The notes under the pieces are model-generated. The model worked only from the letters and a program-made list of their open reading frames with translations. It did not search any database and had not been told where the DNA came from. 64,000 nucleotides of DNA from the NCBI RefSeq assembly GCF_020966775.1, contig NZ_JAJKFV010000011.1, positions 361,023-425,022 of the forward strand, read 5' to 3'. Positions within the stretch are counted from its first letter, which is position 1, and each line of letters opens with the position of its first letter. The position numbers were made by a program, and so were the translations under genes. This document shows, one piece after another, positions 1 to 64,000 of this stretch. The DNA comes from Rhodopirellula halodulae. GTDB lineage: Bacteria > Planctomycetota > Planctomycetia > Pirellulales > Pirellulaceae.

Positions 1-395
1 GCCAAACCGTCAAGCAAATCCGGACGCTCCGCCGCCAACACCGCAGCCAGCTTTCCTCCCCAGCTGATCCCGCCCAGGACCAGTGGTACATCGCGTGGTT
101 GTGACTCCAAAAAGTAAACCAGATCATCGATCCACAACCGCCAATCGCTCACATCGCCGCGACGATCTGGGTTTCCCCCAGAGCCTCGCCGATCCAAAAA
201 CCGGACGTCTACCGATGCATTCGCCAGCGCGTCACAACTGGCCAAGTACCAACCTGAATGGCTGACGATGCCGTGCACAAACACAACGCGTGCTCGCGGT
301 TTGCCCACGGCCCAACGTCGCGACATCAACAATGCTCCGTCGTCACCATCGACCATTTCGATTCGCCCGCGTTGCGAGTCGGCATGCAGACTCAT
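1..395 (-). CDS. Alpha/beta hydrolase (S33/lysophospholipase-like), 3' part beyond window edge
   Basis: The first 131 residues of an alpha/beta-hydrolase are visible; the rest lies left of base 1. A VHG segment (oxyanion-hole region) follows the first strand near residue 40. A G-I-S-W-G nucleophile elbow, giving a serine nucleophile, lies near residue 113. The acid and histidine of the triad would be outside the window. The ATG overlaps the stop of the upstream enolase-superfamily gene in an ATGA arrangement, so it is the third gene of a coupled operon. The serine elbow argues against an OleB-type beta-lactone decarboxylase, which uses aspartate. The substrate cannot be named. Confidence 0.8.
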   Translation of the reverse strand, partial: MSLHADSQRGRIEMVDGDDGALLMSRRWAVGKPRARVVFVHGIVSHSGWYLASCDALANASVDVRFLDRRGSGGNPDRRGDVSDWRLWIDDLVYFLESQPRDVPLVLGGISWGGKLAAVLAAERPDLLDGL

Positions 396-1579
396 GTTGC
401 CTCGCCCCGTACGACCAAGTGCGACTTTGAGTTGCTTTGCAGCCAATCTTCGCGAATGGTCACACCCAATCCGGGCTTCGTGATCGCGGGAGCCCGACCA
501 CCGTATCGAAACGTGATGTCCTCTTCCGTCGGCAGTGTGCTCAATAGGTGCCGATCGTAGGACCCTTCCATGTAACGTATGTTGGACACGGAACTGGCCC
601 AATGACGACCGGCGGCCGAGAGAACACCGGACTCACCTGGATGGCAACCAAGCTGATATCCCAACCCGGCTCGTTTGGCCAAAGCTGCCAAACGCAGACA
701 ACTCAAAAAACCACCGCATTTGGACAAGCGAAGATTGAACAGGTCGCAGGTTTGACTCGCTATCGCATGCTCCGCGTCCACAAGACTGGTGAGTGATTCG
801 TCCAACATCACGGGAACACCAATCGCATCTCGCATCGTCGACAACGCATCGACTTCCGCATGTGCCACTGGCTGTTCGATGCACGTCACACGATACCGCC
901 GAAGCGGCTCCATTTTGCGAACCACCTCTTCCGGCTTCCATGCTTCATTGGCATCCAAACGCAGATCCACCCCGCGACCGATCCAACGTCGGATTCGGGC
1001 CACGCGAGAGGGATCGTCTTGGCCTTCCACGCCAACTTTGATTTTGCACTGTGCAAACCCATACGCACGCATCTTCAACGCGGACACACGTTCGCTTTTG
1101 GCACCGGAGGAAGTGATGGTGGTGCTGTATCGGACTTGAGACTGAGGCAGATAAATGCCGGCCGCTTCCGGTACATGCTGAACCAAATCACTGATCGGTT
1201 GCCCAAAACATTTTCCAAAGGCATCCAGCAAACTCAATTCCACCGCACATCGCAGCGAATTTGATCCACAACCACGTGGGTTGTCGGTCTGCTTGTGAAA
1301 TTGCAAGGCATCGCAGAGCGTGATCACTTCGTCCCAATTCGACGCCGATAAGTCAAATACAGGATTGAGATTGGAACCTGCCAACTGCTGGAGACATCCT
1401 TCGGGCGTTTCGCCGGTGACATACGGTCGCGGAACGCCTTCTCCCCAACCGATCGTTCCGTCCGCTAATCGACATCGAATCAGCAGGTTGATGCTTTCCG
1501 TGCGAGTGAACGATGCATGCTTGATTTCGCGTTTGAGCGGTAGCGGCACCAAGTACGCCGTGAGCTCAGCAACTCGCAT
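392..1579 (-). CDS. Mandelate racemase/muconate lactonizing enzyme family protein (enolase superfamily)
   Basis: A 395-residue member of the enolase superfamily, MLE subgroup. The hallmark residues are present in order: a K-x-K acid/base motif (KIK) on the second barrel strand, metal ligands in LDANEAW, CIEQP and MLDES, and the opposing catalytic lysine in LSKCGG. The N-terminal capping domain contains GWGEG. Family members are dipeptide epimerases, cycloisomerases or o-succinylbenzoate synthases, and the sequence alone does not separate these. The start overlaps the end of the epimerase gene by 14 bases and the stop overlaps the next hydrolase start (ATGA), so the three probably act in one pathway, either cell-wall peptide recycling or a small-molecule route. 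Confidence 0.85.
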   Translation of the reverse strand: MRVAELTAYLVPLPLKREIKHASFTRTESINLLIRCRLADGTIGWGEGVPRPYVTGETPEGCLQQLAGSNLNPVFDLSASNWDEVITLCDALQFHKQTDNPRGCGSNSLRCAVELSLLDAFGKCFGQPISDLVQHVPEAAGIYLPQSQVRYSTTITSSGAKSERVSALKMRAYGFAQCKIKVGVEGQDDPSRVARIRRWIGRGVDLRLDANEAWKPEEVVRKMEPLRRYRVTCIEQPVAHAEVDALSTMRDAIGVPVMLDESLTSLVDAEHAIASQTCDLFNLRLSKCGGFLSCLRLAALAKRAGLGYQLGCHPGESGVLSAAGRHWASSVSNIRYMEGSYDRHLLSTLPTEEDITFRYGGRAPAITKPGLGVTIREDWLQSNSKSHLVVRGEAT

Positions 1580-2573
1580 TTTCGTCCGCCCACTTCAAAG
1601 CGTCTTGGATTCCTTCGCGAAAATCGACCTTCGGTTGATAGCCCAACAATCGCTTCGCCTTTTCGATGCTGAAGTCCAAATTGAGCGTCATGAATTTCAT
1701 GGTCGCTCCGGTCAACAACGGCGGTTCACTGGCACCACGCAGGCGACCGTAGGTTTCCAATACCGGACGAGCCATTTTCGCGAACCACAACGGAACGCGT
1801 TTGGGCGGTGGCAGCTCCAAGTAGTCGGCCACCGCGCCGAGAAACTCTTCCCGAGTGACCAAACGCTCATCCCGAATGTTGAACGTTTCGCCCACGGCCT
1901 CGTCTCGTTGCATGCACAAGAACAGACCGTCGATCAAGTTGTCGATGCAGGTATTGTTGAGCTTCCGCTGGCCGTCACCGATCATGCGAATCGTTCCGTT
2001 TCGGAATCGTCGCATCAATCGCGGCAGAATCCGCCGGTCTCCTTCCCCATAGGTGAATCCCGGACGAGCGATCACGGTGGGCATACCGGTTTCACGATGA
2101 GCGGCAGCAATGACGCCTTCGGCGAGAGCCTTGGTGTGCGTGTACCCATCGAACCCTCTCAAGTCGACCGGGGTCGTTTCATCGGTTCCAAAATGATGCG
2201 TCGCTTGATAGACCCCGAGCGCGCTCAAATGAACTAGCCGCCGCAGGCGATCCGATCCTGATGCGAAACGCACCAGTTCGCTGACCGCGTCCAGATTGAT
2301 TGGACGATAGGTCGAGACCGGCCCCCAATCACCGACGTAGGCCGCGGTGTGGACGATCACATCGCTCTTGCGAATCGCGTTTTGATAGTCAGGCCCTGGG
2401 TCCGTGAGATCAGCCGTGATCCATTCGACATCGAACCCATCCAACACCGAACGGTCCGATCCGGAACGAACAACCGCACGGACATGATGTCCCTCCGCAA
2501 TCGCTCGCCGAACCACCGGCGCACCAATCATCCCGGTAGCGCCGGTCACCAAAATGCTTTCGGGTTGAGTCAT
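1566..2573 (-). CDS. NAD(P)-dependent epimerase/dehydratase (extended SDR, 3-beta-HSD-like)
   Basis: A 335-residue extended short-chain dehydrogenase. The N-terminal Rossmann motif TGATGMIG binds NAD(P). The catalytic Ser lies in HLSALGVY and the Tyr/Lys pair in YTHTK. The segment AAYVGDWG and the general layout resemble 3-beta-hydroxysteroid dehydrogenase-type reductases, including OleD of long-chain olefin synthesis, but no OleA or OleC is visible here, so that role is only a possibility. It is the first visible gene of the minus-strand operon and runs 14 bases into the enolase-superfamily gene. Confidence 0.85.
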   Translation of the reverse strand: MTQPESILVTGATGMIGAPVVRRAIAEGHHVRAVVRSGSDRSVLDGFDVEWITADLTDPGPDYQNAIRKSDVIVHTAAYVGDWGPVSTYRPINLDAVSELVRFASGSDRLRRLVHLSALGVYQATHHFGTDETTPVDLRGFDGYTHTKALAEGVIAAAHRETGMPTVIARPGFTYGEGDRRILPRLMRRFRNGTIRMIGDGQRKLNNTCIDNLIDGLFLCMQRDEAVGETFNIRDERLVTREEFLGAVADYLELPPPKRVPLWFAKMARPVLETYGRLRGASEPPLLTGATMKFMTLNLDFSIEKAKRLLGYQPKVDFREGIQDALKWADENASC

Positions 2574-2704
2574 GGAATCGTTGGCACGAGGTCAGAATAC
2601 GGTATGGAAGCCGATGCAAGCCTAATCATGTCGCTCGCAGAAGGAACCCGCCTTTACGAACGCAGCCACTGATGGAGTGGCTTCTCGCCTGAGTCCAATC
2701 GTTC

Positions 2705-5224
2705 TTATGAGATTCGCAAATACTTTCCCGTCGCGGATTCGGGGCAGGCGGCGATGGTTTCTGGGGGGCCTTCGGTGATCAGTTGGCCTCCATTGGAACC
2801 GCCACCGGGGCCGAGATCGAGCAGCCAATCGCAAGCTGCCAGCAGATCCGATTGGTGTTCGATAACCAGCACTGTATTGCCAGCTTCGACCAAGCGGTCC
2901 AGCACGACCAAGAGCCGTTGGACGTCCGCGAAATGCAGACCGGTCGTGGGTTCGTCCAGGACGTAGAAGGTGTTTCCAGTCGCCGGCCGAGCGAGTTCGG
3001 TCGCGAGTTTGATCCGTTGAGCTTCACCACCGCTGAGCGTTGTGCTGGACTGTCCCAGCGTCACGTAGCCCAGTCCGACATCGACCAGCGAAGTCAGCAA
3101 GTGATGCACCTTGGGAACGTTCTCGAAGAACTGCTGAGCCGACTCGATGGTCATGTTGAGCACGTCCGCGATGGTGGCTCCTTTGAAACGCACTTGCAAC
3201 GTTTGGCGGTTGAAGCGTTTTCCGCCACAGCGTGAACACTCAATCAACAAGTCGCTGAGGAAGTTCATCTCGATGCGTTCGAAACCATTTCCCTTGCAAA
3301 CATCACAACGTCCCGCCGGACTATTGAAACTGAAACGGTTCGCTGCAAAGCCAAGCGTCTTGGCTTCACGCGTGCTGGCGTAGACCTGTCGAATCGGATC
3401 CAGCACCCCGGCATAAGTGGCCGGACAGCTTCGCGTCGTCCGCCCAATCGGCGTTTGATCAATCGGCACCAACTTATCGATGTGCTGTGCGCCGGAGAGA
3501 CGTTTGTGAGGTCCGGGCTTGTCCGCAACCAACCCCAGCTTCTCCGCCAAAGCGGGATAGAGCGTGTCAACGATCAGGGAGCTTTTGCCGCTGCCGGAAA
3601 CGCCACTGACTCCCACCAAGCACCCCAAGGGGATCTTGGCCGTCACGTTCTGCAAATTGTTCAACGTCGCACCGGTCAACGTCAGCTGATGCGACTTTCG
3701 TGGTTGTCTGCGCGGACGATCCAGTCCAATGCTCGACTGACCGGACAAGTAATTTCCAGTCGGACTGGTCGGATCAGCGGCAACCTCATCGGCAGTCCCT
3801 TGGCTGACTAGTCGTCCGCCATGTTGCCCCGCACCAGGACCAATCTCGATCACGTGATCCGCAGCGCGAATTGTGTCCTCGTCATGTTCGACAATCACGA
3901 TCGTATTGCCGGCAACTTGCAACTCTTTGATCGCTTCGAGCAAGCGGTGATGATCCGCCGGGTGCAAACCAATCGACGGTTCGTCCAAAACGTAGCAAAC
4001 ACCCACCAGCCCGCTGCCGATGCTGGTCGCCAGGCGAACTCGCTGAAGTTCACCACCACTGAGCGTTTCAGCGGATCGATCCAACGTCAGGTAGTCGACC
4101 CCAACTCGTCGCAGGAATTCAATTCGACGGACCACTTCGGACTGGATCGGTGCAGCGACCTTCTGTTGCAAAGCATCCAACGGCTTCGCAATGTTCTCCA
4201 TCCAGTTTTGTGCCTCGGCCAAAGGCATTCGGCAAAGGGCGTCGATCGCGACATCGTGAATCGTCACCGCTAACGACGAGGCTCGCAGCCGGCCTCCTTC
4301 GCATGCGGGGCACGTGACCTGATGCGTTTCGTCATCCGGATCCGCCACCTTGCCCAAACCTTGGCAGGTCGGGCACGCGCCGTAAGGACTGTTGAAGCTA
4401 AAGGTTCGCGGCTCGAGTTCCTCGAAGCTTTCACCGCATTCCAAACAGGTCATCGACGTGCTGAACAGCTTCGTTTCCGGTTCGCCGTCGCCATGATCGA
4501 TCAGCGCCGAACACATGCCTCCCGCCAATCGAAGTGCCAGCCGAGTGGACTCATCCAATCGGGACTCCACGCCGTCTTTGATGACGAGTCGATCGACCAC
4601 CGCCTCGATGGTGTGGTTCTTGCGCACGGCCAACGGCGGCACGTCCTCCAGCAGATACATCTCGCCATCGACTCGGGCTCGGACCAACCCATGGCCACCG
4701 ATTTGCTCCAGCACGTCGGCGTGAGCACCTTTGCGTCCGCGAACCATCGGGCTCATCAGAGTCAGCTTGGTACGCTCCGGCAACGCCGACAGCGTGGCGA
4801 CAATTCGGTCCGGAGTCTGCGTGCTGATTGTGCTGCCACAGGAAACGCAATGCGGAACGCCGACGCGAGCGTACAACAGACGCAGGTAATCGTAGATCTC
4901 AGTGATGGTCGCCACGGTGCTGCGAGCCGAATGTGTTCCGCTCTTCTGATCGATGGACAGCGTGGGTGCCAATCCATCGATCCAATCCACGTCGGGACGA
5001 GGAATCGCATCCAAATACTGCCGAGCGTAGGTCGACAAACTGTCGATGTATTGACGTTGGCCCTCAGCGAACAAGGTGTCAAACGCGAGTGAGCTTTTGC
5101 CGCTTCCTGACACCCCGGAAATCACCGTGATCGCATCACGTGGGATATCAACATCCAAATCGCGCAGGTTGTGAACGCGTGCGCCACGAATCCGAATCAG
5201 ATTGTCCGCCGCTGCCGAGATCAT
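2705..5224 (-). CDS. uvrA: UvrA-type excinuclease ATPase lacking the insertion domain
   Basis: An 839-residue UvrA, the DNA-damage sensor of nucleotide excision repair, with two ABC ATPase halves. Walker A motifs (GVSGSGKSS) lie at about 37-45 and 541-549, and LSGGE signatures at 388-392 and 730-734. Zinc ligands are at C260/C263/C284/C287 and C640/C643/C663/C666. The UvrB-binding region (about 120-245, with GRKGAHADVLE) is present. The roughly 90-100 residues that in E. coli UvrA separate the GACPTCxGLG motif from the CxxCEG motif are reduced to about 15, so the insertion domain that contacts DNA is missing. This accounts for most of the difference from the usual ~940 residues. The ATG at 5224 was chosen because it overlaps the upstream stop (ATGA) and precedes the conserved N-terminus. 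Confidence 0.92.
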   Translation of the reverse strand: MISAAADNLIRIRGARVHNLRDLDVDIPRDAITVISGVSGSGKSSLAFDTLFAEGQRQYIDSLSTYARQYLDAIPRPDVDWIDGLAPTLSIDQKSGTHSARSTVATITEIYDYLRLLYARVGVPHCVSCGSTISTQTPDRIVATLSALPERTKLTLMSPMVRGRKGAHADVLEQIGGHGLVRARVDGEMYLLEDVPPLAVRKNHTIEAVVDRLVIKDGVESRLDESTRLALRLAGGMCSALIDHGDGEPETKLFSTSMTCLECGESFEELEPRTFSFNSPYGACPTCQGLGKVADPDDETHQVTCPACEGGRLRASSLAVTIHDVAIDALCRMPLAEAQNWMENIAKPLDALQQKVAAPIQSEVVRRIEFLRRVGVDYLTLDRSAETLSGGELQRVRLATSIGSGLVGVCYVLDEPSIGLHPADHHRLLEAIKELQVAGNTIVIVEHDEDTIRAADHVIEIGPGAGQHGGRLVSQGTADEVAADPTSPTGNYLSGQSSIGLDRPRRQPRKSHQLTLTGATLNNLQNVTAKIPLGCLVGVSGVSGSGKSSLIVDTLYPALAEKLGLVADKPGPHKRLSGAQHIDKLVPIDQTPIGRTTRSCPATYAGVLDPIRQVYASTREAKTLGFAANRFSFNSPAGRCDVCKGNGFERIEMNFLSDLLIECSRCGGKRFNRQTLQVRFKGATIADVLNMTIESAQQFFENVPKVHHLLTSLVDVGLGYVTLGQSSTTLSGGEAQRIKLATELARPATGNTFYVLDEPTTGLHFADVQRLLVVLDRLVEAGNTVLVIEHQSDLLAACDWLLDLGPGGGSNGGQLITEGPPETIAACPESATGKYLRIS

Positions 5225-6531
5225 GTTCGAGACATCTCGATCAACGTCATCACCATCGTCAGTCCGTTGAGAACGAAGTGGACGATGATCGGCGGAACCA
5301 AGGATCCGGTTTGGCGATACAAATATCCCAAACCGAGCGACAAAAAGAACAGCGGGATGGGTGCCAAGCCTTGCCCCCAATGCATCAATGCAAAAACGAG
5401 ACTGGCAATGACGATGGGCCAGACCGCCTTGGGAGTCCAATCGCTCGGATCCATTTCCCGCGGTGCTTCCGGCGTCACGACTTCCGCCTCGGCCGCAACT
5501 TCCTCCGCAAACGTGTCGTCAGTTTCTTCGACACCCACGGCGTACGGAGTCGATTCCCCCGTCTGCGAATCGGCGGGAGTAGGACTTCCCGCGAATGCTT
5601 GTTGCACGCGTTCAAACCGCCAATCCGCCAATCGCTGCAATCCTCCCTGCAACAATCCTCGAATCCAAAACTCCTCGACCACCGGGGTCACCAACGCCGT
5701 CGTCACGAACAACAAACCAAACACGGCATAGTCGGGTCCAGCTTCGGCGTCTTCGGGCTGCAAGGCATCCAACACCGGATGCGAATATTCCTGCAACGCG
5801 GAGACGACTCCCATGATCACCATGGTCGGCGGCAAAATCATTAACGCGGAACGAAAGCCCAACCACACATCACCACGTTGAGGAACCAAACCAACTCGCG
5901 AAATGGTTTGGCGGTGATTCAACATCAACAGCAGCAACGTGATCAGCGTTGCTGACATCATGCCCATCGAACTCAGTGCCAACTGAGGAACCGAGATGGC
6001 GGGTGCTTCGACAGCAGGCGATTCCGTTTCGTCTGCAACCGGACCTTCCACCTCCAACGGTTGCTCACTCGTCTCGTCCGGTTCGGCGGGCAACGTTTCA
6101 TCGGCGGATTCCGACAGCGGATCGGTCGCGACCAAGGGCTCCGACTGAGGATCCAACAAATCGTCGGCCATCTGAGCGGGCGGATCGATCCAACCAGCAA
6201 ACAGAAACACACCTTGCAGAAGCGACGCACTGAATAGCAACGCTCCCGCAAACACGAAGAAGTAGATCACCGACCAGAAAGGCAGATGCCGAGGCCGCAC
6301 CGGCACAAACGCTTTCATACCGAATGGTCGTCGTCCACTGGCCAGCAAGCGAATCCAATTCACCATGGAAGCACCAAACGCCATCAGCAACAGCAACGAC
6401 ACCATGGTGAGTGCCAATTCAGCCGGGCCGATCTCCGTGACCTCGGCAATGTCTTCGGTTGCCTCCGCCAACTCCGCCTGCGCGAATCCAAAGCTCATCC
6501 AACCTTGCTCAACCAAGCCCTCCAATTTCAT
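5221..6531 (-). CDS. CPBP family intramembrane glutamic endopeptidase
   Basis: A 436-residue multi-pass membrane protein of the CPBP (type II CAAX protease/bacteriocin-processing) family. The diagnostic motifs are VEEFWIRG (EExxxR), FALMH (FxxxH) and HFVLN (HxxxN). It carries two acidic, Glu/Thr/Pro-rich hydrophilic insertions. One lies between the N-terminal membrane spans (about residues 110-170) and the other between the EExxxR motif and the histidine motif (about 300-370). Both are longer than is usual for the family. It overlaps pgsA and uvrA by ATGA junctions on both sides. Substrate unknown; family members act as prenyl-protein proteases or membrane-protein processing or self-immunity factors. 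Confidence 0.88.
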   Translation of the reverse strand: MKLEGLVEQGWMSFGFAQAELAEATEDIAEVTEIGPAELALTMVSLLLLMAFGASMVNWIRLLASGRRPFGMKAFVPVRPRHLPFWSVIYFFVFAGALLFSASLLQGVFLFAGWIDPPAQMADDLLDPQSEPLVATDPLSESADETLPAEPDETSEQPLEVEGPVADETESPAVEAPAISVPQLALSSMGMMSATLITLLLLMLNHRQTISRVGLVPQRGDVWLGFRSALMILPPTMVIMGVVSALQEYSHPVLDALQPEDAEAGPDYAVFGLLFVTTALVTPVVEEFWIRGLLQGGLQRLADWRFERVQQAFAGSPTPADSQTGESTPYAVGVEETDDTFAEEVAAEAEVVTPEAPREMDPSDWTPKAVWPIVIASLVFALMHWGQGLAPIPLFFLSLGLGYLYRQTGSLVPPIIVHFVLNGLTMVMTLIEMSRT

Positions 6532-7250
6532 CGTGTGGGCATTTCGGTTGAGGTGACTCGATAGGTGTCTTCGTCGACCAACGATGATGTCTCATCTGGA
6601 TCGGAAAGGCGATCATTGGTCAGGTGCATGGTGTCAGTTGCTGAATCAGTGCTGGTGTGGACGGAAGGTTCCGCGGGGACTTCCAATCCCGCATCGGACT
6701 GCATCACACGTGCCGCAATCATGGTGTAGTCGACGCCGGAGTAAACGGTCAACGCGATGGCGGCCCACAACAGCCCCCAACTGGTCCAATCCAACCAAAC
6801 GGGAACTGGCGACACGATATAGGTTAGCAGCACGGCAACAACCGCCGCACACTGCAGCACCATCTTCCATTTGCCCAACCAGCTCGCTGAAAAGTCGCCT
6901 CCAGCACCCTCGATGATGCCACGCAGACTGGTCACCAACAATTCACGAGCGACAACGATCGTCGCCATCCACGAAGCCACAGGACTATCAGGCACTTCCA
7001 CCAATGCAATGAACGATCCGCAGATGATGATCTTGTCCACAAAGGGATCAAAGATGCGTCCCAGCTTGGTGACTTGTCCATACTTGCGAGCCCAATAGCC
7101 GTCCATCCAATCGGTTGACGCGGCAATCAAGAACACGATCATCGCGGCCAAAGGCATTCCGGATGGAATCAACGCCATCACCGCGATTGCCAACACAAAC
7201 CGCGCGGTCGTCAAAGCATTGGGGACGTTGTAGATCGAGGGACCAGCCAT
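6528..7250 (-). CDS. pgsA: CDP-diacylglycerol--glycerol-3-phosphate 3-phosphatidyltransferase
   Basis: A 240-residue CDP-alcohol phosphatidyltransferase that makes phosphatidylglycerol phosphate at the inner membrane. The signature D-x2-DG-x2-AR-x8-G-x3-D-x3-D is complete, from DWMDGYWAR to GRIFDPFVDK at about residues 47-72. Several hydrophobic spans follow. The last ~65 residues are a hydrophilic Ser/Thr/Asp-rich tail not typical of short PgsA proteins. It lies 46 bases after rimO and overlaps the CPBP gene by ATGA. PgsA is the best call from motif and length; another CDP-alcohol transferase such as cardiolipin synthase (Cls II) is a weaker alternative. Confidence 0.85.
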   Translation of the reverse strand: MAGPSIYNVPNALTTARFVLAIAVMALIPSGMPLAAMIVFLIAASTDWMDGYWARKYGQVTKLGRIFDPFVDKIIICGSFIALVEVPDSPVASWMATIVVARELLVTSLRGIIEGAGGDFSASWLGKWKMVLQCAAVVAVLLTYIVSPVPVWLDWTSWGLLWAAIALTVYSGVDYTMIAARVMQSDAGLEVPAEPSVHTSTDSATDTMHLTNDRLSDPDETSSLVDEDTYRVTSTEMPTR

Positions 7251-7296
7251 AAGGCGACCAAAATCAAAGGGGATGAGAAATCATGGAGTCGTGGTC

Positions 7297-8727
7297 TTAG
7301 GTTGCAGCGGCCACCAAGTCATAACCCTGCGAAGCGACAATTTCGCAAGGTCGGATCTGCCCGATTTCAACGGGAGAATCCGGATCAACCTGCGAGACGT
7401 AAATCAATCCGTCCACGTCGGGTGCTTCACTGCGAGAGCGTCCAATGAACACGTTTTCTTGTTCAGGCATTTCGGCGTCGATCAAAATTTCCTCGGTTCC
7501 ACCGACCCGTGAATCGTTCCAATCAAACGCGATTTTTTGTTGCAGCTCCATCAGGTCATCGCGGCGCCGCGCGGCAACCTCGGGATCGACGCGGTTGGGC
7601 AATCGGGCCGCGGGTGTGTCTTCTTCGATGCTGTAAGTGAAGACCCCCAAGTTTTCGAAGCGTGACTCCTGCACGAAGTCCATCAATTCCTGGAAGTCCT
7701 CTTCGGTTTCACCGGGGAAGCCCGTGATCATGGTGGTTCGCATCACCAACGAATCGATTCGCGAACGGAGCTTCTGCACGATCTCGGTTTGCAACGCCCG
7801 CGTGGTTTTACGAGCCATCCGTTTCAGCATCTTGTCACTGGCGTGCTGCAGCGGCATATCGATGTAGGGCACAATTCGTTTCGCCGACGCCAACGTGTCA
7901 ATCAAGGCGTCATCGATGTACATCGGATAGAAATACATCAAACGAATCCAGTCGATCGAATCGATCTTGTCGAGTTCCTTTAGCAACTGGTTCAAACGTG
8001 GTTCGCCGTAACGATCCATGCCGTAGTACGTCGTGTCTTGAGCCACGATCACCACTTCGCGAACACCGCTGTCGCCCAACCGTCGAGCCTCCTCGACGAC
8101 TTGTTCGATCGGCTTGCTGAAGTGCTTGCCTCGCATCTTGGGAATCGCGCAAAACGTACACAGACGATCGCAGCCCTCGCTGATTTTCAGATAGGCAAAG
8201 TGACGCGGCGTCACAGCGGCTCGCATCGCATCGCTGAGTGGGTTGACCGCCGCGGGTTTGAAGATCGTGCGTTGTTCTTGTAGTCCCGAATACAGATCGT
8301 CGACCACCGACACAATGTCGTTGCGACCAAACACACCAACCAGTGCATCGATATCGGGGCGAGCCTGCAGCAGCTTGTCTTGCTGGCGTTCGGCCAAGCA
8401 CCCCGTCACGACAACGTTGCGAAGCTTGCCATCTCGCTTCAGCGTCAACATCTCGTCGATCGCAGCCATCGACTCATCGCGTGCGGAATCAATGAACCCG
8501 CAGGTATTGACCACCACAAAGTCGGCTCCTTCGACGGAGTCCACCATCTGGTAGCCGTCGGCATCCAAACGCCCCAGCATCTGCTCGGTATCGACCAAAT
8601 TCTTGGGACACCCCAACGACACGACTGCGTAACGCCCCCGCGAGGAGCCCGCTTCCGATTCGTTCGCCGGGCTGGTCCCCGGTGATGCGACCGTTACGTT
8701 GTTTTGCGGGAGAATGGGAAGTTGCAT
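7297..8727 (-). CDS. rimO: Ribosomal protein S12 methylthiotransferase RimO
   Basis: A 476-residue radical-SAM methylthiotransferase, predicted to thiomethylate the conserved aspartate of ribosomal protein S12. The N-terminal MTTase domain carries the cluster cysteines in LGCPKN and VVNTCGF, with a third cysteine in VVTGCLAE. The radical-SAM motif is C-x3-C-x2-C in CDRLCTFC, followed by the RimO/MiaB hallmark AIPKMRG. A TRAM domain forms the last ~65 residues. The ATG at 8727 gives a normal N-terminus; the frame is open further upstream, but the extra residues do not look conserved. It is the first gene of the rimO-pgsA-CPBP-uvrA run. Confidence 0.93.
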
Positions 8728-9130
8728 CAAACGAATTCTGTCGTCGAGGAAAAGGAAGCCAAACGCGGGAAAAAACGGCCCGCAGGATCGTGTGAGAAGC
8801 CCTCCATTAGAACACAAACCCGCATTTTCGCAATTTACAAACGAGATCAAACCATCCCCGATCTCGCCGTGGATCGCCGCGGGGAACTCCGCTCAACGCG
8901 GGCGAAAATCCCGGCTCGTCGGCGGTGCTGCCTGACCAGTGCCCACCGGCCCGGTGATCCTTCGCGAAATTCCGGACCAAGCACCAGAAAATCTGCTCGG
9001 GGCGGTGCTCCTGAAGTCCGAGCGATCAACCGTGACGAAGCACAAAAACCGGCTCCCTTGCGTGAATGATCGGTCAAATTCACAATCGTCGGTCCGTTCG
9101 ATTTCTTTCACCTTACCGAGCACATTTTCC
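8728..9130. other. Divergent intergenic region between rimO and lysS
   Basis: About 400 bases separate the divergent starts. The lysS frame stays open upstream of the chosen start and several short frames cross the region, but none has recognisable protein features. It should hold both promoters and the lysS 5' leader. I see no clear T-box, terminator hairpin or other structured element. Confidence 0.5.
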
Positions 9131-10702
9131 GTGACCGATACGCCTTCCAACGCTGCTGACCTCGACTTGACCGACCCCCACGCGGCTCGCCGGCACAAAT
9201 TGGAAGAAATCGCCGCCAAAGGCATTGATCCATGGGGTCAACGTTTTGACGACCGCTTGCTGGTAGGCCAGTGCCGCGACCGTATTGCCGAGATCCAGTG
9301 GCAGAAAAAGGACGGCGACACAATCGCATTGCCTGATGTTGAAAGCGAAGACGTCGACTACCGCCAATGGAAGGCTGACAACGGGCCCGGCGAGGAAATC
9401 GGCCCGATCGTTCGCGTCGCCGGTCGAATCCTGCTTTCGCGGCCAACGGGCAAACTGATCTTCCTGAACATTCGCGACTGGACAGGCGACATCCAGATCT
9501 TCGTTGGCAAGAAGCAAGTCGGCGACGAGAACTTTGACTTGGCCAAACTGTTTGACCTGGGTGACTTGATCGGCGTTCAAGGACGCTTGGGCCGGACCAA
9601 CACCGGAGAACTGACGGTCTTCGCCGAGGAGCTTTTCCTGTTGACCAAGATGCTGGAAGTCCCGCCCGAAAAGCACGCGGGGATGACCAACCAAGACCTG
9701 CGTCAACGCATGCGTTATGCCGATTTGGCGTTCAACGACGGTGTGATGCAAACCTTCCTCGATCGAACCAAGATCATCAAAAGCGTTCGCTCCACGTTGG
9801 ACGGCGAAGGCTTCTGCGAGGTCGAGGGCCCAACGCTGCACACGGTTCCCGGTGGCGCGGCGGCTCGTCCGTTTGAAACGCATCACAACGCGTTGGACAT
9901 GAAGCTGACCATGCGGATCGCGCTGGAACTGCACCTCAAGCGATTGATGGTCGGCGGCATGGAACGCGTTTACGAACTGGGCCGCGTGTATCGAAACGAA
10001 GGACTGTCGCCGCGGCACAATCCTGAGTTCACCATGCTGGAAACCTATCAGGCTTACGGCAACTACGAGTCCATGATGGACTTGACCGAGAAAATCATTT
10101 GCGATGCGATCGACAAGATCGGTGGCGGCTACAAACGCGAATACAACGGCACGATGCTTGACTTCACGCCGCCGTTTGAACGCGCGACGTACGCCGAGTT
10201 GTTTCAGAAAGCGACCGGCGTTGACCCGGCCGACGAAGACGCGGTGAAGACCTACGCCAAGAGCTTGAAGCTGGAAACCGAAGGTAAACACCCCGACGTG
10301 ATCCGCAACGAGATCTTCGAGGAAAAAGTGGAAGACTCGCTGCAGGGCCCAATCTTCGTCACCGATTACCCGGCAAGCATCTGCCCACTGACCAAACGCA
10401 AAACGGACAATCCCGAAATCGCCGAACGATTTGAAATGTTCATTTGCGGGATGGAACTGGCCAACGCGTACACCGAACTGAACGATCCGGACCTGCAGGA
10501 AGAGTTGTTCAAGACTCAGCTTGAAGGCCAAGACGACGAGGACTCGATGGCCAAGATGGACCACGACTTTGTCCGCGCCCTCCGCTACGGCATGCCTCCC
10601 GCAGGCGGCCTGGGAATCGGGATCGATCGCTTGGTGATGGTGCTCACCAACCAGAAGTCCATCCGAGACGTGATCCTGTTCCCGGTCCTTCGGCCGGAAT
10701 AG
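9131..10702 (+). CDS. lysS: Lysyl-tRNA synthetase, class II
   Basis: A 523-residue class II lysyl-tRNA synthetase that charges tRNA(Lys). The N-terminal OB-fold anticodon-binding domain spans about residues 85-190. The class II motifs follow: motif 2 is in GRVYRNEGLSPRHNPEF and motif 3 in GLGIGIDRLVM, with a C-terminal ILFPVLRP. No ATG lies close to the conserved start. A GTG at 9131 gives a normal-length N-terminus, whereas extending to an ATG at 8939 would add 64 non-conserved residues. The ribosome-binding site in front of the GTG is weak, so the exact start is uncertain. Confidence 0.93.
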   Translation: MTDTPSNAADLDLTDPHAARRHKLEEIAAKGIDPWGQRFDDRLLVGQCRDRIAEIQWQKKDGDTIALPDVESEDVDYRQWKADNGPGEEIGPIVRVAGRILLSRPTGKLIFLNIRDWTGDIQIFVGKKQVGDENFDLAKLFDLGDLIGVQGRLGRTNTGELTVFAEELFLLTKMLEVPPEKHAGMTNQDLRQRMRYADLAFNDGVMQTFLDRTKIIKSVRSTLDGEGFCEVEGPTLHTVPGGAAARPFETHHNALDMKLTMRIALELHLKRLMVGGMERVYELGRVYRNEGLSPRHNPEFTMLETYQAYGNYESMMDLTEKIICDAIDKIGGGYKREYNGTMLDFTPPFERATYAELFQKATGVDPADEDAVKTYAKSLKLETEGKHPDVIRNEIFEEKVEDSLQGPIFVTDYPASICPLTKRKTDNPEIAERFEMFICGMELANAYTELNDPDLQEELFKTQLEGQDDEDSMAKMDHDFVRALRYGMPPAGGLGIGIDRLVMVLTNQKSIRDVILFPVLRPE

Positions 10703-10925
10703 CCCCCCCCTCTCCTGGAAGGCCTGCTTGCGCCAAGCGTCCGTCCTCTGTCGCTACAACCCGCACAGTCTCGCGGCCGAGGACGATTTCGATGGATGCA
10801 TCCGGCGATTCTTGCGCTGTCCCGCCGTTCGTATTGAAGCGTTCGTTGGTCACTTGTGGCGGCGAGGGCGGAGCAGCCTTTGTGTGATCTGAATCCAACA
10901 GAGCACAAAGCACGAGCAGAGAACG

Positions 10926-13589
10926 ATGGGGCATTTGTCTTTCCCAAACGCGATGCGCGCTCTCGCGCAAGCCGACTCTTTCAGCAACGAAAACCACCAA
11001 GCAGATTGGCTCGTTCTTTGCGCCGCCATCGTGCTGCTGATGCAAGCCGGCTTCATGTGCTTGGAATCAGGGTTGGTGCGAGAAAAGAACTCCATCAATA
11101 CCGCAGTGAAAAACCTGACGGACCTGCTGGTCTCGGTGTGTTTCTATTGGATCGCCGGATTCGCCTTGATGTTCGGCACAACCTCGTTGGGTTTGGTGGG
11201 GACGGGTCAGTGGATGCCTGACTTCTCGTCCACTGAATCTTTGGCCGCTTTTTTTCTGTTCCAAGCGATGTTTTGTGGAACGGCAGCCACGATTGTCTCG
11301 GGTGCGGTCGCGGAACGCATGCGTTTCCACGGATACCTGCTGACCTGTGCTTTGATTGCAGTCTTCATCTATCCCGTGGTGGGACACTGGGCATGGGCCA
11401 GTGGAGTGGACGGCGTCAACCAAGGCTGGCTAGAGAACATCGGCTTCCGCGACTTCGCTGGCAGTACCGTGGTGCACTCGGTTGGCGGATGGGCAGCCCT
11501 CGCAGCTTGCATCGCGATCGGGCCTCGTCTGGGAAGATTTCGCGGGAACGGTCGGGTTCGCGAAATTCAACCCAGCAATTTGACATTGGCATATCTGGGA
11601 ACGTTCATCCTTTTCTTTGGCTGGTTCGGATTCAACTGCGGCAGCACGCTGCAAGTCAATCGCGACATCGCGCCCATCGCGGTCAACACATTGCTCGGAG
11701 GATGTTTCGGAGGCATCTCAGCGGTGTTGATCTCTTCGTTGCGACTCGGAGTGCCAGAACCAAAATCCATTTGCAATGGATTGCTTGGCGGACTCGTGTC
11801 CATCACCGCGGCAGGCAACATGATCGACCCCCGATCGGCCGCCATCATCGGCGCCATCGCGGGTGTAATCGTAATTTTGTCAGAGTGGCTACTGCTGAAG
11901 TTCAAGATCGACGATGCTGTTGGGGCGATTCCTGTCCATGGTTTTTGTGGAGCCTGGGGCACCATCGCATTGGCGGCTTTCATCCACGAGGAATCCCTTC
12001 CCGCACACACGAGCCGCTGGGAATTCTTCTCGATTCAGTCCCTCGGTGTGACGGCAACGTTTGCGTATGTCTTCGGTGGAATCTATGGCTTGCTTCGTTT
12101 GCTGCAGTGGTGCTATCCGTTGCGAGTCAAAGCCAAAACGGAACAAATCGGGCTGAACGTGGTCGAACACAATGCCTCCAGTCGCCTGCTGGACCTGGCA
12201 GTCAGCATGGATTCAGCGGCCAAATTGAAACGCTTGCATCCGGATTGCAAAATCGCACCGGAGTTCGGCACGGCGGTGGGAGATTTGATCGCAAGCTTCA
12301 ACCAAATGGTCGACCAGATCTGCAACGATCAATCAGCTCTCGAGGCAGCCACCCAACGAGCGGAATCGCTCACCGTGATCTTGGACGAATCGCCCAACGA
12401 GATTGTGATCATTCATGCGGAAACGGGACGAATCGTCAGCATGAACTGCGGTGCCAGAGCGAACATGCAGTGGGACGAAGACGAACTCCCTGAACTCATG
12501 TTCGAAGACTTGTTCGAGACGGGTTTTCAAACACTCCAAGAATTCCGCCACTCCGAATTCAACGGCGACCGAGCCTTCACTCAACGGACCGTGAGTGCCC
12601 TCCGGAAAGATGGCTCGAACTACCCGGCCTCAATCAGCGTGCAACACGCTGATTTCCTCGACCAGCAAGTCCTCGTCATTTTGACGGTCGACATGACTGA
12701 CCAAGAACAGATGAAGGAGCGTCTGCATGCGGCGGAGAAGATGGAAGCCATTGGGCTGCTCGCATCAGGAATTGCCCACGAAATCAACACGCCTCTCCAA
12801 AGCATCACTGGAAACGTCGAGTTCATTCAAGACTTCCAGTCAAACATCCAACACATTCTGACGGAACTTTCGGCCCCGACCTGCAGCGATGCTCAACGCA
12901 AAGAATTGGCATCGCAGATCGGAACTCGGCGTTGGTCGCGATGGATCAACGAAAGCGGGGAGGCTCTCGAAGAAACACAAGATTCCATCGGTCGAATTGT
13001 CAGCATCGTCAACGCGATGCGAGTGCTCACTCATCCCGGCGCGAACACAAAGGCCAGCGCGAACCTGAACGAAGTCATCCGCAATGCCGCCGCAATTTCA
13101 CGTCCCCGCTGGCGAGACGCAGCCGCGATTCACTGGGGCTTGTGTGAATCGGAACCGCTGATCGAATGCCATGCCAACGAACTGGCCCAAGTTTTCTGCA
13201 ACCTGTTTGTCAACGCTGGGGACGCCATTCGTGAGAAAATGCGTGAACAGAATAGCGATTGCCTCGGTGAAATTCGCGTGGTGACAACCGTCGACAGCAA
13301 CGGACTGAAAATCGCGATTTCGGACACCGGAAACGGGATGCCCGAATCCGTCCGCCGACGCTGCTTCGAACAGTTCTTCACCACCAAACCCGTGGGACAA
13401 GGCACGGGGCAGGGTCTCTCGATCGCCTATCAAATCATCGTGGACCGCCACGGAGGAACCATGGAAGTGACATCGGACGGATCCAACGGGACTCAGTTCG
13501 ACATCTGGATTCCGGCGGAAGGCATGTCGAGCAACCGGGACGCTCAATCGAACAATCCATCAACGCAATGTGTCGACCAATCGTGCTAA
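10926..13589 (+). CDS. Ammonium transporter-histidine kinase fusion (Amt-PAS-HisKA-HATPase)
   Basis: An 887-residue fusion. Residues about 27-400 form an Amt/Rh channel with the conserved pore residues: D176, twin histidines H184 and H338, and the GWFGFN segment with F234 and S240. A linker of about 80 residues leads to a PAS-like domain (about 483-590). A histidine-kinase dimerisation domain with H618 (AHEINTP) and an ATPase domain with N box (NLFVNAGDAI), G1 (DTGNGMP) and G2 (GTGQGLS) complete the chain. There is no receiver domain. The architecture matches the ammonium-sensor kinase Ks-Amt5 described from Kuenenia stuttgartiensis, so it probably senses external ammonium; whether it also transports is unclear. 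No response regulator is adjacent. Confidence 0.93.
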   Translation: MGHLSFPNAMRALAQADSFSNENHQADWLVLCAAIVLLMQAGFMCLESGLVREKNSINTAVKNLTDLLVSVCFYWIAGFALMFGTTSLGLVGTGQWMPDFSSTESLAAFFLFQAMFCGTAATIVSGAVAERMRFHGYLLTCALIAVFIYPVVGHWAWASGVDGVNQGWLENIGFRDFAGSTVVHSVGGWAALAACIAIGPRLGRFRGNGRVREIQPSNLTLAYLGTFILFFGWFGFNCGSTLQVNRDIAPIAVNTLLGGCFGGISAVLISSLRLGVPEPKSICNGLLGGLVSITAAGNMIDPRSAAIIGAIAGVIVILSEWLLLKFKIDDAVGAIPVHGFCGAWGTIALAAFIHEESLPAHTSRWEFFSIQSLGVTATFAYVFGGIYGLLRLLQWCYPLRVKAKTEQIGLNVVEHNASSRLLDLAVSMDSAAKLKRLHPDCKIAPEFGTAVGDLIASFNQMVDQICNDQSALEAATQRAESLTVILDESPNEIVIIHAETGRIVSMNCGARANMQWDEDELPELMFEDLFETGFQTLQEFRHSEFNGDRAFTQRTVSALRKDGSNYPASISVQHADFLDQQVLVILTVDMTDQEQMKERLHAAEKMEAIGLLASGIAHEINTPLQSITGNVEFIQDFQSNIQHILTELSAPTCSDAQRKELASQIGTRRWSRWINESGEALEETQDSIGRIVSIVNAMRVLTHPGANTKASANLNEVIRNAAAISRPRWRDAAAIHWGLCESEPLIECHANELAQVFCNLFVNAGDAIREKMREQNSDCLGEIRVVTTVDSNGLKIAISDTGNGMPESVRRRCFEQFFTTKPVGQGTGQGLSIAYQIIVDRHGGTMEVTSDGSNGTQFDIWIPAEGMSSNRDAQSNNPSTQCVDQSC

Positions 13590-13630
13590 CGCTGCCATCC
13601 ATCGTGACCTGAACGCAAGTTTCGGATGGC

Positions 13631-13849
13631 TTAAAACAGCGTGTAGATGAATGGGGCGGCACCGCTGGTTGCCATGATGCTGATCACCCCGACCAGCAAC
13701 AGTGAACCAAGCAACGGGATCAGCCACCACTTCTTGTTCTCCCGCAAAAAGAAGAAGAACTCCTGCACCAATCCCACCTCCTGTTGCTGGGATTCTCGTT
13801 CGAAGGCATCGGACGAATTGGATTCAGATGGCGATTCGTTGTCGGTCAT
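13631..13849 (-). CDS. DUF5989 family small membrane protein (SxtK-like)
   Basis: 72 residues. An acidic N-terminus is followed by a conserved FFFFLRENKKWWLIPLL segment, one transmembrane helix, and the C-terminal APFIYTLF that marks the DUF5989 family. It starts 7 bases after the SxtJ-like gene and is the last member of a three-gene cassette with a carbamoyltransferase. The ATG at 13849 was preferred; the frame is open for 38 codons upstream, but this would overlap the SxtJ-like gene. Function unknown. Its constant pairing with carbamoyltransferases suggests an accessory or membrane-recruitment role (inference). Confidence 0.82.
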   Translation of the reverse strand: MTDNESPSESNSSDAFERESQQQEVGLVQEFFFFLRENKKWWLIPLLGSLLLVGVISIMATSGAAPFIYTLF

Positions 13850-13856
13850 GGATTCG

Positions 13857-14264
13857 TCAGAATTGCTTGAAGTATTGTTCTGCGGCGACGTCTTGTTTTC
13901 GGTCTTGCCAGGTGCTCGCGTGGTGTCTCTCACGCAAACGCAACGCATCATGCCCCACCACACGCAGCGCCATTGCCAAAGGTGTCAACACGACGAAGTA
14001 GATGGCACCAAACAACAGATGCCCGACCAAAAACGCGAGCGGGAAGGTGAGCCACTGCCAACCGCGAATGATTTTTTCCTGGGTGGCGGGCAGTGCATAG
14101 TACACCGAGGTCGTGACCACGGCGCATCCAACCAACAACGCCGAGGGCCAAACACCCAACGACCGCGACAACCAAGCGAATATCAGCAATAGCAACCCCA
14201 GCGAAGCTCCAAACCACCGTCGCATGGATGGACTGGGCGCGGCCGATAGATCAATCAAAGGCAT
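13857..14264 (-). CDS. SxtJ family membrane protein
   Basis: 135 residues with four hydrophobic segments and a C-terminal charged tail. The motif PLAMALRVVGHDALRLR is typical of the SxtJ family, named after a gene of unknown function in cyanobacterial saxitoxin clusters, where it also sits beside a carbamoyltransferase. Here it lies 9 bases after the carbamoyltransferase gene and 7 bases before the DUF5989 gene. The three form a compact cassette. The role is not established; a membrane partner of the carbamoyltransferase is a reasonable guess. Confidence 0.82.
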   Translation of the reverse strand: MPLIDLSAAPSPSMRRWFGASLGLLLLIFAWLSRSLGVWPSALLVGCAVVTTSVYYALPATQEKIIRGWQWLTFPLAFLVGHLLFGAIYFVVLTPLAMALRVVGHDALRLRERHHASTWQDRKQDVAAEQYFKQF

Positions 14265-14273
14265 GACGAGACC

Positions 14274-16100
14274 TCAATCCGGGGCAAGATCACTCAGGTA
14301 GGTCTGACTGGACTCCACCGCCGCAGTCGGCTGCTCACTCCGGAGCATCAAATGGTTACCAACCACCAAAGCATCCATCTGCGTTGCCAGAAAACAACGA
14401 TAGGCGTCCGCTGCCGTGCGAACGATCGGCTCGCCACGAACGTTGAAACTGGTGTTGATCAACGCTGGGCAACCGGTCCGATCGTGAAACGCTTTCAACA
14501 AGGCATGAAACCTTGGGTGCCGCTGTTGGCTGACCGTTTGGACGCGTGCGGAGTAGTCGAGGTGGGTGATCGCTGGCAAATCACTCCGCACTTGTTTGAC
14601 TCGTTCGATTCCACTTGCCTCCGCGGTCGACTTTCGACGATCAGGATTCACATCGAACGTGAACAGCATGTAAGGGCTCTCGACATCTTCGGGCACTTCA
14701 AAACACTCCGAAGCATGCTCCTTCAACACCGACGGTGCGAATGGACGGAAGGATTCTCGATACTTGATCTTCAAATTCATCGTCGTCTGCATTTCAGAAT
14801 CGCGGGGATCTCCCAAAATGCTGCGGGCTCCCAAGGACCTCGGACCAAATTCCATCTTTCCTTGAACCCAACCCACCACGTTTCCCGTGGCCAATAGCTC
14901 GGCAACTTCACGATCCAAATTCGCGGGATCGTCGAACGATCTCACAACGGCGCCCTGTGACTTCAGTTGCTGGATCTCTTCGTCTTCATCAATGGCGGGT
15001 CCCAACAGAGTTCCCCGCTGAGCGTCCGAGGGATTGACGGCACGTTCGTTCCGCAGCAATTCATGCCAGATCAACCAAGCCACGCCTAGCGCGCCACCGG
15101 CGTCGCCCGCAGCCGGTTGAACCCAGATCCGGTCGAACGGACCTTCACGAAGCAATCGTCCGTTGGCGACACAATTCAATGCGACACCACCTGCCAAGCA
15201 CAACGAATGTAACTTGGTTTGTTCGTGGACGTATCTCGCCAATCCAAGCACCAACTCTTCCGTGACCAACTGAATACTCGCGGCGATATCCATGTCGACT
15301 TGCCGGACCGGAGCCTCCGGTTCACGACGCTGCACGCTCAGCAAACGTTCCAGTGCAGCACCCGTCATCCGCAGCGTGTGCGGAAACGTGAAGAAGTCCA
15401 TGTTCAATGAATAGCTGCCATCCTCGTGCTGGCATACCAATCGATCACGAATGACCTCCGCGAATTTTGGCTCGCCGTAAGGTGCCAACCCCATCAGTTT
15501 GTATTCGCCGGAGTTGACGCGGAACCCACAGAAATAGGTGAAAGCGGAATACAACAATCCAAGCGAATGCGGAAAGCGAATCTCTTGCTTCAAACGCAAA
15601 CGCGCCCCTTCACCAACACCCCAACTCGTGGTTGCCCACTCGCCAACACCATCAATCGTCAGCACGGCGGCCCGCTCAAACGGACTGGGATAGTATGCAC
15701 TCGCCGCGTGCGATTCGTGGTGCTCGCAAAACACGATGCGGCGCTGAGTCTTTCCGCCAAGCTGCTTTCGAATTTCGCGGGGAAGATGAAGTTTGGTCTG
15801 CAACCAAGACGGCATGGCTCGCGAAAACGAGCGGTAACCACGTGGAGCGTAGGCCAGATAGGTTTCGAGCAGACGCTCGAACTTCAACAACGGTTTTTCA
15901 TAGAAACCGACGTAATCGATATCAGAGACGCTGGCCCCAATCTCATTCAGACACCCTTCGAGCGCGAGCGACGGAAAGGCAGCATCATGCTTCTTCCGAG
16001 TGAATCGTTCTTCACTTGCGGCCGCCACCACCTTGCCGTCCTCCACCAGCGCCACCGCGGAGTCGTGGTAGAAGGCAGAGATTCCAAGGATAAGTGTCAT
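14274..16100 (-). CDS. Carbamoyltransferase (NodU/CmcH/TobZ family, SxtI-like)
   Basis: About 608 residues. The N-terminal Kae1/Hsp70-like domain begins LGISAFYHDSA and carries the metal/adenylate-binding histidines in CEHHESHAAS. The C-terminal carbamoyltransferase domain carries KMEFGPRSLGARSIL, FRPFAPSV and NTSFNVRGEPIV. The family moves a carbamoyl group from carbamoyl phosphate, through a carbamoyl-adenylate, to a hydroxyl of a sugar or natural product. The acceptor is unknown; no antibiotic or toxin cluster surrounds it, so a surface polysaccharide or glycolipid is possible (inference). A GTG two codons upstream at 16106 is an alternative start. It leads the sxtI/J/K-like cassette. Confidence 0.92.
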   Translation of the reverse strand: MTLILGISAFYHDSAVALVEDGKVVAAASEERFTRKKHDAAFPSLALEGCLNEIGASVSDIDYVGFYEKPLLKFERLLETYLAYAPRGYRSFSRAMPSWLQTKLHLPREIRKQLGGKTQRRIVFCEHHESHAASAYYPSPFERAAVLTIDGVGEWATTSWGVGEGARLRLKQEIRFPHSLGLLYSAFTYFCGFRVNSGEYKLMGLAPYGEPKFAEVIRDRLVCQHEDGSYSLNMDFFTFPHTLRMTGAALERLLSVQRREPEAPVRQVDMDIAASIQLVTEELVLGLARYVHEQTKLHSLCLAGGVALNCVANGRLLREGPFDRIWVQPAAGDAGGALGVAWLIWHELLRNERAVNPSDAQRGTLLGPAIDEDEEIQQLKSQGAVVRSFDDPANLDREVAELLATGNVVGWVQGKMEFGPRSLGARSILGDPRDSEMQTTMNLKIKYRESFRPFAPSVLKEHASECFEVPEDVESPYMLFTFDVNPDRRKSTAEASGIERVKQVRSDLPAITHLDYSARVQTVSQQRHPRFHALLKAFHDRTGCPALINTSFNVRGEPIVRTAADAYRCFLATQMDALVVGNHLMLRSEQPTAAVESSQTYLSDLAPD

Positions 16101-16265
16101 CGCCACATTGTAGCTGGATACGCTTCATCGAGGGACTCCGCATCCAGGAGTAACAAGGCTCCCGCCCAAGACGCGACGTTGATGAACGAAGGCCCCTGCT
16201 TCTCGACACCAGCAAACGGCGGCATCGAGAGTCAGGATTCATTTTTCAGCCGCTGTGCCAGACAA

Positions 16266-17636
16266 CTAGGAAGCGTGGCTTTCTAAACGGCGAGCGATCT
16301 CATCTTTCACCGCGTTGGCATCCGCGGGCAGGTGAGTGGCTGGGTTGGCAAGGTTGCAATCGATGCCCTCCAGCTTTGATTCGTGATAACCAACCTTAAA
16401 GTCCGTGAACTTCAACCCGTGAGCCGTGCTAATCACCACGGTCTTGTCTTGCGACTTGATCGTTCCACGATCGATCAGCTTCTTCAGCACCGCCAAAGCA
16501 ACACCGGTATGCGGGCAGGTAAACATGCCGGTCAGGTCCGCTCGAGCACAAGCATCGGCCAATTCACCCTCGCTGGCTTGCTCCACAATCCCGTCGGTTT
16601 CTTTGACGGCCTTGACCGCTTTCGCGTAGCTGACCGGATCACCGATTCGAATCGCGTTGGCCAGCGTGTCTTGAGCGGTGACGCTGACCTTTTCTTTGAA
16701 TCCCTGTTTGTAAGCCTCGTAGAACGGGTTGGCACGTTCGGCCTGAGCCGCGACCAAACGAGGCATCCGATTGATCAGCCCCAGATCCATCATCAACTGG
16801 AACCCTTTGTAGAGCGCACTGATATTCCCCAGGTTACCCACGGGAATGATGATCCAATCAGGCACTTCCCATTGAAACTGACGCACCATTTCGATGCCGA
16901 CGGTCTTCTGACCTTCGATCCGCAGGCTGTTCATCGAGTTTGCCAGGTAGATCGAATTGTCCCTGGTGACTTCTTGCACGATTTTCATGCAACCATCGAA
17001 GTCGGTGTCCAGAGCCAACACGTGAGCCCCATTGGCGACCGGCTGAATCAACTGGGCCGTGCTGACTTTTCCCGCGGGCAAGAAGATGACCGCGGGGATT
17101 CCGGCATAAGCCGCGTAGGCCGCCAGTGCCGCGCTGGTGTCGCCCGTGCTCGCACATGCCACCGCTTTGACGCTGCTTCCCTGCGCCATCATTTGTTTAA
17201 CGACGCTGACCAGCACCGTCATGCCCAAGTCCTTGAAGCTGCCCGTGTGGCTGTTGCCACACAATTTGATCCACAGATCGGGTACGCCGAGCTGGTCACC
17301 GAGACGCTCCGCCCAGAACAAGTTGGTGTTGCCCTCGAACATGCTGACGACATTCTCGTCGGCCAATGATGGCACCACCCATTCCCGCATTCCCCAAACA
17401 CCGCTGCCGTACGGCCACTTGGAAGTGCTGGCACGCGAATCAAAGAGTTGCTGCCACTGGTAGGCGTTGCGTTTTTTCAGAGGTTCTCGCTCGTGATAGA
17501 CCTCCAGCAGACTGCCGCAACTAGGGCAGGTGTAGATCACGTCGTAGATCGAGTGTTTGCCGCTGCAACCTGAAATGCAACGAAAATAGGTGGTTTGGTG
17601 ATCCACGTTGGGCTGGGACTCGACGGCGAGTGACAT
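16266..17636 (-). CDS. thrC: Threonine synthase
   Basis: A 456-residue PLP enzyme that converts O-phosphohomoserine to threonine. The Schiff-base lysine lies in [10 protein letters not shown] at about residue 140. A phosphate-binding loop ([10 protein letters not shown]) and [12 protein letters not shown] follow. The N-terminus has cysteines in CISGCSGKH and CPSCGS that may bind zinc, as in some thermophile-type and planctomycete threonine synthases. It is a single gene. It is preceded by a 60-base imperfect hairpin about 64 bases upstream of the ATG that could be a leader structure or the terminator of the gene upstream. Confidence 0.93.
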
Positions 17637-17699
17637 GAGGAGATCCTGATGCGATGAAATGAGGGGCCGACATTATGGTCACAGCCCCGCAGCAGGCAA

Positions 17700-17760
17700 A
17701 GGGCGAACGCCTCATTCTCAGCGTTTGAGCCAACCGCTGAAAATGAATCACTTTCGCCCT
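17700..17760 (-). promoter_or_regulatory. Long imperfect hairpin in the thrC leader / 3' of the upstream gene
   Basis: An outer 7-bp stem (AGGGCGA at 17700-17706 with TCGCCCT at 17754-17760) encloses an inner 11-base stem with one mismatch (17713-17723 with 17735-17745) and an 11-base loop. There is no U-tract on the minus strand, so a simple intrinsic terminator is unlikely. It lies between the stop of the Gly/Tyr-rich gene and the start of thrC. Confidence 0.4.
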
Positions 17761-17810
17761 CAAATCGCGTCGCCTTCACGATCGGTCGGGTGCCCGAATA
17801 AGCTGCCTGC

Positions 17811-18290
17811 TCAAGGGTAGTAATAGGGCCGACCAACGCCGTAATAACCAGGCGCGACATAGTAGGTCCCGGTCCCGAATCCGATCGTGCCTCCGGGCCC
17901 CACACGGAATCCAGTCCCACTGACCGATCCAGGTACGTATCCGTATCCATAGCTGCGATACCCGTATCCGCTGTAACCACCGTATCCGTAGGTCGGAATT
18001 CGATTCAAAACCCGGCGGGGAATCCGGTTGGTATAGGTGTATCCGCTGCCGGTGGAACGAGGCGTGACCGCGGGACGCTGCACCGTGTAGTTATTCTGCG
18101 GCAGCCCTCCTCGCTGAGAAATGATGCTGCTACCGCCACGATCAAATCCGTTGCTCTGAATTCCATATCGATAGCCCTGTGCCGAAGCATCCTGCGACAG
18201 AACCACGCTGGCAACGACTGCCACCGCGAGCCCGCCCACCCACGTGAATTTCGAGCTGAAACGCGGCCGCGTTTGTAGAAAAGTGTTCAT
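17811..18290 (-). CDS. Secreted Gly/Tyr-rich protein of unknown function
   Basis: 159 residues. A signal peptide (hydrophobic stretch GGLAVAVVASVVLS, probable cleavage after ASA at about residue 38) is followed by a mature domain very rich in Gly, Tyr, Arg and Ser, with many GYG, YGYG and YYP motifs and no cysteine. The ATG at 18290 places the signal peptide at the N-terminus. No enzyme motif is visible. Low-complexity secreted proteins of this kind are common in Pirellulaceae and may be structural envelope or matrix proteins; that is inference. Confidence 0.72.
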   Translation of the reverse strand: MNTFLQTRPRFSSKFTWVGGLAVAVVASVVLSQDASAQGYRYGIQSNGFDRGGSSIISQRGGLPQNNYTVQRPAVTPRSTGSGYTYTNRIPRRVLNRIPTYGYGGYSGYGYRSYGYGYVPGSVSGTGFRVGPGGTIGFGTGTYYVAPGYYGVGRPYYYP

Positions 18291-18640
18291 TGCAAACCTC
18301 GACAAAAAGAGAAGAAACAGCAGACATGCCCGTCGCCGTACCGTTCGCCATTTTAGGCGTGACGACCACGACGGTCCTCTTAAGAAATGACCGCAACAAC
18401 GCATTTCCCCGCCAATTGATACCGAACTCTCGCCTGAAAACCTGAAATCCAGACAGCCAATTTCCACGAAACGGCCGCTTCAACTGCAAGCAATCTCGAT
18501 CGAGCGACTCTGCTAAACTGAGCGTTTCTCACGATCCATCGGATGAGCATCACCTGAGTCGACCGGGACACGGGCAGTGCGGAATCCCAAAATCGTGGCC
18601 AAGCGTTTAACAGACTTTTCCTCTTTTTCGATTGATCGGC
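18291..18640. other. Divergent intergenic region, no gene seen
   Basis: 350 bases between the divergent starts of the Gly/Tyr-rich protein and the permuted binding protein. The short frames that cross it lack coding character. It should contain two promoters; no clear inverted repeat or riboswitch was recognised. Confidence 0.45.
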
Positions 18641-19732
18641 ATGGTTCGAATTTGGTTGGGATGCGTTGGTTTGATCTTGCTCGTTGGATGCAGCAAATCA
18701 AATTCCACTTCGGTGAGCACGGCTGAAGGTGGCGGCGATACCGCGGCGGAAGTGGTGGATGCCGACGGTTTCCCCAAACAATGCGGCAACTACACCGTGC
18801 TGGGAATCCTGACGGACAACCAAGACAATTCGAAAGCCAAAGAGAACGCCGAAACCACCTTGCTTCGACATCCCGACGTCGCGTGCATGGTCGGACTCTG
18901 GAGCCAGAACACGCCGATGATTTTGGCCGCTTTGCGAAGCAGCGACGCTCTGGGCAAGGTTCAGGTTGTTGGATTTGACGAACACCCCGACACTTTGGCG
19001 GGCATTCGAGAACAATCCGTTTATGGAACGGTGGTCCAACAACCTTACGCGTTTGGTTTCCGAAGTGTGCAATGGCTGACGACGCTCGCCACCGGAGGCC
19101 AGGTCGAAGTTCCCGACAGCGGAATGATCATCATCCCTCACCGATCCATCACCGCCGACAACGTCAGTGAATTCGCGGCCGACGTCGAGAAGATGAAATC
19201 GGGCGAAGGTCCGATCTTGTCGGGTGACGAAACGATCGACGGCAAAGGCATTCGCGTTGCTTACATCACGAACTCACTCGATCCGTTTTGGACTCTCGCC
19301 GATGCGGGCTGCAAACGAGCCGCCGAAACCTTTGGCTGCGAGGTCGACGTGCAAATGCCGTCCACTGGGACCATCGAAGAACAAAAACGATTCCTGGAAT
19401 CCAACGTGGCCGCCAAAGTTGATGGAATTGCAATCAGCCCGATCGACCCCGAAAACCAAGTCGCCATGATCAACGAAGCTTGCCAGGCCACCACGGTGAT
19501 CTGCCAAGACAGCGACGCCCCAGCATCCCGACGGGAATTTTATTTGGGCACCAGCAATTACCTCGCCGGACGCGCCGCGGGGAAACTGATCCAAGAAGCA
19601 ATTCCCGAGGGAGGCGAGGTGATGTTGTTCGTTGGAAAAATGGAAGTGCTCAACGCCCAAGAGCGAAGCCAAGGGATCATGGACGAACTGGCGGGCAAAC
19701 CCATTCCAGCCATTCTTCAAAACGCGAATTGA
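18641..19732 (+). CDS. Circularly permuted LacI/RbsB-type sugar-binding lipoprotein
   Basis: 363 residues. A lipoprotein signal with lipobox LLVGC (C17) is followed by a type I periplasmic-binding domain in reversed order. Residues about 39-195 match the normal C-terminal part: YTVLGILTDNQDN, HPDVACMVGLW, VVGFDEHPDTL, VVQQPYAFG, then the usual chain end ITADNVSEF. Residues about 203-357 match the normal N-terminal part: IRVAYITNSLDPFW, DGIAISPIDPENQ, VICQDSDAP, FVGKMEVLNAQERSQGI. The new termini fall in what is normally a loop between a helix and a strand of lobe 2. The chain stops soon after that point. No ABC permease or ATPase gene is adjacent. Likely binds a sugar or related ligand if folded. 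An upstream TTG (18632) is a weaker start. Confidence 0.85.
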   Translation: MVRIWLGCVGLILLVGCSKSNSTSVSTAEGGGDTAAEVVDADGFPKQCGNYTVLGILTDNQDNSKAKENAETTLLRHPDVACMVGLWSQNTPMILAALRSSDALGKVQVVGFDEHPDTLAGIREQSVYGTVVQQPYAFGFRSVQWLTTLATGGQVEVPDSGMIIIPHRSITADNVSEFAADVEKMKSGEGPILSGDETIDGKGIRVAYITNSLDPFWTLADAGCKRAAETFGCEVDVQMPSTGTIEEQKRFLESNVAAKVDGIAISPIDPENQVAMINEACQATTVICQDSDAPASRREFYLGTSNYLAGRAAGKLIQEAIPEGGEVMLFVGKMEVLNAQERSQGIMDELAGKPIPAILQNAN

Positions 19733-19939
19733 CGCGTCGTTGTTTTGCCAAGGCGGGTACGACCGTTCGTCGGATCGATACAACCGTTGCGATCGGATCG
19801 GTCGCCGTGCAAGGGCCACTGTTTTGTTCAGCTCGGCCGGAGCCACACCACCCGAACGTTCGAAACGTGACGTAGGTTTGCTTAGCGAGCCAAAGTGTGT
19901 GGCTCATTGCGCCCAGCCAATCTCTTGAAGAGTTTGACC

Positions 19940-20137
19940 ATGAACGCCATTCCTCCCGCGGTCCAGCAAGTCTTGCAGGCACGCCAGGACGCGACTCAGA
20001 CGCAAATCGATGTCGCTTTGCTCGGACAGAATCTGGACGTGCAGAAGCAAACCGGCGATGCGATCGTCCAAATGATCAGCGAAGTCGTCGACGTTCAAAA
20101 GCAATTGGCCAGCGGCCACATTGACGTCCGAGTCTGA
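19940..20137 (+). CDS. YjfB-like small protein (putative motility family)
   Basis: 65 residues, helical, matching the short YjfB family pattern in which an Ala/Gln-rich N-terminus precedes a motif of the type LGQNLDVQKQTGDAIVQMI. The family is annotated as putative motility protein, but its function is not established. The ATG at 19940 follows a GAAGAG-like stretch about 10 bases upstream; the frame is open 15 codons further upstream without conserved residues. It lies about 200 bases after the permuted binding-protein gene on the same strand. Confidence 0.6.
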   Translation: MNAIPPAVQQVLQARQDATQTQIDVALLGQNLDVQKQTGDAIVQMISEVVDVQKQLASGHIDVRV

Positions 20138-20217
20138 GGACGCGACATCGCGTTGAGCAAGAGGCTCCGCGATTCAGCAAGTCCCTTATCCAGCGGGACA
20201 TTTCTTCAACCGCGAGC

Positions 20218-20976
20218 TCAGCGGCCTTCGCGAAGGCGATAGCCCAGGAAGTTATCGAGTTCCGCTTCTGCTTCGATCGCCTGAACCGTTCGCTCGATGT
20301 CATATTCGACTCGGCGGAACATCACTACATCCGGTTCAACAACGACGTAGCAACTTCGTGGATCACCGTCGCGCGGCTGCCCGACGCTGCCGACATTGAT
20401 CATCAACTTCGCATTGGGGTCCGCCAACGAATAACCCGTTCCGGTATCGGCGGGCCGCACAAATCGCTGCTCCATCGTGAACACTCCCGGCACGTGCGTG
20501 TGCCCTTGGAAGCAAACTCGCGGCACGAGCGAAAACAGCTTCTCCATCTTCTTTGAGTTCTGGGCGTCTTCCGGAAAGACATATTCGTTCGTGGGCCCAC
20601 GAGGTGAACCGTGCACGAACAACCAGTGATCCTCACGAACCGTTCGCGGCAACCCACACAGATACTCAACGCGTCGGCGACTGGCACCGGGGTCGTCACC
20701 GGGCTCTTCCAATTTGCTGCGGGTCCAAAAAATGGCCTGCTCGGCGGCCACATTGAATCCTTCCGGGTCAAATAGCGAACTGCTGTCGTGGTTGCCCAGC
20801 ACGCAAAAATCAAACCCCATGACCGTGTCGAGACAAGCACATGGTTCCGGGCCGTAACCCACCACATCGCCCAAACACACGATGCGGTCAACTTTTTGCG
20901 TTTCGATATCGGCGAGGACGGCTTCCAGTGCGGACAGGTTGCCGTGAATGTCACTCAGAATGGCGGTACGTGTCAC
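20218..20976 (-). CDS. Calcineurin-like metallophosphoesterase (copy 2 of tandem pair)
   Basis: 252 residues with the complete metallophosphoesterase motif set: SDIHGN, GDVVGYGP, GNHD, a VHGSP segment and GHTHVPG. It is a soluble YfcE/MJ0936-like enzyme and would bind two divalent metals; the substrate is unknown. The start is GTG. It begins 4 bases after the stop of a paralogue of identical length on the same strand, with a GAGGG ribosome-binding site inside the end of that gene. The two are a tandem duplication and probably co-translated. Confidence 0.9.
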   Translation of the reverse strand: MTRTAILSDIHGNLSALEAVLADIETQKVDRIVCLGDVVGYGPEPCACLDTVMGFDFCVLGNHDSSSLFDPEGFNVAAEQAIFWTRSKLEEPGDDPGASRRRVEYLCGLPRTVREDHWLFVHGSPRGPTNEYVFPEDAQNSKKMEKLFSLVPRVCFQGHTHVPGVFTMEQRFVRPADTGTGYSLADPNAKLMINVGSVGQPRDGDPRSCYVVVEPDVVMFRRVEYDIERTVQAIEAEAELDNFLGYRLREGR

Positions 20977-20980
20977 CCGA

Positions 20981-21739
20981 TCAATGCCCTCGTTTCAAAC
21001 GATCGCCCAAGGCATCGTCCAGATCGGGTTGTGCGTAGATTTTCTTGGCCGTTTGCTCGATGTCGTATTCCACTCGGCGATAGGTGACCGTCTTCTCGTC
21101 GGTATCGAGCACCACGTAGCATGAACGATTGTTTTCGTCGCGAGGCTGACCAACACTGCCGACGTTGAACATCAACTTCTGGTTGCCCAACCGAAAGACA
21201 TGGTCACTCTCATCCGGCGTGATGAATTCACATTCGGTCGTGAACACGCCGGGAAGGTGAGTGTGCCCCATGAAGCAATACTGTTCGACTTTGCCGAACA
21301 GAATCTCCATTTTGCGGGCATCATAGACGTATTCCGGGAACACGTATTCGTTGGTTGGATCCCGGGGGGAACCGTGTACAAACTTGTAGTCGCCGTCGTT
21401 GAAGTAGCGTGGCAACTCGCCCAAGAAATCCCAACGAGCGTTCATCTGAGCCGGGCCACCTTTGCCGCTATCCAGCTCATCGCGAGTCCAATAAATCGCT
21501 CGCAACGCCATCGGATTGAACCCGTCAGGATCAAACAAGGCGGCTTGATCGTGGTTGCCAAGGATGGTGTGCTTGCAGCGACGCATCACCAGATCCAAGC
21601 ACTCGCACGGGTTGGGGCCGTAGCCGATGATATCGCCCAGGCACACAACTTCCTGAACACCGACCGTGTCGATGTCTTCCAGAACCGCCTGCAGAGCTTC
21701 CAGGTTCCCGTGGATGTCGCTGATCAACGCTCGCTTCAC
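20981..21739 (-). CDS. Calcineurin-like metallophosphoesterase (copy 1 of tandem pair)
   Basis: 252 residues, same motif set as its downstream paralogue: SDIHGN, GDIIGYGPNPCECLD, GNHD, VHGSPRDPTNEYVFPE and GHTHLPG. GTG start with a good GAGG ribosome-binding site about 6 bases upstream. The two copies share the unusual PTNEYVFPE and NVGSVGQPRD segments but differ throughout, so the duplication is old. The substrate is unknown; protein phosphoserine/threonine or a cyclic nucleotide are both possible for this fold. Confidence 0.9.
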   Translation of the reverse strand: MKRALISDIHGNLEALQAVLEDIDTVGVQEVVCLGDIIGYGPNPCECLDLVMRRCKHTILGNHDQAALFDPDGFNPMALRAIYWTRDELDSGKGGPAQMNARWDFLGELPRYFNDGDYKFVHGSPRDPTNEYVFPEYVYDARKMEILFGKVEQYCFMGHTHLPGVFTTECEFITPDESDHVFRLGNQKLMFNVGSVGQPRDENNRSCYVVLDTDEKTVTYRRVEYDIEQTAKKIYAQPDLDDALGDRLKRGH

Positions 21740-21848
21740 AAAATTCCTCGGTCACCTCACCTGGATGCTGGCCTGAACAACGATCATTGTAGTCTGGACT
21801 AAATTTGCACGACAATCCCACGCAACCGCTTCCCTTCATTCTCTTCCA

Positions 21849-22685
21849 ATGAATTCTCGCCCCGACGAATCTTCGCCATCCCGCGAGACCTCATCGCACC
21901 ACAGCGCAGCTTTGGCCGGCGTCGGATTAGCACTCGAAGTCATCGGCCGCGAAGGCTCCGTCGCCCGAATTGAAAGCGGACGCATCACTCATGCGGAGAA
22001 CCTACCGCCCGAAACGCGCGCGACCGCTTCGTTGACGCCGGCACTGCAACGACTGCTCGATCAACACAGCCATGGAAACGGAGAAAAGGCAGGCAAGAGC
22101 AGCGACGAGTCGCCGCCCGTGGACTTCGTCGCCGTGGCGAATGGCCCGGGTTCTTTCACGGGACTGCGGATCGCCGCAGCCACAGCCAAAACGCTGGCTT
22201 ATGCCTGGGGCATCCCCGTCGTGACCATCGACTCGCTTTCCGTTTTGGCCAACGCGATCGAATCATCCGAACTGGAACCGGAAACCGCCCCCGAGTTGCT
22301 CGTTGGCTTGGATGCCTACCGCGGACAAACGTTCGCAGCTTCATTCCGGTTGACGCTGGCGAAATCGTCTCGCCCCATTTGGAAGTTGAACGGACCCATC
22401 GAACTTCTCAGCCGACCAGCCTGGCTGGACCGTCTGAAAGCGACTCCAACCAAAAGCCTGATCACCGGGGACGCTGTCAAAGAAGACCTTCCGATCGATC
22501 ACCTGAAACATTTTCCACCGACCGAGATCTACGCCGAAACATTGGCTCGAATCGCCGAACCCAAGTTCCAGGCGGGCGATGTCACGGATCCCATGTCCGT
22601 TTTGCCGGAGTACTTTCGCCCCAGCGCCGCGGAAGAGAAAGCTTCCGCGAATCAAGCGACCAACCCATCGCCCACCAAACCGTGA
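21849..22685 (+). CDS. tsaB: tRNA threonylcarbamoyladenosine biosynthesis protein TsaB
   Basis: 278 residues, with the TsaB signature NGPGSFTGLRI followed by AAATAKTLAYAWGIPVVTIDSLSVLA. TsaB is the inactive Kae1/Hsp70-fold partner of TsaD in the complex that makes t6A37 of tRNAs reading ANN codons. The extreme N-terminus is divergent and the C-terminal tail (last ~25 residues) is a charged, Ala/Ser-rich extension. Divergently transcribed from the phosphoesterase pair. Confidence 0.88.
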   Translation: MNSRPDESSPSRETSSHHSAALAGVGLALEVIGREGSVARIESGRITHAENLPPETRATASLTPALQRLLDQHSHGNGEKAGKSSDESPPVDFVAVANGPGSFTGLRIAAATAKTLAYAWGIPVVTIDSLSVLANAIESSELEPETAPELLVGLDAYRGQTFAASFRLTLAKSSRPIWKLNGPIELLSRPAWLDRLKATPTKSLITGDAVKEDLPIDHLKHFPPTEIYAETLARIAEPKFQAGDVTDPMSVLPEYFRPSAAEEKASANQATNPSPTKP

Positions 22686-22710
22686 AGCGTCACGTTGCCC
22701 GCTGGCAAGA

Positions 22711-24420
22711 TTATCGAATCGCACTCATGTAGAAGCTGAACATTCGCTCGTCGTCGAATTCGGATTTGGCGACGGGGAACGCGAAGTCAAACGCCAAAGG
22801 TGCCGGCCCCAACATCGGAATTGCGACGCGGAAACCAAAACCAGGTGCGACTCGGAAATTGTCCGCATCGATTTCGATGTCTTGCTCCACCGTGCCAAAG
22901 TCCACAAAGGCGACTCCGCGAAATGCATCGTCTGCCGTCAGCGGGAACATGTACTCGACCGTGTTCAGCCATTGGAACCGACCACCGACTTCGACGCCGT
23001 TGATGACGGGACTGGCACCACGGAAATCGAAACCACGAATCGTTGAATAACCACCGGCGAAATAGTTTTCGAAGATAGGCGTTTCATCGCCGCTGAACCC
23101 GAGTTGAGTTCCAAACGACAAGGTTTGTTTTCCCGAACCATCCGCCCGCTCTCTCAGCAAGAAGTATTTGCGATACTCCGCTTCAAAAGTCGAGTAGTCG
23201 AAATCACCGAACGTTTGTTCGAAGCTCAATTCAAAGTAGTGGCCGCGACTGGGTTGCAGCGGACTATTGCGAGTGTCATGGATCAGCGACGCCATGCCCG
23301 AATACAGAGCGTTGTCGCCGACCACATCGTTCAGTTGCTGAACTGTATTCACGCGAGGATCGCTGATCTCGACATTTTGCCCGCTGAAGCCGACTGATAC
23401 CGAAAGGTCAGGCGTCACACGATACCCAAAGCTGGCACGACCACCCAAGCGGTTCTCGTCCCAATCGTTGAAGTTTCGGTCGTAGAGAAAACCACTGAGC
23501 GACATGCTGATGGGCAAGTAACCCAACAAGTTCGGATCTGCGAACTGCAAGGTGTACCGTTGAAAGTCGCTACCGGGTGCCGCTTCCAATCGGAACGTTT
23601 GGCCGGCACCACGAAATGCGGTGCCGCTGAACATGTCGCTGAACGAACGCGGCCAACGACTGATGTCGAAGTTGCGTTCGTCAATGGTGATCTGGCCGGT
23701 GACACCGGCGTCGCTGTTGACGGCACCACCAAACATCAAACGTCCGGTGCGAGCCGGATAACCTTGGATGATCAAGTCCGCTTCACGAACCGTGGGCTGC
23801 GTGACAACTGGTGGAGCCAAATTGGGCGAAGACGGGAACGAATCCTGGAGCGGCCCGGACAACGTCCCTCCGCCTTGGTAGGTCGTGCCTCCGGAATAGG
23901 TCGGTGCCGCGTAGGGATTGGACGCACCTGGTTGTGCAGCACCGTAGCTGGGTTGTGCCGCACCGTAACCCGGTTGTGCCGCACCATAGCTAGGCTGAGC
24001 TTCACCGTAACTTTGCTGAGGAGCCCCGTAGGTGGGCTGAGTCCCATAGGCCGATTGACCGTAAGCGGATTGGCCGTAGGTACTGGCCCCAGCGGATCCT
24101 TGCAGCGATGGCGGGGCCGCGTAGGACGATGGCGGAGCTGGAGCCGGATAACTGGTTTGTGCGTTGGCGTCATTGACCGGTGAGATCACACCCTGCGAAA
24201 AAACCATGATTGTCGCAAGGAATGCAATCACGCCACGTCGTCTCGCGAAAGCTTCCGTTTTGGCAAACGGCGTGCTGGCGGAGATCAACGTCTGGGCCAA
24301 TGACGGATTGTCGTTGACCGAGTCGGAGGCGTCTGATTCATTCGGTGGGGTCACAGCACGCATCCATGACATGAAGCGGAACTTGAATGGTCGGTGAAAC
24401 GGGTTGGTCTTCGGGTTCAT
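22711..24420 (-). CDS. Omp85/BamA beta-barrel protein without POTRA domains
   Basis: 569 residues. The N-terminus is long and hydrophilic (~60 residues). A hydrophobic signal segment (about 63-80) with a possible ANA cleavage site at 85-87 follows. Then comes a Tyr/Gln/Gly/Ala repeat region (113-167). From about residue 215 to the end the sequence is an Omp85-family barrel, with aromatic-rich alternating strands and the conserved lid-loop motif in GGYSTIRGFDFRGASP. The chain ends FYMSAIR rather than with the usual aromatic residue. The POTRA domains are supplied by the gene just upstream, whose stop overlaps this ATG (ATGA). Together they equal one BamA plus a second signal peptide. Likely role: outer-membrane protein assembly. 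Confidence 0.87.
   Translation of the reverse strand: MNPKTNPFHRPFKFRFMSWMRAVTPPNESDASDSVNDNPSLAQTLISASTPFAKTEAFARRRGVIAFLATIMVFSQGVISPVNDANAQTSYPAPAPPSSYAAPPSLQGSAGASTYGQSAYGQSAYGTQPTYGAPQQSYGEAQPSYGAAQPGYGAAQPSYGAAQPGASNPYAAPTYSGGTTYQGGGTLSGPLQDSFPSSPNLAPPVVTQPTVREADLIIQGYPARTGRLMFGGAVNSDAGVTGQITIDERNFDISRWPRSFSDMFSGTAFRGAGQTFRLEAAPGSDFQRYTLQFADPNLLGYLPISMSLSGFLYDRNFNDWDENRLGGRASFGYRVTPDLSVSVGFSGQNVEISDPRVNTVQQLNDVVGDNALYSGMASLIHDTRNSPLQPSRGHYFELSFEQTFGDFDYSTFEAEYRKYFLLRERADGSGKQTLSFGTQLGFSGDETPIFENYFAGGYSTIRGFDFRGASPVINGVEVGGRFQWLNTVEYMFPLTADDAFRGVAFVDFGTVEQDIEIDADNFRVAPGFGFRVAIPMLGPAPLAFDFAFPVAKSEFDDERMFSFYMSAIR
23920..24084 (-). repeat. In-frame repeats encoding Q-P-S-Y-G-A-A type units
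   Basis: About eight degenerate 15- to 21-base units encode QSAYG, TQPTYG, APQQSYG, EAQPSYG, AAQPGYG, AAQPSYG and similar units, between the signal peptide and barrel of the Omp85 protein. Repeat number may vary between strains. Confidence 0.8.
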
Positions 24421-25865
24421 CGCAGCGATCCCTCCAACGGCTTCACAATGATGTCCGGGGGAGCAGCGATCGATGGGTTGGTTTCCAACAGGTTGCTACG
24501 TTCGATTCGGTTTCGCCCCGTTTCCAATTCGCGTCGATCAATGAGGTCGCCTTCTCGCAACTCCAGCAAGTTCAGCATGGTGGTCTCTTTCATCAAATGG
24601 GGTTCGCCATCGATTTCGACGCGGATGCTGCCAACCTTCCATTGATCGCCTTCGGTGATTTCGTAGACCAGATCCACAATCCCGCTCTCATCACGCATGA
24701 TGGTCTTGGGATCGACTTCGGCGTAGATGAAGCCCAACTCGCCATAGCCATAAACGATCTCGCCGATATCTTTTCGCATTGCGGTGCCGCTGAAGACGTC
24801 TCCGGCCTTCAACTCCATTCTTCGCCGCAATGATTCTTCGGTGATGTATTCATTCCCAACGATTTGAACGTCGCCGATGCTGAAACGAGGTCCTTCGTTG
24901 ACGACATAGACCACCGTCAACCATTTGCCGGTGTCGTCGTACTCGAAACGTCGTCCCACCGTGGCGGTCAAAAAGCCAAGGTTGTGGTAGTAGGATGCCA
25001 ACACATCCACGTCGCCGTCGATCTTTTTGATGTCCGCGACGTTACCGAGATAGCTCATGAATCCGAGCATCGGACCCCGGCTTTGAATGACTTTCTTCAG
25101 CCGTGATTCGCTGACGATCGAACAACCTTCGATCTTGATGTCCGCGATGCGTTCTTTGGGGCCTTCATTGATTCGAAAGACCACCGCGTTGGCGTCGTCG
25201 GGCAAACCCACCGACGCCACGATGGATGCTTGGTTGAAACCTTCTTCGTGGTAGTAATCCATCAATCGACGCTTGCCGGTTTCGATGGAAAACTGGCTCA
25301 GCGGATCGCCATCATTGATTCCAGAACGCCCCGACAATTCGCGATCATTCATGCGATAGTTGCCGTGGTAAATCACTTGGGAAACCAGTGCTCGTTCACG
25401 CAAGTAGAACGTCACCAAGACGCCTTTTTGCGGGGCCGGGTTTGATCCGTTGGATTGCGTGTGCCGTTCTTCGATCTCGAACGTGACGTTGTCGAAGGAT
25501 CCCATGTCGTTCAATCGACCGACATCGGACAACACCGTTTCTTCGCTGTAGAACCGACCTTTGCGAGTTTGCAGCTCAGCAAGAATGGTGGTCGTGCTGA
25601 TGACTTGGTTGCCGATCACTCGAACGTCGGCCACGATCGCATCACCATCTTCACGACGCAGGGCCATGCCGTCGCGGTTGTGGATGTGGTCGCGAAATTT
25701 GGGTTTGGTTTCCGCTGCGGGAGCTTGAGCTTGTCCACCGCCCATACCGCCGCCACCGAATTGGGCATGCAGCGTCTTGGGTGAGCAGGCGATGGCCACG
25801 CAGCACACAAAACCCGCGATGAGACGGCCTTTTGCGAAGTTGCAGCAAGAGAGTCGAGACGGCAT
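24417..25865 (-). CDS. Five-POTRA periplasmic protein (detached N-terminal part of BamA)
   Basis: 482 residues. A signal peptide (hydrophobic GRLIAGFVCCVAIA, cleavage near LHA) is followed by a Gly/Met-rich linker and five successive POTRA-like repeats. Their starts are near VADVRVIGN, ALVSQVIYHGN, RIADIKIEG, SIGDVQIVGNEYI and KVGSIRVEIDG. The chain stops where the barrel would begin. The barrel is encoded by the next gene, coupled through ATGA. The ATG at 25865 was chosen because the longer frame would bury the signal peptide behind 35 residues. Predicted to work with the barrel protein as a two-subunit BamA. Confidence 0.87.
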   Translation of the reverse strand: MPSRLSCCNFAKGRLIAGFVCCVAIACSPKTLHAQFGGGGMGGGQAQAPAAETKPKFRDHIHNRDGMALRREDGDAIVADVRVIGNQVISTTTILAELQTRKGRFYSEETVLSDVGRLNDMGSFDNVTFEIEERHTQSNGSNPAPQKGVLVTFYLRERALVSQVIYHGNYRMNDRELSGRSGINDGDPLSQFSIETGKRRLMDYYHEEGFNQASIVASVGLPDDANAVVFRINEGPKERIADIKIEGCSIVSESRLKKVIQSRGPMLGFMSYLGNVADIKKIDGDVDVLASYYHNLGFLTATVGRRFEYDDTGKWLTVVYVVNEGPRFSIGDVQIVGNEYITEESLRRRMELKAGDVFSGTAMRKDIGEIVYGYGELGFIYAEVDPKTIMRDESGIVDLVYEITEGDQWKVGSIRVEIDGEPHLMKETTMLNLLELREGDLIDRRELETGRNRIERSNLLETNPSIAAPPDIIVKPLEGSLR

Positions 25866-25992
25866 GAGCAGCCAGTTCCGTGGCACGAGAAACGAGTATC
25901 TCCCCGTCTCTACCAATGGTTCCTGGCGTGCCACAAGGCGAATACGCCCACTCGCATGAACTTCAATCAAGTTTGCAGGAAGAAATTTCGTC

Positions 25993-26040
25993 GTGAAACT
26001 GATTCGTGAATTTCACGACACAGCGGTGTGAAACTCATTC
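25993..26040. promoter_or_regulatory. GTGAAA-type palindrome flanked by direct repeats, upstream of split bamA
   Basis: A 15-base palindrome TCGTGAATTTCACGA (26004-26018) lies between two copies of GTGAAACTSATTC (25993-26005 and 26028-26040, one difference). It is about 130-175 bases upstream of the POTRA gene start and just beyond the 3' end of the neighbouring gene. It looks like an operator array for a dimeric regulator; the regulator is unknown. Confidence 0.45.
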
Positions 26041-26067
26041 CGACAACGTCGCACCCTCAGTCCCGTT

Positions 26068-26919
26068 TCACGCCGCTCCGTGCTTCACCAGCTTGTCCTT
26101 GAAAGACTGGAAAAAGCTTCGGTCCTTCGCGTACTGATCCGGATCCATTTGATTCTTGAAATAGTCCAGATAGTCGATCCAGCCCTGAGCCTCATCGACG
26201 TACGAGTACCCTGGATCGGTCATCGGATTGACCCAATCAGGATCGCCGGGTTCACGTTGTCCCACGATCTGGCCGTCACCATTGGTGATGAAATTCGCCG
26301 TCAGCACCGGCAGCTTCATTCGCAATTCATAGATCGCCCGCTCACCCCACGACATGCCCTCCGTGGCCTCGTCCCAAGCCGCCGTGACCTCCGGTGATGT
26401 CGTGCTGTCCGGGAACCGGATCGAGTTGGCAATTCCGGACTGAGTGATGCCATCGCGATTCAAGTCAACTTGAGCCGCCGGCGGCACCAGCAGGTTCAAT
26501 GCGCCCTCTTCACTCAACGAGTTCACTTGAATCGGGTCGACCAATCCATGAATTGCCTGCACGGTCTCGAGCGATTCCTGATCGAGACCGCCGAGGAACT
26601 TCTTTGGCGCCGCGTACCCACCTTGTTCATAGGCGTCCGACAGGACACCGGCGAACGAAACGCCCAATGCATCCGCGTCCTCAGTTGCCTGGTAGCGTCC
26701 CAAACGCTCCACGCGATACCAATCCGTCCACGACTGCTCGATCTGGGATTCGAGTGGCACGTCGGAGGACAACGGTTCAGCGTTCGCGTAACCATCTCGT
26801 CCGAATTGATTCAGAACCTCGCTGAACACGCTCTGAACGTTTTGGTTTTGAACCCGCCGATGGTCATCCAACGTCACCGGTCCGGTTTGTCGATGGTCGA
26901 TTCGCACTTGAGATTCCAA
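26068..26919 (-). CDS. Protein of unknown function with an EF-hand-like loop
   Basis: 283 residues, acidic, no signal peptide or membrane span. I do not recognise the family. The central region contains VDLNRDGI, a DxNxDG calcium-loop-like motif, and the second half is rich in Trp/Tyr (GMSWGERAIYELRMKLP, GWIDYLDYFKNQMDPDQYAKD). Codon use looks like that of neighbouring genes and the frame is long and uninterrupted, so it is probably a real gene. It sits between the PEP-hydrolase-family gene and the split bamA pair on the same strand. Confidence 0.65.
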   Translation of the reverse strand: MESQVRIDHRQTGPVTLDDHRRVQNQNVQSVFSEVLNQFGRDGYANAEPLSSDVPLESQIEQSWTDWYRVERLGRYQATEDADALGVSFAGVLSDAYEQGGYAAPKKFLGGLDQESLETVQAIHGLVDPIQVNSLSEEGALNLLVPPAAQVDLNRDGITQSGIANSIRFPDSTTSPEVTAAWDEATEGMSWGERAIYELRMKLPVLTANFITNGDGQIVGQREPGDPDWVNPMTDPGYSYVDEAQGWIDYLDYFKNQMDPDQYAKDRSFFQSFKDKLVKHGAA

Positions 26920-27026
26920 CTGTCGCGTGAGAAGTGCCCTGCACGTCTATCGACCGAGAATCGGGTTCCGTTTGACGGGATCAATCCAAAGCGACGAATT
27001 TTCGCGTCGTCAAATTGCCCACTTTG

Positions 27027-27857
27027 TCAGGGAGTGAGTTTCAGCTCCACGAATCGTCGAACTTGCTCCGTGATCGCACGCTCGGTCGGCAAGCGTTCCA
27101 TCGAACTGGCACCGTAGAACCCGTCAATCGGACAGCGATCCATCACGTACTGAGCGTCGTCAGGCTCGGCAATCGGCCCTCCGTGACACAACACATACAC
27201 ATTCGACCGAACGGATCTCGCGGCTTCTGCAATTTCGTTCACCGCTCGAACACTGTCGTCCAACGTCATCGCGGTTTGAGCTCCAATGGTTCCCGAGGTC
27301 GTCAGCCCCATGTGAGCGACGATCACATCCGCTCCCACCGAAGTCAGCTCGCGAGCCTGCGAAGCATCAAATGCGTACGGCGTGGTCAGCAAGTCCATGT
27401 TGTGCGCCGCCGCGATGCATTCGATCTCCAAAGCGAAACTCATCCCGGTCTCTTCCAAGTTCGCGCGGAAGGTTCCATCGATCAAACCAACGGTCGGGAA
27501 GTTCTGCACGCCCGCATAGCCCAGTGATTTCAGCTCATGCAGAAAGTGATCTCGCAACAGAAAAGGATCGGTGCCGCAAACCCCCGCCAAGACCGGCGTG
27601 TGCTTCACCGCGGTCAAAACCTCCGGTGCCAACTCCTTCACGATTTCATTCGCGTTTCCGTAAGGCAACAAGCCCGACAAGGATCCCCGTCCCGCCATCC
27701 GGTAACGCCCCGAGTTGTAAACGACGATCAAATCGATCCCGGCCGCTTCTTCGCACTTCGCCGAGATCCCCGTTCCAGCTCCGCCGCCGATGATCGGCTG
27801 ACCGGAGGCACGCTTTTTCTCAAAACCAGCCAGGATGGATGCTCGGGAATGACTCAT
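27027..27857 (-). CDS. Phosphoenolpyruvate hydrolase family (TIM-barrel, PF09370-type) protein
   Basis: 276 residues of a TIM-barrel family often called TIM-barrel signal transduction or PEP hydrolase-like. Typical segments are [83 protein letters not shown] and [14 protein letters not shown]. It probably acts on a C-C or C-P bond of a small carboxylic substrate; the biochemical role is poorly defined. The ATG at 27857 gives the conserved start; the longer frame is not supported. Confidence 0.85.
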
Positions 27858-27982
27858 AGGAAACTGTTCGACACAAAAACGAGACGAGAAGCAGACAAGT
27901 TGCGGCAGGCAGCGATGCGGCTCAAAACCTAGAACACGATCGTTCCACGTGTGCAAACCGCAGGGACCGCCGACAGTGAACA

Positions 27983-28013
27983 CGGTAAGCAAACCGGCGC
28001 GGTAAGCAAGCCG
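27983..28013. repeat. Short direct repeat CGGTAAGCAARCCG x2
   Basis: Two 14-base copies (27983-27996 and 28000-28013) differ at one base, with a 17-base period. They lie about 125-155 bases upstream of the PEP-hydrolase-family gene and downstream of the sensor kinase. A regulator-binding site is possible but unproven. Confidence 0.35.
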
Positions 28014-28081
28014 ACAGTTCCAATGAACTGGTTCAGAGCACCTTGCTCAGACAACCAGCGACGCCGCAACGTCGCGGGATC

Positions 28082-30826
28082 TCAGGAGGTCAGACGCGAA
28101 ATCATCTGGATCAGCTTTTGTTGATCCAGCGGCTTGGTCGTGTAGTCGGTGCATCCCGCGGCCAGACACTCTTCGCGGTCGCTCTTCATCGCATTGGCCG
28201 TCAACGCGATGATCGGCAACTTGCAATCACGACGTCTCAATTCCGCCGTGGCTTCGTAGCCATCCATGACGGGCATTTGCATGTCCATCACGATCAGATC
28301 AACCGGCGGAGATTCCTTGGACTCGATGAAGTCAATCGCCTCCTTGCCATTGGTGGCGGTGTAAACCGTGCTACCGGCTTTCTCAATGAAGTGCTGAGCC
28401 AGATAGCGAATGTCACGCCGGTCATCGACCACCAACACATTGGCTGTCAATCGAATGTCGGACTTCGGAGCTTTCTTCTCCGGTTGGGTGTTCAGGTTGG
28501 GTTGGATCAACTTGTCAGCCGCTTTCACCTTCAAGCTCAGCGTGAATCGACTGCCGCGACCGGGCTGACTGGAAACATCGATCTGGCCGCCCAACGCGTG
28601 CGACAATCGACGGCAGATCGTCAGTCCCAATCCGGTCCCGCCATAAGAACGGGTGGAAGTGTTGTCCAACTGCGTGAAGGGCTCGAACAGCGAATCCAAC
28701 TTCTCCTTTGGAATCCCCACGCCCGTATCGATGATGTCGAAGTACAACAAACTCGAACGTTCGTCGTAACGGACGTGCAAATGCACTTCACCGTCATTGG
28801 TGAACTTGATCGCATTGCCAACCAGGTTCAACAAAATTTGCCGCAACCGAATCGCGTCCGTGCGAATGGTTTCGGGGATCGGTCCTGCAAACGTGATCTT
28901 CAGCGGCAGATCCTTTTCCGCTGCCCGGACATCCATCAATGATCGAACGTCGCCGACGATCGAATCCGGACGAATCGGTTGTTCTTGCAACTCCATCTTT
29001 CCAGCGTCAATCTTCGACAGGTCCAAAATGTCGTTGATGATCGTCAACAAGAAGTTGCCATTGCGCCGGATGGTCTCAACGACCAACAAGTTGTCGGGAT
29101 CCTTCAGGTGATCAATCAAGATGTCAGCGTGCCCGAGAATCGCGGACATGGGCGTGCGAATTTCGTGCGACATGTTGGCCAAGAATTCACCGCGAGAACG
29201 GTTGGCCATCTCGGCGGATTGTTTGGCTTGCTGAAGTGACTGTTCGAATAGTTTTCGATCCGTGATGTCTTGGACCGTGCCCACGCGACGAATGACGCGG
29301 CGGTTGTCTGCGTTGCCCTCTCGAAACGTACGGCCGGTGTCGATCAACCAGCGGGTCTCTCCGTCGGGCCGAACAATCCGAAACTCAATCGAGTGTTTTT
29401 CGGGACCATCCGCAGCCATGGATTGATCCAGCACTTCTTGAAACGCTTCGCGGTCTTTGGGGTGAATCAGCGAAAGGTAACGGTCCGCACTCGGGTTTCC
29501 TTCGGGTGGCAAACCAAGAATGCGAAACAGTTCGTCGGACCAAACACTCAACGCATCGGTTTCGTGAATGTCGTAGGTTCCGAATCCGGTGGTCTCGGCT
29601 GCCAAACGCAATCGACTTTCACTTGCTTCAATATCGGCAGCACGCTGACGCAGCGATTCTTCGGCGACGTGGCGGTCGTGTACATCGATCACGCTGCCGA
29701 TGTAGCCTTCGAAGTTGCCTTTGGCATCAAACTTTGGCCGCCCCGCATCGATCGCCCATCGATAGGTCCCTTTGGAAGTGCGAAGGCGATAATCGTGCTC
29801 AAACGGTCGACGGCTATTCAAGGACGACATGATGATCTCACGAGTTTCCTCGCGGTCATCGGGATGCACCATGTCCAACCATCCGGTCCCCAGGCCATCC
29901 ATCTGCGATTGACCGGTGTAGTCCTGCCAACCTCGCGAAAGAAAAGTGCAGGCGTGGTTCACGTCGGTCACCCACAACATCGCCGGCGCCGCGTCGGTCA
30001 TTTCGCGAAAATACTGTTCGCGTCGGCGGATTGATTCAGCGATCTGCTCATGCTCCGTCGCGTCGTAGAAGTAACACACGACACCGTGACTGCCGTCCGG
30101 CAAAGTTGTGCGTTCAATTTCCCATTCGTACGCTTCGATTTCAGAGGTGTCGTTACGATGCTCGACAAAACCCGGTGCCTGATATCGCTCTCCGGTCTTC
30201 AACGTGTGTTGAAAATGCTCGACGATCTCCGCAGCGAAATCCGAACGCCATAACGTGTGCATGATGGTTTTGAAGTCGTAACCCTCAATCGGCTGAAACT
30301 GGCGAAAGACCTCTTTTGTTCCGTTGCTGACATATCGCATCTTTAAATTGGAATCGACAACGTAAATCCCAAAGGGGCTGTTCTGAACCAAGCTCTCAAA
30401 AGTCTCCTGGGAACGCTTCAGCACCTCCTCCGCGTTCTTCTGTGGCGTGATGTCGACCGCCGCCAAGAGGGACGAAACTGGTTTGCGTTCGCCCCCCGTT
30501 TCTTCAAACACAATCCTCTTACGAATACTTAACCAGCGGACTTCGCCTGAGCGATGAATGATCCGATGCTCCATCGAGAATTCACCGACTCCCTTCGGGT
30601 CCATCGAATCCGCCAAACAGGCTTCGATCTCGGCACGGTCGTCCGGGTGAAACTTCGAATGCACATCGTCACGGCTGATCTTTTCGCCGTAGGGCAGGTC
30701 GAACAGTTTGGCAGCATGTTCGTCCGCCGACGCCAATTGCGTGGCGTAGTCGATGTGAATGACACCGATCGATGACATCGAAAGTGCCAACCGAAGTTGT
30801 TGTTCTGAGGTGGTAAGTTCACTCAT
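28082..30826 (-). CDS. Multi-PAS hybrid histidine kinase with C-terminal receiver
   Basis: 914 residues with no membrane span, so cytoplasmic. About four PAS/PAC units come first (PAC signatures of the type DITPQK, DATEHEQ, DVHDRH and DITDRK). They are followed by HisKA with the phospho-acceptor in ANMSHEIRTPMSA, an ATPase domain with NLVGNAIKF, DTGVGIP and GGTGLGL, and a receiver domain with VVDDRR, the phospho-acceptor Asp in VMDMQMP, and TKPLD. Its ATG overlaps the stop of the larger CheB-CheR kinase (ATGA). The kinase and receiver regions of the two proteins are clearly paralogous. Probably takes signal downstream of, or in complex with, that protein. Confidence 0.92.
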   Translation of the reverse strand: MSELTTSEQQLRLALSMSSIGVIHIDYATQLASADEHAAKLFDLPYGEKISRDDVHSKFHPDDRAEIEACLADSMDPKGVGEFSMEHRIIHRSGEVRWLSIRKRIVFEETGGERKPVSSLLAAVDITPQKNAEEVLKRSQETFESLVQNSPFGIYVVDSNLKMRYVSNGTKEVFRQFQPIEGYDFKTIMHTLWRSDFAAEIVEHFQHTLKTGERYQAPGFVEHRNDTSEIEAYEWEIERTTLPDGSHGVVCYFYDATEHEQIAESIRRREQYFREMTDAAPAMLWVTDVNHACTFLSRGWQDYTGQSQMDGLGTGWLDMVHPDDREETREIIMSSLNSRRPFEHDYRLRTSKGTYRWAIDAGRPKFDAKGNFEGYIGSVIDVHDRHVAEESLRQRAADIEASESRLRLAAETTGFGTYDIHETDALSVWSDELFRILGLPPEGNPSADRYLSLIHPKDREAFQEVLDQSMAADGPEKHSIEFRIVRPDGETRWLIDTGRTFREGNADNRRVIRRVGTVQDITDRKLFEQSLQQAKQSAEMANRSRGEFLANMSHEIRTPMSAILGHADILIDHLKDPDNLLVVETIRRNGNFLLTIINDILDLSKIDAGKMELQEQPIRPDSIVGDVRSLMDVRAAEKDLPLKITFAGPIPETIRTDAIRLRQILLNLVGNAIKFTNDGEVHLHVRYDERSSLLYFDIIDTGVGIPKEKLDSLFEPFTQLDNTSTRSYGGTGLGLTICRRLSHALGGQIDVSSQPGRGSRFTLSLKVKAADKLIQPNLNTQPEKKAPKSDIRLTANVLVVDDRRDIRYLAQHFIEKAGSTVYTATNGKEAIDFIESKESPPVDLIVMDMQMPVMDGYEATAELRRRDCKLPIIALTANAMKSDREECLAAGCTDYTTKPLDQQKLIQMISRLTS

Positions 30827-33800
30827 GTCAGTTTGTTTACCAATTGAATGAGTTTTGCTGCGTCAATCGGTTTACTCAGGTAGTCGTTGCATCCCGCTTC
30901 CAGGCACAGGTTCATGTCGCCCTGCATCGCATCCGCCGTCAGCGCGATGATGGGACCTTCAAACCCGAGTTCACGTAATTTTTTGGCGGTGGCATATCCG
31001 TCCAACGTTGGCATTTGCATGTCCAGCACGATCACGTCCGGACAGTTGTCCTCTTCCATGCATCGGATCACCGTGTCCACCGCTTGTTGACCGTCTTCAC
31101 ATTCATCGACCGTGGCCCCCGCCTTGGTCAAAATTCGTTTACTCAGAAACCGAATGTCTCGGCGATCGTCCACGATCAAAGCGTAGCAGTCCAAGCTGAT
31201 GGTGGCGTCCGATGATCCCGCAAGTGCCGCGACAGCTTCATGGTGATCATCCCGATGATCCACCAATTCGACGTCCGTCAAATCGCCGGTCGACACACAG
31301 AGCGTGAACGTGCTGCCTTCTCCCAGCTGGCTGCGGAACGAAATCTCGCCCCCCAGCATTTCCGCCAATCGTTGACTGATCGTCAGCCCCAAACCCGTGC
31401 CGCCAAAGGTGCGGCTGACACTGCTATCGCCCTGCGAAAACGGCTGGAACAACTGCGATTGCTGGTCGTCTGAGATACCAATGCCCGTGTCGATCACGTC
31501 CATGCACAACCGATCGGGCGACGACTTCATGCGTACCGCCAAAGTCACGCTTCCCGACGGTGTGAACTTGATTGCATTGCCGACCAAGTTGATCAGAACC
31601 TGTTTCAATCGCTTTGAATCGGATTGGATGAATTGTGGCAACTGATCGTCGTATTGGACCGTCAGTTCCAAACCGGCTTCCTTCGCACGGACCTCCATGA
31701 TGCTGCGAACGTCTTCGATCAAACGACAGGGATCAAACCGCTCTTGCTCGACGTCCAACTTGCCTGCTTCGATCTTCGAAAGATCCAAGATGTCGTTGAT
31801 GATGTCCAGCAAGTAATCCCCATTGCGACGAATGGTTTGCAGGTGATGCGACGCCTCTTCGTCATGAATGAATTCCTGCAGCAACTCGGCATACCCCAAG
31901 ATGGCCGTCATCGGCGTGCGAATTTCGTGAGACATGTTGGCCAAGAAGGCACTTTTGGATGCGCTGGCCTCGTTCGCACGTCGTTCACTTTCCCGAAGCG
32001 TCTCGGCTTGGACATGTTCCTGCGTGCTATCCCAGTTCACGCCGTACATGCGAGTCACCTTGCCCGATTTTCCTCGGACAATTTCGCCCATGCCGGTGAT
32101 CCATCGCAACTCACCATCCGGCTTCACAATCCGAAACTCAAACTCGTAATCGCATTCGCCTTGGGTTGCTTCCTCCCAGTGTTCTTTCAGTCCTGCGAGA
32201 TCCTCGGGGTGCACCAGTGAGAACAGCAGGTCGGGATTGGCTCCGTCTTCCGGCTGCAGCCCAAGCAACTCGTACAGTTCCTTGGTCCAATAGCTTTTCT
32301 TCGGAGTCCATTCCCACGCCGCCATGCCGCCGGCTCGCAACGCCATTTGCATTCGACGCGACGCGTTCTTTTTGGCCTGTTCGGACTTCACGCGATCCGT
32401 CACATCACGAACGATTCCGACGTACTTGTGTTCGCCGGACAAGGACGTTTCGCTGACCGACAAATCCAAATCGAACGTGGAACCGTCTTTGCGACGACCG
32501 ATGACCTGTCGTTGATGGCCAATGATGTGCTGCTGCCCGGTTCGGTCGTAAGTCTTTAAATAGCCGTCGTGTTCGCTGTGTTCGGGCTCGGGCATCAGCA
32601 TGTTGATGTTTTTGCCGATCAATTCATCCAACTCGAACCCAAATATCTTGGTCGCCGCGACATTGACTGAGTTGATGATTCCGCGTCGATCGATGGTGAT
32701 GATCCCATCGACCGCCGTGTTGAAGATTGCTTCCAAACGCACCGCAATTTCGCGATTTTCAAGCTCGGCCTTCTTTCGGTCTCGAATGTCCACACCGGAG
32801 GGGATCAGATATTCAATCTCGCCCTGATCATCGAAGACGGGTGCGATCATGAAATCAATCAACACCCCTTCCTCACCAGCCGAGAACAGTGACACGTCAA
32901 AGCGTACCGGTTCGCCCTCAAACGCCTTCTGCATTGCATCTTGCATTTGCTTCTGCACCGCGGCGTCGTAGCTCCACCAAGGTGCTTCCGCGAACGGTTT
33001 TCCGATGACGTCGTCTCGCTGCACTTTCGCGATCGCCAGTGACCGATCGTCCACCTCCACCAACAACCCGTCCCGATCGATCACGCCGACCAGCCCCAAT
33101 TGATTGTTGATCACGCGTCGAAGGTGAGCCTCGCGTCCAGCCAACTCGATACGACTTTGCTTTTGATCGTGAACATCAATGTTCATCCCGACCCAACGCG
33201 CGACGCTGCCGTCCGGTCCCCGCTGCGGCGCGGTTCGGACTTGGAACCATCGGTAATCACCGAAACGACTGAGCAGCCGATACTCCATGACCAAAGGACT
33301 GCCTTTCGCCACGGCATCGGTCCAAAGTTTCCATGTCAATTCGCGATCGTCTGGATGAATCGCATTCAACCAACCATCGCCTATCCACTGTTCATAAGTT
33401 TGGCCGGTGTATTCCCGCCAACTGGGCGAATCCGATTGCACCGTGCCGGCCGCATCCGTGATCCAAACGATCTGTGCCGAGGCACGGACCAACGTTTGGA
33501 ACAGTTCTTCGCTTTCACTGAGCTGCGTCACATCCGTGAAGGTCAAAACGATCCCGTCGAGATTGCCCGTGTGGGATCGGTACGGCAGCACTCGGCGAAT
33601 GAATGCTTTTCCTGAGTTTGCCACGATGGTGTCTTCCATCCCATCGGATTTCACCAGCTCATCCCAGGCCGGCAGGGCAGGCATGTCGTGAACATTGGGC
33701 ACAATTTGCGTCAGCGGACGTCCGATGTCCGTGGCGATCAATCCATAAATTTCCGTCGCCGCGGGAGTGAAACTACGGATCGACAAGTCATCGTCCAAGA

Positions 33801-36042
33801 AAATGGTGGCGATGCGAGTGCTCCGCAATAGATTCTCCAGGTCCGAATTGGCTCGGGCGACCGCTTCGCTGGTGGTGCGGATTTCCTCTTTTGAGTTTTC
33901 CAGTTTTTCATTCGCGGCTTGCAGCCCGCGGTTCATGGCCAGTAACTCGTCGTAGGAAGACTTCAACTCCTCGTTGGTCGCTTCCATCTCCTGCATCGAG
34001 CGTTCCAGGTCATCTCGCGTGGTCGCAAGCTCCTGTTCCAATTGTTCGATCAGGTGTTGAGCTTCCTCGTTGGAAAACTCTCGTGGTGGCAGACCTTCGC
34101 TCGTGTCGGTGGAACCATCTTTTTCCAACACCGGCACACCGATGTCCTGGAAGACGACCATGAACAATTCCGATTCGTGGCCCAATTGCATCATGGGCTG
34201 AATCGTCAGCTTGACTCGTTGGTGGCCTTTGTCGGTGGCCAGATACAGGTCCTCACGAACCACACGCCGCCGATTGACCTTGGCTTCCGCGAACGCACTC
34301 CGCAAACCGATCCGCAGACCACGACTGGCCATCTTAATGAGATTGTTCTGAAACAGTCCCTCACCGCTGGAAAGATAAGGACTGGTGTCTGCCAACGAGC
34401 ACACCACTTGGCCTTCGAGGTCGACCACCACCGACTTCGGTGCGAACTCATCCAAGACAATTCGCTGCAAGACCTGATGGATTTCTTGGCTGTCATCACC
34501 CGATGGCAAAATTGCTGCGGGACGCGCCGCTTCCACCGCACTCAAGAAACCTCGTGAATCGCTGCTGGATTCCAACGTTGCACTGCCGCGGCGCTGGTTG
34601 ATTCGATGGGTCGAATTCACGCTGCGAAATAGCTCGCCATGCGACGAAATCGTCTCGCTGGGTCCGAGGAACAAAAAGCCATTGGGGCGTAGTGCGTAGT
34701 GGAACAGCGGGATGAGCTTCTTCTGCAGATGAGGCCCCAAGTAAATCAACAGATTTCGGCAGGAAATCAGATCCTGTCGAGAGAACGGAGCGTCACTGAT
34801 CAGGTTGTGCAATGAAAACAGAATCGACTCACGCAAATCACGTTTAACGTGATAGCGTTTTCCTCGCTTCACAAAGAAACGCTTCAGCCGCTCGTCGGAC
34901 ACATGTTCGGCGATCCCCAGTGAGTAAACGCCCTGCCGCGCCGTCGCCAACGCTCGCTCGTCAATGTCACTGGCGATGATTTGAAAGGTAGGCAGTTCAA
35001 TCTCATCGTTTGATTCGCTTCGCTGCGTCTGCCATCGATCTAAATGCTCGTAGCACAACATGGCCAAGGTGTAGGCCTCCTCTCCCGTCGCGCATCCAGG
35101 AACCCAAATTCGTACGGGATCCGCCGGCGAACGACCTTGAAAGATCCGCGGCAGCACATTCTCCGCCAGACGCTCGAACGACTCTGGGTCGCGAAAGAAT
35201 GTCGTGACGCCAATCAGCAATTCTCGAAACAGATTCTGTGCTTCTTCTTGGTCATCCCTCATTCGCGTGAGGTAATCCGCCACGCTGGGAATTTGCAGCA
35301 CCTGCATCCGCCGCAGGATGCGACGAGTCAACGTCCCGACTTTGTAATGCCGAAAGTTGTGCTTCGTCGCCGCATACAACACGTCAGCGACTTCCGGGAT
35401 CGCATGCTCGATTTGTTGCAGGATCGTTCCGTCACCAATCTCTTCGGACTGATGGGTCAAGTAGCGAACATAGTCTTTCAGTTCATGTGCAATGCTCTCC
35501 GGTGTCAGCACGTGATCGGCAACACCGGTGGTGGCGGCGTTCCGGGGCATCGAATCAAATCGAGCGGAGCTGGATGTTTGCGCGAAAGTCATCCCGCCCG
35601 CGTCGCTGATTGACTTCAGCCCCAGCGTTCCATCCGTTCCCATCCCCGAAAGGATCACGCCAACCCCCATGTCACCTTGGGTTTCGGCAATCGAATGGAA
35701 GAAGTAATCGATCGGCGTCGCGGTTGACTCGTTCGTCGCCTGCTTGACCACCAATCGAGACGTGCGACTGATCGACAACAAACTGTTCGGTGGACATAGA
35801 TAAACGTGGTTGGGCTTCAACAATTTACGAGAGTTCACCTCCACCAGGTGCAGAGACGTTGTCTCGGCCAAGCGAAGAGCCAACGGGGACTGCAACTCCG
35901 ATTGATCCTGCGCGACGAATACCACCGACAAATTGGGCGAATCACCCAACGCCGCCAAAAACTCTTGCAGAGCTTCCAGTCCACCGGCGCCGGCTCCCAC
36001 ACCGACCACCAGTGATTTCGATCGTGTTTGTGGTTCGCTCAA
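30823..36042 (-). CDS. CheB-CheR-PAS-histidine kinase-receiver fusion, degenerate CheB site
   Basis: 1739 residues. Residues about 10-195 are a CheB methylesterase-like domain and about 215-490 a CheR methyltransferase with an intact SAM motif (VPGCATGEEAYTL) and NLLIYL. A coiled coil (about 650-745) follows, then several PAS domains, HisKA (ANMSHEIRTPMTA), an ATPase domain (NLVGNAIKF, DTGIGIS, GGTGLGL) and a receiver (VDDRR, VLDMQMP, SKPID). In the CheB part the usual GASAGG serine is glycine (G18 in GAGAGG) and the usual VQH histidine is replaced (VAQ, Q45). The aspartate in GMGTDG remains. Methylesterase activity is therefore doubtful, while methyltransferase activity looks possible. No chemoreceptor genes are nearby. 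Coupled by ATGA to the second kinase. Confidence 0.93.
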   Translation of the reverse strand: MSEPQTRSKSLVVGVGAGAGGLEALQEFLAALGDSPNLSVVFVAQDQSELQSPLALRLAETTSLHLVEVNSRKLLKPNHVYLCPPNSLLSISRTSRLVVKQATNESTATPIDYFFHSIAETQGDMGVGVILSGMGTDGTLGLKSISDAGGMTFAQTSSSARFDSMPRNAATTGVADHVLTPESIAHELKDYVRYLTHQSEEIGDGTILQQIEHAIPEVADVLYAATKHNFRHYKVGTLTRRILRRMQVLQIPSVADYLTRMRDDQEEAQNLFRELLIGVTTFFRDPESFERLAENVLPRIFQGRSPADPVRIWVPGCATGEEAYTLAMLCYEHLDRWQTQRSESNDEIELPTFQIIASDIDERALATARQGVYSLGIAEHVSDERLKRFFVKRGKRYHVKRDLRESILFSLHNLISDAPFSRQDLISCRNLLIYLGPHLQKKLIPLFHYALRPNGFLFLGPSETISSHGELFRSVNSTHRINQRRGSATLESSSDSRGFLSAVEAARPAAILPSGDDSQEIHQVLQRIVLDEFAPKSVVVDLEGQVVCSLADTSPYLSSGEGLFQNNLIKMASRGLRIGLRSAFAEAKVNRRRVVREDLYLATDKGHQRVKLTIQPMMQLGHESELFMVVFQDIGVPVLEKDGSTDTSEGLPPREFSNEEAQHLIEQLEQELATTRDDLERSMQEMEATNEELKSSYDELLAMNRGLQAANEKLENSKEEIRTTSEAVARANSDLENLLRSTRIATIFLDDDLSIRSFTPAATEIYGLIATDIGRPLTQIVPNVHDMPALPAWDELVKSDGMEDTIVANSGKAFIRRVLPYRSHTGNLDGIVLTFTDVTQLSESEELFQTLVRASAQIVWITDAAGTVQSDSPSWREYTGQTYEQWIGDGWLNAIHPDDRELTWKLWTDAVAKGSPLVMEYRLLSRFGDYRWFQVRTAPQRGPDGSVARWVGMNIDVHDQKQSRIELAGREAHLRRVINNQLGLVGVIDRDGLLVEVDDRSLAIAKVQRDDVIGKPFAEAPWWSYDAAVQKQMQDAMQKAFEGEPVRFDVSLFSAGEEGVLIDFMIAPVFDDQGEIEYLIPSGVDIRDRKKAELENREIAVRLEAIFNTAVDGIITIDRRGIINSVNVAATKIFGFELDELIGKNINMLMPEPEHSEHDGYLKTYDRTGQQHIIGHQRQVIGRRKDGSTFDLDLSVSETSLSGEHKYVGIVRDVTDRVKSEQAKKNASRRMQMALRAGGMAAWEWTPKKSYWTKELYELLGLQPEDGANPDLLFSLVHPEDLAGLKEHWEEATQGECDYEFEFRIVKPDGELRWITGMGEIVRGKSGKVTRMYGVNWDSTQEHVQAETLRESERRANEASASKSAFLANMSHEIRTPMTAILGYAELLQEFIHDEEASHHLQTIRRNGDYLLDIINDILDLSKIEAGKLDVEQERFDPCRLIEDVRSIMEVRAKEAGLELTVQYDDQLPQFIQSDSKRLKQVLINLVGNAIKFTPSGSVTLAVRMKSSPDRLCMDVIDTGIGISDDQQSQLFQPFSQGDSSVSRTFGGTGLGLTISQRLAEMLGGEISFRSQLGEGSTFTLCVSTGDLTDVELVDHRDDHHEAVAALAGSSDATISLDCYALIVDDRRDIRFLSKRILTKAGATVDECEDGQQAVDTVIRCMEEDNCPDVIVLDMQMPTLDGYATAKKLRELGFEGPIIALTADAMQGDMNLCLEAGCNDYLSKPIDAAKLIQLVNKLT

Positions 36043-36142
36043 GGAAGTTGACTCTGTCCCTCAGCGGGAGCAACAAGAGAAAGCTCACGGAAGATCGCGA
36101 GCGGGGCGGACTCAATTTTGATGGCGACGGCGCGGCGGATGA

Positions 36143-36391
36143 TCATGATTGTCGCTCGGCAATTGCCTGTTCCAAGAACAACTCCAGATCTTCCGGGCGG
36201 TAATAGCGATAGCCGGTCAAACGGTTCTTCTGCGGGACCAAACGCCCTGATTTGTCCCAGTTCCGAAGCGTCTCTTTGCTAACGCCGAGAAACGCGGCCG
36301 CTTCACCGACTCGATACCAACCATCGAAGCAGGGAGCACAGTGCTCAGTGCGAGTCTCTGTGAAAGTCTCTGTGCGATGCTGTGTGCTCAT
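36143..36391 (-). CDS. Small MerR/excisionase-type helix-turn-helix protein
   Basis: 82 residues. The core WYRVGEAAAFLGVSKETLRNW...GRLVP...GYRYY is a MerR-type winged helix used by excisionases and small regulators. There is no dimerisation coil or effector domain. It ends about 100 bases before the start of the CheB-CheR kinase on the same strand, so it may share a transcript with the sensory genes or regulate them. An ATG 21 bases upstream (36412) is an alternative start. Confidence 0.72.
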   Translation of the reverse strand: MSTQHRTETFTETRTEHCAPCFDGWYRVGEAAAFLGVSKETLRNWDKSGRLVPQKNRLTGYRYYRPEDLELFLEQAIAERQS

Positions 36392-36738
36392 GGAAACGCT
36401 CCAAAGAATCAAACCTTACAAACGACCAAGGACGGAGATTGGACGCCAGAAGGACTTGGTGGTCAATCGACGCGTCGTTGCAAACACTTCGTCAATCTCA
36501 GATTGCCACCGCGACTGTTCGTTTAGCGTCCAAACCACCCGGTCTTCGGTCGCTGAGCAACCAACTCAGTCACATCGCCGAGCGACGACCGCGTCGGCAT
36601 GCTCGCAATCGGATTTGTGGTCCCGGCTCAGACTCGTACCGAACGGCTTTGGCACCTGATTCGCTTCTCTGTGGCTTTTGCGATCGCCACGAACGTCGTC
36701 GCGAGATGCAATTCCAGTTCCCATCGTTAGGCAATCCC
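36392..36738. other. Intergenic region, no gene seen
   Basis: 347 bases between the divergent HTH gene and a small lipoprotein. The overlapping short frames show no conserved features. No convincing terminator or repeat was seen; it should contain the two divergent promoters. Confidence 0.4.
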
Positions 36739-36918
36739 ATGCGCCAAACTCGAGACCTCATTCACTTTTTGCTGCTGACCGCAGCCATGGTTGCCGGCTT
36801 CATCGTTTCCGGTTGCGACAACAAAGAAACCGTGCTCGACGTTGACACACCGGACGGCGGTGTGGAAGTCAATCGTGACATCGACGACGGATCGCTTTCT
36901 GTTGACGTGCAGGACTGA
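36739..36918 (+). CDS. Small lipoprotein of unknown function
   Basis: 59 residues. A lipoprotein signal (hydrophobic FLLLTAAMVAGFIV, lipobox VSGC at about residues 23-26) is followed by a short acidic mature part (VLDVDTPDGGVEVNRDIDD). The frame is open upstream, but the ATG at 36739 places the signal correctly. Similar tiny acidic lipoproteins are common in this lineage; the role is unknown. It is 65 bases upstream of the cupin gene and may be co-transcribed. Confidence 0.6.
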   Translation: MRQTRDLIHFLLLTAAMVAGFIVSGCDNKETVLDVDTPDGGVEVNRDIDDGSLSVDVQD

Positions 36919-36983
36919 CTCTCGCGTCCCATTGCACGTCGATTCCGAACGCCGCACGTCAATCCAAAAGGTCACACATCATC

Positions 36984-37319
36984 ATGGACATCCCTCAAAT
37001 CACTCCCAAGGCCACCGCAGAGAAAGGGGCAATGGGACAAATCTATTTGGCAACCGGAAAGCAAGTCGCGTTGCGGCAATGGCAAGAAGCTCCCGGAGGA
37101 TTCGGTCCGCCCACCAATCGCGAATATGAAACCGTGGGCTATCTGCTGAGCGGCGTATTGGAAATTGAATTTGATGGTGGCATCGCGACGATGAACTCCG
37201 GCGACTCTTGGTTGGTGCCGGCCGGCGCCAACCATCGCTATCGGGTTCTCGAACCCATCATGGCAATCGAAGCCACCGCACCGCCCGCCCGCTTCGCTGA
37301 TCGCGATCATCCCGTCTAA
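36984..37319 (+). CDS. Cupin domain protein
   Basis: 111 residues forming one cupin barrel. The second half carries GDSWLVPAGANHRYRVLEP, the typical cupin motif 2 (G-x5-P-x4-H). Motif 1 is weak and lacks the usual His-x-His, having EYETVGYLLSGVLEIE instead, so metal binding may be incomplete. Possible small-molecule binding or redox function; nothing in the neighbourhood specifies a substrate. Confidence 0.8.
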   Translation: MDIPQITPKATAEKGAMGQIYLATGKQVALRQWQEAPGGFGPPTNREYETVGYLLSGVLEIEFDGGIATMNSGDSWLVPAGANHRYRVLEPIMAIEATAPPARFADRDHPV

Positions 37320-37377
37320 GCGGCGAACACGATCGCCAATGGTTGCTCGTTTATTGGTCGATCGCGGGAACGCTTCT

Positions 37378-39006
37378 TCAGCGTTTGAATCCAACAAAGA
37401 ATCCAACTTCGGATCGCTCCGTGTCGAAACTCTCGTTGTCGGATGCGAACCGATCATGTCCGGCCACAGTGGAAACGGACCACTGCTCTGTCCACTGATA
37501 GGTTAGCTTTCCGTGCACCCGCCAAAAAATCTCATCACGGCCAATCGGATCCGTGAAGTCAGGGTAGTTTCGATAGCCAACGCCCCAGGTGGGAGTGAAT
37601 GTCCAGCGGTCCCAGAACGACCAATCGGTTGATCCGTGCAAGTTGACTGACAGATAACGGTAGTCGTCTCCCTTGGTATTGGCATATTCCAAGTCCGTGC
37701 CCAACACGAGCATGGGCAACGATTCCCAAGCGGTCCGTTTGAAATGGCTTCCGCCGAAAGTAATCGTTGTCCCGTCCAAGGAAGTCTGGTCCGGCGTCAC
37801 CCCGTCGTCCTCGAAGTCTGACTGAGCCACCGTGGTGTAGCCGTACCAGGCATTCAAGTCTGGACGGATCACGGTGACGGAAGCGGTTCCCGCGTGCCGA
37901 TTGCCGACCTGGTTTCCGTCGAAGAAGTCATTCGAGAAAACGTATTCCATTCTTCCGATGACCTCGTTGCCACCGAAGGTGAAGTCTCGTTCTGCGAACG
38001 CACCGGGTTGAAAGCTCGCGAGATTGAATTCTTGAAATTGGCTTTCGTTGGCGGTGAAGTAACCTCGAAACAGGACGCCCGCACGCGAAGTTTCATTGCG
38101 AAACAGTTTCCAGTCCATATCAGGGCTGGCGTACCACTGGAAACTGGCTTGCTCGTCCTGCGCCAAGTCTCGGCTGATGGGTGTCAACGTGACGTTGGTG
38201 TTGTAAAGCAATCCTGTTTCCAAATAGATGCGAAACGCATTGCCGGGTGCCTCTGCTTCCTCTTCCAACTGCCTCAATCGATTCTCGAGATCATCCGATC
38301 CGTCGAACGTTTGGATCTCGTAGCCGACGGTCTGCGTGAGCGGATTGGCGGTCGGTGATTGCGAAAACGGGTCGTACGCGGGCAATGGATCCGCTTGCAT
38401 CGCAGTGTCGGGCAGCCCGCTGGACATCGGCAAGCTTGCAGGTGAACCGGTTGAGATCACGGGTGAACCGGGCAAGATCGCGGGAGCCGATCCATCGGTC
38501 GTTGGCATTCCCAGTTGCGCAACCGCATGCGACGGAACCGACACGTTCTCCGGAATCTCCAAACCCATCGCTCGAACTTGGTCCGCATAGGTGCTCTCGG
38601 GTGCGATCGCCAACACCTCTTGAAAATGTTGCTTCGCTGCTTCACCACGAGACACCTGTTGGAGCAAGGTTCCCAAGTCGAAGTGAGCCGCCGCGTTGTA
38701 TGGATCCAACTCAAGGGCTTTGCGAGTCGACGTCACCGCCTCGTCCGTTTGCCCCAACGCTTTTTGCATTCGCCCCAAGCTTCGCCATGAATCGGAATGC
38801 CCTGGATTGCTTTGCACCTTCGCCAGCAACATTTCCAACATGCGTAGCTGAGCGTCAGACGGCGCGGCGGGCGATGCTGGCACGCTCGGCAATGCCTGCT
38901 CGGCTGCGATTGCCTCGGCTGCGACGGCCTCGATTTGTGTGCCCATCCAAAAACATGTTCCCACGCACACGGCGATTAACCATTGCCGAGTCGTGCGAGC
39001 TTTCAT
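37378..39006 (-). CDS. TPR-containing outer-membrane protein
   Basis: 542 residues. A signal peptide (QWLIAVCVGTCFWMG, cleavage near VAAEA) is followed by about three TPR repeats (residues about 60-150; SDSWRSLGRMQKALGQTDEA and AAHFDLGTLLQQVSRGEAA). A Pro/Ser-rich linker leads to a C-terminal ~290-residue domain of alternating aromatic strands (YLETGLLYNTNVTLTP, FRGYFTANESQFQEF, WGVGYRNYPDF) ending in VGFFVGFKR. This looks like a surface beta-barrel. Such TPR-barrel proteins are often involved in export of surface polymers (inference). The ATG at 39006 places the signal at the N-terminus. Confidence 0.75.
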   Translation of the reverse strand: MKARTTRQWLIAVCVGTCFWMGTQIEAVAAEAIAAEQALPSVPASPAAPSDAQLRMLEMLLAKVQSNPGHSDSWRSLGRMQKALGQTDEAVTSTRKALELDPYNAAAHFDLGTLLQQVSRGEAAKQHFQEVLAIAPESTYADQVRAMGLEIPENVSVPSHAVAQLGMPTTDGSAPAILPGSPVISTGSPASLPMSSGLPDTAMQADPLPAYDPFSQSPTANPLTQTVGYEIQTFDGSDDLENRLRQLEEEAEAPGNAFRIYLETGLLYNTNVTLTPISRDLAQDEQASFQWYASPDMDWKLFRNETSRAGVLFRGYFTANESQFQEFNLASFQPGAFAERDFTFGGNEVIGRMEYVFSNDFFDGNQVGNRHAGTASVTVIRPDLNAWYGYTTVAQSDFEDDGVTPDQTSLDGTTITFGGSHFKRTAWESLPMLVLGTDLEYANTKGDDYRYLSVNLHGSTDWSFWDRWTFTPTWGVGYRNYPDFTDPIGRDEIFWRVHGKLTYQWTEQWSVSTVAGHDRFASDNESFDTERSEVGFFVGFKR

Positions 39007-39271
39007 CAGGACCTTCCAATCAAGCATTGGGGCAGCAATAGGCAGTGTTTTCAGTGGAGACATCAAACGGACGACGCTTTGGCGAAGTCAGCAATTCCTC
39101 TGGCAACGCGGCGAATGGTTTGCTTAGTGTGCCGCTGATCCGAGGGTGAACGTCCGTTCGCTCGCGATTTGTAAACACTGATGCTCAACGGTCGCCACCC
39201 CGAAATACGACGGTCGTGTGGAAGGGCCCCAGTCGCCGGCATCGAGAAACTCAAATGGAGTCGATTCACGG

Positions 39272-40432
39272 ATGAAACGTCACACCACCAAAGCTTTGGC
39301 CTTCGCATGCATCGTGAGCGCAGGGTCGGTGCAAGCCCAAGGTCTGGACGGAGCTCTTTCGCGAGTTCAATCTCAAGTTCAGCAAAACGTTCAAAGCCAA
39401 GTGCAACAACGCGTTCAGGCTCGCGTTCAAAACCAAGTCCAAGCCAACGTCCAAAGCCAGGTTCAGCAGCGGATCCAAGCCAACGTTGCCAATGGCATCC
39501 AAGCTCGCGTCGGAAACCAGATCCAAGCTTCCGTTCAAACGGCCGCCGGTCTGGCAGCTCGTGCACAAGCCCAGGCTCGCGCAACAACAAACCAAGCTTC
39601 ACGAACCAACGTGAATGCAAACGCCAACATCAATGTGCAGGCCAACGCCAACGCAAACGTTGCTGGCAACCGAGCCAACAGCAACACCGCCCTGGGTACC
39701 TCGCTGGGCACCTCCGCTCGCTTCGCGGCACCCATCCAAATCAGCAACGCGGAAGTGCAAGCCTACGATTCGGTCTTCGGACAATTCAATCCGCTCCGTT
39801 CGTCCGCCGTCTTGCAAGCCGCTGCCAACGCACGGCAGTCAACCGTCGCGCGAAGCGAAGCCCCCACTTCGCCTTCGTCGCCATCCAATCCTGCACCCGA
39901 GCAACCTTCCGCTCCCGAAACGACCGGCCCTCAGTCACCCGAGACTCCTGAATTCGCCGGTGGCTCTTTGCTGGGCAATGCCAACGCCCGTGCTCGCGGC
40001 GTCGCAGCGGTTGCTTCGCAAGCCAACGGCAACTTTGGCGTCGCCGGTGTGCTGGCTTCGGACGTCGACTTCTCGTCGTTGATTCGTGTCGCCGCTCGCC
40101 AACGTCGTGCTGAAATCGCTCAAATGCGTGATCAAGCTTTGGCATCAGCCAACGCGGAATTGCTCGCCCAGGCCGATGCGATGGAAGCACAACTGGACGC
40201 CTTCGCGACCGCGCAACAAGAGGCACTCGTCTCCGCACAATCGACTTCACAAGAATTGCAAGCGACCACCCAAGAGCAATTGAGCGCCGCTTCCTCGGTG
40301 AACGGTTCGGTTCAAGCCAATGGACAACTCAACACTCAAGCGGCAACCACGGGAACCGCCAACACCGCCGCTGGCGCAGCAGGTCAAGCGGAAGCATCCG
40401 CGGCAAGCGCTGCCGGTGGAACCATCCGCTGA
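39272..40432 (+). CDS. Secreted VQ-repeat, Ala/Gln-rich protein
   Basis: 386 residues. A signal peptide (ALAFACIVSAGSVQA) is followed by a striking run of VQxQ/VQAR tetrads (residues about 32-90), then Ala/Asn/Gln-rich low-complexity sequence, a Pro/Ser-rich stretch and a helical Gln/Ala-rich C-terminal half with coiled-coil character. There is no cysteine in the mature part. No enzyme motif is seen; an extracellular structural or adhesive protein is plausible. The gene is followed by a strong intrinsic terminator at 40463-40490, so it is probably monocistronic. Confidence 0.78.
   Translation: MKRHTTKALAFACIVSAGSVQAQGLDGALSRVQSQVQQNVQSQVQQRVQARVQNQVQANVQSQVQQRIQANVANGIQARVGNQIQASVQTAAGLAARAQAQARATTNQASRTNVNANANINVQANANANVAGNRANSNTALGTSLGTSARFAAPIQISNAEVQAYDSVFGQFNPLRSSAVLQAAANARQSTVARSEAPTSPSSPSNPAPEQPSAPETTGPQSPETPEFAGGSLLGNANARARGVAAVASQANGNFGVAGVLASDVDFSSLIRVAARQRRAEIAQMRDQALASANAELLAQADAMEAQLDAFATAQQEALVSAQSTSQELQATTQEQLSAASSVNGSVQANGQLNTQAATTGTANTAAGAAGQAEASAASAAGGTIR
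39365..39541 (+). repeat. Degenerate 12-base repeats encoding V-Q-x-x tetrads
   Basis: About a dozen in-frame units of the form GTTCAAxxCMAG encode VQSQ, VQQN, VQQR, VQAR, VQNQ and VQAN, giving a periodic Val/Gln-rich segment just after the signal peptide. Confidence 0.85.
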
Positions 40433-40462
40433 TTGCCATCACGACAACCCACTAGCTGAGAA

Positions 40463-40490
40463 GGCGGGAGTTTCGACTTCCGCCTTTTTT
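40463..40490 (+). terminator. Intrinsic terminator after the VQ-repeat gene
   Basis: An 8-bp stem (GGCGGGAG with CTTCCGCC, one G-U pair) and a 6-base loop are followed directly by six T residues, 30 bases after the stop codon. Confidence 0.9.
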
Positions 40491-40550
40491 CGTGGACCAA
40501 TGGCTGCTGGTCCCAACAGCCAAAACGTCCATTAGCCCCCTAACTTTTCC

Positions 40551-40606
40551 TTGACACAAATTCGCATTTTCGGCCAAAACCAGTTCGTTGAATTGGTATG
40601 CGAATT
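40551..40606 (+). promoter_or_regulatory. TTGACA box with flanking inverted repeat upstream of charged lipoprotein
   Basis: A consensus -35-like TTGACA (40551-40556) is followed at once by AATTCGCAT (40559-40567), whose perfect inverted copy ATGCGAATT lies at 40598-40606. No good -10 box is seen at 17 bases. The 9-base arms could be a regulator site for the lipoprotein gene about 100 bases downstream. Confidence 0.35.
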
Positions 40607-40702
40607 GCCATTTGAGCCCCACTGCAAAGCTCGCTTTTGCGAACGCTGGAACACCTCCCCACTGTGGGCCCATCTCTCCTTCTCTCACTCGAGGAACAAA
40701 CC

Positions 40703-41089
40703 ATGAAATCAATCACCTCTTTGATGTTGGCCGCGTGCATGATGTTTGCCATCGGCTGCGACGAGTCCGCTTTCGACCAGGAAGCCGACGCCCTTCGTGA
40801 CGCCACCCAAGAACAGGCCGAAGACATCCGGGACCAATCCCAGGCCGCCGCTGAACAAACACGTGAACAAGCTCAGCAAAAGGCAGAAGCCATCCGAAAC
40901 CAAGCTGAAAATGCTCCCGAAAACGCGGAGGATGCAGCGGAAAACCGAGCTGATAAGATTGAGGAGCGAGGCGAGACCAAGGCTGACCAAACGGAAAGTC
41001 AAGGCGAGCAAAAAGCCGACGCGTTGGAAGACGCTGGTGAACAGAAAGCAGATCGTCTCGAAGAAATCGACGAAGTCGAAGCCGAATGA
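40703..41089 (+). CDS. Highly charged coiled-coil lipoprotein
   Basis: 128 residues. A signal peptide with a lipobox-like FAIGC (C at about residue 19) is followed by ~105 residues almost entirely of Ala, Glu, Gln, Asp, Lys and Arg in short amphipathic repeats (EQAEDIRDQ, QQKAEAIRNQAE, EQKADALEDAGEQKADRLEE). It resembles stress-induced, apolipoprotein-like helical proteins. The ribosome-binding site GAGGAA lies 7 bases before the ATG. A terminator follows at 41121-41157. Probably an envelope stress or desiccation-type protein (inference). Confidence 0.75.
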   Translation: MKSITSLMLAACMMFAIGCDESAFDQEADALRDATQEQAEDIRDQSQAAAEQTREQAQQKAEAIRNQAENAPENAEDAAENRADKIEERGETKADQTESQGEQKADALEDAGEQKADRLEEIDEVEAE

Positions 41090-41120
41090 TCCCGCTGTCG
41101 TTCTGATAGTTCAACCTTGC

Positions 41121-41157
41121 AAATGCTTGGTGGTCGTTGGGCTGCCAAGCATTTTTT
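41121..41157 (+). terminator. Intrinsic terminator
   Basis: A perfect 10-bp stem (AAATGCTTGG with CCAAGCATTT), 14-base loop and a T-tract, 32 bases downstream of the charged lipoprotein gene and just before the next gene. Confidence 0.88.
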
Positions 41158-41177
41158 CTTTTGGATCGAGTTGTTCG

Positions 41178-41870
41178 ATGCGTCATCCCCTCGGAATATC
41201 CACGCGCCTCGTGGTCGCTCTGGCTGCGATCGTTCTTTTGGCGGTCGCCGCCACCATTGGTTTTCTTTCGCTCAGCTCGATCGAACATCTCGCGAAAGGC
41301 TCAGCGACGCACACCGTGTTGCTGGACTGCGAGTACGAAAAGTTTCGGCAGATCATGGTTCGCAAAAACGCAACCGCGGCGATCGTTGAACAAACCGGAA
41401 TGAAGCTACTGGAAGAAAAACTAGAAGACCTTCAACTGGACACACAACAAGACGACCGACCACTCCTGAACGCCATTCGCGGCCAATCCAAAGCGGAAGT
41501 GCAAGCTGTCAAACGATTGCGAGTTTCTTTGGATGACCCTCACATCGAAGCCGACGAACTGATGCTCCGCCAACGAGCGGACATTCAAAACACCTCGATG
41601 GAAGTGATCACTCAGTCGGTTGCCGCTGCTGAGAATCTGGAATCCTACGCAACAACTTTGCGTGCGACGCCCAGCGGGCAAAAGACCAACGTGGAACTAA
41701 GCGTGTCTTTGGAAGTCCGCGTCACTGTTCCCAAAGCCTTCACCGGGCGAGCCGACCGTGAAGTTCAAAAGTCAGCAGAAGAAGGTGTTCAAGAACAAGC
41801 CAAAGGTCTGCAGCGTTTCGTTGGTGAACACGCGGGCAAACGCTTCATCCTGCCTGACCTGGGCGGTTGA
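41178..41870 (+). CDS. Membrane-anchored helical protein of unknown function
   Basis: 230 residues. An N-terminal transmembrane anchor (LVVALAAIVLLAVAATIGFLSL) is followed by a periplasmic helical domain with charged heptad-like sequence (LLEEKLEDLQLD, EVQKSAEEGVQEQAKGLQRF). The arrangement recalls the sensor part of a chemoreceptor, but there is no HAMP or signalling domain. I do not recognise the family. It starts 20 bases after the preceding terminator, so it needs its own promoter or read-through. Confidence 0.65.
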   Translation: MRHPLGISTRLVVALAAIVLLAVAATIGFLSLSSIEHLAKGSATHTVLLDCEYEKFRQIMVRKNATAAIVEQTGMKLLEEKLEDLQLDTQQDDRPLLNAIRGQSKAEVQAVKRLRVSLDDPHIEADELMLRQRADIQNTSMEVITQSVAAAENLESYATTLRATPSGQKTNVELSVSLEVRVTVPKAFTGRADREVQKSAEEGVQEQAKGLQRFVGEHAGKRFILPDLGG

Positions 41871-42201
41871 TCATCCACCAACGCGGTCAATCGCATGATT
41901 GACGACCGCGCCGCGGCCGAGCTCCGGTCTTCTCTCACCGTCAATCACTGCGACCTGCGGTCGAAAAACAAACGAATTGAGTGCCCAGCAATCAACTCAG
42001 TGGTTTATCTTCGTTGGAACGTGCGTTTGCAATTGGCGAACTCGGACGGGCTCGTGGTCCAGCATCGATTTCTCAGCGATTTCGTCTGCATCGACCGATT
42101 CTGAAATGCTTCGGCACGGGAATCGCTTTCTCCTCAGGTAACAACGCGTCAAGCACGATGCACGTGCTTCGCGTCAACAAACTAAAACCTGGAGAAAGAT
42201 C
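41871..42201. other. Intergenic region with a hairpin, no gene
   Basis: 331 bases. A hairpin with arms CGCGGTC (41882-41888) and GACCGCG (41904-41910) lies 12 bases after the upstream stop and may end that transcript, although there is no T-tract. The rest holds the leader of the DUF1328 gene; short frames here have no conserved features. Confidence 0.4.
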
Positions 42202-42369
42202 ATGTTGGGTTGGGCTTTGACGTTTTTGGTAATCGCACTCATCGCAGCCGCGTTGGGATTCGGTGGCTTGGCTGGAACCGCCGCCAGTGTCGCGAAAATT
42301 TTGTTCATCGTCTTCCTCGTGCTGTTCGTCATTGGATTGGTGATGGGACGTCGCGGACCAACGGTCTAA
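42202..42369 (+). CDS. DUF1328 family small membrane protein
   Basis: 55 residues with two closely spaced transmembrane helices. The sequence [16 protein letters not shown], then [17 protein letters not shown] and [12 protein letters not shown], matches the DUF1328 family (YtjA-like) over its whole length. A strong ribosome-binding site (GGAGAAAG) lies 4 bases upstream. Members are often linked to stress or osmotic adaptation but have no defined function. It opens a run of four small genes (42202-43682). Confidence 0.88.
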
Positions 42370-42423
42370 GCGACGTTGGGACTTTCGGAACGGTCCATAG
42401 CAAACCTCCATCAAGGAACTGAG

Positions 42424-42777
42424 ATGAGTCAGGAACTCAACCCGCAATCGGAACAAGCGTTGGACGAACTGGCCGATCTTGTTTGCCAATCATTGAAAAA
42501 TGAAGGCGATGATTTAGTTCATCGACAAGACGGACTTCTGAAGACGCTTCTGATGAGCGGACATCATTGGAAATCGGATGAAACGGTGATGACCGAAGTC
42601 GAGCGGCGAGTGAAAGATCGCTGCGGCGACACGGCCATGCACCGTGGCGGCGAATTGACCGCTTTAACATCGCGATTGAGCCAGAAGTTTGGATCGTTGC
42701 AGCGTTGGGAAAGCAAGTCTCCTTCGGATGACTCGCCAGCCAAACCAGCCAACATCAGCTCGGCCACCGATGCCTGA
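42424..42777 (+). CDS. Small soluble protein of unknown function
   Basis: 117 residues, acidic, without a signal peptide or membrane span. It is mostly helical by composition, with LADLVCQSLKNEGDDL and EVERRVKDRCGDTAMHRGGEL as the clearest segments. I do not recognise the family. It lies 54 bases after the DUF1328 gene on the same strand, so it is probably part of the same small-protein run. The ATG at 42424 was chosen for the GGAACTGAG ribosome-binding region in front of it. Confidence 0.6.
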   Translation: MSQELNPQSEQALDELADLVCQSLKNEGDDLVHRQDGLLKTLLMSGHHWKSDETVMTEVERRVKDRCGDTAMHRGGELTALTSRLSQKFGSLQRWESKSPSDDSPAKPANISSATDA

Positions 42778-42900
42778 ACAGGACTGCTGACGGGCGAGCA
42801 AAACTCTCTCCGTCAGCGATCGCATTTCAGCAAGCTGGCTGATCGACTTACTTCACGCCGGATTTCTTTACCAAACATCAATTGGCAATGCAGGAGTCAC

Positions 42901-43197
42901 ATGGCCACGTGGACAGACAAAGACGAACGTCAGTACGAACACATCAAGGAAAATGAGCTTGATCGTGGGAAAGACGAAGAGTCCGCGGAAGAAATCGCCG
43001 CTCGGACCGTCAACAAGCAACGACGGAAAGAGGGTCGTACTCCCAATCAAATAACACAGGGGACGGGCAATCCACACACCTCCCTGGAAGACCGAACGGT
43101 GGATGAACTTCACAACTTGGCCTCGGAGTTGAAAGTCGAAGGCCGAAGCAAGATGAACAAATCGGAATTGATCGAAGCCATACGCCGAAAACGTTGA
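42901..43197 (+). CDS. Rho-N domain small protein (often annotated plasmid stabilisation protein)
   Basis: 98 residues. The N-terminal half (TDKDERQYEHIKENELDRGK...AEEIAARTVNKQRRKEGRTPNQ) matches a widespread small-protein family. The last ~40 residues (TVDELHNLASELKVEGRSKMNKSELIEAI) form a Rho-N/SAP-like helix-extension-helix that usually binds nucleic acid. The name plasmid stabilisation in databases is not supported by function. The AGGAGT ribosome-binding site is good. It lies in the run of small stress-type genes. Confidence 0.82.
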   Translation: MATWTDKDERQYEHIKENELDRGKDEESAEEIAARTVNKQRRKEGRTPNQITQGTGNPHTSLEDRTVDELHNLASELKVEGRSKMNKSELIEAIRRKR

Positions 43198-43241
43198 TTC
43201 AAAACGTCGGCGGATCGGAAGCACTCAGAAAGAAAGGAAAG

Positions 43242-43682
43242 ATGATGTCGACGGAGTTAAAAGAAGTGGAAGGGTTGCAGTGGGTTCGCGTTCGTGACGC
43301 GATTCAGAAACGTTGGCCCGAGATCAACAAGCAGGAGTTGGCTCAATGCCCCAACAACCTGGATCACCTGACGGACTTCGTGAGCAAGCGAGTCAGTGAT
43401 TCCCAGGAGGAGATTGAGTCGGTCGTGCGTGAGTTCGCTCCGCATGAATCGCTCATCGATCGAATCAGCCACAACGCAACGGATCAGGTGGGACGAGCAA
43501 GCGAATCAGCCCGTTTCGCTGTGATGCGTGCCGACGAATGCATCGCGGAACGTCCCACTCAATCGGTGCTGGCTAGCTTTGCAGCCGGCTTGATTCTCGG
43601 CGTCACGGTCACCGCCTTGTGGTTGCACCAGAAACCCGAGCCCTCACGCTGGGAACGATTGAAAAGCCAGTCTTGGAACTGA
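43242..43682 (+). CDS. CsbD-like domain fused to a DUF883/ElaB-like membrane tail
   Basis: 146 residues. The N-terminus (WVRVRDAIQKRWPEINKQEL...NNLDHLTDFVSKRVSDSQEEIESVVREF) resembles the CsbD/YjbJ general-stress domain. The C-terminus has the ElaB/YqjD (DUF883) pattern of a charged helix, ERPTQSVLASFAAGLILGVTVTALW as the single membrane span, then a short basic tail. ElaB-type proteins tether ribosomes or respond to stress at the inner membrane, so a stress role is likely here. Ends the run of four genes; followed by a strong terminator at 43758-43801. Confidence 0.7.
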   Translation: MMSTELKEVEGLQWVRVRDAIQKRWPEINKQELAQCPNNLDHLTDFVSKRVSDSQEEIESVVREFAPHESLIDRISHNATDQVGRASESARFAVMRADECIAERPTQSVLASFAAGLILGVTVTALWLHQKPEPSRWERLKSQSWN

Positions 43683-43757
43683 TCGCAGAACGCAAATTGG
43701 GTGTCGCTGATATTTCTTCTTGCAGCCAGCCCTTTGCGAATTGAGACGAATCACAGA

Positions 43758-43801
43758 AAGCCGGTCGATGTCCCAGCAGAGGACGTCGGCCGGCTTTTTT
43801 T
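43758..43801 (+). terminator. Intrinsic terminator after the small-protein run
   Basis: A 16-bp stem (43758-43773 with 43781-43796, two G-U pairs) and a 7-base loop run into a seven-T tract. A very strong terminator, separating the small stress genes from the ZIP-like gene. Confidence 0.92.
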
Positions 43802-43898
43802 GATGTCCAAAACGTTAGACTGTTGCCCGAGGCGAAAACGTTAGACTGACCTTCGCATCTCACGCAGTGAATCATGACTTCAGCCGCCGAGAATCCAA

Positions 43899-44612
43899 TT
43901 GACTGAACTCATTCAAGTCTTGTCGCTCACAACGCTGGCAGGTGCGGCGATTCCCGTCGGCGGTCTGATTGCCATGATCGAACGCATCTCGCCGGAGTGG
44001 CTGGAGAACGAATTTCGCCACAGCGTGATCGCCTTTGGCGGAGGCGTGCTCGTGTCTGCCGTGGCGTTGGTGCTCGTTCCGGATGGAATCAAGGAACTAT
44101 CGCTACCTTGGATCGTAACGGCGTTCGTACTGGGCGGACTTCTGTTCTGGGGGCTGGAAACTCTGCTCGCCCAAATGAAGGGCTCAATGTCTCAATTGAT
44201 CGCGATGTTGTCTGATTTCATTCCGGAAGCAATCGCCTTGGGCGCCGCCTTCGCAACGGGAGAAAGTGCGGGCCTTCTGCTCGCCGTGCTCATCGGATTG
44301 CAAAACCTACCGGAAGGGTTCAACGCATTCCGAGAACTTGAAGCCTCCTCCAAGATCCCGAGGAAGAAAATCGTGGCGTACCTGGCAGCCTGCGTTCCGC
44401 TTGGCCCTTTCTCAGGATGGCTCGGATACGAATACCTGTCGAACTACCCGCGTGCGGTCGACTTCATCATGCTGCTCGCCGCCAGCGGTATTCTCTATCT
44501 CACGTTTCAAGACCTGGCACCACAAGCCAAAACGGATAATCAGCGGGCTCCAGCGATCGGAGCCGTGTTCGGTTTCCTGCTTGGCTTGATCGGCCACGTG
44601 CTACTGAAGTAG
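43899..44612 (+). CDS. ZIP-family-like metal transporter
   Basis: 237 residues with about eight membrane spans. The two ZIP signature helices are recognisable as SDFIPEAIALGAAFATGE and LQNLPEGFNAFRE, but the usual histidines (HN-x-PEG) are replaced by D and Q. The glutamates and PEG core remain. Metal selectivity may therefore differ from typical Zn/Fe importers. The start is TTG at 43899; a 10-codon ATG frame (43874-43906) overlaps it with its TGA just inside, so start usage is unusual. Monocistronic, convergent with the oxidoreductase genes. Confidence 0.75.
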   Translation: MTELIQVLSLTTLAGAAIPVGGLIAMIERISPEWLENEFRHSVIAFGGGVLVSAVALVLVPDGIKELSLPWIVTAFVLGGLLFWGLETLLAQMKGSMSQLIAMLSDFIPEAIALGAAFATGESAGLLLAVLIGLQNLPEGFNAFRELEASSKIPRKKIVAYLAACVPLGPFSGWLGYEYLSNYPRAVDFIMLLAASGILYLTFQDLAPQAKTDNQRAPAIGAVFGFLLGLIGHVLLK

Positions 44613-44639
44613 GCATTGGAAAAAAGGAGCCGATTTCGA

Positions 44640-44671
44640 CCGGATGACATGACTTGAATCATCTCATCCGG
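44640..44671. terminator. Hairpin between convergent genes
   Basis: Arms CCGGATGA/TCATCCGG continue after one mismatch into ATGA/TCAT, with a 6-base loop. It lies between the convergent ZIP-like and CurA-like genes and may end both transcripts, though there is no T-tract on the plus side. Confidence 0.45.
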
Positions 44672-44693
44672 CCACAACAACGGCCCCTTCGAA

Positions 44694-45719
44694 TCAGTTG
44701 ATCTTGACCAACTGCTTACCAAGATTGTCTCCGTCGAAAAGTCCCATGAATGCGTCTGGGGCGTTTTCAATTCCTTCGGTGACGGTCTCTTCCCAGACGA
44801 CCTTGTCGTCCTGAATCAACCCTGACATGTCACTCACAAATTCGTCCTTCGCATCCATGTGATCGCGAACGATGAAGCCTTCCAATCGCAGACGTTTGGC
44901 GATGACCTTGAACAAATTGCGGGGAGCCGATGGTGCTTCGGTGGCGTTGTAAGTCGCGATCATTCCGCACTCCACGCAAACACCATTGTCGTTCATGTTG
45001 TCGATAGCGGCTTCGAGGTGTTCCGCTCCAACGTTGTCGAAGTAAACATCCACACCATCGGGAGCATGTTCCGACAGCGTCTGACTGAGGTCATCGACTT
45101 CCTTGTAGTTGATCACCGCATCGATGCCTGTCTTAGCTTTCAACCAGTCGATCTTTTCCGACTTGCCGGCACTGCCGATCACGCGACAGCCCATGGCTTT
45201 GGCGAGCTGGCAAACGATCGAACCAACCGCACCTGATGCGGCGGAAACAAACACGGTTTGCCCCTTCTGCAGCTTCGCAATATGGTGCAACCCCACCCAG
45301 GCGGTCATGCCGGTCATGCCCAACGCACCGAGATATGCTTGCACGGGAGCGAGCTCTGGATCGACCGTGGTGACATTCTCACCGCCCGACACCCAATACT
45401 CCCGCCAACCCAAATTGCCGAGCACCGTGTCGCCTTCTTGAAAGTCCGGATTCCGCGATTGAATCACCTCACCGATGCAACCGCCTTCCAGTGGTTCGTC
45501 AATTTGGAACGGAGGAACATAGCTATCGGTGTCTTTCATACGTCCTCGCATGTAAGGGTCCACCGACATCCAGTGATTTCGCACCAGAATTTCGCCCTCT
45601 TCGATTGGCCCAACCTTCACTGTCCGCAAGGCAAAATTGTCTCGGGTCGGACGGCCGCTCGGTCGCGAAACCAATTCGATCTGTTTGGATTCGACTTGTT
45701 GGGTGGTTGCAGTGCTCAT
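44694..45719 (-). CDS. NADP-dependent MDR oxidoreductase (CurA/leukotriene B4 dehydrogenase-like)
   Basis: 341 residues of the zinc-independent medium-chain dehydrogenase/reductase superfamily. The segment VSAASGAVGSIVCQLAKAMGCRVIGSAG is the AxxGxxG nucleotide-binding motif, and NHWMSVDPYMRGRM is the hallmark of the CurA/prostaglandin reductase group. No zinc-binding cysteines are seen. Predicted to reduce activated double bonds of enones using NADPH. Its ATG overlaps the stop of the aldehyde dehydrogenase gene (ATGA), so the two probably cooperate in detoxifying reactive aldehydes and enones. Confidence 0.9.
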   Translation of the reverse strand: MSTATTQQVESKQIELVSRPSGRPTRDNFALRTVKVGPIEEGEILVRNHWMSVDPYMRGRMKDTDSYVPPFQIDEPLEGGCIGEVIQSRNPDFQEGDTVLGNLGWREYWVSGGENVTTVDPELAPVQAYLGALGMTGMTAWVGLHHIAKLQKGQTVFVSAASGAVGSIVCQLAKAMGCRVIGSAGKSEKIDWLKAKTGIDAVINYKEVDDLSQTLSEHAPDGVDVYFDNVGAEHLEAAIDNMNDNGVCVECGMIATYNATEAPSAPRNLFKVIAKRLRLEGFIVRDHMDAKDEFVSDMSGLIQDDKVVWEETVTEGIENAPDAFMGLFDGDNLGKQLVKIN

Positions 45720-47095
45720 GACGTTTCCTTTTCACCGAGGTGGATCAGTTTTTTGTTAACGAATTCCAAAATCCCAAGGTGCGACAATTCGCGACCGTAG
45801 CCGGAATTTTTGATGCCACCGAATGGCAACTCCGCTTGGGAATTGGTGGGCTGGTTCAAGAACATCATTCCCGTTTCAATCTGCTCCGCGACGCGGCGAC
45901 CTCGCTCGACGTCTCGCGTGTAGACACTTCCTCCCAGCCCATAGGAGGAATCATTCGCAAGCTCAATGGCGGCCTGCTCATCCGGGACGATGTAGACAGT
46001 TGCGACAGGGCCAAACAGCTCTTGGTCGAACGTTGGCATGTCAGGAGTGACTTCCGTCAAAATGGTCGGATTGAAGAAGGCTCCGTCACGGTCGGGACGA
46101 TCGCCACCAAGAATGACTTTCGCGCCCGCATCAATCGAAGACTGGACCTGCACCAACAACTTTTTTGCGGCGTCTTCCGTCGACAAGGGAGCAAGCGTCG
46201 TCTCCTCGTCCATAGGATCGCCCATCTTCAGTTCCTGGAATTGTTTTCTCAGACCATCCACGAAGGTGTCCGCGACAGATTTCAGAACGATGAATCGCTT
46301 GGAAGCCACACAGGACTGTCCCGCGTTGACCATGCGTCCCTTGACCGCCTGTTCCAACACCAAATCCATGTCGGCGTCATCCAGAACGATGAAAGGATCG
46401 TTGCCACCCAGCTCCAAGACGCTGCGTTTCAGATTCTTTCCTGCCGATGCCGCGACCGCACGTCCCGCGGGTTCGCTGCCGGTTAACGACACGCCTTGAA
46501 CTCGGGAATCTGCAACGATTGGATCCACGAACTCGGAAGGGATGAAAAGGTTTTGATAGACACCGTCCGGCAGCCCGCACTCTTCAAACAACTCTTCAAT
46601 CGCCGCGGCACATTGGGGAACGTTGCTAGCGTGTTTCACCATCACGGTGTTGCCCGCCATGATGTTTGGCGTCGCGAAGCGAACGACTTGATAGAACGGG
46701 AAATTCCAGGGCATCACACCCATCAAGACGCCGATTGGCTCCAAGTGCAAATACGCGTTGGCGTCGACTCGTTCCATCGGCTGATCAGCCAGAAATTCCT
46801 CCGCCCCGTTGGCATAGAACTCAGCGATGTCGGCACAGTAGTCGATCTCGTATTTACTCTCAGAGATCCGTTTTCCCATGTCCAACGTGATTGTACGAGC
46901 GAACTCGTCGGCATCTTCGCGAAGCAACTTGGCAAACTTCAGTAGACACCTCTTGCGTTCATCGAACGACGTCTTTCGCCACGCCCCAAACGCCTTGTGA
47001 GCTTTCTCGATGGCGTCCATCGCCGCTTCTTTATGCAGCGGTTCGTATTCACGGATGGTTTGGTTGTTGGCTGGATTGACACTGACAATTGACAT
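45716..47095 (-). CDS. NAD(P)-dependent aldehyde dehydrogenase (succinate-semialdehyde type)
   Basis: 459 residues. The catalytic glutamate is in LELGGND and the nucleophilic cysteine in NAGQSCVASKR. GVMPWNFPFYQ and the C-terminal GGIKNSGYGRELS are typical of the succinate-semialdehyde dehydrogenase (GabD/Sad-like) subgroup. Oxidises an aldehyde to an acid; the true substrate is not certain. It lies 82 bases downstream of an SDR gene and is coupled to the CurA-like gene by an ATGA overlap. Confidence 0.9.
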   Translation of the reverse strand: MSIVSVNPANNQTIREYEPLHKEAAMDAIEKAHKAFGAWRKTSFDERKRCLLKFAKLLREDADEFARTITLDMGKRISESKYEIDYCADIAEFYANGAEEFLADQPMERVDANAYLHLEPIGVLMGVMPWNFPFYQVVRFATPNIMAGNTVMVKHASNVPQCAAAIEELFEECGLPDGVYQNLFIPSEFVDPIVADSRVQGVSLTGSEPAGRAVAASAGKNLKRSVLELGGNDPFIVLDDADMDLVLEQAVKGRMVNAGQSCVASKRFIVLKSVADTFVDGLRKQFQELKMGDPMDEETTLAPLSTEDAAKKLLVQVQSSIDAGAKVILGGDRPDRDGAFFNPTILTEVTPDMPTFDQELFGPVATVYIVPDEQAAIELANDSSYGLGGSVYTRDVERGRRVAEQIETGMMFLNQPTNSQAELPFGGIKNSGYGRELSHLGILEFVNKKLIHLGEKETS

Positions 47096-47177
47096 GGGGA
47101 AACCTTCATTGAGTTCATTGATAGAGAAGCGAAAACGTGCCGTTCACGTTCCCGGTAAGGCGAGGCGAGCGATGCTC

Positions 47178-47957
47178 TCAGGCGGATTGCATCTTGCCGA
47201 CCAACTTCCGTGTCGCACTTCGAGGCAAGAAGCCGGTGGAGGTGACCATCAAACGGTTCATCCAACCGGGGATCACCACGTCCTCGTTTTTCAGATAGCC
47301 ACGCACCCCGGCGCGAGCCACATCCTCAGCGGACATGGCTGCGGAAGAGAACATGTCCAACTTGCCCATTCCGGAATCTTCGCCGAAGCCTGTTTCGGTG
47401 GGCCCGGGTTCCAAACAAGTCACGTGGACGGCCGTACCCGACAGTTCCTCACGCAAGCCTTCCGTGAATGACAAGACATAGGCCTTCGTCGCGTAGTAAA
47501 CCGCCATGTTGGGACCGGCCTGATGAGCCGCGATCGAGCCGACATTCAGGACGCCGCCGCGATTGCGTTGGATCATGGACGGAAGCAACATGCGAGTTAG
47601 CCGCGTCAGCGCCACCACATTGACCATTACCATGTCCGTTTGCCGATCCGCCGACAGTTCCGAAAACCGTCCCAGCGCACCAAAGCCCGCGTTGTTCACT
47701 AGCGTGTCGACTTGCAGCGATTGCTGCTGCAGTTGATCGCAGAGCCCGTCGACCGCTTGGGGTTGCGACAAATCGCAGGTCAAGACCGTCGCGTTTCTCG
47801 CGTGGATGGATTCGATTTCCGAAGCCAATTCACGCAGTTTTTCTTCACGACGAGCCACCAGGATCAGGTCGTAGCCTTCGCTGGCAAACTGTTTCGCAAT
47901 TTCGCGGCCGATTCCGGAGGAGGCTCCCGTGACGAGGGCGTTGGGATGAGTGTCCAT
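47178..47957 (-). CDS. Short-chain dehydrogenase/reductase
   Basis: 259 residues of a classical SDR. Motifs are TGASSGIGREIA, NNAG, the catalytic Ser in VGSIAA, and Y-x3-K in YYATK. Similar to DltE/YqjQ-type reductases that carry a C-terminal extension ending near GFLPRSATRKLVGK. The ATG at 47957 was chosen because upstream residues are not conserved. It precedes the aldehyde dehydrogenase and CurA-like genes and may share their transcript. Substrate unknown. Confidence 0.88.
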   Translation of the reverse strand: MDTHPNALVTGASSGIGREIAKQFASEGYDLILVARREEKLRELASEIESIHARNATVLTCDLSQPQAVDGLCDQLQQQSLQVDTLVNNAGFGALGRFSELSADRQTDMVMVNVVALTRLTRMLLPSMIQRNRGGVLNVGSIAAHQAGPNMAVYYATKAYVLSFTEGLREELSGTAVHVTCLEPGPTETGFGEDSGMGKLDMFSSAAMSAEDVARAGVRGYLKNEDVVIPGWMNRLMVTSTGFLPRSATRKLVGKMQSA

Positions 47958-48249
47958 GTTTCTTCTCTGGTTCACCTGAGGTGTAAACGGGTCCCGTTTG
48001 GCCTTCATCATTTCGCGAAAACCAGACGCTCGAATGATCGAGTGAATGCCAAGCGACGCAGATTCCATGCCGAACTATCGCTAGCAGACTCGCCTCGGCA
48101 TCCACGGGCTTGTTGCTTCCCGCCCTTCGGCGGCATGGAAGATGCGATAGTGGTGCTTCGTTTCGACGCTCGACTCCGTTGAGAAGCGAGCCCGAAACAT
48201 TCGCTACCCAATTTCAACCACACAGCCTCTCTTGCCAGAACGACCTCTC

Positions 48250-48942
48250 ATGAATTGGCTCTTGCACCAATGGATTGTCGCGGGACTTGTTTCCTCGGCG
48301 GCACGCTTTGTCCCGATCCCGTTCGTCGATGATGTGATCCAAGATCAATGTCGCCGTTACGTCGTCGCCCGGACCTTGGAAGCGCACGACCGTTCGGATC
48401 TGAAGAAAGAACTGCGTGCCTACCACTCGAGCGATGCGGGCTGCGTGGCGGGCTGTCTTGGCATGCTCGCCAAGGCTCCCCTGAAGCTGATTCTGTTTCC
48501 AATTCGGAAAATTGTCGCGCTGTTCACTTCTGTGCGTGGCGTCCCTTTGGAAGTGATCCGAACCATTTTGCTCGGCCGCACTCTGGATCGCATGCTTCGC
48601 GACGAGGTATTGGGAAAAACGGTTTCAACCCAACAGGTGCTGGCAATGAGGGAGTCCTTCAACATCGCGTTTGCAAGAATGGATTTTCGCGTGGCCCGCG
48701 CGGCCATGTCCGACGCACTCGCCAACGTCCAGGACTGGAAAGAATCGGCCAAGGACATGGCCACCAGTTTGTCCGGCGACCAATCCCACACACCTTCCGA
48801 AGATCAATTGCAAGGCGACAAAGCCATCAACGAATCCGCCGAACGTGTCGAAGAGGCACTCCGCCAACCCGAACTGGTGAAACTGTTCGCCGAGTTCGAC
48901 CAACGATTCGACGAAGCCTACCAGGACCGATCGATCGCTTGA
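48250..48942 (+). CDS. Protein of unknown function, membrane-associated
   Basis: 230 residues. The N-terminus (HQWIVAGLVSSAARFVPIPFVDDVIQDQCRRYVVART) recalls EcsC-type proteins, but this is weak. A Cys-rich short stretch (DAGCVAGCLGML) precedes an amphipathic/hydrophobic region (APLKLILFPIRKIVALF) and a long helical C-terminus. No catalytic motif seen. It is preceded by a region of about 290 bases with no gene and stands alone on the plus strand. Confidence 0.62.
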   Translation: MNWLLHQWIVAGLVSSAARFVPIPFVDDVIQDQCRRYVVARTLEAHDRSDLKKELRAYHSSDAGCVAGCLGMLAKAPLKLILFPIRKIVALFTSVRGVPLEVIRTILLGRTLDRMLRDEVLGKTVSTQQVLAMRESFNIAFARMDFRVARAAMSDALANVQDWKESAKDMATSLSGDQSHTPSEDQLQGDKAINESAERVEEALRQPELVKLFAEFDQRFDEAYQDRSIA

Positions 48943-49164
48943 TAGCTGGTCACCATCGTCACGGGATCAACGGATTCCCTCGAACCGTCGGTTTTGGTAA
49001 CCAAAGACCACTGAGTCATTCCGAAAACGGGCATCCAATTCAGCATGCCTGTTCGGACTCGTCGCTCCTTTGAACATTGCTGTCCTTCGGAGTTGCTGTT
49101 GCAACGGGGACACGCCAAAGGAACGCGTGGACTACCAATGGGCAGACTTCATCAAGGAATCAGA

Positions 49165-49533
49165 ATGGCTTGGTTGTTTTTGTTGGTTGCGGGATTGTTG
49201 GAGATTGGCTGGGCGGTCGGCCTGAAGTACACCGAGGGTTTTTCTCGTCCGGTGCCAACCTTGATCACGGTTGTGATCATGATCGCAAGCTTCTTCACGC
49301 TGTCGCTGGCCCTGCGTGAGATTCCGCTGGGGACTGGCTACGCCGTTTGGACTGGCATCGGAGCGGTCGGGACTGCCATCGCGGGCATCGTGCTATTCAA
49401 CGAACCCAAGGATGTGGTTCGCTTGCTATGCATCGGGTTGATTGTGGCGGGAATCGTCGGTCTGAAACTCGCATCACCGCACACGGGCGACAATGCGTCG
49501 ACGACGGTGGACCAAACAACCTCCCGCCCATGA
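49165..49533 (+). CDS. gdx: Guanidinium exporter, SMR family (Gdx/SugE)
   Basis: 122 residues with four transmembrane helices. The subgroup signature is [19 protein letters not shown], with the essential membrane glutamate E in LEIGW, followed by [21 protein letters not shown]. This pattern marks Gdx (formerly SugE) proton-coupled guanidinium exporters rather than EmrE multidrug pumps. The C-terminal ~15 residues are a hydrophilic extension. I inspected the leader for a guanidine riboswitch and could not make out one. Confidence 0.88.
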
Positions 49534-49570
49534 TCCTTTCACCCAAGATGATGAGAAGCTTGAGTTCGGA

Positions 49571-50047
49571 TCAGCGGTCCGCTTCAGCTTTTCGGGGTCG
49601 CAAAAACCTTAGATGATGAGCAGCGTGCAAACGATGAATCTCTTCGAATTCGGAACGGCTCAAACGCCCAAACGCCGGATGCGGTGAGTAATCACCTGGG
49701 TGTGAAAGAAACTGCTCCACGCTCTCCGCAAATGCGTCGATGGCTTGGTCATCGTCAACATCCTGCGGCGGAACAAACATGCCCGCCGTTTTTATTCCGC
49801 GCGGCGAATCGGGACGTCGGATCTTCGGCAACAGCCAACGCCTCATGGCTGGTCGCAGAAATGCGAACAACGACATCCAGCCTGGGTAGCCGTGCACGCT
49901 GGGGTCTTGGACCAGTTTCAGATGGAGGCAGATTTGCCCCAACGACCAATTGCCCATCGGCTCGTAGCCGGTTTCCAACAAAGACCGAGCGTCCACGACG
50001 GCGTCACGCAAGTGAGCGAACTGGATCGTACGAAGTTCAGACATCAT
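49571..50047 (-). CDS. DUF1569 family protein
   Basis: 158 residues with the DUF1569 hallmarks NWSLGQICLHL, the segment SVHGYPGWMS, and HAAHHLRFL near the C-terminus. The fold is DinB/YfiT-like, and the conserved histidines (HL, HAAHH) probably bind a metal. Function unknown. Its ATG overlaps the stop of a 103-residue upstream frame (ATGA). Confidence 0.82.
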   Translation of the reverse strand: MMSELRTIQFAHLRDAVVDARSLLETGYEPMGNWSLGQICLHLKLVQDPSVHGYPGWMSLFAFLRPAMRRWLLPKIRRPDSPRGIKTAGMFVPPQDVDDDQAIDAFAESVEQFLSHPGDYSPHPAFGRLSRSEFEEIHRLHAAHHLRFLRPRKAEADR

Positions 50048-50355
50048 TCTGCACTGCTGAGCTTTGCCATCGGATAGCGTTGCGTGGGAGTGACGAAATC
50101 ATCCACTGGATGGTCCGTTTCTTGAGAAGCGATTCCAATCGAGTCGATGACTCCATTTTCGACCGAAACCCATGGACTCGACAGAGCTTTCTTCGGTGGC
50201 GGATTGTCACATGGGCACGAGACCAAGTGAGTCCCCCACTCTTTAACCCGGACGGGCACCAAGTGTCGCACCTGACATTTCAACGCATTGGCGGATGGGG
50301 ACTTCGGATGAACATCGTGGCTGGACGCGTCAAACCACACCTGCGCGGCCTCCAA
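50044..50355 (-). CDS. Small hypothetical protein coupled to the DUF1569 gene
   Basis: 103 residues with no family I recognise. It contains LKCQVRHLVPVRVKEWGTHLVSCPCDNPP, with three cysteines and one or two histidines that could bind metal, and no signal peptide or membrane span. The main support is position: its TGA overlaps the ATG of the DUF1569 gene, the same junction seen in seven other pairs here. It could still be a chance frame. Confidence 0.45.
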   Translation of the reverse strand: MEAAQVWFDASSHDVHPKSPSANALKCQVRHLVPVRVKEWGTHLVSCPCDNPPPKKALSSPWVSVENGVIDSIGIASQETDHPVDDFVTPTQRYPMAKLSSAE

Positions 50356-50567
50356 TGACTCTTCGGCATGTGATTACACTTCGCCAACTCGTTTCGCGAT
50401 TGATCCGCCCAAGAACGACCGCGACGAACAACTGACTTTGACGGTCGCTCGGGCCATCTGCCAGCACCCCGTTTGACGCTTTGATGAATTTCAAAACGTG
50501 GTAAAACCGCGCCGCTAACGCTTGATCTCCGTTCCCATTTCAGCGTCCCTCTTCAGCTCCTTTATCG

Positions 50568-52379
50568 ATGGATTCCATGGCAACTCGGTTCTTGCATTCG
50601 CGACTTCGCACAGTCCCGCTCTTGGTTTGGATCGCCTTCGGTTGCCTGCCCGGATGCCAATCGGATGAGGAAGTCTCTTTTGAGAAATCACCCCGTCCGG
50701 TCGAAGCAATGACGCTGACGAGATCCATCCCGGTCTCGTCCTACACCGCTTCCGGGAGTGTTCAATCATGGAAAACCGAGGACCTCGGGTTTGAGGTCAG
50801 CGGCAAAGTCCTGTGGGTGCTGGAACCCGGCGAGAACATCGACGGTCGGATCGTTGACGCCGACGGTGACTTGATTCAGTCCGGCACGCCGCTGGCTCAG
50901 ATCGAACCGGACCGCTACGAGATTGCGGTGCAATCCGCCGAAGCCGATCTCGAGGTGGCGCAGCTGAATCAAGAGAGCATCCAAATTCGGTTGGAAGAAT
51001 CCATGCCAGCGGAACTCGAATCCGCCCGCGCCAACCTAGCGCTCGCCGAGATGGAGTTCGCTCGCATCAGCAACCTTAAAGAACAGAACGCGGCCTCCAA
51101 AAGCGAGTACGACCAAGCGAGAAACCAAGTCCAAACTCGCTTGGCAGCATTGAATGGATTGATCGCCACCGAAAAGCAAACGCGAGCCGAACTGAAGTCA
51201 GCCGAATCACAAATCCGTCGGGCTCAGCAAACTCTGCGTGATGCTCGTCGCGACCTGGAACACACCACGCTCTACGCGTCCTACCAGGGCCAGGTCTCCG
51301 CCGTGAACGTCGTCCCAGGCAGCGTGATCGACGCGGGCGATCCCGTGCTGACCCTACAGATGACCAATCCGATCAAGGTCGAAGTTGAACTTTCCGCCAA
51401 ACAATCTCGGTCGATGCGGCAACGCCATCAAATGCCGGTGACCCATTCGTTGCCCGATGGAACGAAACGACACACCAATGGCTATGTGTACAACGTCGAT
51501 GCCAGTGCGGATCCTGACACGCGCACATTCACCATGACTTTGCTGCTATTGAACGAACAACTGCAAGACCGACTGCCGAATGGATTGCCAGAAGACAAAA
51601 TCGCTCGCACAAGCGACCTTTGGCCGCTTCGTTTGAATCGCATGATGGGCACGCCCGAGGATGTGTTGTTGGTGGAAGAGGAATCCATCCATCGCGACAA
51701 CCAAGGTGCCTACATCTATTTGGTCACCAATGGCAAACTGCGAGACAAGCTGCCGCCAATCATCAAGGTTCGTCGTCAACGCATCGTCGAACAAGACATG
51801 CGAGTCCCTTTTCTTGGAAACTGGACGTTCTGCAGCGTGACCATGTTGGACGACAACGGCCAACCCACCGACATTGATCTGGACAGCATCTACACGGGAA
51901 AATGGATCAGCTCGTCAACCGTTACCTCCGAAGATCCCACGCCCGGTGGAACAGCGCCGGCAAATTGGGATGGTAAATCCGTCGTCGTCGCACCGGGTTC
52001 CGAATGGATGCTGCGCCCCGGCGAGTTGGTGACGGTTGACTTGGCGGACCAAGACACCAGCGAAGGCTTTTTCGTTCCATTTGACGCTTTGGATGAAGAA
52101 GCCGACCAGATCTTTCTCTACATCGTTTCCGAAGGTGTTGCCAAGCAGATTCCGGTTCAAGTGATGGACCGAGACAACCTGGACACGGGCTCGATGATCG
52201 AAGTCAAATCGCCTGAATTGCAAGAAGGCATGCAGGTCGTCATTCGCGGCGTGCATTATCTCACCGATGGCGAAAACGTTCGCGTGGTGGGCGAGGCGCA
52301 ACGATTGGACGAAATGGAAGAAGGCCATCTGCCCGGCAATCCCATGCCACCAATGGTGGTGGAGGGAGTCCAAGAATGA
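50568..52379 (+). CDS. RND efflux periplasmic adaptor lipoprotein (membrane fusion protein)
   Basis: 603 residues. A lipoprotein signal (LLVWIAFGCLPGC) is followed by a split biotinyl-lipoyl domain (GKVLWVLEPGE... and YQGQVSAVNVVPGSVIDAGDPV) enclosing a helical hairpin rich in Ala/Glu/Arg/Gln (about residues 125-225). A beta-barrel and membrane-proximal domain follow. It is about 200 residues longer than a typical adaptor, with an extended C-terminal half (about 340-520) including EEESIHRDNQGAYIYLV. Its stop overlaps the ATG of the pump gene (ATGA). Confidence 0.88.
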   Translation: MDSMATRFLHSRLRTVPLLVWIAFGCLPGCQSDEEVSFEKSPRPVEAMTLTRSIPVSSYTASGSVQSWKTEDLGFEVSGKVLWVLEPGENIDGRIVDADGDLIQSGTPLAQIEPDRYEIAVQSAEADLEVAQLNQESIQIRLEESMPAELESARANLALAEMEFARISNLKEQNAASKSEYDQARNQVQTRLAALNGLIATEKQTRAELKSAESQIRRAQQTLRDARRDLEHTTLYASYQGQVSAVNVVPGSVIDAGDPVLTLQMTNPIKVEVELSAKQSRSMRQRHQMPVTHSLPDGTKRHTNGYVYNVDASADPDTRTFTMTLLLLNEQLQDRLPNGLPEDKIARTSDLWPLRLNRMMGTPEDVLLVEEESIHRDNQGAYIYLVTNGKLRDKLPPIIKVRRQRIVEQDMRVPFLGNWTFCSVTMLDDNGQPTDIDLDSIYTGKWISSSTVTSEDPTPGGTAPANWDGKSVVVAPGSEWMLRPGELVTVDLADQDTSEGFFVPFDALDEEADQIFLYIVSEGVAKQIPVQVMDRDNLDTGSMIEVKSPELQEGMQVVIRGVHYLTDGENVRVVGEAQRLDEMEEGHLPGNPMPPMVVEGVQE

Positions 52380-55300
52380 ATTTGCCCGCTTTGGCGGTGA
52401 AGTACCGCCCGATCGTCTTTTCCCTCGCAATCCTCGCGATGGCTTGGGGTGCGATTACCTATGTGACCATTCCGCGACGCGAAGACCCTGAGTTCACGAT
52501 CCGCGTGTGTGTGGTCTCCACGACTTGGCCGGGGGCTCCCGCCGAAACGGTCGAGGAACTGATCACGGACAAGATCGAACAAAACCTGACCAGCATCGAA
52601 GAGGTCAAACTCACGCGATCCACCACACTCACCGGCCAATCGACGGTATTCGTTGAGTTGGAAGACAACATCGCGCCACAAGACATCCAAAATGTCTGGG
52701 ACAAGGTCCGCGCTCGTGTCGATTTGGTTCCCATGCCGGCGGAGAACGTTCGTCCGATCGTCAATGACGAGTTCGGTGACACGGCGGTTCTGCTACTGGG
52801 GATCCATCAAACGCCAGCCAAAGGTCGTGAAACGATCCGAGAACGGGACCGGTACACTCTTCGCGAATTGGAACAGTACGCGGAGGACGTCCAGGACACG
52901 CTGCGATTGCTACCCGGTGTCGCCAAAGTGGACATGTTCGGGCAACGATCCGAAGCAATCTACATCGAAACCGATCTGGGAAACTGGGCCCAACTCGAGC
53001 TGACCACCAACCAATTGGAATCGTTGGCGGATGATCGCAACATCATTCAAGCCGGTGGTGAAATCGATACCGACGCGGGTCACTTTTCCGTCAAAACCGA
53101 AGGCGAGTTCAACGCGGTTGACGAGATCACTCAAATCGCCAGCACCGTTCGGACTCAAAGCGGCGACAACAGCGTCACGCTGGCGGAACTTGGATTGACC
53201 GTCACCCGCGATTACGAAGACCCCGCGAACTACATCTGCCGAGTCGGCGACGCGGAAGGCAGCACGCCCGCGGTGATGCTGGGCATCACCATGAAGTCGG
53301 GTTCCAACATCATCGATGTCTGCGAAGCCGCGAAAAACCGAGTTCGTGAAATGTCCGATGTCGAGCAACGCTTGCCACCGGACATTGCCGTCACCGCGGT
53401 GTCCGATCAAAGCGAAAGCGTGGCCAACAAAATCCGTGATGTGATCATCAACGTGGTCGAGGCGGTTTTGATTGTCGTCGTCGTGGTTTACTTGGTGGTC
53501 GGGTTCCGCACGTCGTTTGTCATGGCAGCCAACATTCCAATCGTGGTGGTGGTGAGCGTTGGAATGATCGCAGTGTTCGGTGTGCAGCTTGAACAAATTT
53601 CCTTGGCCGCTCTGATCATCTCGCTGGGGTTGCTGGTCGACAACGCAGTCCAAGTTTGCGATCAAGCTCGATCGAATCAAATCGCGGGGATGACACCGTT
53701 CCAAGCCGCGATTGAAGGTGCGAACACGTTGGCGGTTCCCATGTTGGTTGGAACCTTGACCACCATGGCGGCCTTCGTGCCCATGTTGTTCAGCCTGGAA
53801 GGTGGTGGCAAAGAGTATGTTTACAGCTTGCCCGTGACGGTTTCGACCACATTGGCATTGAGCTGGGTGTTGGCGATGACTCTGTGTGTGATCCTGGCCG
53901 GCATGTTCATACGAGGCCCCAAAGCGGATCAATCCGGTTCGCCCGTGGTCGGCGTCTGGAACCGAATTGCGGGATGGTTGCCACGCAGAAAACGAAACGC
54001 GGCTTCCACCAATGCCACGACGAACCCCAAACGAAGCGAGAACCTTGCGTTTCGTCTTTACGGTGTCTTCGGCGGCATGGCGGTGAAGTTCAAATGGTTG
54101 ACCGCTTTGGCGACGTTGGCATTGATGGTTGGTATCTTGTCGCTGCCGGTCAGCTCGGAATTCTTCCCCGACGCCGCGGGAACTCAGTTCGCGGTGAAGG
54201 TGATCCTTCCCGAAACCGCCACCATCGAACAAACCGATCAAGTCACCCGGCAAGTCGAAACAATCCTGCGGCGACTCGCCAAAGATTCCTCCGAGGACAG
54301 CGGTTTCTCACAACCACCTTTGCGTGTGTATCGAAGTCTGATCGGCGGTGGTGGTTCCCGATGGCATTTGGGTTGGGAGCCCGAACCCAAATCACGATTT
54401 TTCGCGGAGGTCTTGGTCCGCACAACGGACACATCGGTGACACGACACTACGCCCAACGCGTTCGAGAAATTGCGGAAAAAGGCGACGCCGATTTGGGGC
54501 TGGAACCAATCGTGGGTGCACGGATCATTCCCGTTCGCTTGGCCTTGGGACCGCCTGCGGATCCGTTGGTGTTTCGAATTTCCGGGAACGGTTTTGCCGA
54601 TCCTCGTGTGCTGCGACAGACCGCCGACAAAGTCAAACGTCTCGTTGCCGCTCAGCCGGAAACTTGGGACGTCAATGATTCTTGGGGTGTCGATGGCTAT
54701 CAAATTCAAGTCGATGTTCAACAAGATCGTGCGGTGCTCGCCGGAGTCACCAACTCACAAATCGCCCGAACACTGAACTCGTATTACTCCGGTTTGCAAC
54801 TGACAACCTTTCGGGAAGGCGACCATCAGGTGCCAATCTACTTCCGCTTGAAAGCCAGTGAACGCAAATCGATTCGTGGTTTTCAAGAAGCTTTTGTGGA
54901 GGGCGACCGCGGTAAGATCCCGCTCTCGTCAATCGCGGTGCTGCAACCACGTTTTGAGATTGCCAAGATCGAACGTCGCAAAATGAATCGCACCATCGAA
55001 GTCAGCTCTCAAATGGAACCGGGCGTGACGGGCAACGATGTGGTCGCTCGCGTATTGAAGTCAGACGAGATGCAGCAGATCCAATCGGAGTTGCCGACGG
55101 GCTACTGGATCGAACCCGGTGGAGCGTATGAAGAAAGTGCCAAAGCTGGTGGGCAGATGATGAAATCGTTCGCGACCTCGTTTCTGTTGATCATTTTGTG
55201 TCTAATCTTTCAATACAACAATTGGTCCAAACCTCTGATCATTCTTTCCACCTTGCCATTGGCATTGGTGGGTGCATGGCTGGGCCTGTTTTTGTCGGAC

Positions 55301-55723
55301 AAATCACTCGGGTTCATGCCGCAGCTCGGAATTTTGGCGTTGTTTGGGATCGTGCTGAACACAGCGATCATCTTCATCGAATTCGCTGACATCTTGATCG
55401 CCGAACGTGCGAATCAGAAAACACCGGAGGAACAAACCGAAGGGCATCTCGCCGGTCTAACGCGAGAAGAATTTCGTGATTGTTTGATCGAAGCAGGCAA
55501 GCAACGCATGCTGCCGATCTTTTTGACCACCGCGACAACGGTGGGCGGTTTGATTCCATTGGCACTCAGCGGCGGGCCACTTTGGGAAGGCTTGGCCTGG
55601 TGCATGATCGTTGGCTTGTTGCTGACCACCACGCTCACGCTGTTCATCGTTCCAGCGTTCTACGCGATCCTGGTCGAAACCTTTCGTGTCGCGCCGGTTC
55701 CGCATCCGACGCAGAACCCATGA
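52376..55723 (+). CDS. RND efflux pump permease (AcrB/TriC-like)
   Basis: 1115 residues with the RND layout of 12 membrane spans and two large periplasmic loops. The N-terminal signature is VKYRPIVFSLAIL...IPRREDPEF, and proton-relay Asp residues lie in LGLLVDNAVQVCDQA of span 4. Spans 10-12 near the C-terminus contain LALVGAWLGLF and GLIPLALSGGPLW. The PRREDP motif is shared with TriC-type drug/biocide exporters (HAE group) rather than heavy-metal pumps. It is translated together with the adaptor by ATGA overlap. No TolC-like outer-membrane factor gene is adjacent, so it must use one encoded elsewhere. Confidence 0.92.
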   Translation: MNLPALAVKYRPIVFSLAILAMAWGAITYVTIPRREDPEFTIRVCVVSTTWPGAPAETVEELITDKIEQNLTSIEEVKLTRSTTLTGQSTVFVELEDNIAPQDIQNVWDKVRARVDLVPMPAENVRPIVNDEFGDTAVLLLGIHQTPAKGRETIRERDRYTLRELEQYAEDVQDTLRLLPGVAKVDMFGQRSEAIYIETDLGNWAQLELTTNQLESLADDRNIIQAGGEIDTDAGHFSVKTEGEFNAVDEITQIASTVRTQSGDNSVTLAELGLTVTRDYEDPANYICRVGDAEGSTPAVMLGITMKSGSNIIDVCEAAKNRVREMSDVEQRLPPDIAVTAVSDQSESVANKIRDVIINVVEAVLIVVVVVYLVVGFRTSFVMAANIPIVVVVSVGMIAVFGVQLEQISLAALIISLGLLVDNAVQVCDQARSNQIAGMTPFQAAIEGANTLAVPMLVGTLTTMAAFVPMLFSLEGGGKEYVYSLPVTVSTTLALSWVLAMTLCVILAGMFIRGPKADQSGSPVVGVWNRIAGWLPRRKRNAASTNATTNPKRSENLAFRLYGVFGGMAVKFKWLTALATLALMVGILSLPVSSEFFPDAAGTQFAVKVILPETATIEQTDQVTRQVETILRRLAKDSSEDSGFSQPPLRVYRSLIGGGGSRWHLGWEPEPKSRFFAEVLVRTTDTSVTRHYAQRVREIAEKGDADLGLEPIVGARIIPVRLALGPPADPLVFRISGNGFADPRVLRQTADKVKRLVAAQPETWDVNDSWGVDGYQIQVDVQQDRAVLAGVTNSQIARTLNSYYSGLQLTTFREGDHQVPIYFRLKASERKSIRGFQEAFVEGDRGKIPLSSIAVLQPRFEIAKIERRKMNRTIEVSSQMEPGVTGNDVVARVLKSDEMQQIQSELPTGYWIEPGGAYEESAKAGGQMMKSFATSFLLIILCLIFQYNNWSKPLIILSTLPLALVGAWLGLFLSDKSLGFMPQLGILALFGIVLNTAIIFIEFADILIAERANQKTPEEQTEGHLAGLTREEFRDCLIEAGKQRMLPIFLTTATTVGGLIPLALSGGPLWEGLAWCMIVGLLLTTTLTLFIVPAFYAILVETFRVAPVPHPTQNP

Positions 55724-55749
55724 TGCAGGCAACGCGAATCGCGAGAATC

Positions 55750-56373
55750 TCAACCTTCAGATTCGCGTCGAAATTGGTCCACGAACGAATGCATGAACTG
55801 CTCTCGCTGTTCCGCGATTTGTTTTGCCGCGTCGGTGTTCAGCAAGCCTTTCAGTCGAAACAGCTTGTCGTAGAAATGTCTCATTCCGGTCTTGGGTGAA
55901 TTGGGGTCCGTCGGATCCGCCCCGCTGAGATGAAAAGGCTGTCCAAACGCGGCGCCGAATTCAATCGTTCGCACAATCCCGATGGCTCCTATGGCATCCA
56001 ATCGATCGGCATCCTGGACGATCTGGCCTTCCAACGACAGAGGTTCCGCTGAGTCACGTTTGCGAAACGAAAGATTGTCGACGATGTGCACCACGTGCTG
56101 AACAATCGCCGGCTCCACCCCCAGTTGGCAAAGAATCTCTTCGGAGAACTCGCCGCTACGCTCAACCCCGTCGTGAAATTTGGCATCTCCCACGTCGTGC
56201 AGCCACGCAGCCAATTCCACCACGAATCGGTCTCCTCCCGAGGCGGCCTGTATCTCGCAAGCATTCCGATGAACACGTCGCACGTGGTCGACACCGTGCC
56301 CCGCTTGCTGCCCCGCCATTCGCTGGTGAACGATGGATGCGACTTCGTCGACAATTTCCAATGATGTTTTCAT
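55750..56373 (-). CDS. HD domain phosphohydrolase (YedJ-like)
   Basis: 207 residues with the HD metal-binding set: HGVDHVRRVHRNA, WLHDVGDAK (HD doublet) and the downstream aspartate in VQDADRLDAIGAIGI. This pattern matches YedJ/PA4606-type nucleotide or small-molecule phosphohydrolases. Convergent with the RND pump gene. Cytosolic; substrate unknown. Confidence 0.88.
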   Translation of the reverse strand: MKTSLEIVDEVASIVHQRMAGQQAGHGVDHVRRVHRNACEIQAASGGDRFVVELAAWLHDVGDAKFHDGVERSGEFSEEILCQLGVEPAIVQHVVHIVDNLSFRKRDSAEPLSLEGQIVQDADRLDAIGAIGIVRTIEFGAAFGQPFHLSGADPTDPNSPKTGMRHFYDKLFRLKGLLNTDAAKQIAEQREQFMHSFVDQFRRESEG

Positions 56374-56536
56374 GGTCGAATCGTAGTCGTTTCGCCTCCT
56401 CTCGCGGAGACCTCGTTCACTCTTAGTTTTATGCCAGCCTGAACCTTTCCGAACGAAATCACCTCGCTACAAGAAAATTGTTTAAACCCCAACAGCACGC
56501 TTCCCCGATTCCAATTTTCTTCTATCGACCATTCCA

Positions 56537-57385
56537 ATGAAACCTAACCTGTGGCAAGTCGACGCTTTCGCCTCCCGTCCATTTGAAGGCAATCCGGCCG
56601 CGATTTGTGTGTTGGAAGATTTCCCCTGTGACGACTGGATGCAGAGCCTGGCGGGTGAAATCAATTTGTCGGAAACGGCGTATGTTGTGCCGGGTGAAAC
56701 CGCGACTCGCTTCCAACTGCGTTGGTTCACTCCCAACACGGAAGTCGACCTTTGCGGGCACGCAACGCTCGCAGCCGCTCACGTCTTGAACGAACAAGGA
56801 CGTTGGAATCTGACCGAACCCCTGGTATTCGAAACGCGAAGCGGTGACCTGACATGCCTTGGCGGTGAACACGGCATCACGTTGGATTTTCCAGTCAGCT
56901 CTCTCCGAAAGCTGGACGATGCCAATCAAGAGCTACGAGAACAACTTGCAGCGGCGTTTCCGAGCCATTCAGACGAGGTGCAGCGAGCAGCAATCCACGA
57001 AACGGAGTTCGATTTGATGCTCGTTTTCGACCGAGCATCTTCTGTGCACGAACTGGTTCCTAACTTGGCTTTGTTGCAAACCATCCCAACTCGCGGGGTG
57101 ATGGTCACGGCACCGGCTGAGTCGAGCCAGTCTGATTTTGTGTCTCGTTTTTTTGCTCCGCAGTGCGGCATCGCTGAAGACCCCGTCACTGGTTCGGCTC
57201 ATTGCGCATTGGCTCCCTATTGGTCGCAGCGGCTTCAGAAAGATGAGTTGATTGGATACCAAGCATCCCAACGCGGCGGGTACGTCCGATGCGAAGTTCA
57301 ATCCGATCGAGTCTTGTTGACGGGATCCGCAGTCACGGTCCTTGAATCTCGCATGCGTATCCCGATTCAAACCGCATTGTCGTAA
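56537..57385 (+). CDS. PhzF family isomerase
   Basis: 282 residues, diaminopimelate-epimerase fold. Conserved PhzF elements are VDAFASRPFEGNPAAICVLE at the start, the catalytic glutamate in LSETAYVV, DLCGHATLAAAHVL, and the aspartate-containing GIAEDPVTGSAHCAL. Family members isomerise small acids; only a few make phenazine, and there is no phenazine cluster here. It lies 10 bases upstream of a GNAT gene and is probably co-transcribed with it. Confidence 0.92.
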   Translation: MKPNLWQVDAFASRPFEGNPAAICVLEDFPCDDWMQSLAGEINLSETAYVVPGETATRFQLRWFTPNTEVDLCGHATLAAAHVLNEQGRWNLTEPLVFETRSGDLTCLGGEHGITLDFPVSSLRKLDDANQELREQLAAAFPSHSDEVQRAAIHETEFDLMLVFDRASSVHELVPNLALLQTIPTRGVMVTAPAESSQSDFVSRFFAPQCGIAEDPVTGSAHCALAPYWSQRLQKDELIGYQASQRGGYVRCEVQSDRVLLTGSAVTVLESRMRIPIQTALS

Positions 57386-57394
57386 TGGGTAATC

Positions 57395-57955
57395 ATGTCC
57401 GGACATCTGAATTCGCAAAGCTCTCCCGCCGTGCAATACCAGATCCGAGAATGGTCGGGCAAGGACGCCTCAGCCTGCTGGCAACTGTTTCACGACACGG
57501 TGCATCGAGTGAACATTCGCGACTACGACGAGCGAGCCGTCAACGCGTGGGCTCCGCGTCAAACGGATCTGACTCAATGGACCGACCGTTTTCGAGGCAA
57601 CATCGCTTTGGTAGCTGAATGGTCTTCGCCGGACGCGACTCCGGCGACGGCCACCAACTCAATCGTCGGTTTCGTCGATCTTCGACCGGATGGCTATCTG
57701 GACCGTCTCTTTGTCTCGGCCGACCACCAACGTGTTGGCATCGCTCGTTCGCTTTGGATCGAGATGCGCCGGCGTGCTGCCGCTGCAGGTTGCACGCGAA
57801 TCGAAACGGAAGCCAGCATCACCGCCAAGCCATTCTTTGAGTCGCAAGGTTTTCAATGCGTTGCCACGCAAACGGTTTGCTGCCGCGGCGTGGACTTAAC
57901 GAACTACCGGATGCGATATCAAATGCCGTTAGATCTTTTGTCAGGCCTGCCCTGA
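57395..57955 (+). CDS. GNAT family N-acetyltransferase
   Basis: 186 residues. The acetyl-CoA-binding motif A is in LFVSADHQRVGIARSLWIEM, followed by the typical ETEASITAKPFFESQGF of the YafP/RimI-like group. The first ~20 residues are less conserved. Located 10 bases after the PhzF gene with no space for a separate promoter, so co-transcribed. Substrate unknown; may be a toxic amine, as in several GNAT proteins paired with efflux genes (inference). Confidence 0.88.
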   Translation: MSGHLNSQSSPAVQYQIREWSGKDASACWQLFHDTVHRVNIRDYDERAVNAWAPRQTDLTQWTDRFRGNIALVAEWSSPDATPATATNSIVGFVDLRPDGYLDRLFVSADHQRVGIARSLWIEMRRRAAAAGCTRIETEASITAKPFFESQGFQCVATQTVCCRGVDLTNYRMRYQMPLDLLSGLP

Positions 57956-58208
57956 GTTTCAAATTGTACCTCCATCTTTGAACCGATTTACAATCGATGG
58001 ACGTGCAAGATGTCAGATGCAGCATTTCCCGAATGACTGGTCGCACTCCATCGAAGTTGGTGTGATCCGTTCGTTTGAGATCATGATCCGGACGCTGCAA
58101 CTCCGAACGAGGCTCTGTTCCGCTTCCCCCCTTGATTGACGGGGACTCCATGGGAGCGGGACTCAAGTGTCTTGGTCAATCGAATGCCCTTAAGATCGAT
58201 CCCGGCTG

Positions 58209-58715
58209 ATGAGTTCTCTTCGAGAAGAACTGAAGAAAAGAGGTCCATTTGAATCGCTTGAACAAGAAGCGATGCTGGCGATCCTGCGCACCAGCGACTT
58301 GCTGGAAAATCGATTGGCACGTTTGCTTCGTGAATTCAATCTCACTCCGTCGCAATACAATGCCATGCGGATCATGCGGGGCGAGGGCAAACCCATGCCG
58401 TGTTTGGAAGTCGCCCAGCGGATGATTCAGGTTGCTCCCGCGATCACGCGAGTCGTCGATCAGTTGCAAAGTCGTGATCTGATTGTGAAGCAGCAATCCA
58501 GCACGGATCGCCGCGTCCACTTGGTCACGGTCACGAGTCAGGGGCTCGAGTTGCTGTCCGAGCTGGACGAGCCGATTCAAACGCTGCATCGATCCTTGTT
58601 GGGCGAAGTCGCTGCCGAAGATTTGCAATCGTTGAACCGCATTCTGCTGGCGGCTCGTCAGAACATTGCAAACGCGGAATCGAAAAATTCGAGCGTGAAC
58701 GGCACATCGAAATGA
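58209..58715 (+). CDS. MarR family transcriptional regulator
   Basis: 168 residues. The winged helix includes LTPSQYNAMRIMRGEGKPMPCLEVAQRM as the helix-turn-helix and STDRRVHLVTVTSQG as the wing with the conserved DRR, followed by a dimerisation helix. It would bind a palindrome as a dimer and respond to small phenolic or oxidant ligands. It is not directly next to the RND pump (about 2.5 kb away), so the target cannot be assigned. Confidence 0.88.
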   Translation: MSSLREELKKRGPFESLEQEAMLAILRTSDLLENRLARLLREFNLTPSQYNAMRIMRGEGKPMPCLEVAQRMIQVAPAITRVVDQLQSRDLIVKQQSSTDRRVHLVTVTSQGLELLSELDEPIQTLHRSLLGEVAAEDLQSLNRILLAARQNIANAESKNSSVNGTSK

Positions 58716-58853
58716 ACCGCGAGCATCCTTCCTTCGGGGTGGCTCTGATAAAGTGAGATTTTTCGCGGCGGTTTCATCCTTGCGCGGCAACTCTTCCTTT
58801 GGCATCCACGGGTGCATCGCGGCACAACCTCACGCCGAGCGTTCCCGCGGGCA

Positions 58854-59483
58854 ATGACCATGAATGAAAATCCCCCCGGAAACTCGACTCAGACGCACAT
58901 CGCGAATCTGATCTCCGAAGCACAAGGCGGCAATCAAGACGCCTTGGGTGAGCTGCTGGAAAATTACCGCAAGTTCGTGGTCTTTTTGGCTCGATCCGGG
59001 CTGCACAATCACTTGCAGGGCAAAGCCGATCCTTCGGATTTGGCACAGGAAGTTTGCATTGCGGCGCAGGGGAACATTGGCGAGTTCCGAGGCAATTCCC
59101 CCGAAGAGTTCGCAGGGTGGTTGCGAGGAATTCTGTCCAACATCTTGGCGATGCACCTTCGAAAGTACTTGGGCACGCAAAAACGGGATCCTCGTATGGA
59201 ACAGCATCTCAATGCCACGCTCGCCAACGCTTCGGGTTTTCTGCAATCCAAATTGGCGGCGGACATGACCTCGCCCAGCCAGCAATTTGCTCGCAACGAA
59301 GCTTTTCTGCAGCTCGCCGCATCGCTCGAGTCGCTACCGGAACATTACCGACAAGTCATCGTGCTACGACACGTCGAGGGACTTCCCTTCGCGGAAGTTG
59401 CCAACGCCATGGGCAAGAGTGTCGACAGCGTAGAAAAACTTTGGGTTCGAGCATTGGCCAAACTACGAACCATGATGACGTGA
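58854..59483 (+). CDS. RNA polymerase ECF-type sigma factor (planctomycete family)
   Basis: About 209 residues. Region 2 is DALGELLENYRKFVVFLARSGL...DPSDLAQEVCIAA and region 4 is LPEHYRQVIVLRHVEGLPFAEVANAMGKSVDSVEKLWVRALAKLR. No anti-sigma factor gene follows; the next gene, 51 bases downstream, is a Ser/Thr kinase. This pairing is common in planctomycetes, where kinase phosphorylation may control the sigma factor. An ATG two codons later (58860) and one 14 codons earlier (58812) are alternative starts. Confidence 0.88.
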   Translation: MTMNENPPGNSTQTHIANLISEAQGGNQDALGELLENYRKFVVFLARSGLHNHLQGKADPSDLAQEVCIAAQGNIGEFRGNSPEEFAGWLRGILSNILAMHLRKYLGTQKRDPRMEQHLNATLANASGFLQSKLAADMTSPSQQFARNEAFLQLAASLESLPEHYRQVIVLRHVEGLPFAEVANAMGKSVDSVEKLWVRALAKLRTMMT

Positions 59484-59534
59484 TCGAATGCACTGCATTG
59501 AGCCGATTGCTCACAACGCAACAGGGAGTCGTCC

Positions 59535-61844
59535 ATGACCACGTTCGATGATACCAACGACAATGGCGTCGTTGCTGCGGTCAAAGACTACATGCGTTTG
59601 CTTGAACAAGGAAACGCTCCGACCATCGAAGCCTTTCTCTCACAACATGCATCGATCCAGGACGAGTTGCGTCCCGCCTTGGAAGGACTGGCGATGTTGC
59701 ACGGTGCGGGTGCCTCCTCGGACAAAGCATCCGCCGCGGTTGCACCGGACGACGAATTCACAGCCAAGCCCATCGGCGACTTTCAAATCGTGGGCGAGAT
59801 TGGTCGCGGGGGTATGGGAGTTGTCTACGAAGCCGTGCAGCTCTCGCTCGGACGGAAGGTTGCGCTGAAAGTCCTTCCGTTTGCGAGCGGTTTGGACGAA
59901 GTCCGTTTGCAACGTTTTCGCAACGAGGCTCATGCCGCGGCGGCATTGCACCACACCAACATCGTTCCGGTATACGCGGTCGGCAGCGATCGAGGTGTGC
60001 ACTACTACGCCATGCAGTTGATCGACGGCAGAACCCTGGCGGATCTGATTGAGGAAATGCGTCGCGATCATGCGTTGACCAAAGCGGACGACACACCGGC
60101 GGTTGCTTCGTCTCGTAGCCCAAACACACGTTTGAATAACACAACGGCACTCGGGACCACCGCCGGCCGAAGGCGTCACTACGAAACGCTCGTGCGGATG
60201 GCCCACGAAGCCGCCGTCGCGATCGAACATGCTCATCAATACGGAGTCATCCATCGCGATATCAAACCGGGAAATCTGCTGATCGATCGTGCGGGAAAAG
60301 TTTGGGTCACCGACTTTGGCTTGGCTCACATCGAATCCGACACCAACAACTTGACGCGAACCGGCGACCCGATGGGCACGTTGCGTTACGCCTCGCCGGA
60401 ACAGGCATCAGGAAACCGAATGGTGATGGACCATCGCACCGATGTGTATTCCTTCGGTGTGACGCTGTACGAACTGCTGACGCTGCGTCCCGCGATCCAA
60501 GGCAATGGCTTTCGCGATTTGCTCAATGCGGTCATCGAAGTCGAGCCACCTTCCCCCATTTCGATCATCCCCAGTCTTCCCGCGGAACTGGACACCATCG
60601 TTCGTAAAGCGATCGCCAAGCAGCCTTCGGAACGCTACGCATCGATGAAAGCTCTGGCGGATGATTTGCAATGCTGGCTCGATGACAAACCGATCCAAGC
60701 CAAGCCACCAACGACGTTGGAAAGGCTTGCGAAATGGCGTCGCCGAAACAGCGGACTGGTCGCGGCCGCCTTTGGAATGTTGCTTGTCGCCTCAGCGGCG
60801 TTGCTGGTGACCGTGTTCTTGGTTTGGCGAGCACAACAACGCACGCAGTTGGCACTCGACCGAGAAACGAACCAAAGGGAATTGGCGGAAGAAAGCTTTC
60901 AACAGGCCCGCGCGGCCGTCGATGCTTTCAGCACACTCAGCGAAAGCGAACTCGCCTATCGCGGTGACATGCAGGATTTACGTCGTAGTTTCCTGGAAAC
61001 ATCGTTGTCCTTCTATCGCGACTTCCTCGAATTGCGAGCGGACGATCCCGACTTGAAGACCGAATTGGCCGCCACGTCGGCGCGGGTCGAATCCATGGTC
61101 GAGGAACTGCAATTGCTAGAGGACATCGGTCCGTTGATGCAACTCGCCGAGCCCCCGGTGCAGGCGGAACTTGGAATCGATTCGGAGCGTGCCGAACAGA
61201 TCACGCGAGCGATCCAAAAACTGCAAACCGAACGACAACTCATCGCACGCCAGACGCCGGGATCCGAAACCGCCAGCAGCGAACAACTGACGACGCTGCT
61301 GAGCGATTTCGATGCGTATTTGACGGACCAACTGAGCCCGCCTCAACTGGAGCGTTTGCGTCAAATCGCAAGACAACGACGCCTGCCGTTCACGTTTAAA
61401 TCCGCCGAGGTGGTCACGGCTTTGAACCTGAGCCGAGAACAACGTACCGCCATCAACCGAATCATCCAGGAAACACGACCGTTCCGTGGCGGCCCGATGC
61501 ATCATGAACGTGGGGATCGTGAACGTCGGCGAGACGACGACCGGCGAGACAAACCCGGACCAGGTTTCGACTTTGGTTTCTTCGAGCAATTTCGCATGGA
61601 CGGTCCCGGTCGTGAGGGGCCCGGTCGCGAGGGGCCCGGTCGCGAGGGGCCCGGTCGCGAGGGGCCGCCGTCAGAACGAGGCGGCTTTCCCGGCATGGGC
61701 GGCGGACGTCCAGACTTTCGCGGCCCGAGTGACATGTGGCGATCCGACGCGACTCGATACACCGTCGAAAAAATCATGGAGATCCTGACGCCTCAGCAAC
61801 GACGGATCTGGAACGAATTGATCGGCGAACCTTTCACGCGATGA
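59535..61844 (+). CDS. Membrane-anchored Ser/Thr protein kinase
   Basis: 769 residues. A ~80-residue N-terminal segment precedes the kinase domain, with P-loop IGRGGMGVV (89-96), VALK (K112), HRDIKPGN, DFGL and ASPEQ motifs all intact, so it is predicted to be active. One membrane span (AAAFGMLLVASAALLVTVFLVW, about residues 410-431) leads to an extracytoplasmic helical domain, then an Arg/Gly/Asp-rich segment containing four GPGRE repeats (DNA 61602-61661). Its partner is probably the ECF sigma factor encoded 51 bases upstream. Confidence 0.92.
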   Translation: MTTFDDTNDNGVVAAVKDYMRLLEQGNAPTIEAFLSQHASIQDELRPALEGLAMLHGAGASSDKASAAVAPDDEFTAKPIGDFQIVGEIGRGGMGVVYEAVQLSLGRKVALKVLPFASGLDEVRLQRFRNEAHAAAALHHTNIVPVYAVGSDRGVHYYAMQLIDGRTLADLIEEMRRDHALTKADDTPAVASSRSPNTRLNNTTALGTTAGRRRHYETLVRMAHEAAVAIEHAHQYGVIHRDIKPGNLLIDRAGKVWVTDFGLAHIESDTNNLTRTGDPMGTLRYASPEQASGNRMVMDHRTDVYSFGVTLYELLTLRPAIQGNGFRDLLNAVIEVEPPSPISIIPSLPAELDTIVRKAIAKQPSERYASMKALADDLQCWLDDKPIQAKPPTTLERLAKWRRRNSGLVAAAFGMLLVASAALLVTVFLVWRAQQRTQLALDRETNQRELAEESFQQARAAVDAFSTLSESELAYRGDMQDLRRSFLETSLSFYRDFLELRADDPDLKTELAATSARVESMVEELQLLEDIGPLMQLAEPPVQAELGIDSERAEQITRAIQKLQTERQLIARQTPGSETASSEQLTTLLSDFDAYLTDQLSPPQLERLRQIARQRRLPFTFKSAEVVTALNLSREQRTAINRIIQETRPFRGGPMHHERGDRERRRDDDRRDKPGPGFDFGFFEQFRMDGPGREGPGREGPGREGPGREGPPSERGGFPGMGGGRPDFRGPSDMWRSDATRYTVEKIMEILTPQQRRIWNELIGEPFTR
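61602..61661 (+). repeat. Four 15-base tandem repeats encoding GPGRE
   Basis: Units of GGGCCCGGTCGCGAG (the first with two or three differences) encode GPGRE four times in the C-terminal part of the Ser/Thr kinase. The nearly identical DNA suggests a recently expanded, length-variable repeat. Confidence 0.92.
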
Positions 61845-62016
61845 CTCGTCCGGTTGACTGATGCCGGAACGCGAAGCGATCCGCGGTGGTGCCTCTGAAC
61901 CAACCAGACAGCCCAGATTGTTGCCCCCGAATCGTTGCACCACGTGTCGACAGCGACGATGCTGTGGCGTGAGATCATTCTTTGCCCCACGCTCGTTACG
62001 CTTGATAAAAACCTCG

Positions 62017-63807
62017 ATGCATCTGTTTGGAACGCCACTCCGTGCTTTGTTGTTGGTTGTCATTGGCAACGTTTCGATCACATTCGCCGAGGACACGGCA
62101 CGCTGGTCGATGGATTCATCCTCACCGAACACGCTTTTGGTTGGCAAAACGCCTGCGTATCGAGACGGTGTCGAAGGGCACTGCTCTGCGTTTGATGGCA
62201 ACACTGTTTTGGAACTTGACGGCGCAAGCGGTCTTCCTGACAGCAAGCATTTCACCCTGGTTGTCTGGGTCAATCCACACACGCTGAATCGAAATCAACA
62301 GGCGATCGCCGCTAAGAATCGGTATTCGCTTGGTGAACGCGAATGGACACTGATGCTGGATACCGATCGTCGATTCCGCCTGTACGTCCGAGAAGAAGGC
62401 TGGCGTACGATCTCGGGTCCCGACGCTCGCCCAGGCAGCTGGCACCAACTGATCTTTGTTCGGAATGCGAATGAGATCACGTTTTACGTCGATGGTGAGA
62501 AACAGGGGGAGCTTTCCATCAACGCTCTCGCAACCACCAACGCTCCCGTGACCGTCGGAGGAGTGAATGACAATGGCAACCTGCGGCAGACCCTCGTCGG
62601 TGCCATTGATGAAGTCCAATTGCTGCCAAAGTCATTGACCGAAGCCGACGTGAAACAGTTCTACCGCCCCGTCACCTCGAAGCACGCTCTTCCCGAACCA
62701 CCGCAACTGGAAACATTGTGGGACGAGTCCGAAGCACTTCCGACGGCGAGCAATTTGACACCGGCTGACGATGTGAAATTCCACGTCATTCAAACTTGGA
62801 ATGAACCCGTGGATGGGTATCGGTTTTTGCACGGTGTTGCGTTGCAATTTCATCGCGGTCGTCTGTTCGCATCCTTCGGTCACAACCAAGGCGACGAGAA
62901 CACGGTCACCGAAGAGGCTCACTACCGAATCAGTGACGATCAAGGAATGAGCTGGGGGCCACTTCACATCATCGATCATGGAGAAGAAGAAAATCTGGCC
63001 GTCAGCCATGGTGTCTTTCTATCGGAAGGAAATTCGCTCTGGGCGTTTCACGGTTCCTACTACGGACGCATGGAAGACATCCACACGCGAGCGTACCGAT
63101 ACGACGAGAACAGTGATCAATGGACTCCATTGGGACGTGTGATCGGCGAGGGGTTCTGGCCGATGAACCAACCCGTGCGGATGGAGGATGGAAACTGGAT
63201 CATGCCCGGACTGCTCGGCAAACGTTACGACAGCAACCAAGCCTTTCCGGCGGCGGTCGCAATCAGTCACGGCAACCATTTTGAAAAGTGGGACCTCGTT
63301 CGAATCCCGGTCGACAAAAACATCCATCAAATGTGGGGCGAATCCAGTCTGTGGGTATCAGGCGAGAACGTCTTCAACGTCTCACGTTTTGGTGACGACG
63401 CGAAAGCGTTGCTGGCAACCAGCGATGATTACGGCAGGACTTGGTCCCCATCGAAGATCAGCAACCTTCCCATGGCGACATCCAAACCCGCCGCAGGAGT
63501 CTTGAGCACGGGGCAGCGTTATCTGGTCTGCACAACGGCCGCTGAGAATGGTGGAAGACGCATGCCCCTGACCATCGCGATCTCACGCCCAGGTGAGAAC
63601 GTGTTTTCGAAAGTGCTGGTCCTTCGCCGTGCCATGCAGCCCAATGCCCCGGGTGAGTCCGCCAAACGACTCAGCCTGTCTTACCCGTATGCAATCGAAC
63701 ATGACGGGCATTTGTATGTTGGCTACTCCAACAACGGAGGTCGCTCGGCCAACTTGAACAGCGCGGAGATGGCGGTGGTCCCCATCGAATCGCTCCGCAC
63801 CGATTGA
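62017..63807 (+). CDS. Secreted LamG-sialidase-type glycoside hydrolase/lectin protein
   Basis: 596 residues. A signal peptide (hydrophobic ALLLVVIGNVSI, cleavage near TFA) is followed by a concanavalin/LamG-like domain (about 25-215; FTLVVWVNPHTL, GSWHQLIFVRNANEITFYVDGEK, GAIDEVQLLPKSLT). The C-terminal ~350 residues are a sialidase-type six-bladed propeller with Asp-box motifs SDDQGMSWG and TSDDYGRTW. Such exo-sialidase-like proteins are abundant in marine planctomycetes and probably act on sulfated or sialylated polysaccharides. Catalytic Tyr/Glu were not confirmed. The ATG at 62017 puts the signal at the start; the frame is open 52 codons upstream. Confidence 0.85.
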   Translation: MHLFGTPLRALLLVVIGNVSITFAEDTARWSMDSSSPNTLLVGKTPAYRDGVEGHCSAFDGNTVLELDGASGLPDSKHFTLVVWVNPHTLNRNQQAIAAKNRYSLGEREWTLMLDTDRRFRLYVREEGWRTISGPDARPGSWHQLIFVRNANEITFYVDGEKQGELSINALATTNAPVTVGGVNDNGNLRQTLVGAIDEVQLLPKSLTEADVKQFYRPVTSKHALPEPPQLETLWDESEALPTASNLTPADDVKFHVIQTWNEPVDGYRFLHGVALQFHRGRLFASFGHNQGDENTVTEEAHYRISDDQGMSWGPLHIIDHGEEENLAVSHGVFLSEGNSLWAFHGSYYGRMEDIHTRAYRYDENSDQWTPLGRVIGEGFWPMNQPVRMEDGNWIMPGLLGKRYDSNQAFPAAVAISHGNHFEKWDLVRIPVDKNIHQMWGESSLWVSGENVFNVSRFGDDAKALLATSDDYGRTWSPSKISNLPMATSKPAAGVLSTGQRYLVCTTAAENGGRRMPLTIAISRPGENVFSKVLVLRRAMQPNAPGESAKRLSLSYPYAIEHDGHLYVGYSNNGGRSANLNSAEMAVVPIESLRTD

Positions 63808-63845
63808 ACTTTCGCTCGGAAACCAATTGCTCAGCAGCAAGGTTC

Positions 63846-64000
63846 TCAAAGCGGCTTGGTGGCCAGCGATTCAACGGTTGGAATTGCATTGAGCGCCGCA
63901 ATCAGTTGGCTCGCATCCGAGCCTTCCAATGGTTCATAGCGATACACCAACTCCAACGATCCACCACGACGAGCGGTTTCAGCCGAAACGATTTCGTAGC
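63846..64000 (-). CDS. C-terminal end of a gene continuing beyond the window
   Basis: The last 51 codons read YEIVSAETARRGGSLELVYRYEP and end VESLATKPL, with TGA at 63846-63848. The pattern (beta-strand, LELVYRY, then a helix with LIAALNAIP) resembles the small ACT-like regulatory domain at the C-terminus of MgtC/SapB or DUF4956 membrane proteins. Too little is visible to name it. Confidence 0.4.
   Translation of the reverse strand, partial: YEIVSAETARRGGSLELVYRYEPLEGSDASQLIAALNAIPTVESLATKPL

Follow-up and report, generated by a model that had tools for sequence, protein, structure and literature searches.

Does the gene at positions 18641 to 19732 of the window, the stretch of 64,000 nucleotides from Rhodopirellula halodulae analyzed here, encode a genuine circularly permuted sugar-binding protein, and if so, how often has such a permutation arisen, and with which partners does the protein work? 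An earlier note, made from the letters alone, had read the gene as an RbsB-type lipoprotein in which the C-terminal part of the domain precedes the N-terminal part. The ORF is intact and runs on the + strand from an ATG at 18641 to a stop at 19732 (363 aa). Its features are listed below.

18641..19732, + strand: sugar-binding lipoprotein gene of order CP-A (C1-C2-N1-N2), 363 aa; from the ORF, Pfam and segment probes
18641..18691, + strand: signal peptide with lipobox LLVGC, Cys17; from the motif
18776..19210, + strand: C-terminal half of Peripla_BP_4, placed first; ~aa 46-190, Pfam profile ~150-257
19211..19249, + strand: linker between the former C- and N-termini; ~aa 191-203, boundaries placed by eye
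19250..19711, + strand: N-terminal half of Peripla_BP_4, placed last; ~aa 204-357, profile ~10-151
19712..19732, + strand: short tail and stop; new C-terminus at cut site A

The Pfam family Peripla_BP_4 (PF13407) matched the whole window protein with 170.9 bits (gathering threshold, 35.1) in two stretches that cover most of the domain, which places the protein among the type I (cluster B) binding proteins (SBPs). The first half alone (window 18641-19225) aligned with profile positions 150-257 and the second half alone (window 19226-19732) with positions 10-151, that is, in swapped order and with almost no overlap or loss. The NCBIfam models showed a similar exchange, every score being below cut-off: positions 155-283 of the RbsB model matched aa 29-156, and positions 2-152 of the rhizopine SBP model matched aa 205-350. 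None of the equivalogs for RbsB, allose, RhaS, rhizopine, or LsrB scored above its cut-off (best, 82.6 bits versus a cut-off of 420), and thus the substrate of the window protein cannot be named. The protein begins with MVRIWLGCVGLILLVGC, a short signal with a lipobox ahead of the C-part, and we take Cys17 to be the lipidated residue from the lipobox motif. No second copy of either SBP half was matched in the window. Together, these results confirm that the window gene is a natural circular permutation of an RbsB-type lipoprotein: each half, aligned separately, matches the family in exchanged order, and the lipoprotein signal has been kept in front, both as the earlier note had read them.

As the window stems from a draft assembly of 33 contigs, we considered whether the order could be a mis-assembly or a sequencing artefact. 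In a search of 60 genomes, made up of the window's own and those of 59 relatives, 57 had some match (E <= 1e-3, remote paralogues included), and the window order appeared as one unbroken match in the window's own genome and in G002, G004, G005, G007, G010, G011, G023, G025, G030, G032, G035, and G044. Across the window's taxonomic family, 145 of 241 genomes had a match at E <= 1e-25; the match was of the window type (query ~45-357) in 39 of these 145 and spanned query ~100-357 in 7, and the remaining 99 matched one half at a time, among the matches listed. Within the window's genus, the gene was present in 7 of 13 genomes at the same threshold. The order was further found on contigs of Neorhodopirellula pilleata and Rhodopirellula europaea 6C, on six MAG contigs (L037-L042), and in nine single-contig genomes (G002, G004, G023, G086, G092, G094, G095, G192, and G195). 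Its occurrence in related genomes, which the earlier note had left to be looked for, thus extends over many genera, as one unbroken ORF and in independent assemblies. Moreover, PDB chain 5er3 aligned with query residues 24-361 in the permuted order (659.7 bits), over chain residues 3-340 of 341. The four printed stretches of 5er3, 89% identical to the window protein (283/318 aligned columns), recur letter for letter in L010, the permuted gene of genome G004; we take the organism of 5er3 to be Rhodopirellula baltica. The solved chain shows that the permuted order folds, which had previously been called plausible. The nine single-contig genomes, the MAGs, and 5er3 rule out mis-assembly, and we consider the chance of an artefact to be negligible. 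An in-frame TAG in the match from genome G114 proved to be the gene's own stop (the ORF of L057 ends at 2448, the match at 2451).

We then called the order of the domain segments at 153 loci, using the N1, N2, C1, and C2 segments of the window protein as four probes; ORFs were kept at >= 110 summed bits, and lower ones, which are remote paralogues, were dropped. All 148 family-1 ORFs (148/148) fell into three orders. The window order, C1-C2-N1-N2 (CP-A), was carried by 67 of the 148 ORFs (41 distinct proteins) and a second permuted order, C2-N1-N2-C1 (CP-B), by 19 of 148 (14 distinct proteins). Normal-order relatives (N1-N2-C1-C2) were sought and found, 62 of the 148 ORFs being of this kind (51 distinct proteins). 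CP-B occurs beyond the window's taxonomic family, namely in family f8, where five genomes of genus g92 carry it, and also in G882 and G719, and CP-A was also detected in G044, G652, and G580.

Site A, where the CP-A proteins are cut, corresponds to a loop of 17-18 residues in the normal-order proteins L033 and L087, between ..IDELLDR and KYTILDTRTD, so the earlier placement of the cut in a loop holds. Comparison of the CP-A protein L076 with L033 showed residues kept on both sides of site A (tail, ..DRSFDATRYDAP; start, ..GNTLKNDKYEFLD), indicating that almost nothing was lost there. Site B lies between ..EAIRGADKVGQ and IKVVAFDE (L086 numbering). From knowledge of the RbsB fold, both sites would be helix-to-strand loops of the C-lobe. 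No duplicated or fused intermediate was seen, since none of the 148 loci had more than one family ORF (0/148); the route through tandem duplication followed by loss, which the earlier note had favored, is thus unproven.

To evaluate the binding cleft, we compared 25 positions, hand-chosen in and near the cleft motifs, across 106 distinct family-1 proteins of all orders. The cleft role of the conserved positions is one that we presume from RbsB and MglB. Ten of the 25 chosen positions (F216, W217, Q248, D290, D292, N338, R342, F112, D113, and Q133) were identical in 106/106 proteins, a degree of conservation consistent with a type I (cluster B) SBP, and N90 was identical in 104/106. These ten invariant positions suggest that the core of the predicted binding site was kept through permutation. 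At position 214, 38 of 41 CP-A proteins have D and 36 of 51 normal-order proteins have A, and positions 63, 87, and 134, near the cleft, varied too. Because residues around the cleft are not all shared, and in part track the order, specificity may differ as well.

The number of origins was addressed with a maximum-likelihood tree of the proteins rearranged to normal order (108 rows, including two copies of one outgroup protein). Most CP-A proteins formed one clade (support, 100/100). Outside it, L076 sat beside normal-order L033 (96/97), L018 sat beside normal-order L022 (91/55), and L113 was placed, with low support (65/71), within a set of normal-order rows. CP-B proteins formed two clades, each with 100/100 support, and the fewest changes of order on the family-1 tree numbered 6. 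The best CP-A match of L076 was L018 (68% identity), whereas two normal-order proteins, L132 and L033, reached 71%. Approximately unbiased (AU) tests, in which "all CP-A" and "all CP-B" were groups defined by order and the other groups were picked after seeing the tree, rejected a single clade of all 41 CP-A proteins (p 5.4e-7), a single clade of all 14 CP-B proteins (p 2.0e-4), and the main CP-A clade joined with L018 and L076 (p 2.6e-5). Two mergers, each tested singly, were not rejected: L018 with L076 (p 0.19), which may represent one event, and the main CP-A clade with L113 (p 0.273), to which L113 may belong. From the rejections and the mergers still allowed, we infer that permutation took place four or more times in family 1, at two sites, with six changes by parsimony.

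Quick trees of the N-half alone and the C-half alone, which are short and have weak support in places, gave 6 changes each. In these trees, the nearest normal-order row differed by half for L076, L018, L113, and the second CP-B clade: L132 (78%) for the N-half and L033 (70%) for the C-half of L076, L133 and L022 for L018, and L025 and L115 for L113. These differences could be taken to mean that a C-half and an N-half were fused from two different genes, an origin that was considered for Tp0684 in PMC4990184; exchange between close relatives is another possible source of them. However, neither half joined a far-off normal-order family in the case of L076, L018, the main CP-A clade, or either of the CP-B clades, and both halves align over normal-order relatives. 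The half-trees thus disfavor a fusion of halves from unrelated genes, and we judge a fusion of two different genes to be very improbable.

A second, distant SBP family was found via weak single-stretch matches. The proteins of loci L189-L194, 22-27% identical to the window protein, start at the first C-lobe segment and end after the N-lobe, which defines a third site, C (order CP-C). The exchange of Pfam halves was seen in all three of these proteins that were scanned (3/3), an ABC ATPase gene adjoins the CP-C gene in 6/6 loci, and a permease was matched in 5/6. One further member, L195 / L225 of genome G890, is the only one seen with the site-B order; genes for an ATPase and a permease lie downstream of it. 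In total, the second family comprised 45 distinct rows, of which 32 were normal, 12 CP-C, and 1 site-B, and a normal-order member is present in the window's own genome (L002/L202). The CP-C type was detected in 11 of 241 genomes at E <= 1e-55; further loci of the CP-C family are L226-L236. The tree of this family is weak and gave 5 changes by parsimony, but AU tests did not reject all 12 CP-C rows as one clade (p 0.453) and were marginal for CP-C together with L195 (p 0.056). We claim no more than two changes of order for the second family.

A single CP-C clade, which the tests allow, would also suit a single ancient permutation followed by later returns to normal order, and change counts cannot separate gain from loss. 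Yet in family 1, the AU tests reject one permutation for everything at sites A and B (all CP-A, all CP-B, and main CP-A with L018 and L076), the N-half and C-half trees likewise give 6 changes, and a return to normal order is itself a permutation. We therefore hold a single origin with later returns to be improbable.

A lipobox, searched for with one regular expression at <= 100 residues ahead of the first domain segment, was detected in 40 of 41 CP-A, 13 of 14 CP-B, and 42 of 51 normal-order distinct proteins. The permuted proteins missed by the pattern, L051 and L078, have a plausible Cys by eye, as do most of the nine normal-order misses, L021 and L152 being without one. Since the lipobox is found in normal-order relatives too, tethering is not new with the permutation. 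This distribution across all orders bears on a suggestion made in PMC4990184 that permutation is possibly an adaptation to tethering. With the new ends in a C-lobe loop, the anchor of the permuted proteins would now be on the C-lobe instead of the N-lobe; what should change on permutation is which lobe is tethered.

The earlier note had also stated that no ABC genes are adjacent. This is correct for the window, where tblastn with one ATPase and one permease (E <= 1e-10 and 1e-4) gave no match for a CUT2 ATPase or permease, so that the CUT2 importer arrangement of an SBP gene beside ATPase and permease genes was not found there, but it is untrue for 22 of 35 permuted family-1 genes with wide flanks. 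We counted neighbors with one record per distinct protein and >7 kb of sequence, excluding the window itself, and required an ATPase of >= 40% identity within 1 kb downstream. An ATPase gene was present downstream of 28/28 normal-order, 12/12 CP-B, and 10/23 CP-A genes, and by the same rule both ATPase and permease genes accompanied 27/28, 11/12, and 7/23, respectively. Permuted proteins thus stand in transport operons as normal ones do. The window's nearer relatives and L141 make up the 13 CP-A genes that lack an ATPase; in L040 and L066, the sole ATPase match was of 26-29%, 1.7 and 6.5 kb away.

The lack of matched ABC genes in the window raises the possibility that the orphan permuted protein is no longer part of an importer and instead senses or scavenges sugar, for instance by handing it to a chemoreceptor or signaling protein. 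Binding proteins can sense, as MglB does in chemotaxis, which is discussed for Tp0684 in PMC4990184. We fetched the best ATPase loci from nine genomes with an orphan SBP gene. An ATPase and a permease without an SBP-probe match were present in 8/9 of them (G000, G192, G025, G023, G195, G652, G004, and G002), which argues against such a sensor; in the ninth, G011, an ATPase was matched and no permease. The ATPase and the permease of G023 are 1.5 kb apart, and in G023, G025, and G192 the pair lies ~18-30 kb from the SBP gene. In addition, the neighbors in the window, L043, and L063 encode a carbamoyltransferase, a PLP enzyme, phosphoesterases, and a TsaD-family protein, none of which is a signaling protein; these neighbors were not found in seven other orphan or related loci compared. 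Altogether, we regard a role outside import as rather unlikely, although more probable than the other alternatives considered above.

In the window's own genome (G000), a CUT2 ATPase-permease pair is located on contig C29 at 93.3-96.1 kb (L179, 7299-10126), directly after a thioredoxin-like gene and with a trypsin/PDZ protease gene on the other flank. No SBP gene was found beside this pair among the flanking genes read. Its ATPase is 53% identical to the CP-A-linked query ATPase, and three other such ATPases above the cut-off are present in G000. We infer that the window protein works in trans with the C29 pair, the alternatives being another transporter or sensing.

Two other features of the neighborhood were recorded. 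Two adjacent calcineurin-like phosphoesterase genes, of 252 aa each and likely a tandem duplication, occupy window positions 20218-21739; such a pair is also near the SBP gene in L043 and L063 and not in the seven other loci compared. Window positions 17811-18467 encode a secreted-looking Tyr/Gly-rich protein without a Pfam match; among nine loci compared, it is found at the corresponding place in just L043 and L063.

We consider it probable that the product of the window gene is a functional sugar-binding protein, tethered to the membrane and of the CUT2 (RbsB/MglB-like) importer type, that was circularly permuted by evolution. The swapped order and its conservation, the solved chain in the same order, the conserved residues, the operon context of relatives, and the scattered placement in the tree are observed; sugar binding, the partner in trans, the anchor geometry, and the mutational route of the window protein are predictions. 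The old ends would have been joined by a linker and new ends opened in a C-lobe loop, so that the lipid anchor would sit on the C-lobe in place of the N-lobe, with the cleft kept. The permutation would have occurred when the gene was still part of an SBP-ATPase-permease operon; in the window lineage, the gene now lies apart from transporter genes, and its protein probably works in trans for an ATPase-permease pair that has no binding protein of its own. Among planctomycete sugar-binding proteins, such permutation appears to have arisen repeatedly, with the same few loops used again.

The broader proposal is that permutation recurred in planctomycete SBPs, with at least four events in family 1 and at least two order changes in family 2, at three C-lobe sites (A, B, and C), each moving the anchor from the N-lobe to the C-lobe and mostly still beside the same kind of transporter; we see about equal chances of its being right or wrong. 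If it is true, a preference for the C-lobe that shows up again and again would imply that the position of the anchor on the binding protein is under selection. To our knowledge, most natural circular permutations on record are isolated ancient events. In the present case, permuted proteins coexist with normal-order relatives that are ~70% identical, in one phylum and in the same operon setting, with several apparent origins and cut sites used more than once, which makes possible a before/after comparison of how a permutation arises and which loops tolerate new ends. The same comparison could show whether tethering by the other lobe alters transport. For annotation, exchanged half-domain matches can mean a permuted whole protein.

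Among solved structures, 5er3 (sugar ABC transporter, periplasmic sugar-binding protein) belongs to the same family and has the same permuted order as the window protein, and is available as a solved chain only. In the literature searched, no account of this protein was found, and mentions of "5er3" concern other subjects, as judged by title or abstract. The nearest solved normal-order RbsB-type SBPs, 2qvc, 2h3h, and 3c6q, which we take to be of Thermotoga origin, are of the same fold family, and both halves match. In 2qvc and 2h3h, which have the normal N-to-C order, the window protein is matched as two stretches in exchanged order.

Tp0684 (TpMglB-2) of Treponema pallidum, for which the class "Type Ic" or "Cluster Bc" was proposed in 2016, is a sugar-binding lipoprotein that binds D-glucose and is a natural circular permutation by crystal structure, with relatives reported in spirochaetes and mostly in Gram-positives (PMC4990184). 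Like Tp0684, the window protein is a circularly permuted cluster B SBP. In Tp0684, the first three N-lobe strands have moved to the C-terminus and the strand order of the C-lobe is unchanged. Unlike it, the window protein is cut in the C-lobe, at profile position ~150 of 258, a comparison that follows the description in PMC4990184; it thus lacks the Type Ic cut, which falls after the third N-lobe strand and leaves the C-lobe order unchanged. No word beginning "planctomyc" or "Rhodopirellula" occurs in the main text of PMC4990184. Engineered halves of the Thermotoga maritima ribose-binding protein (PMC9815098) likewise have permuted lobes of the type I SBP fold, but those constructs are designed single lobes and the window protein is a natural full protein. 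Beyond PMC4990184, no other natural permutation of this fold was found in a limited literature that included PMC9815098, PMC10601554, and PMC7701253, the only permuted protein mentioned in PMC7701253 being an ATP-grasp protein. Nor was a description of permuted planctomycete SBPs found in the limited set searched, mostly titles and abstracts. Altogether, the permutation of the window protein has a precedent; the unusual aspects are how many times it seems to have originated and that sites were reused.
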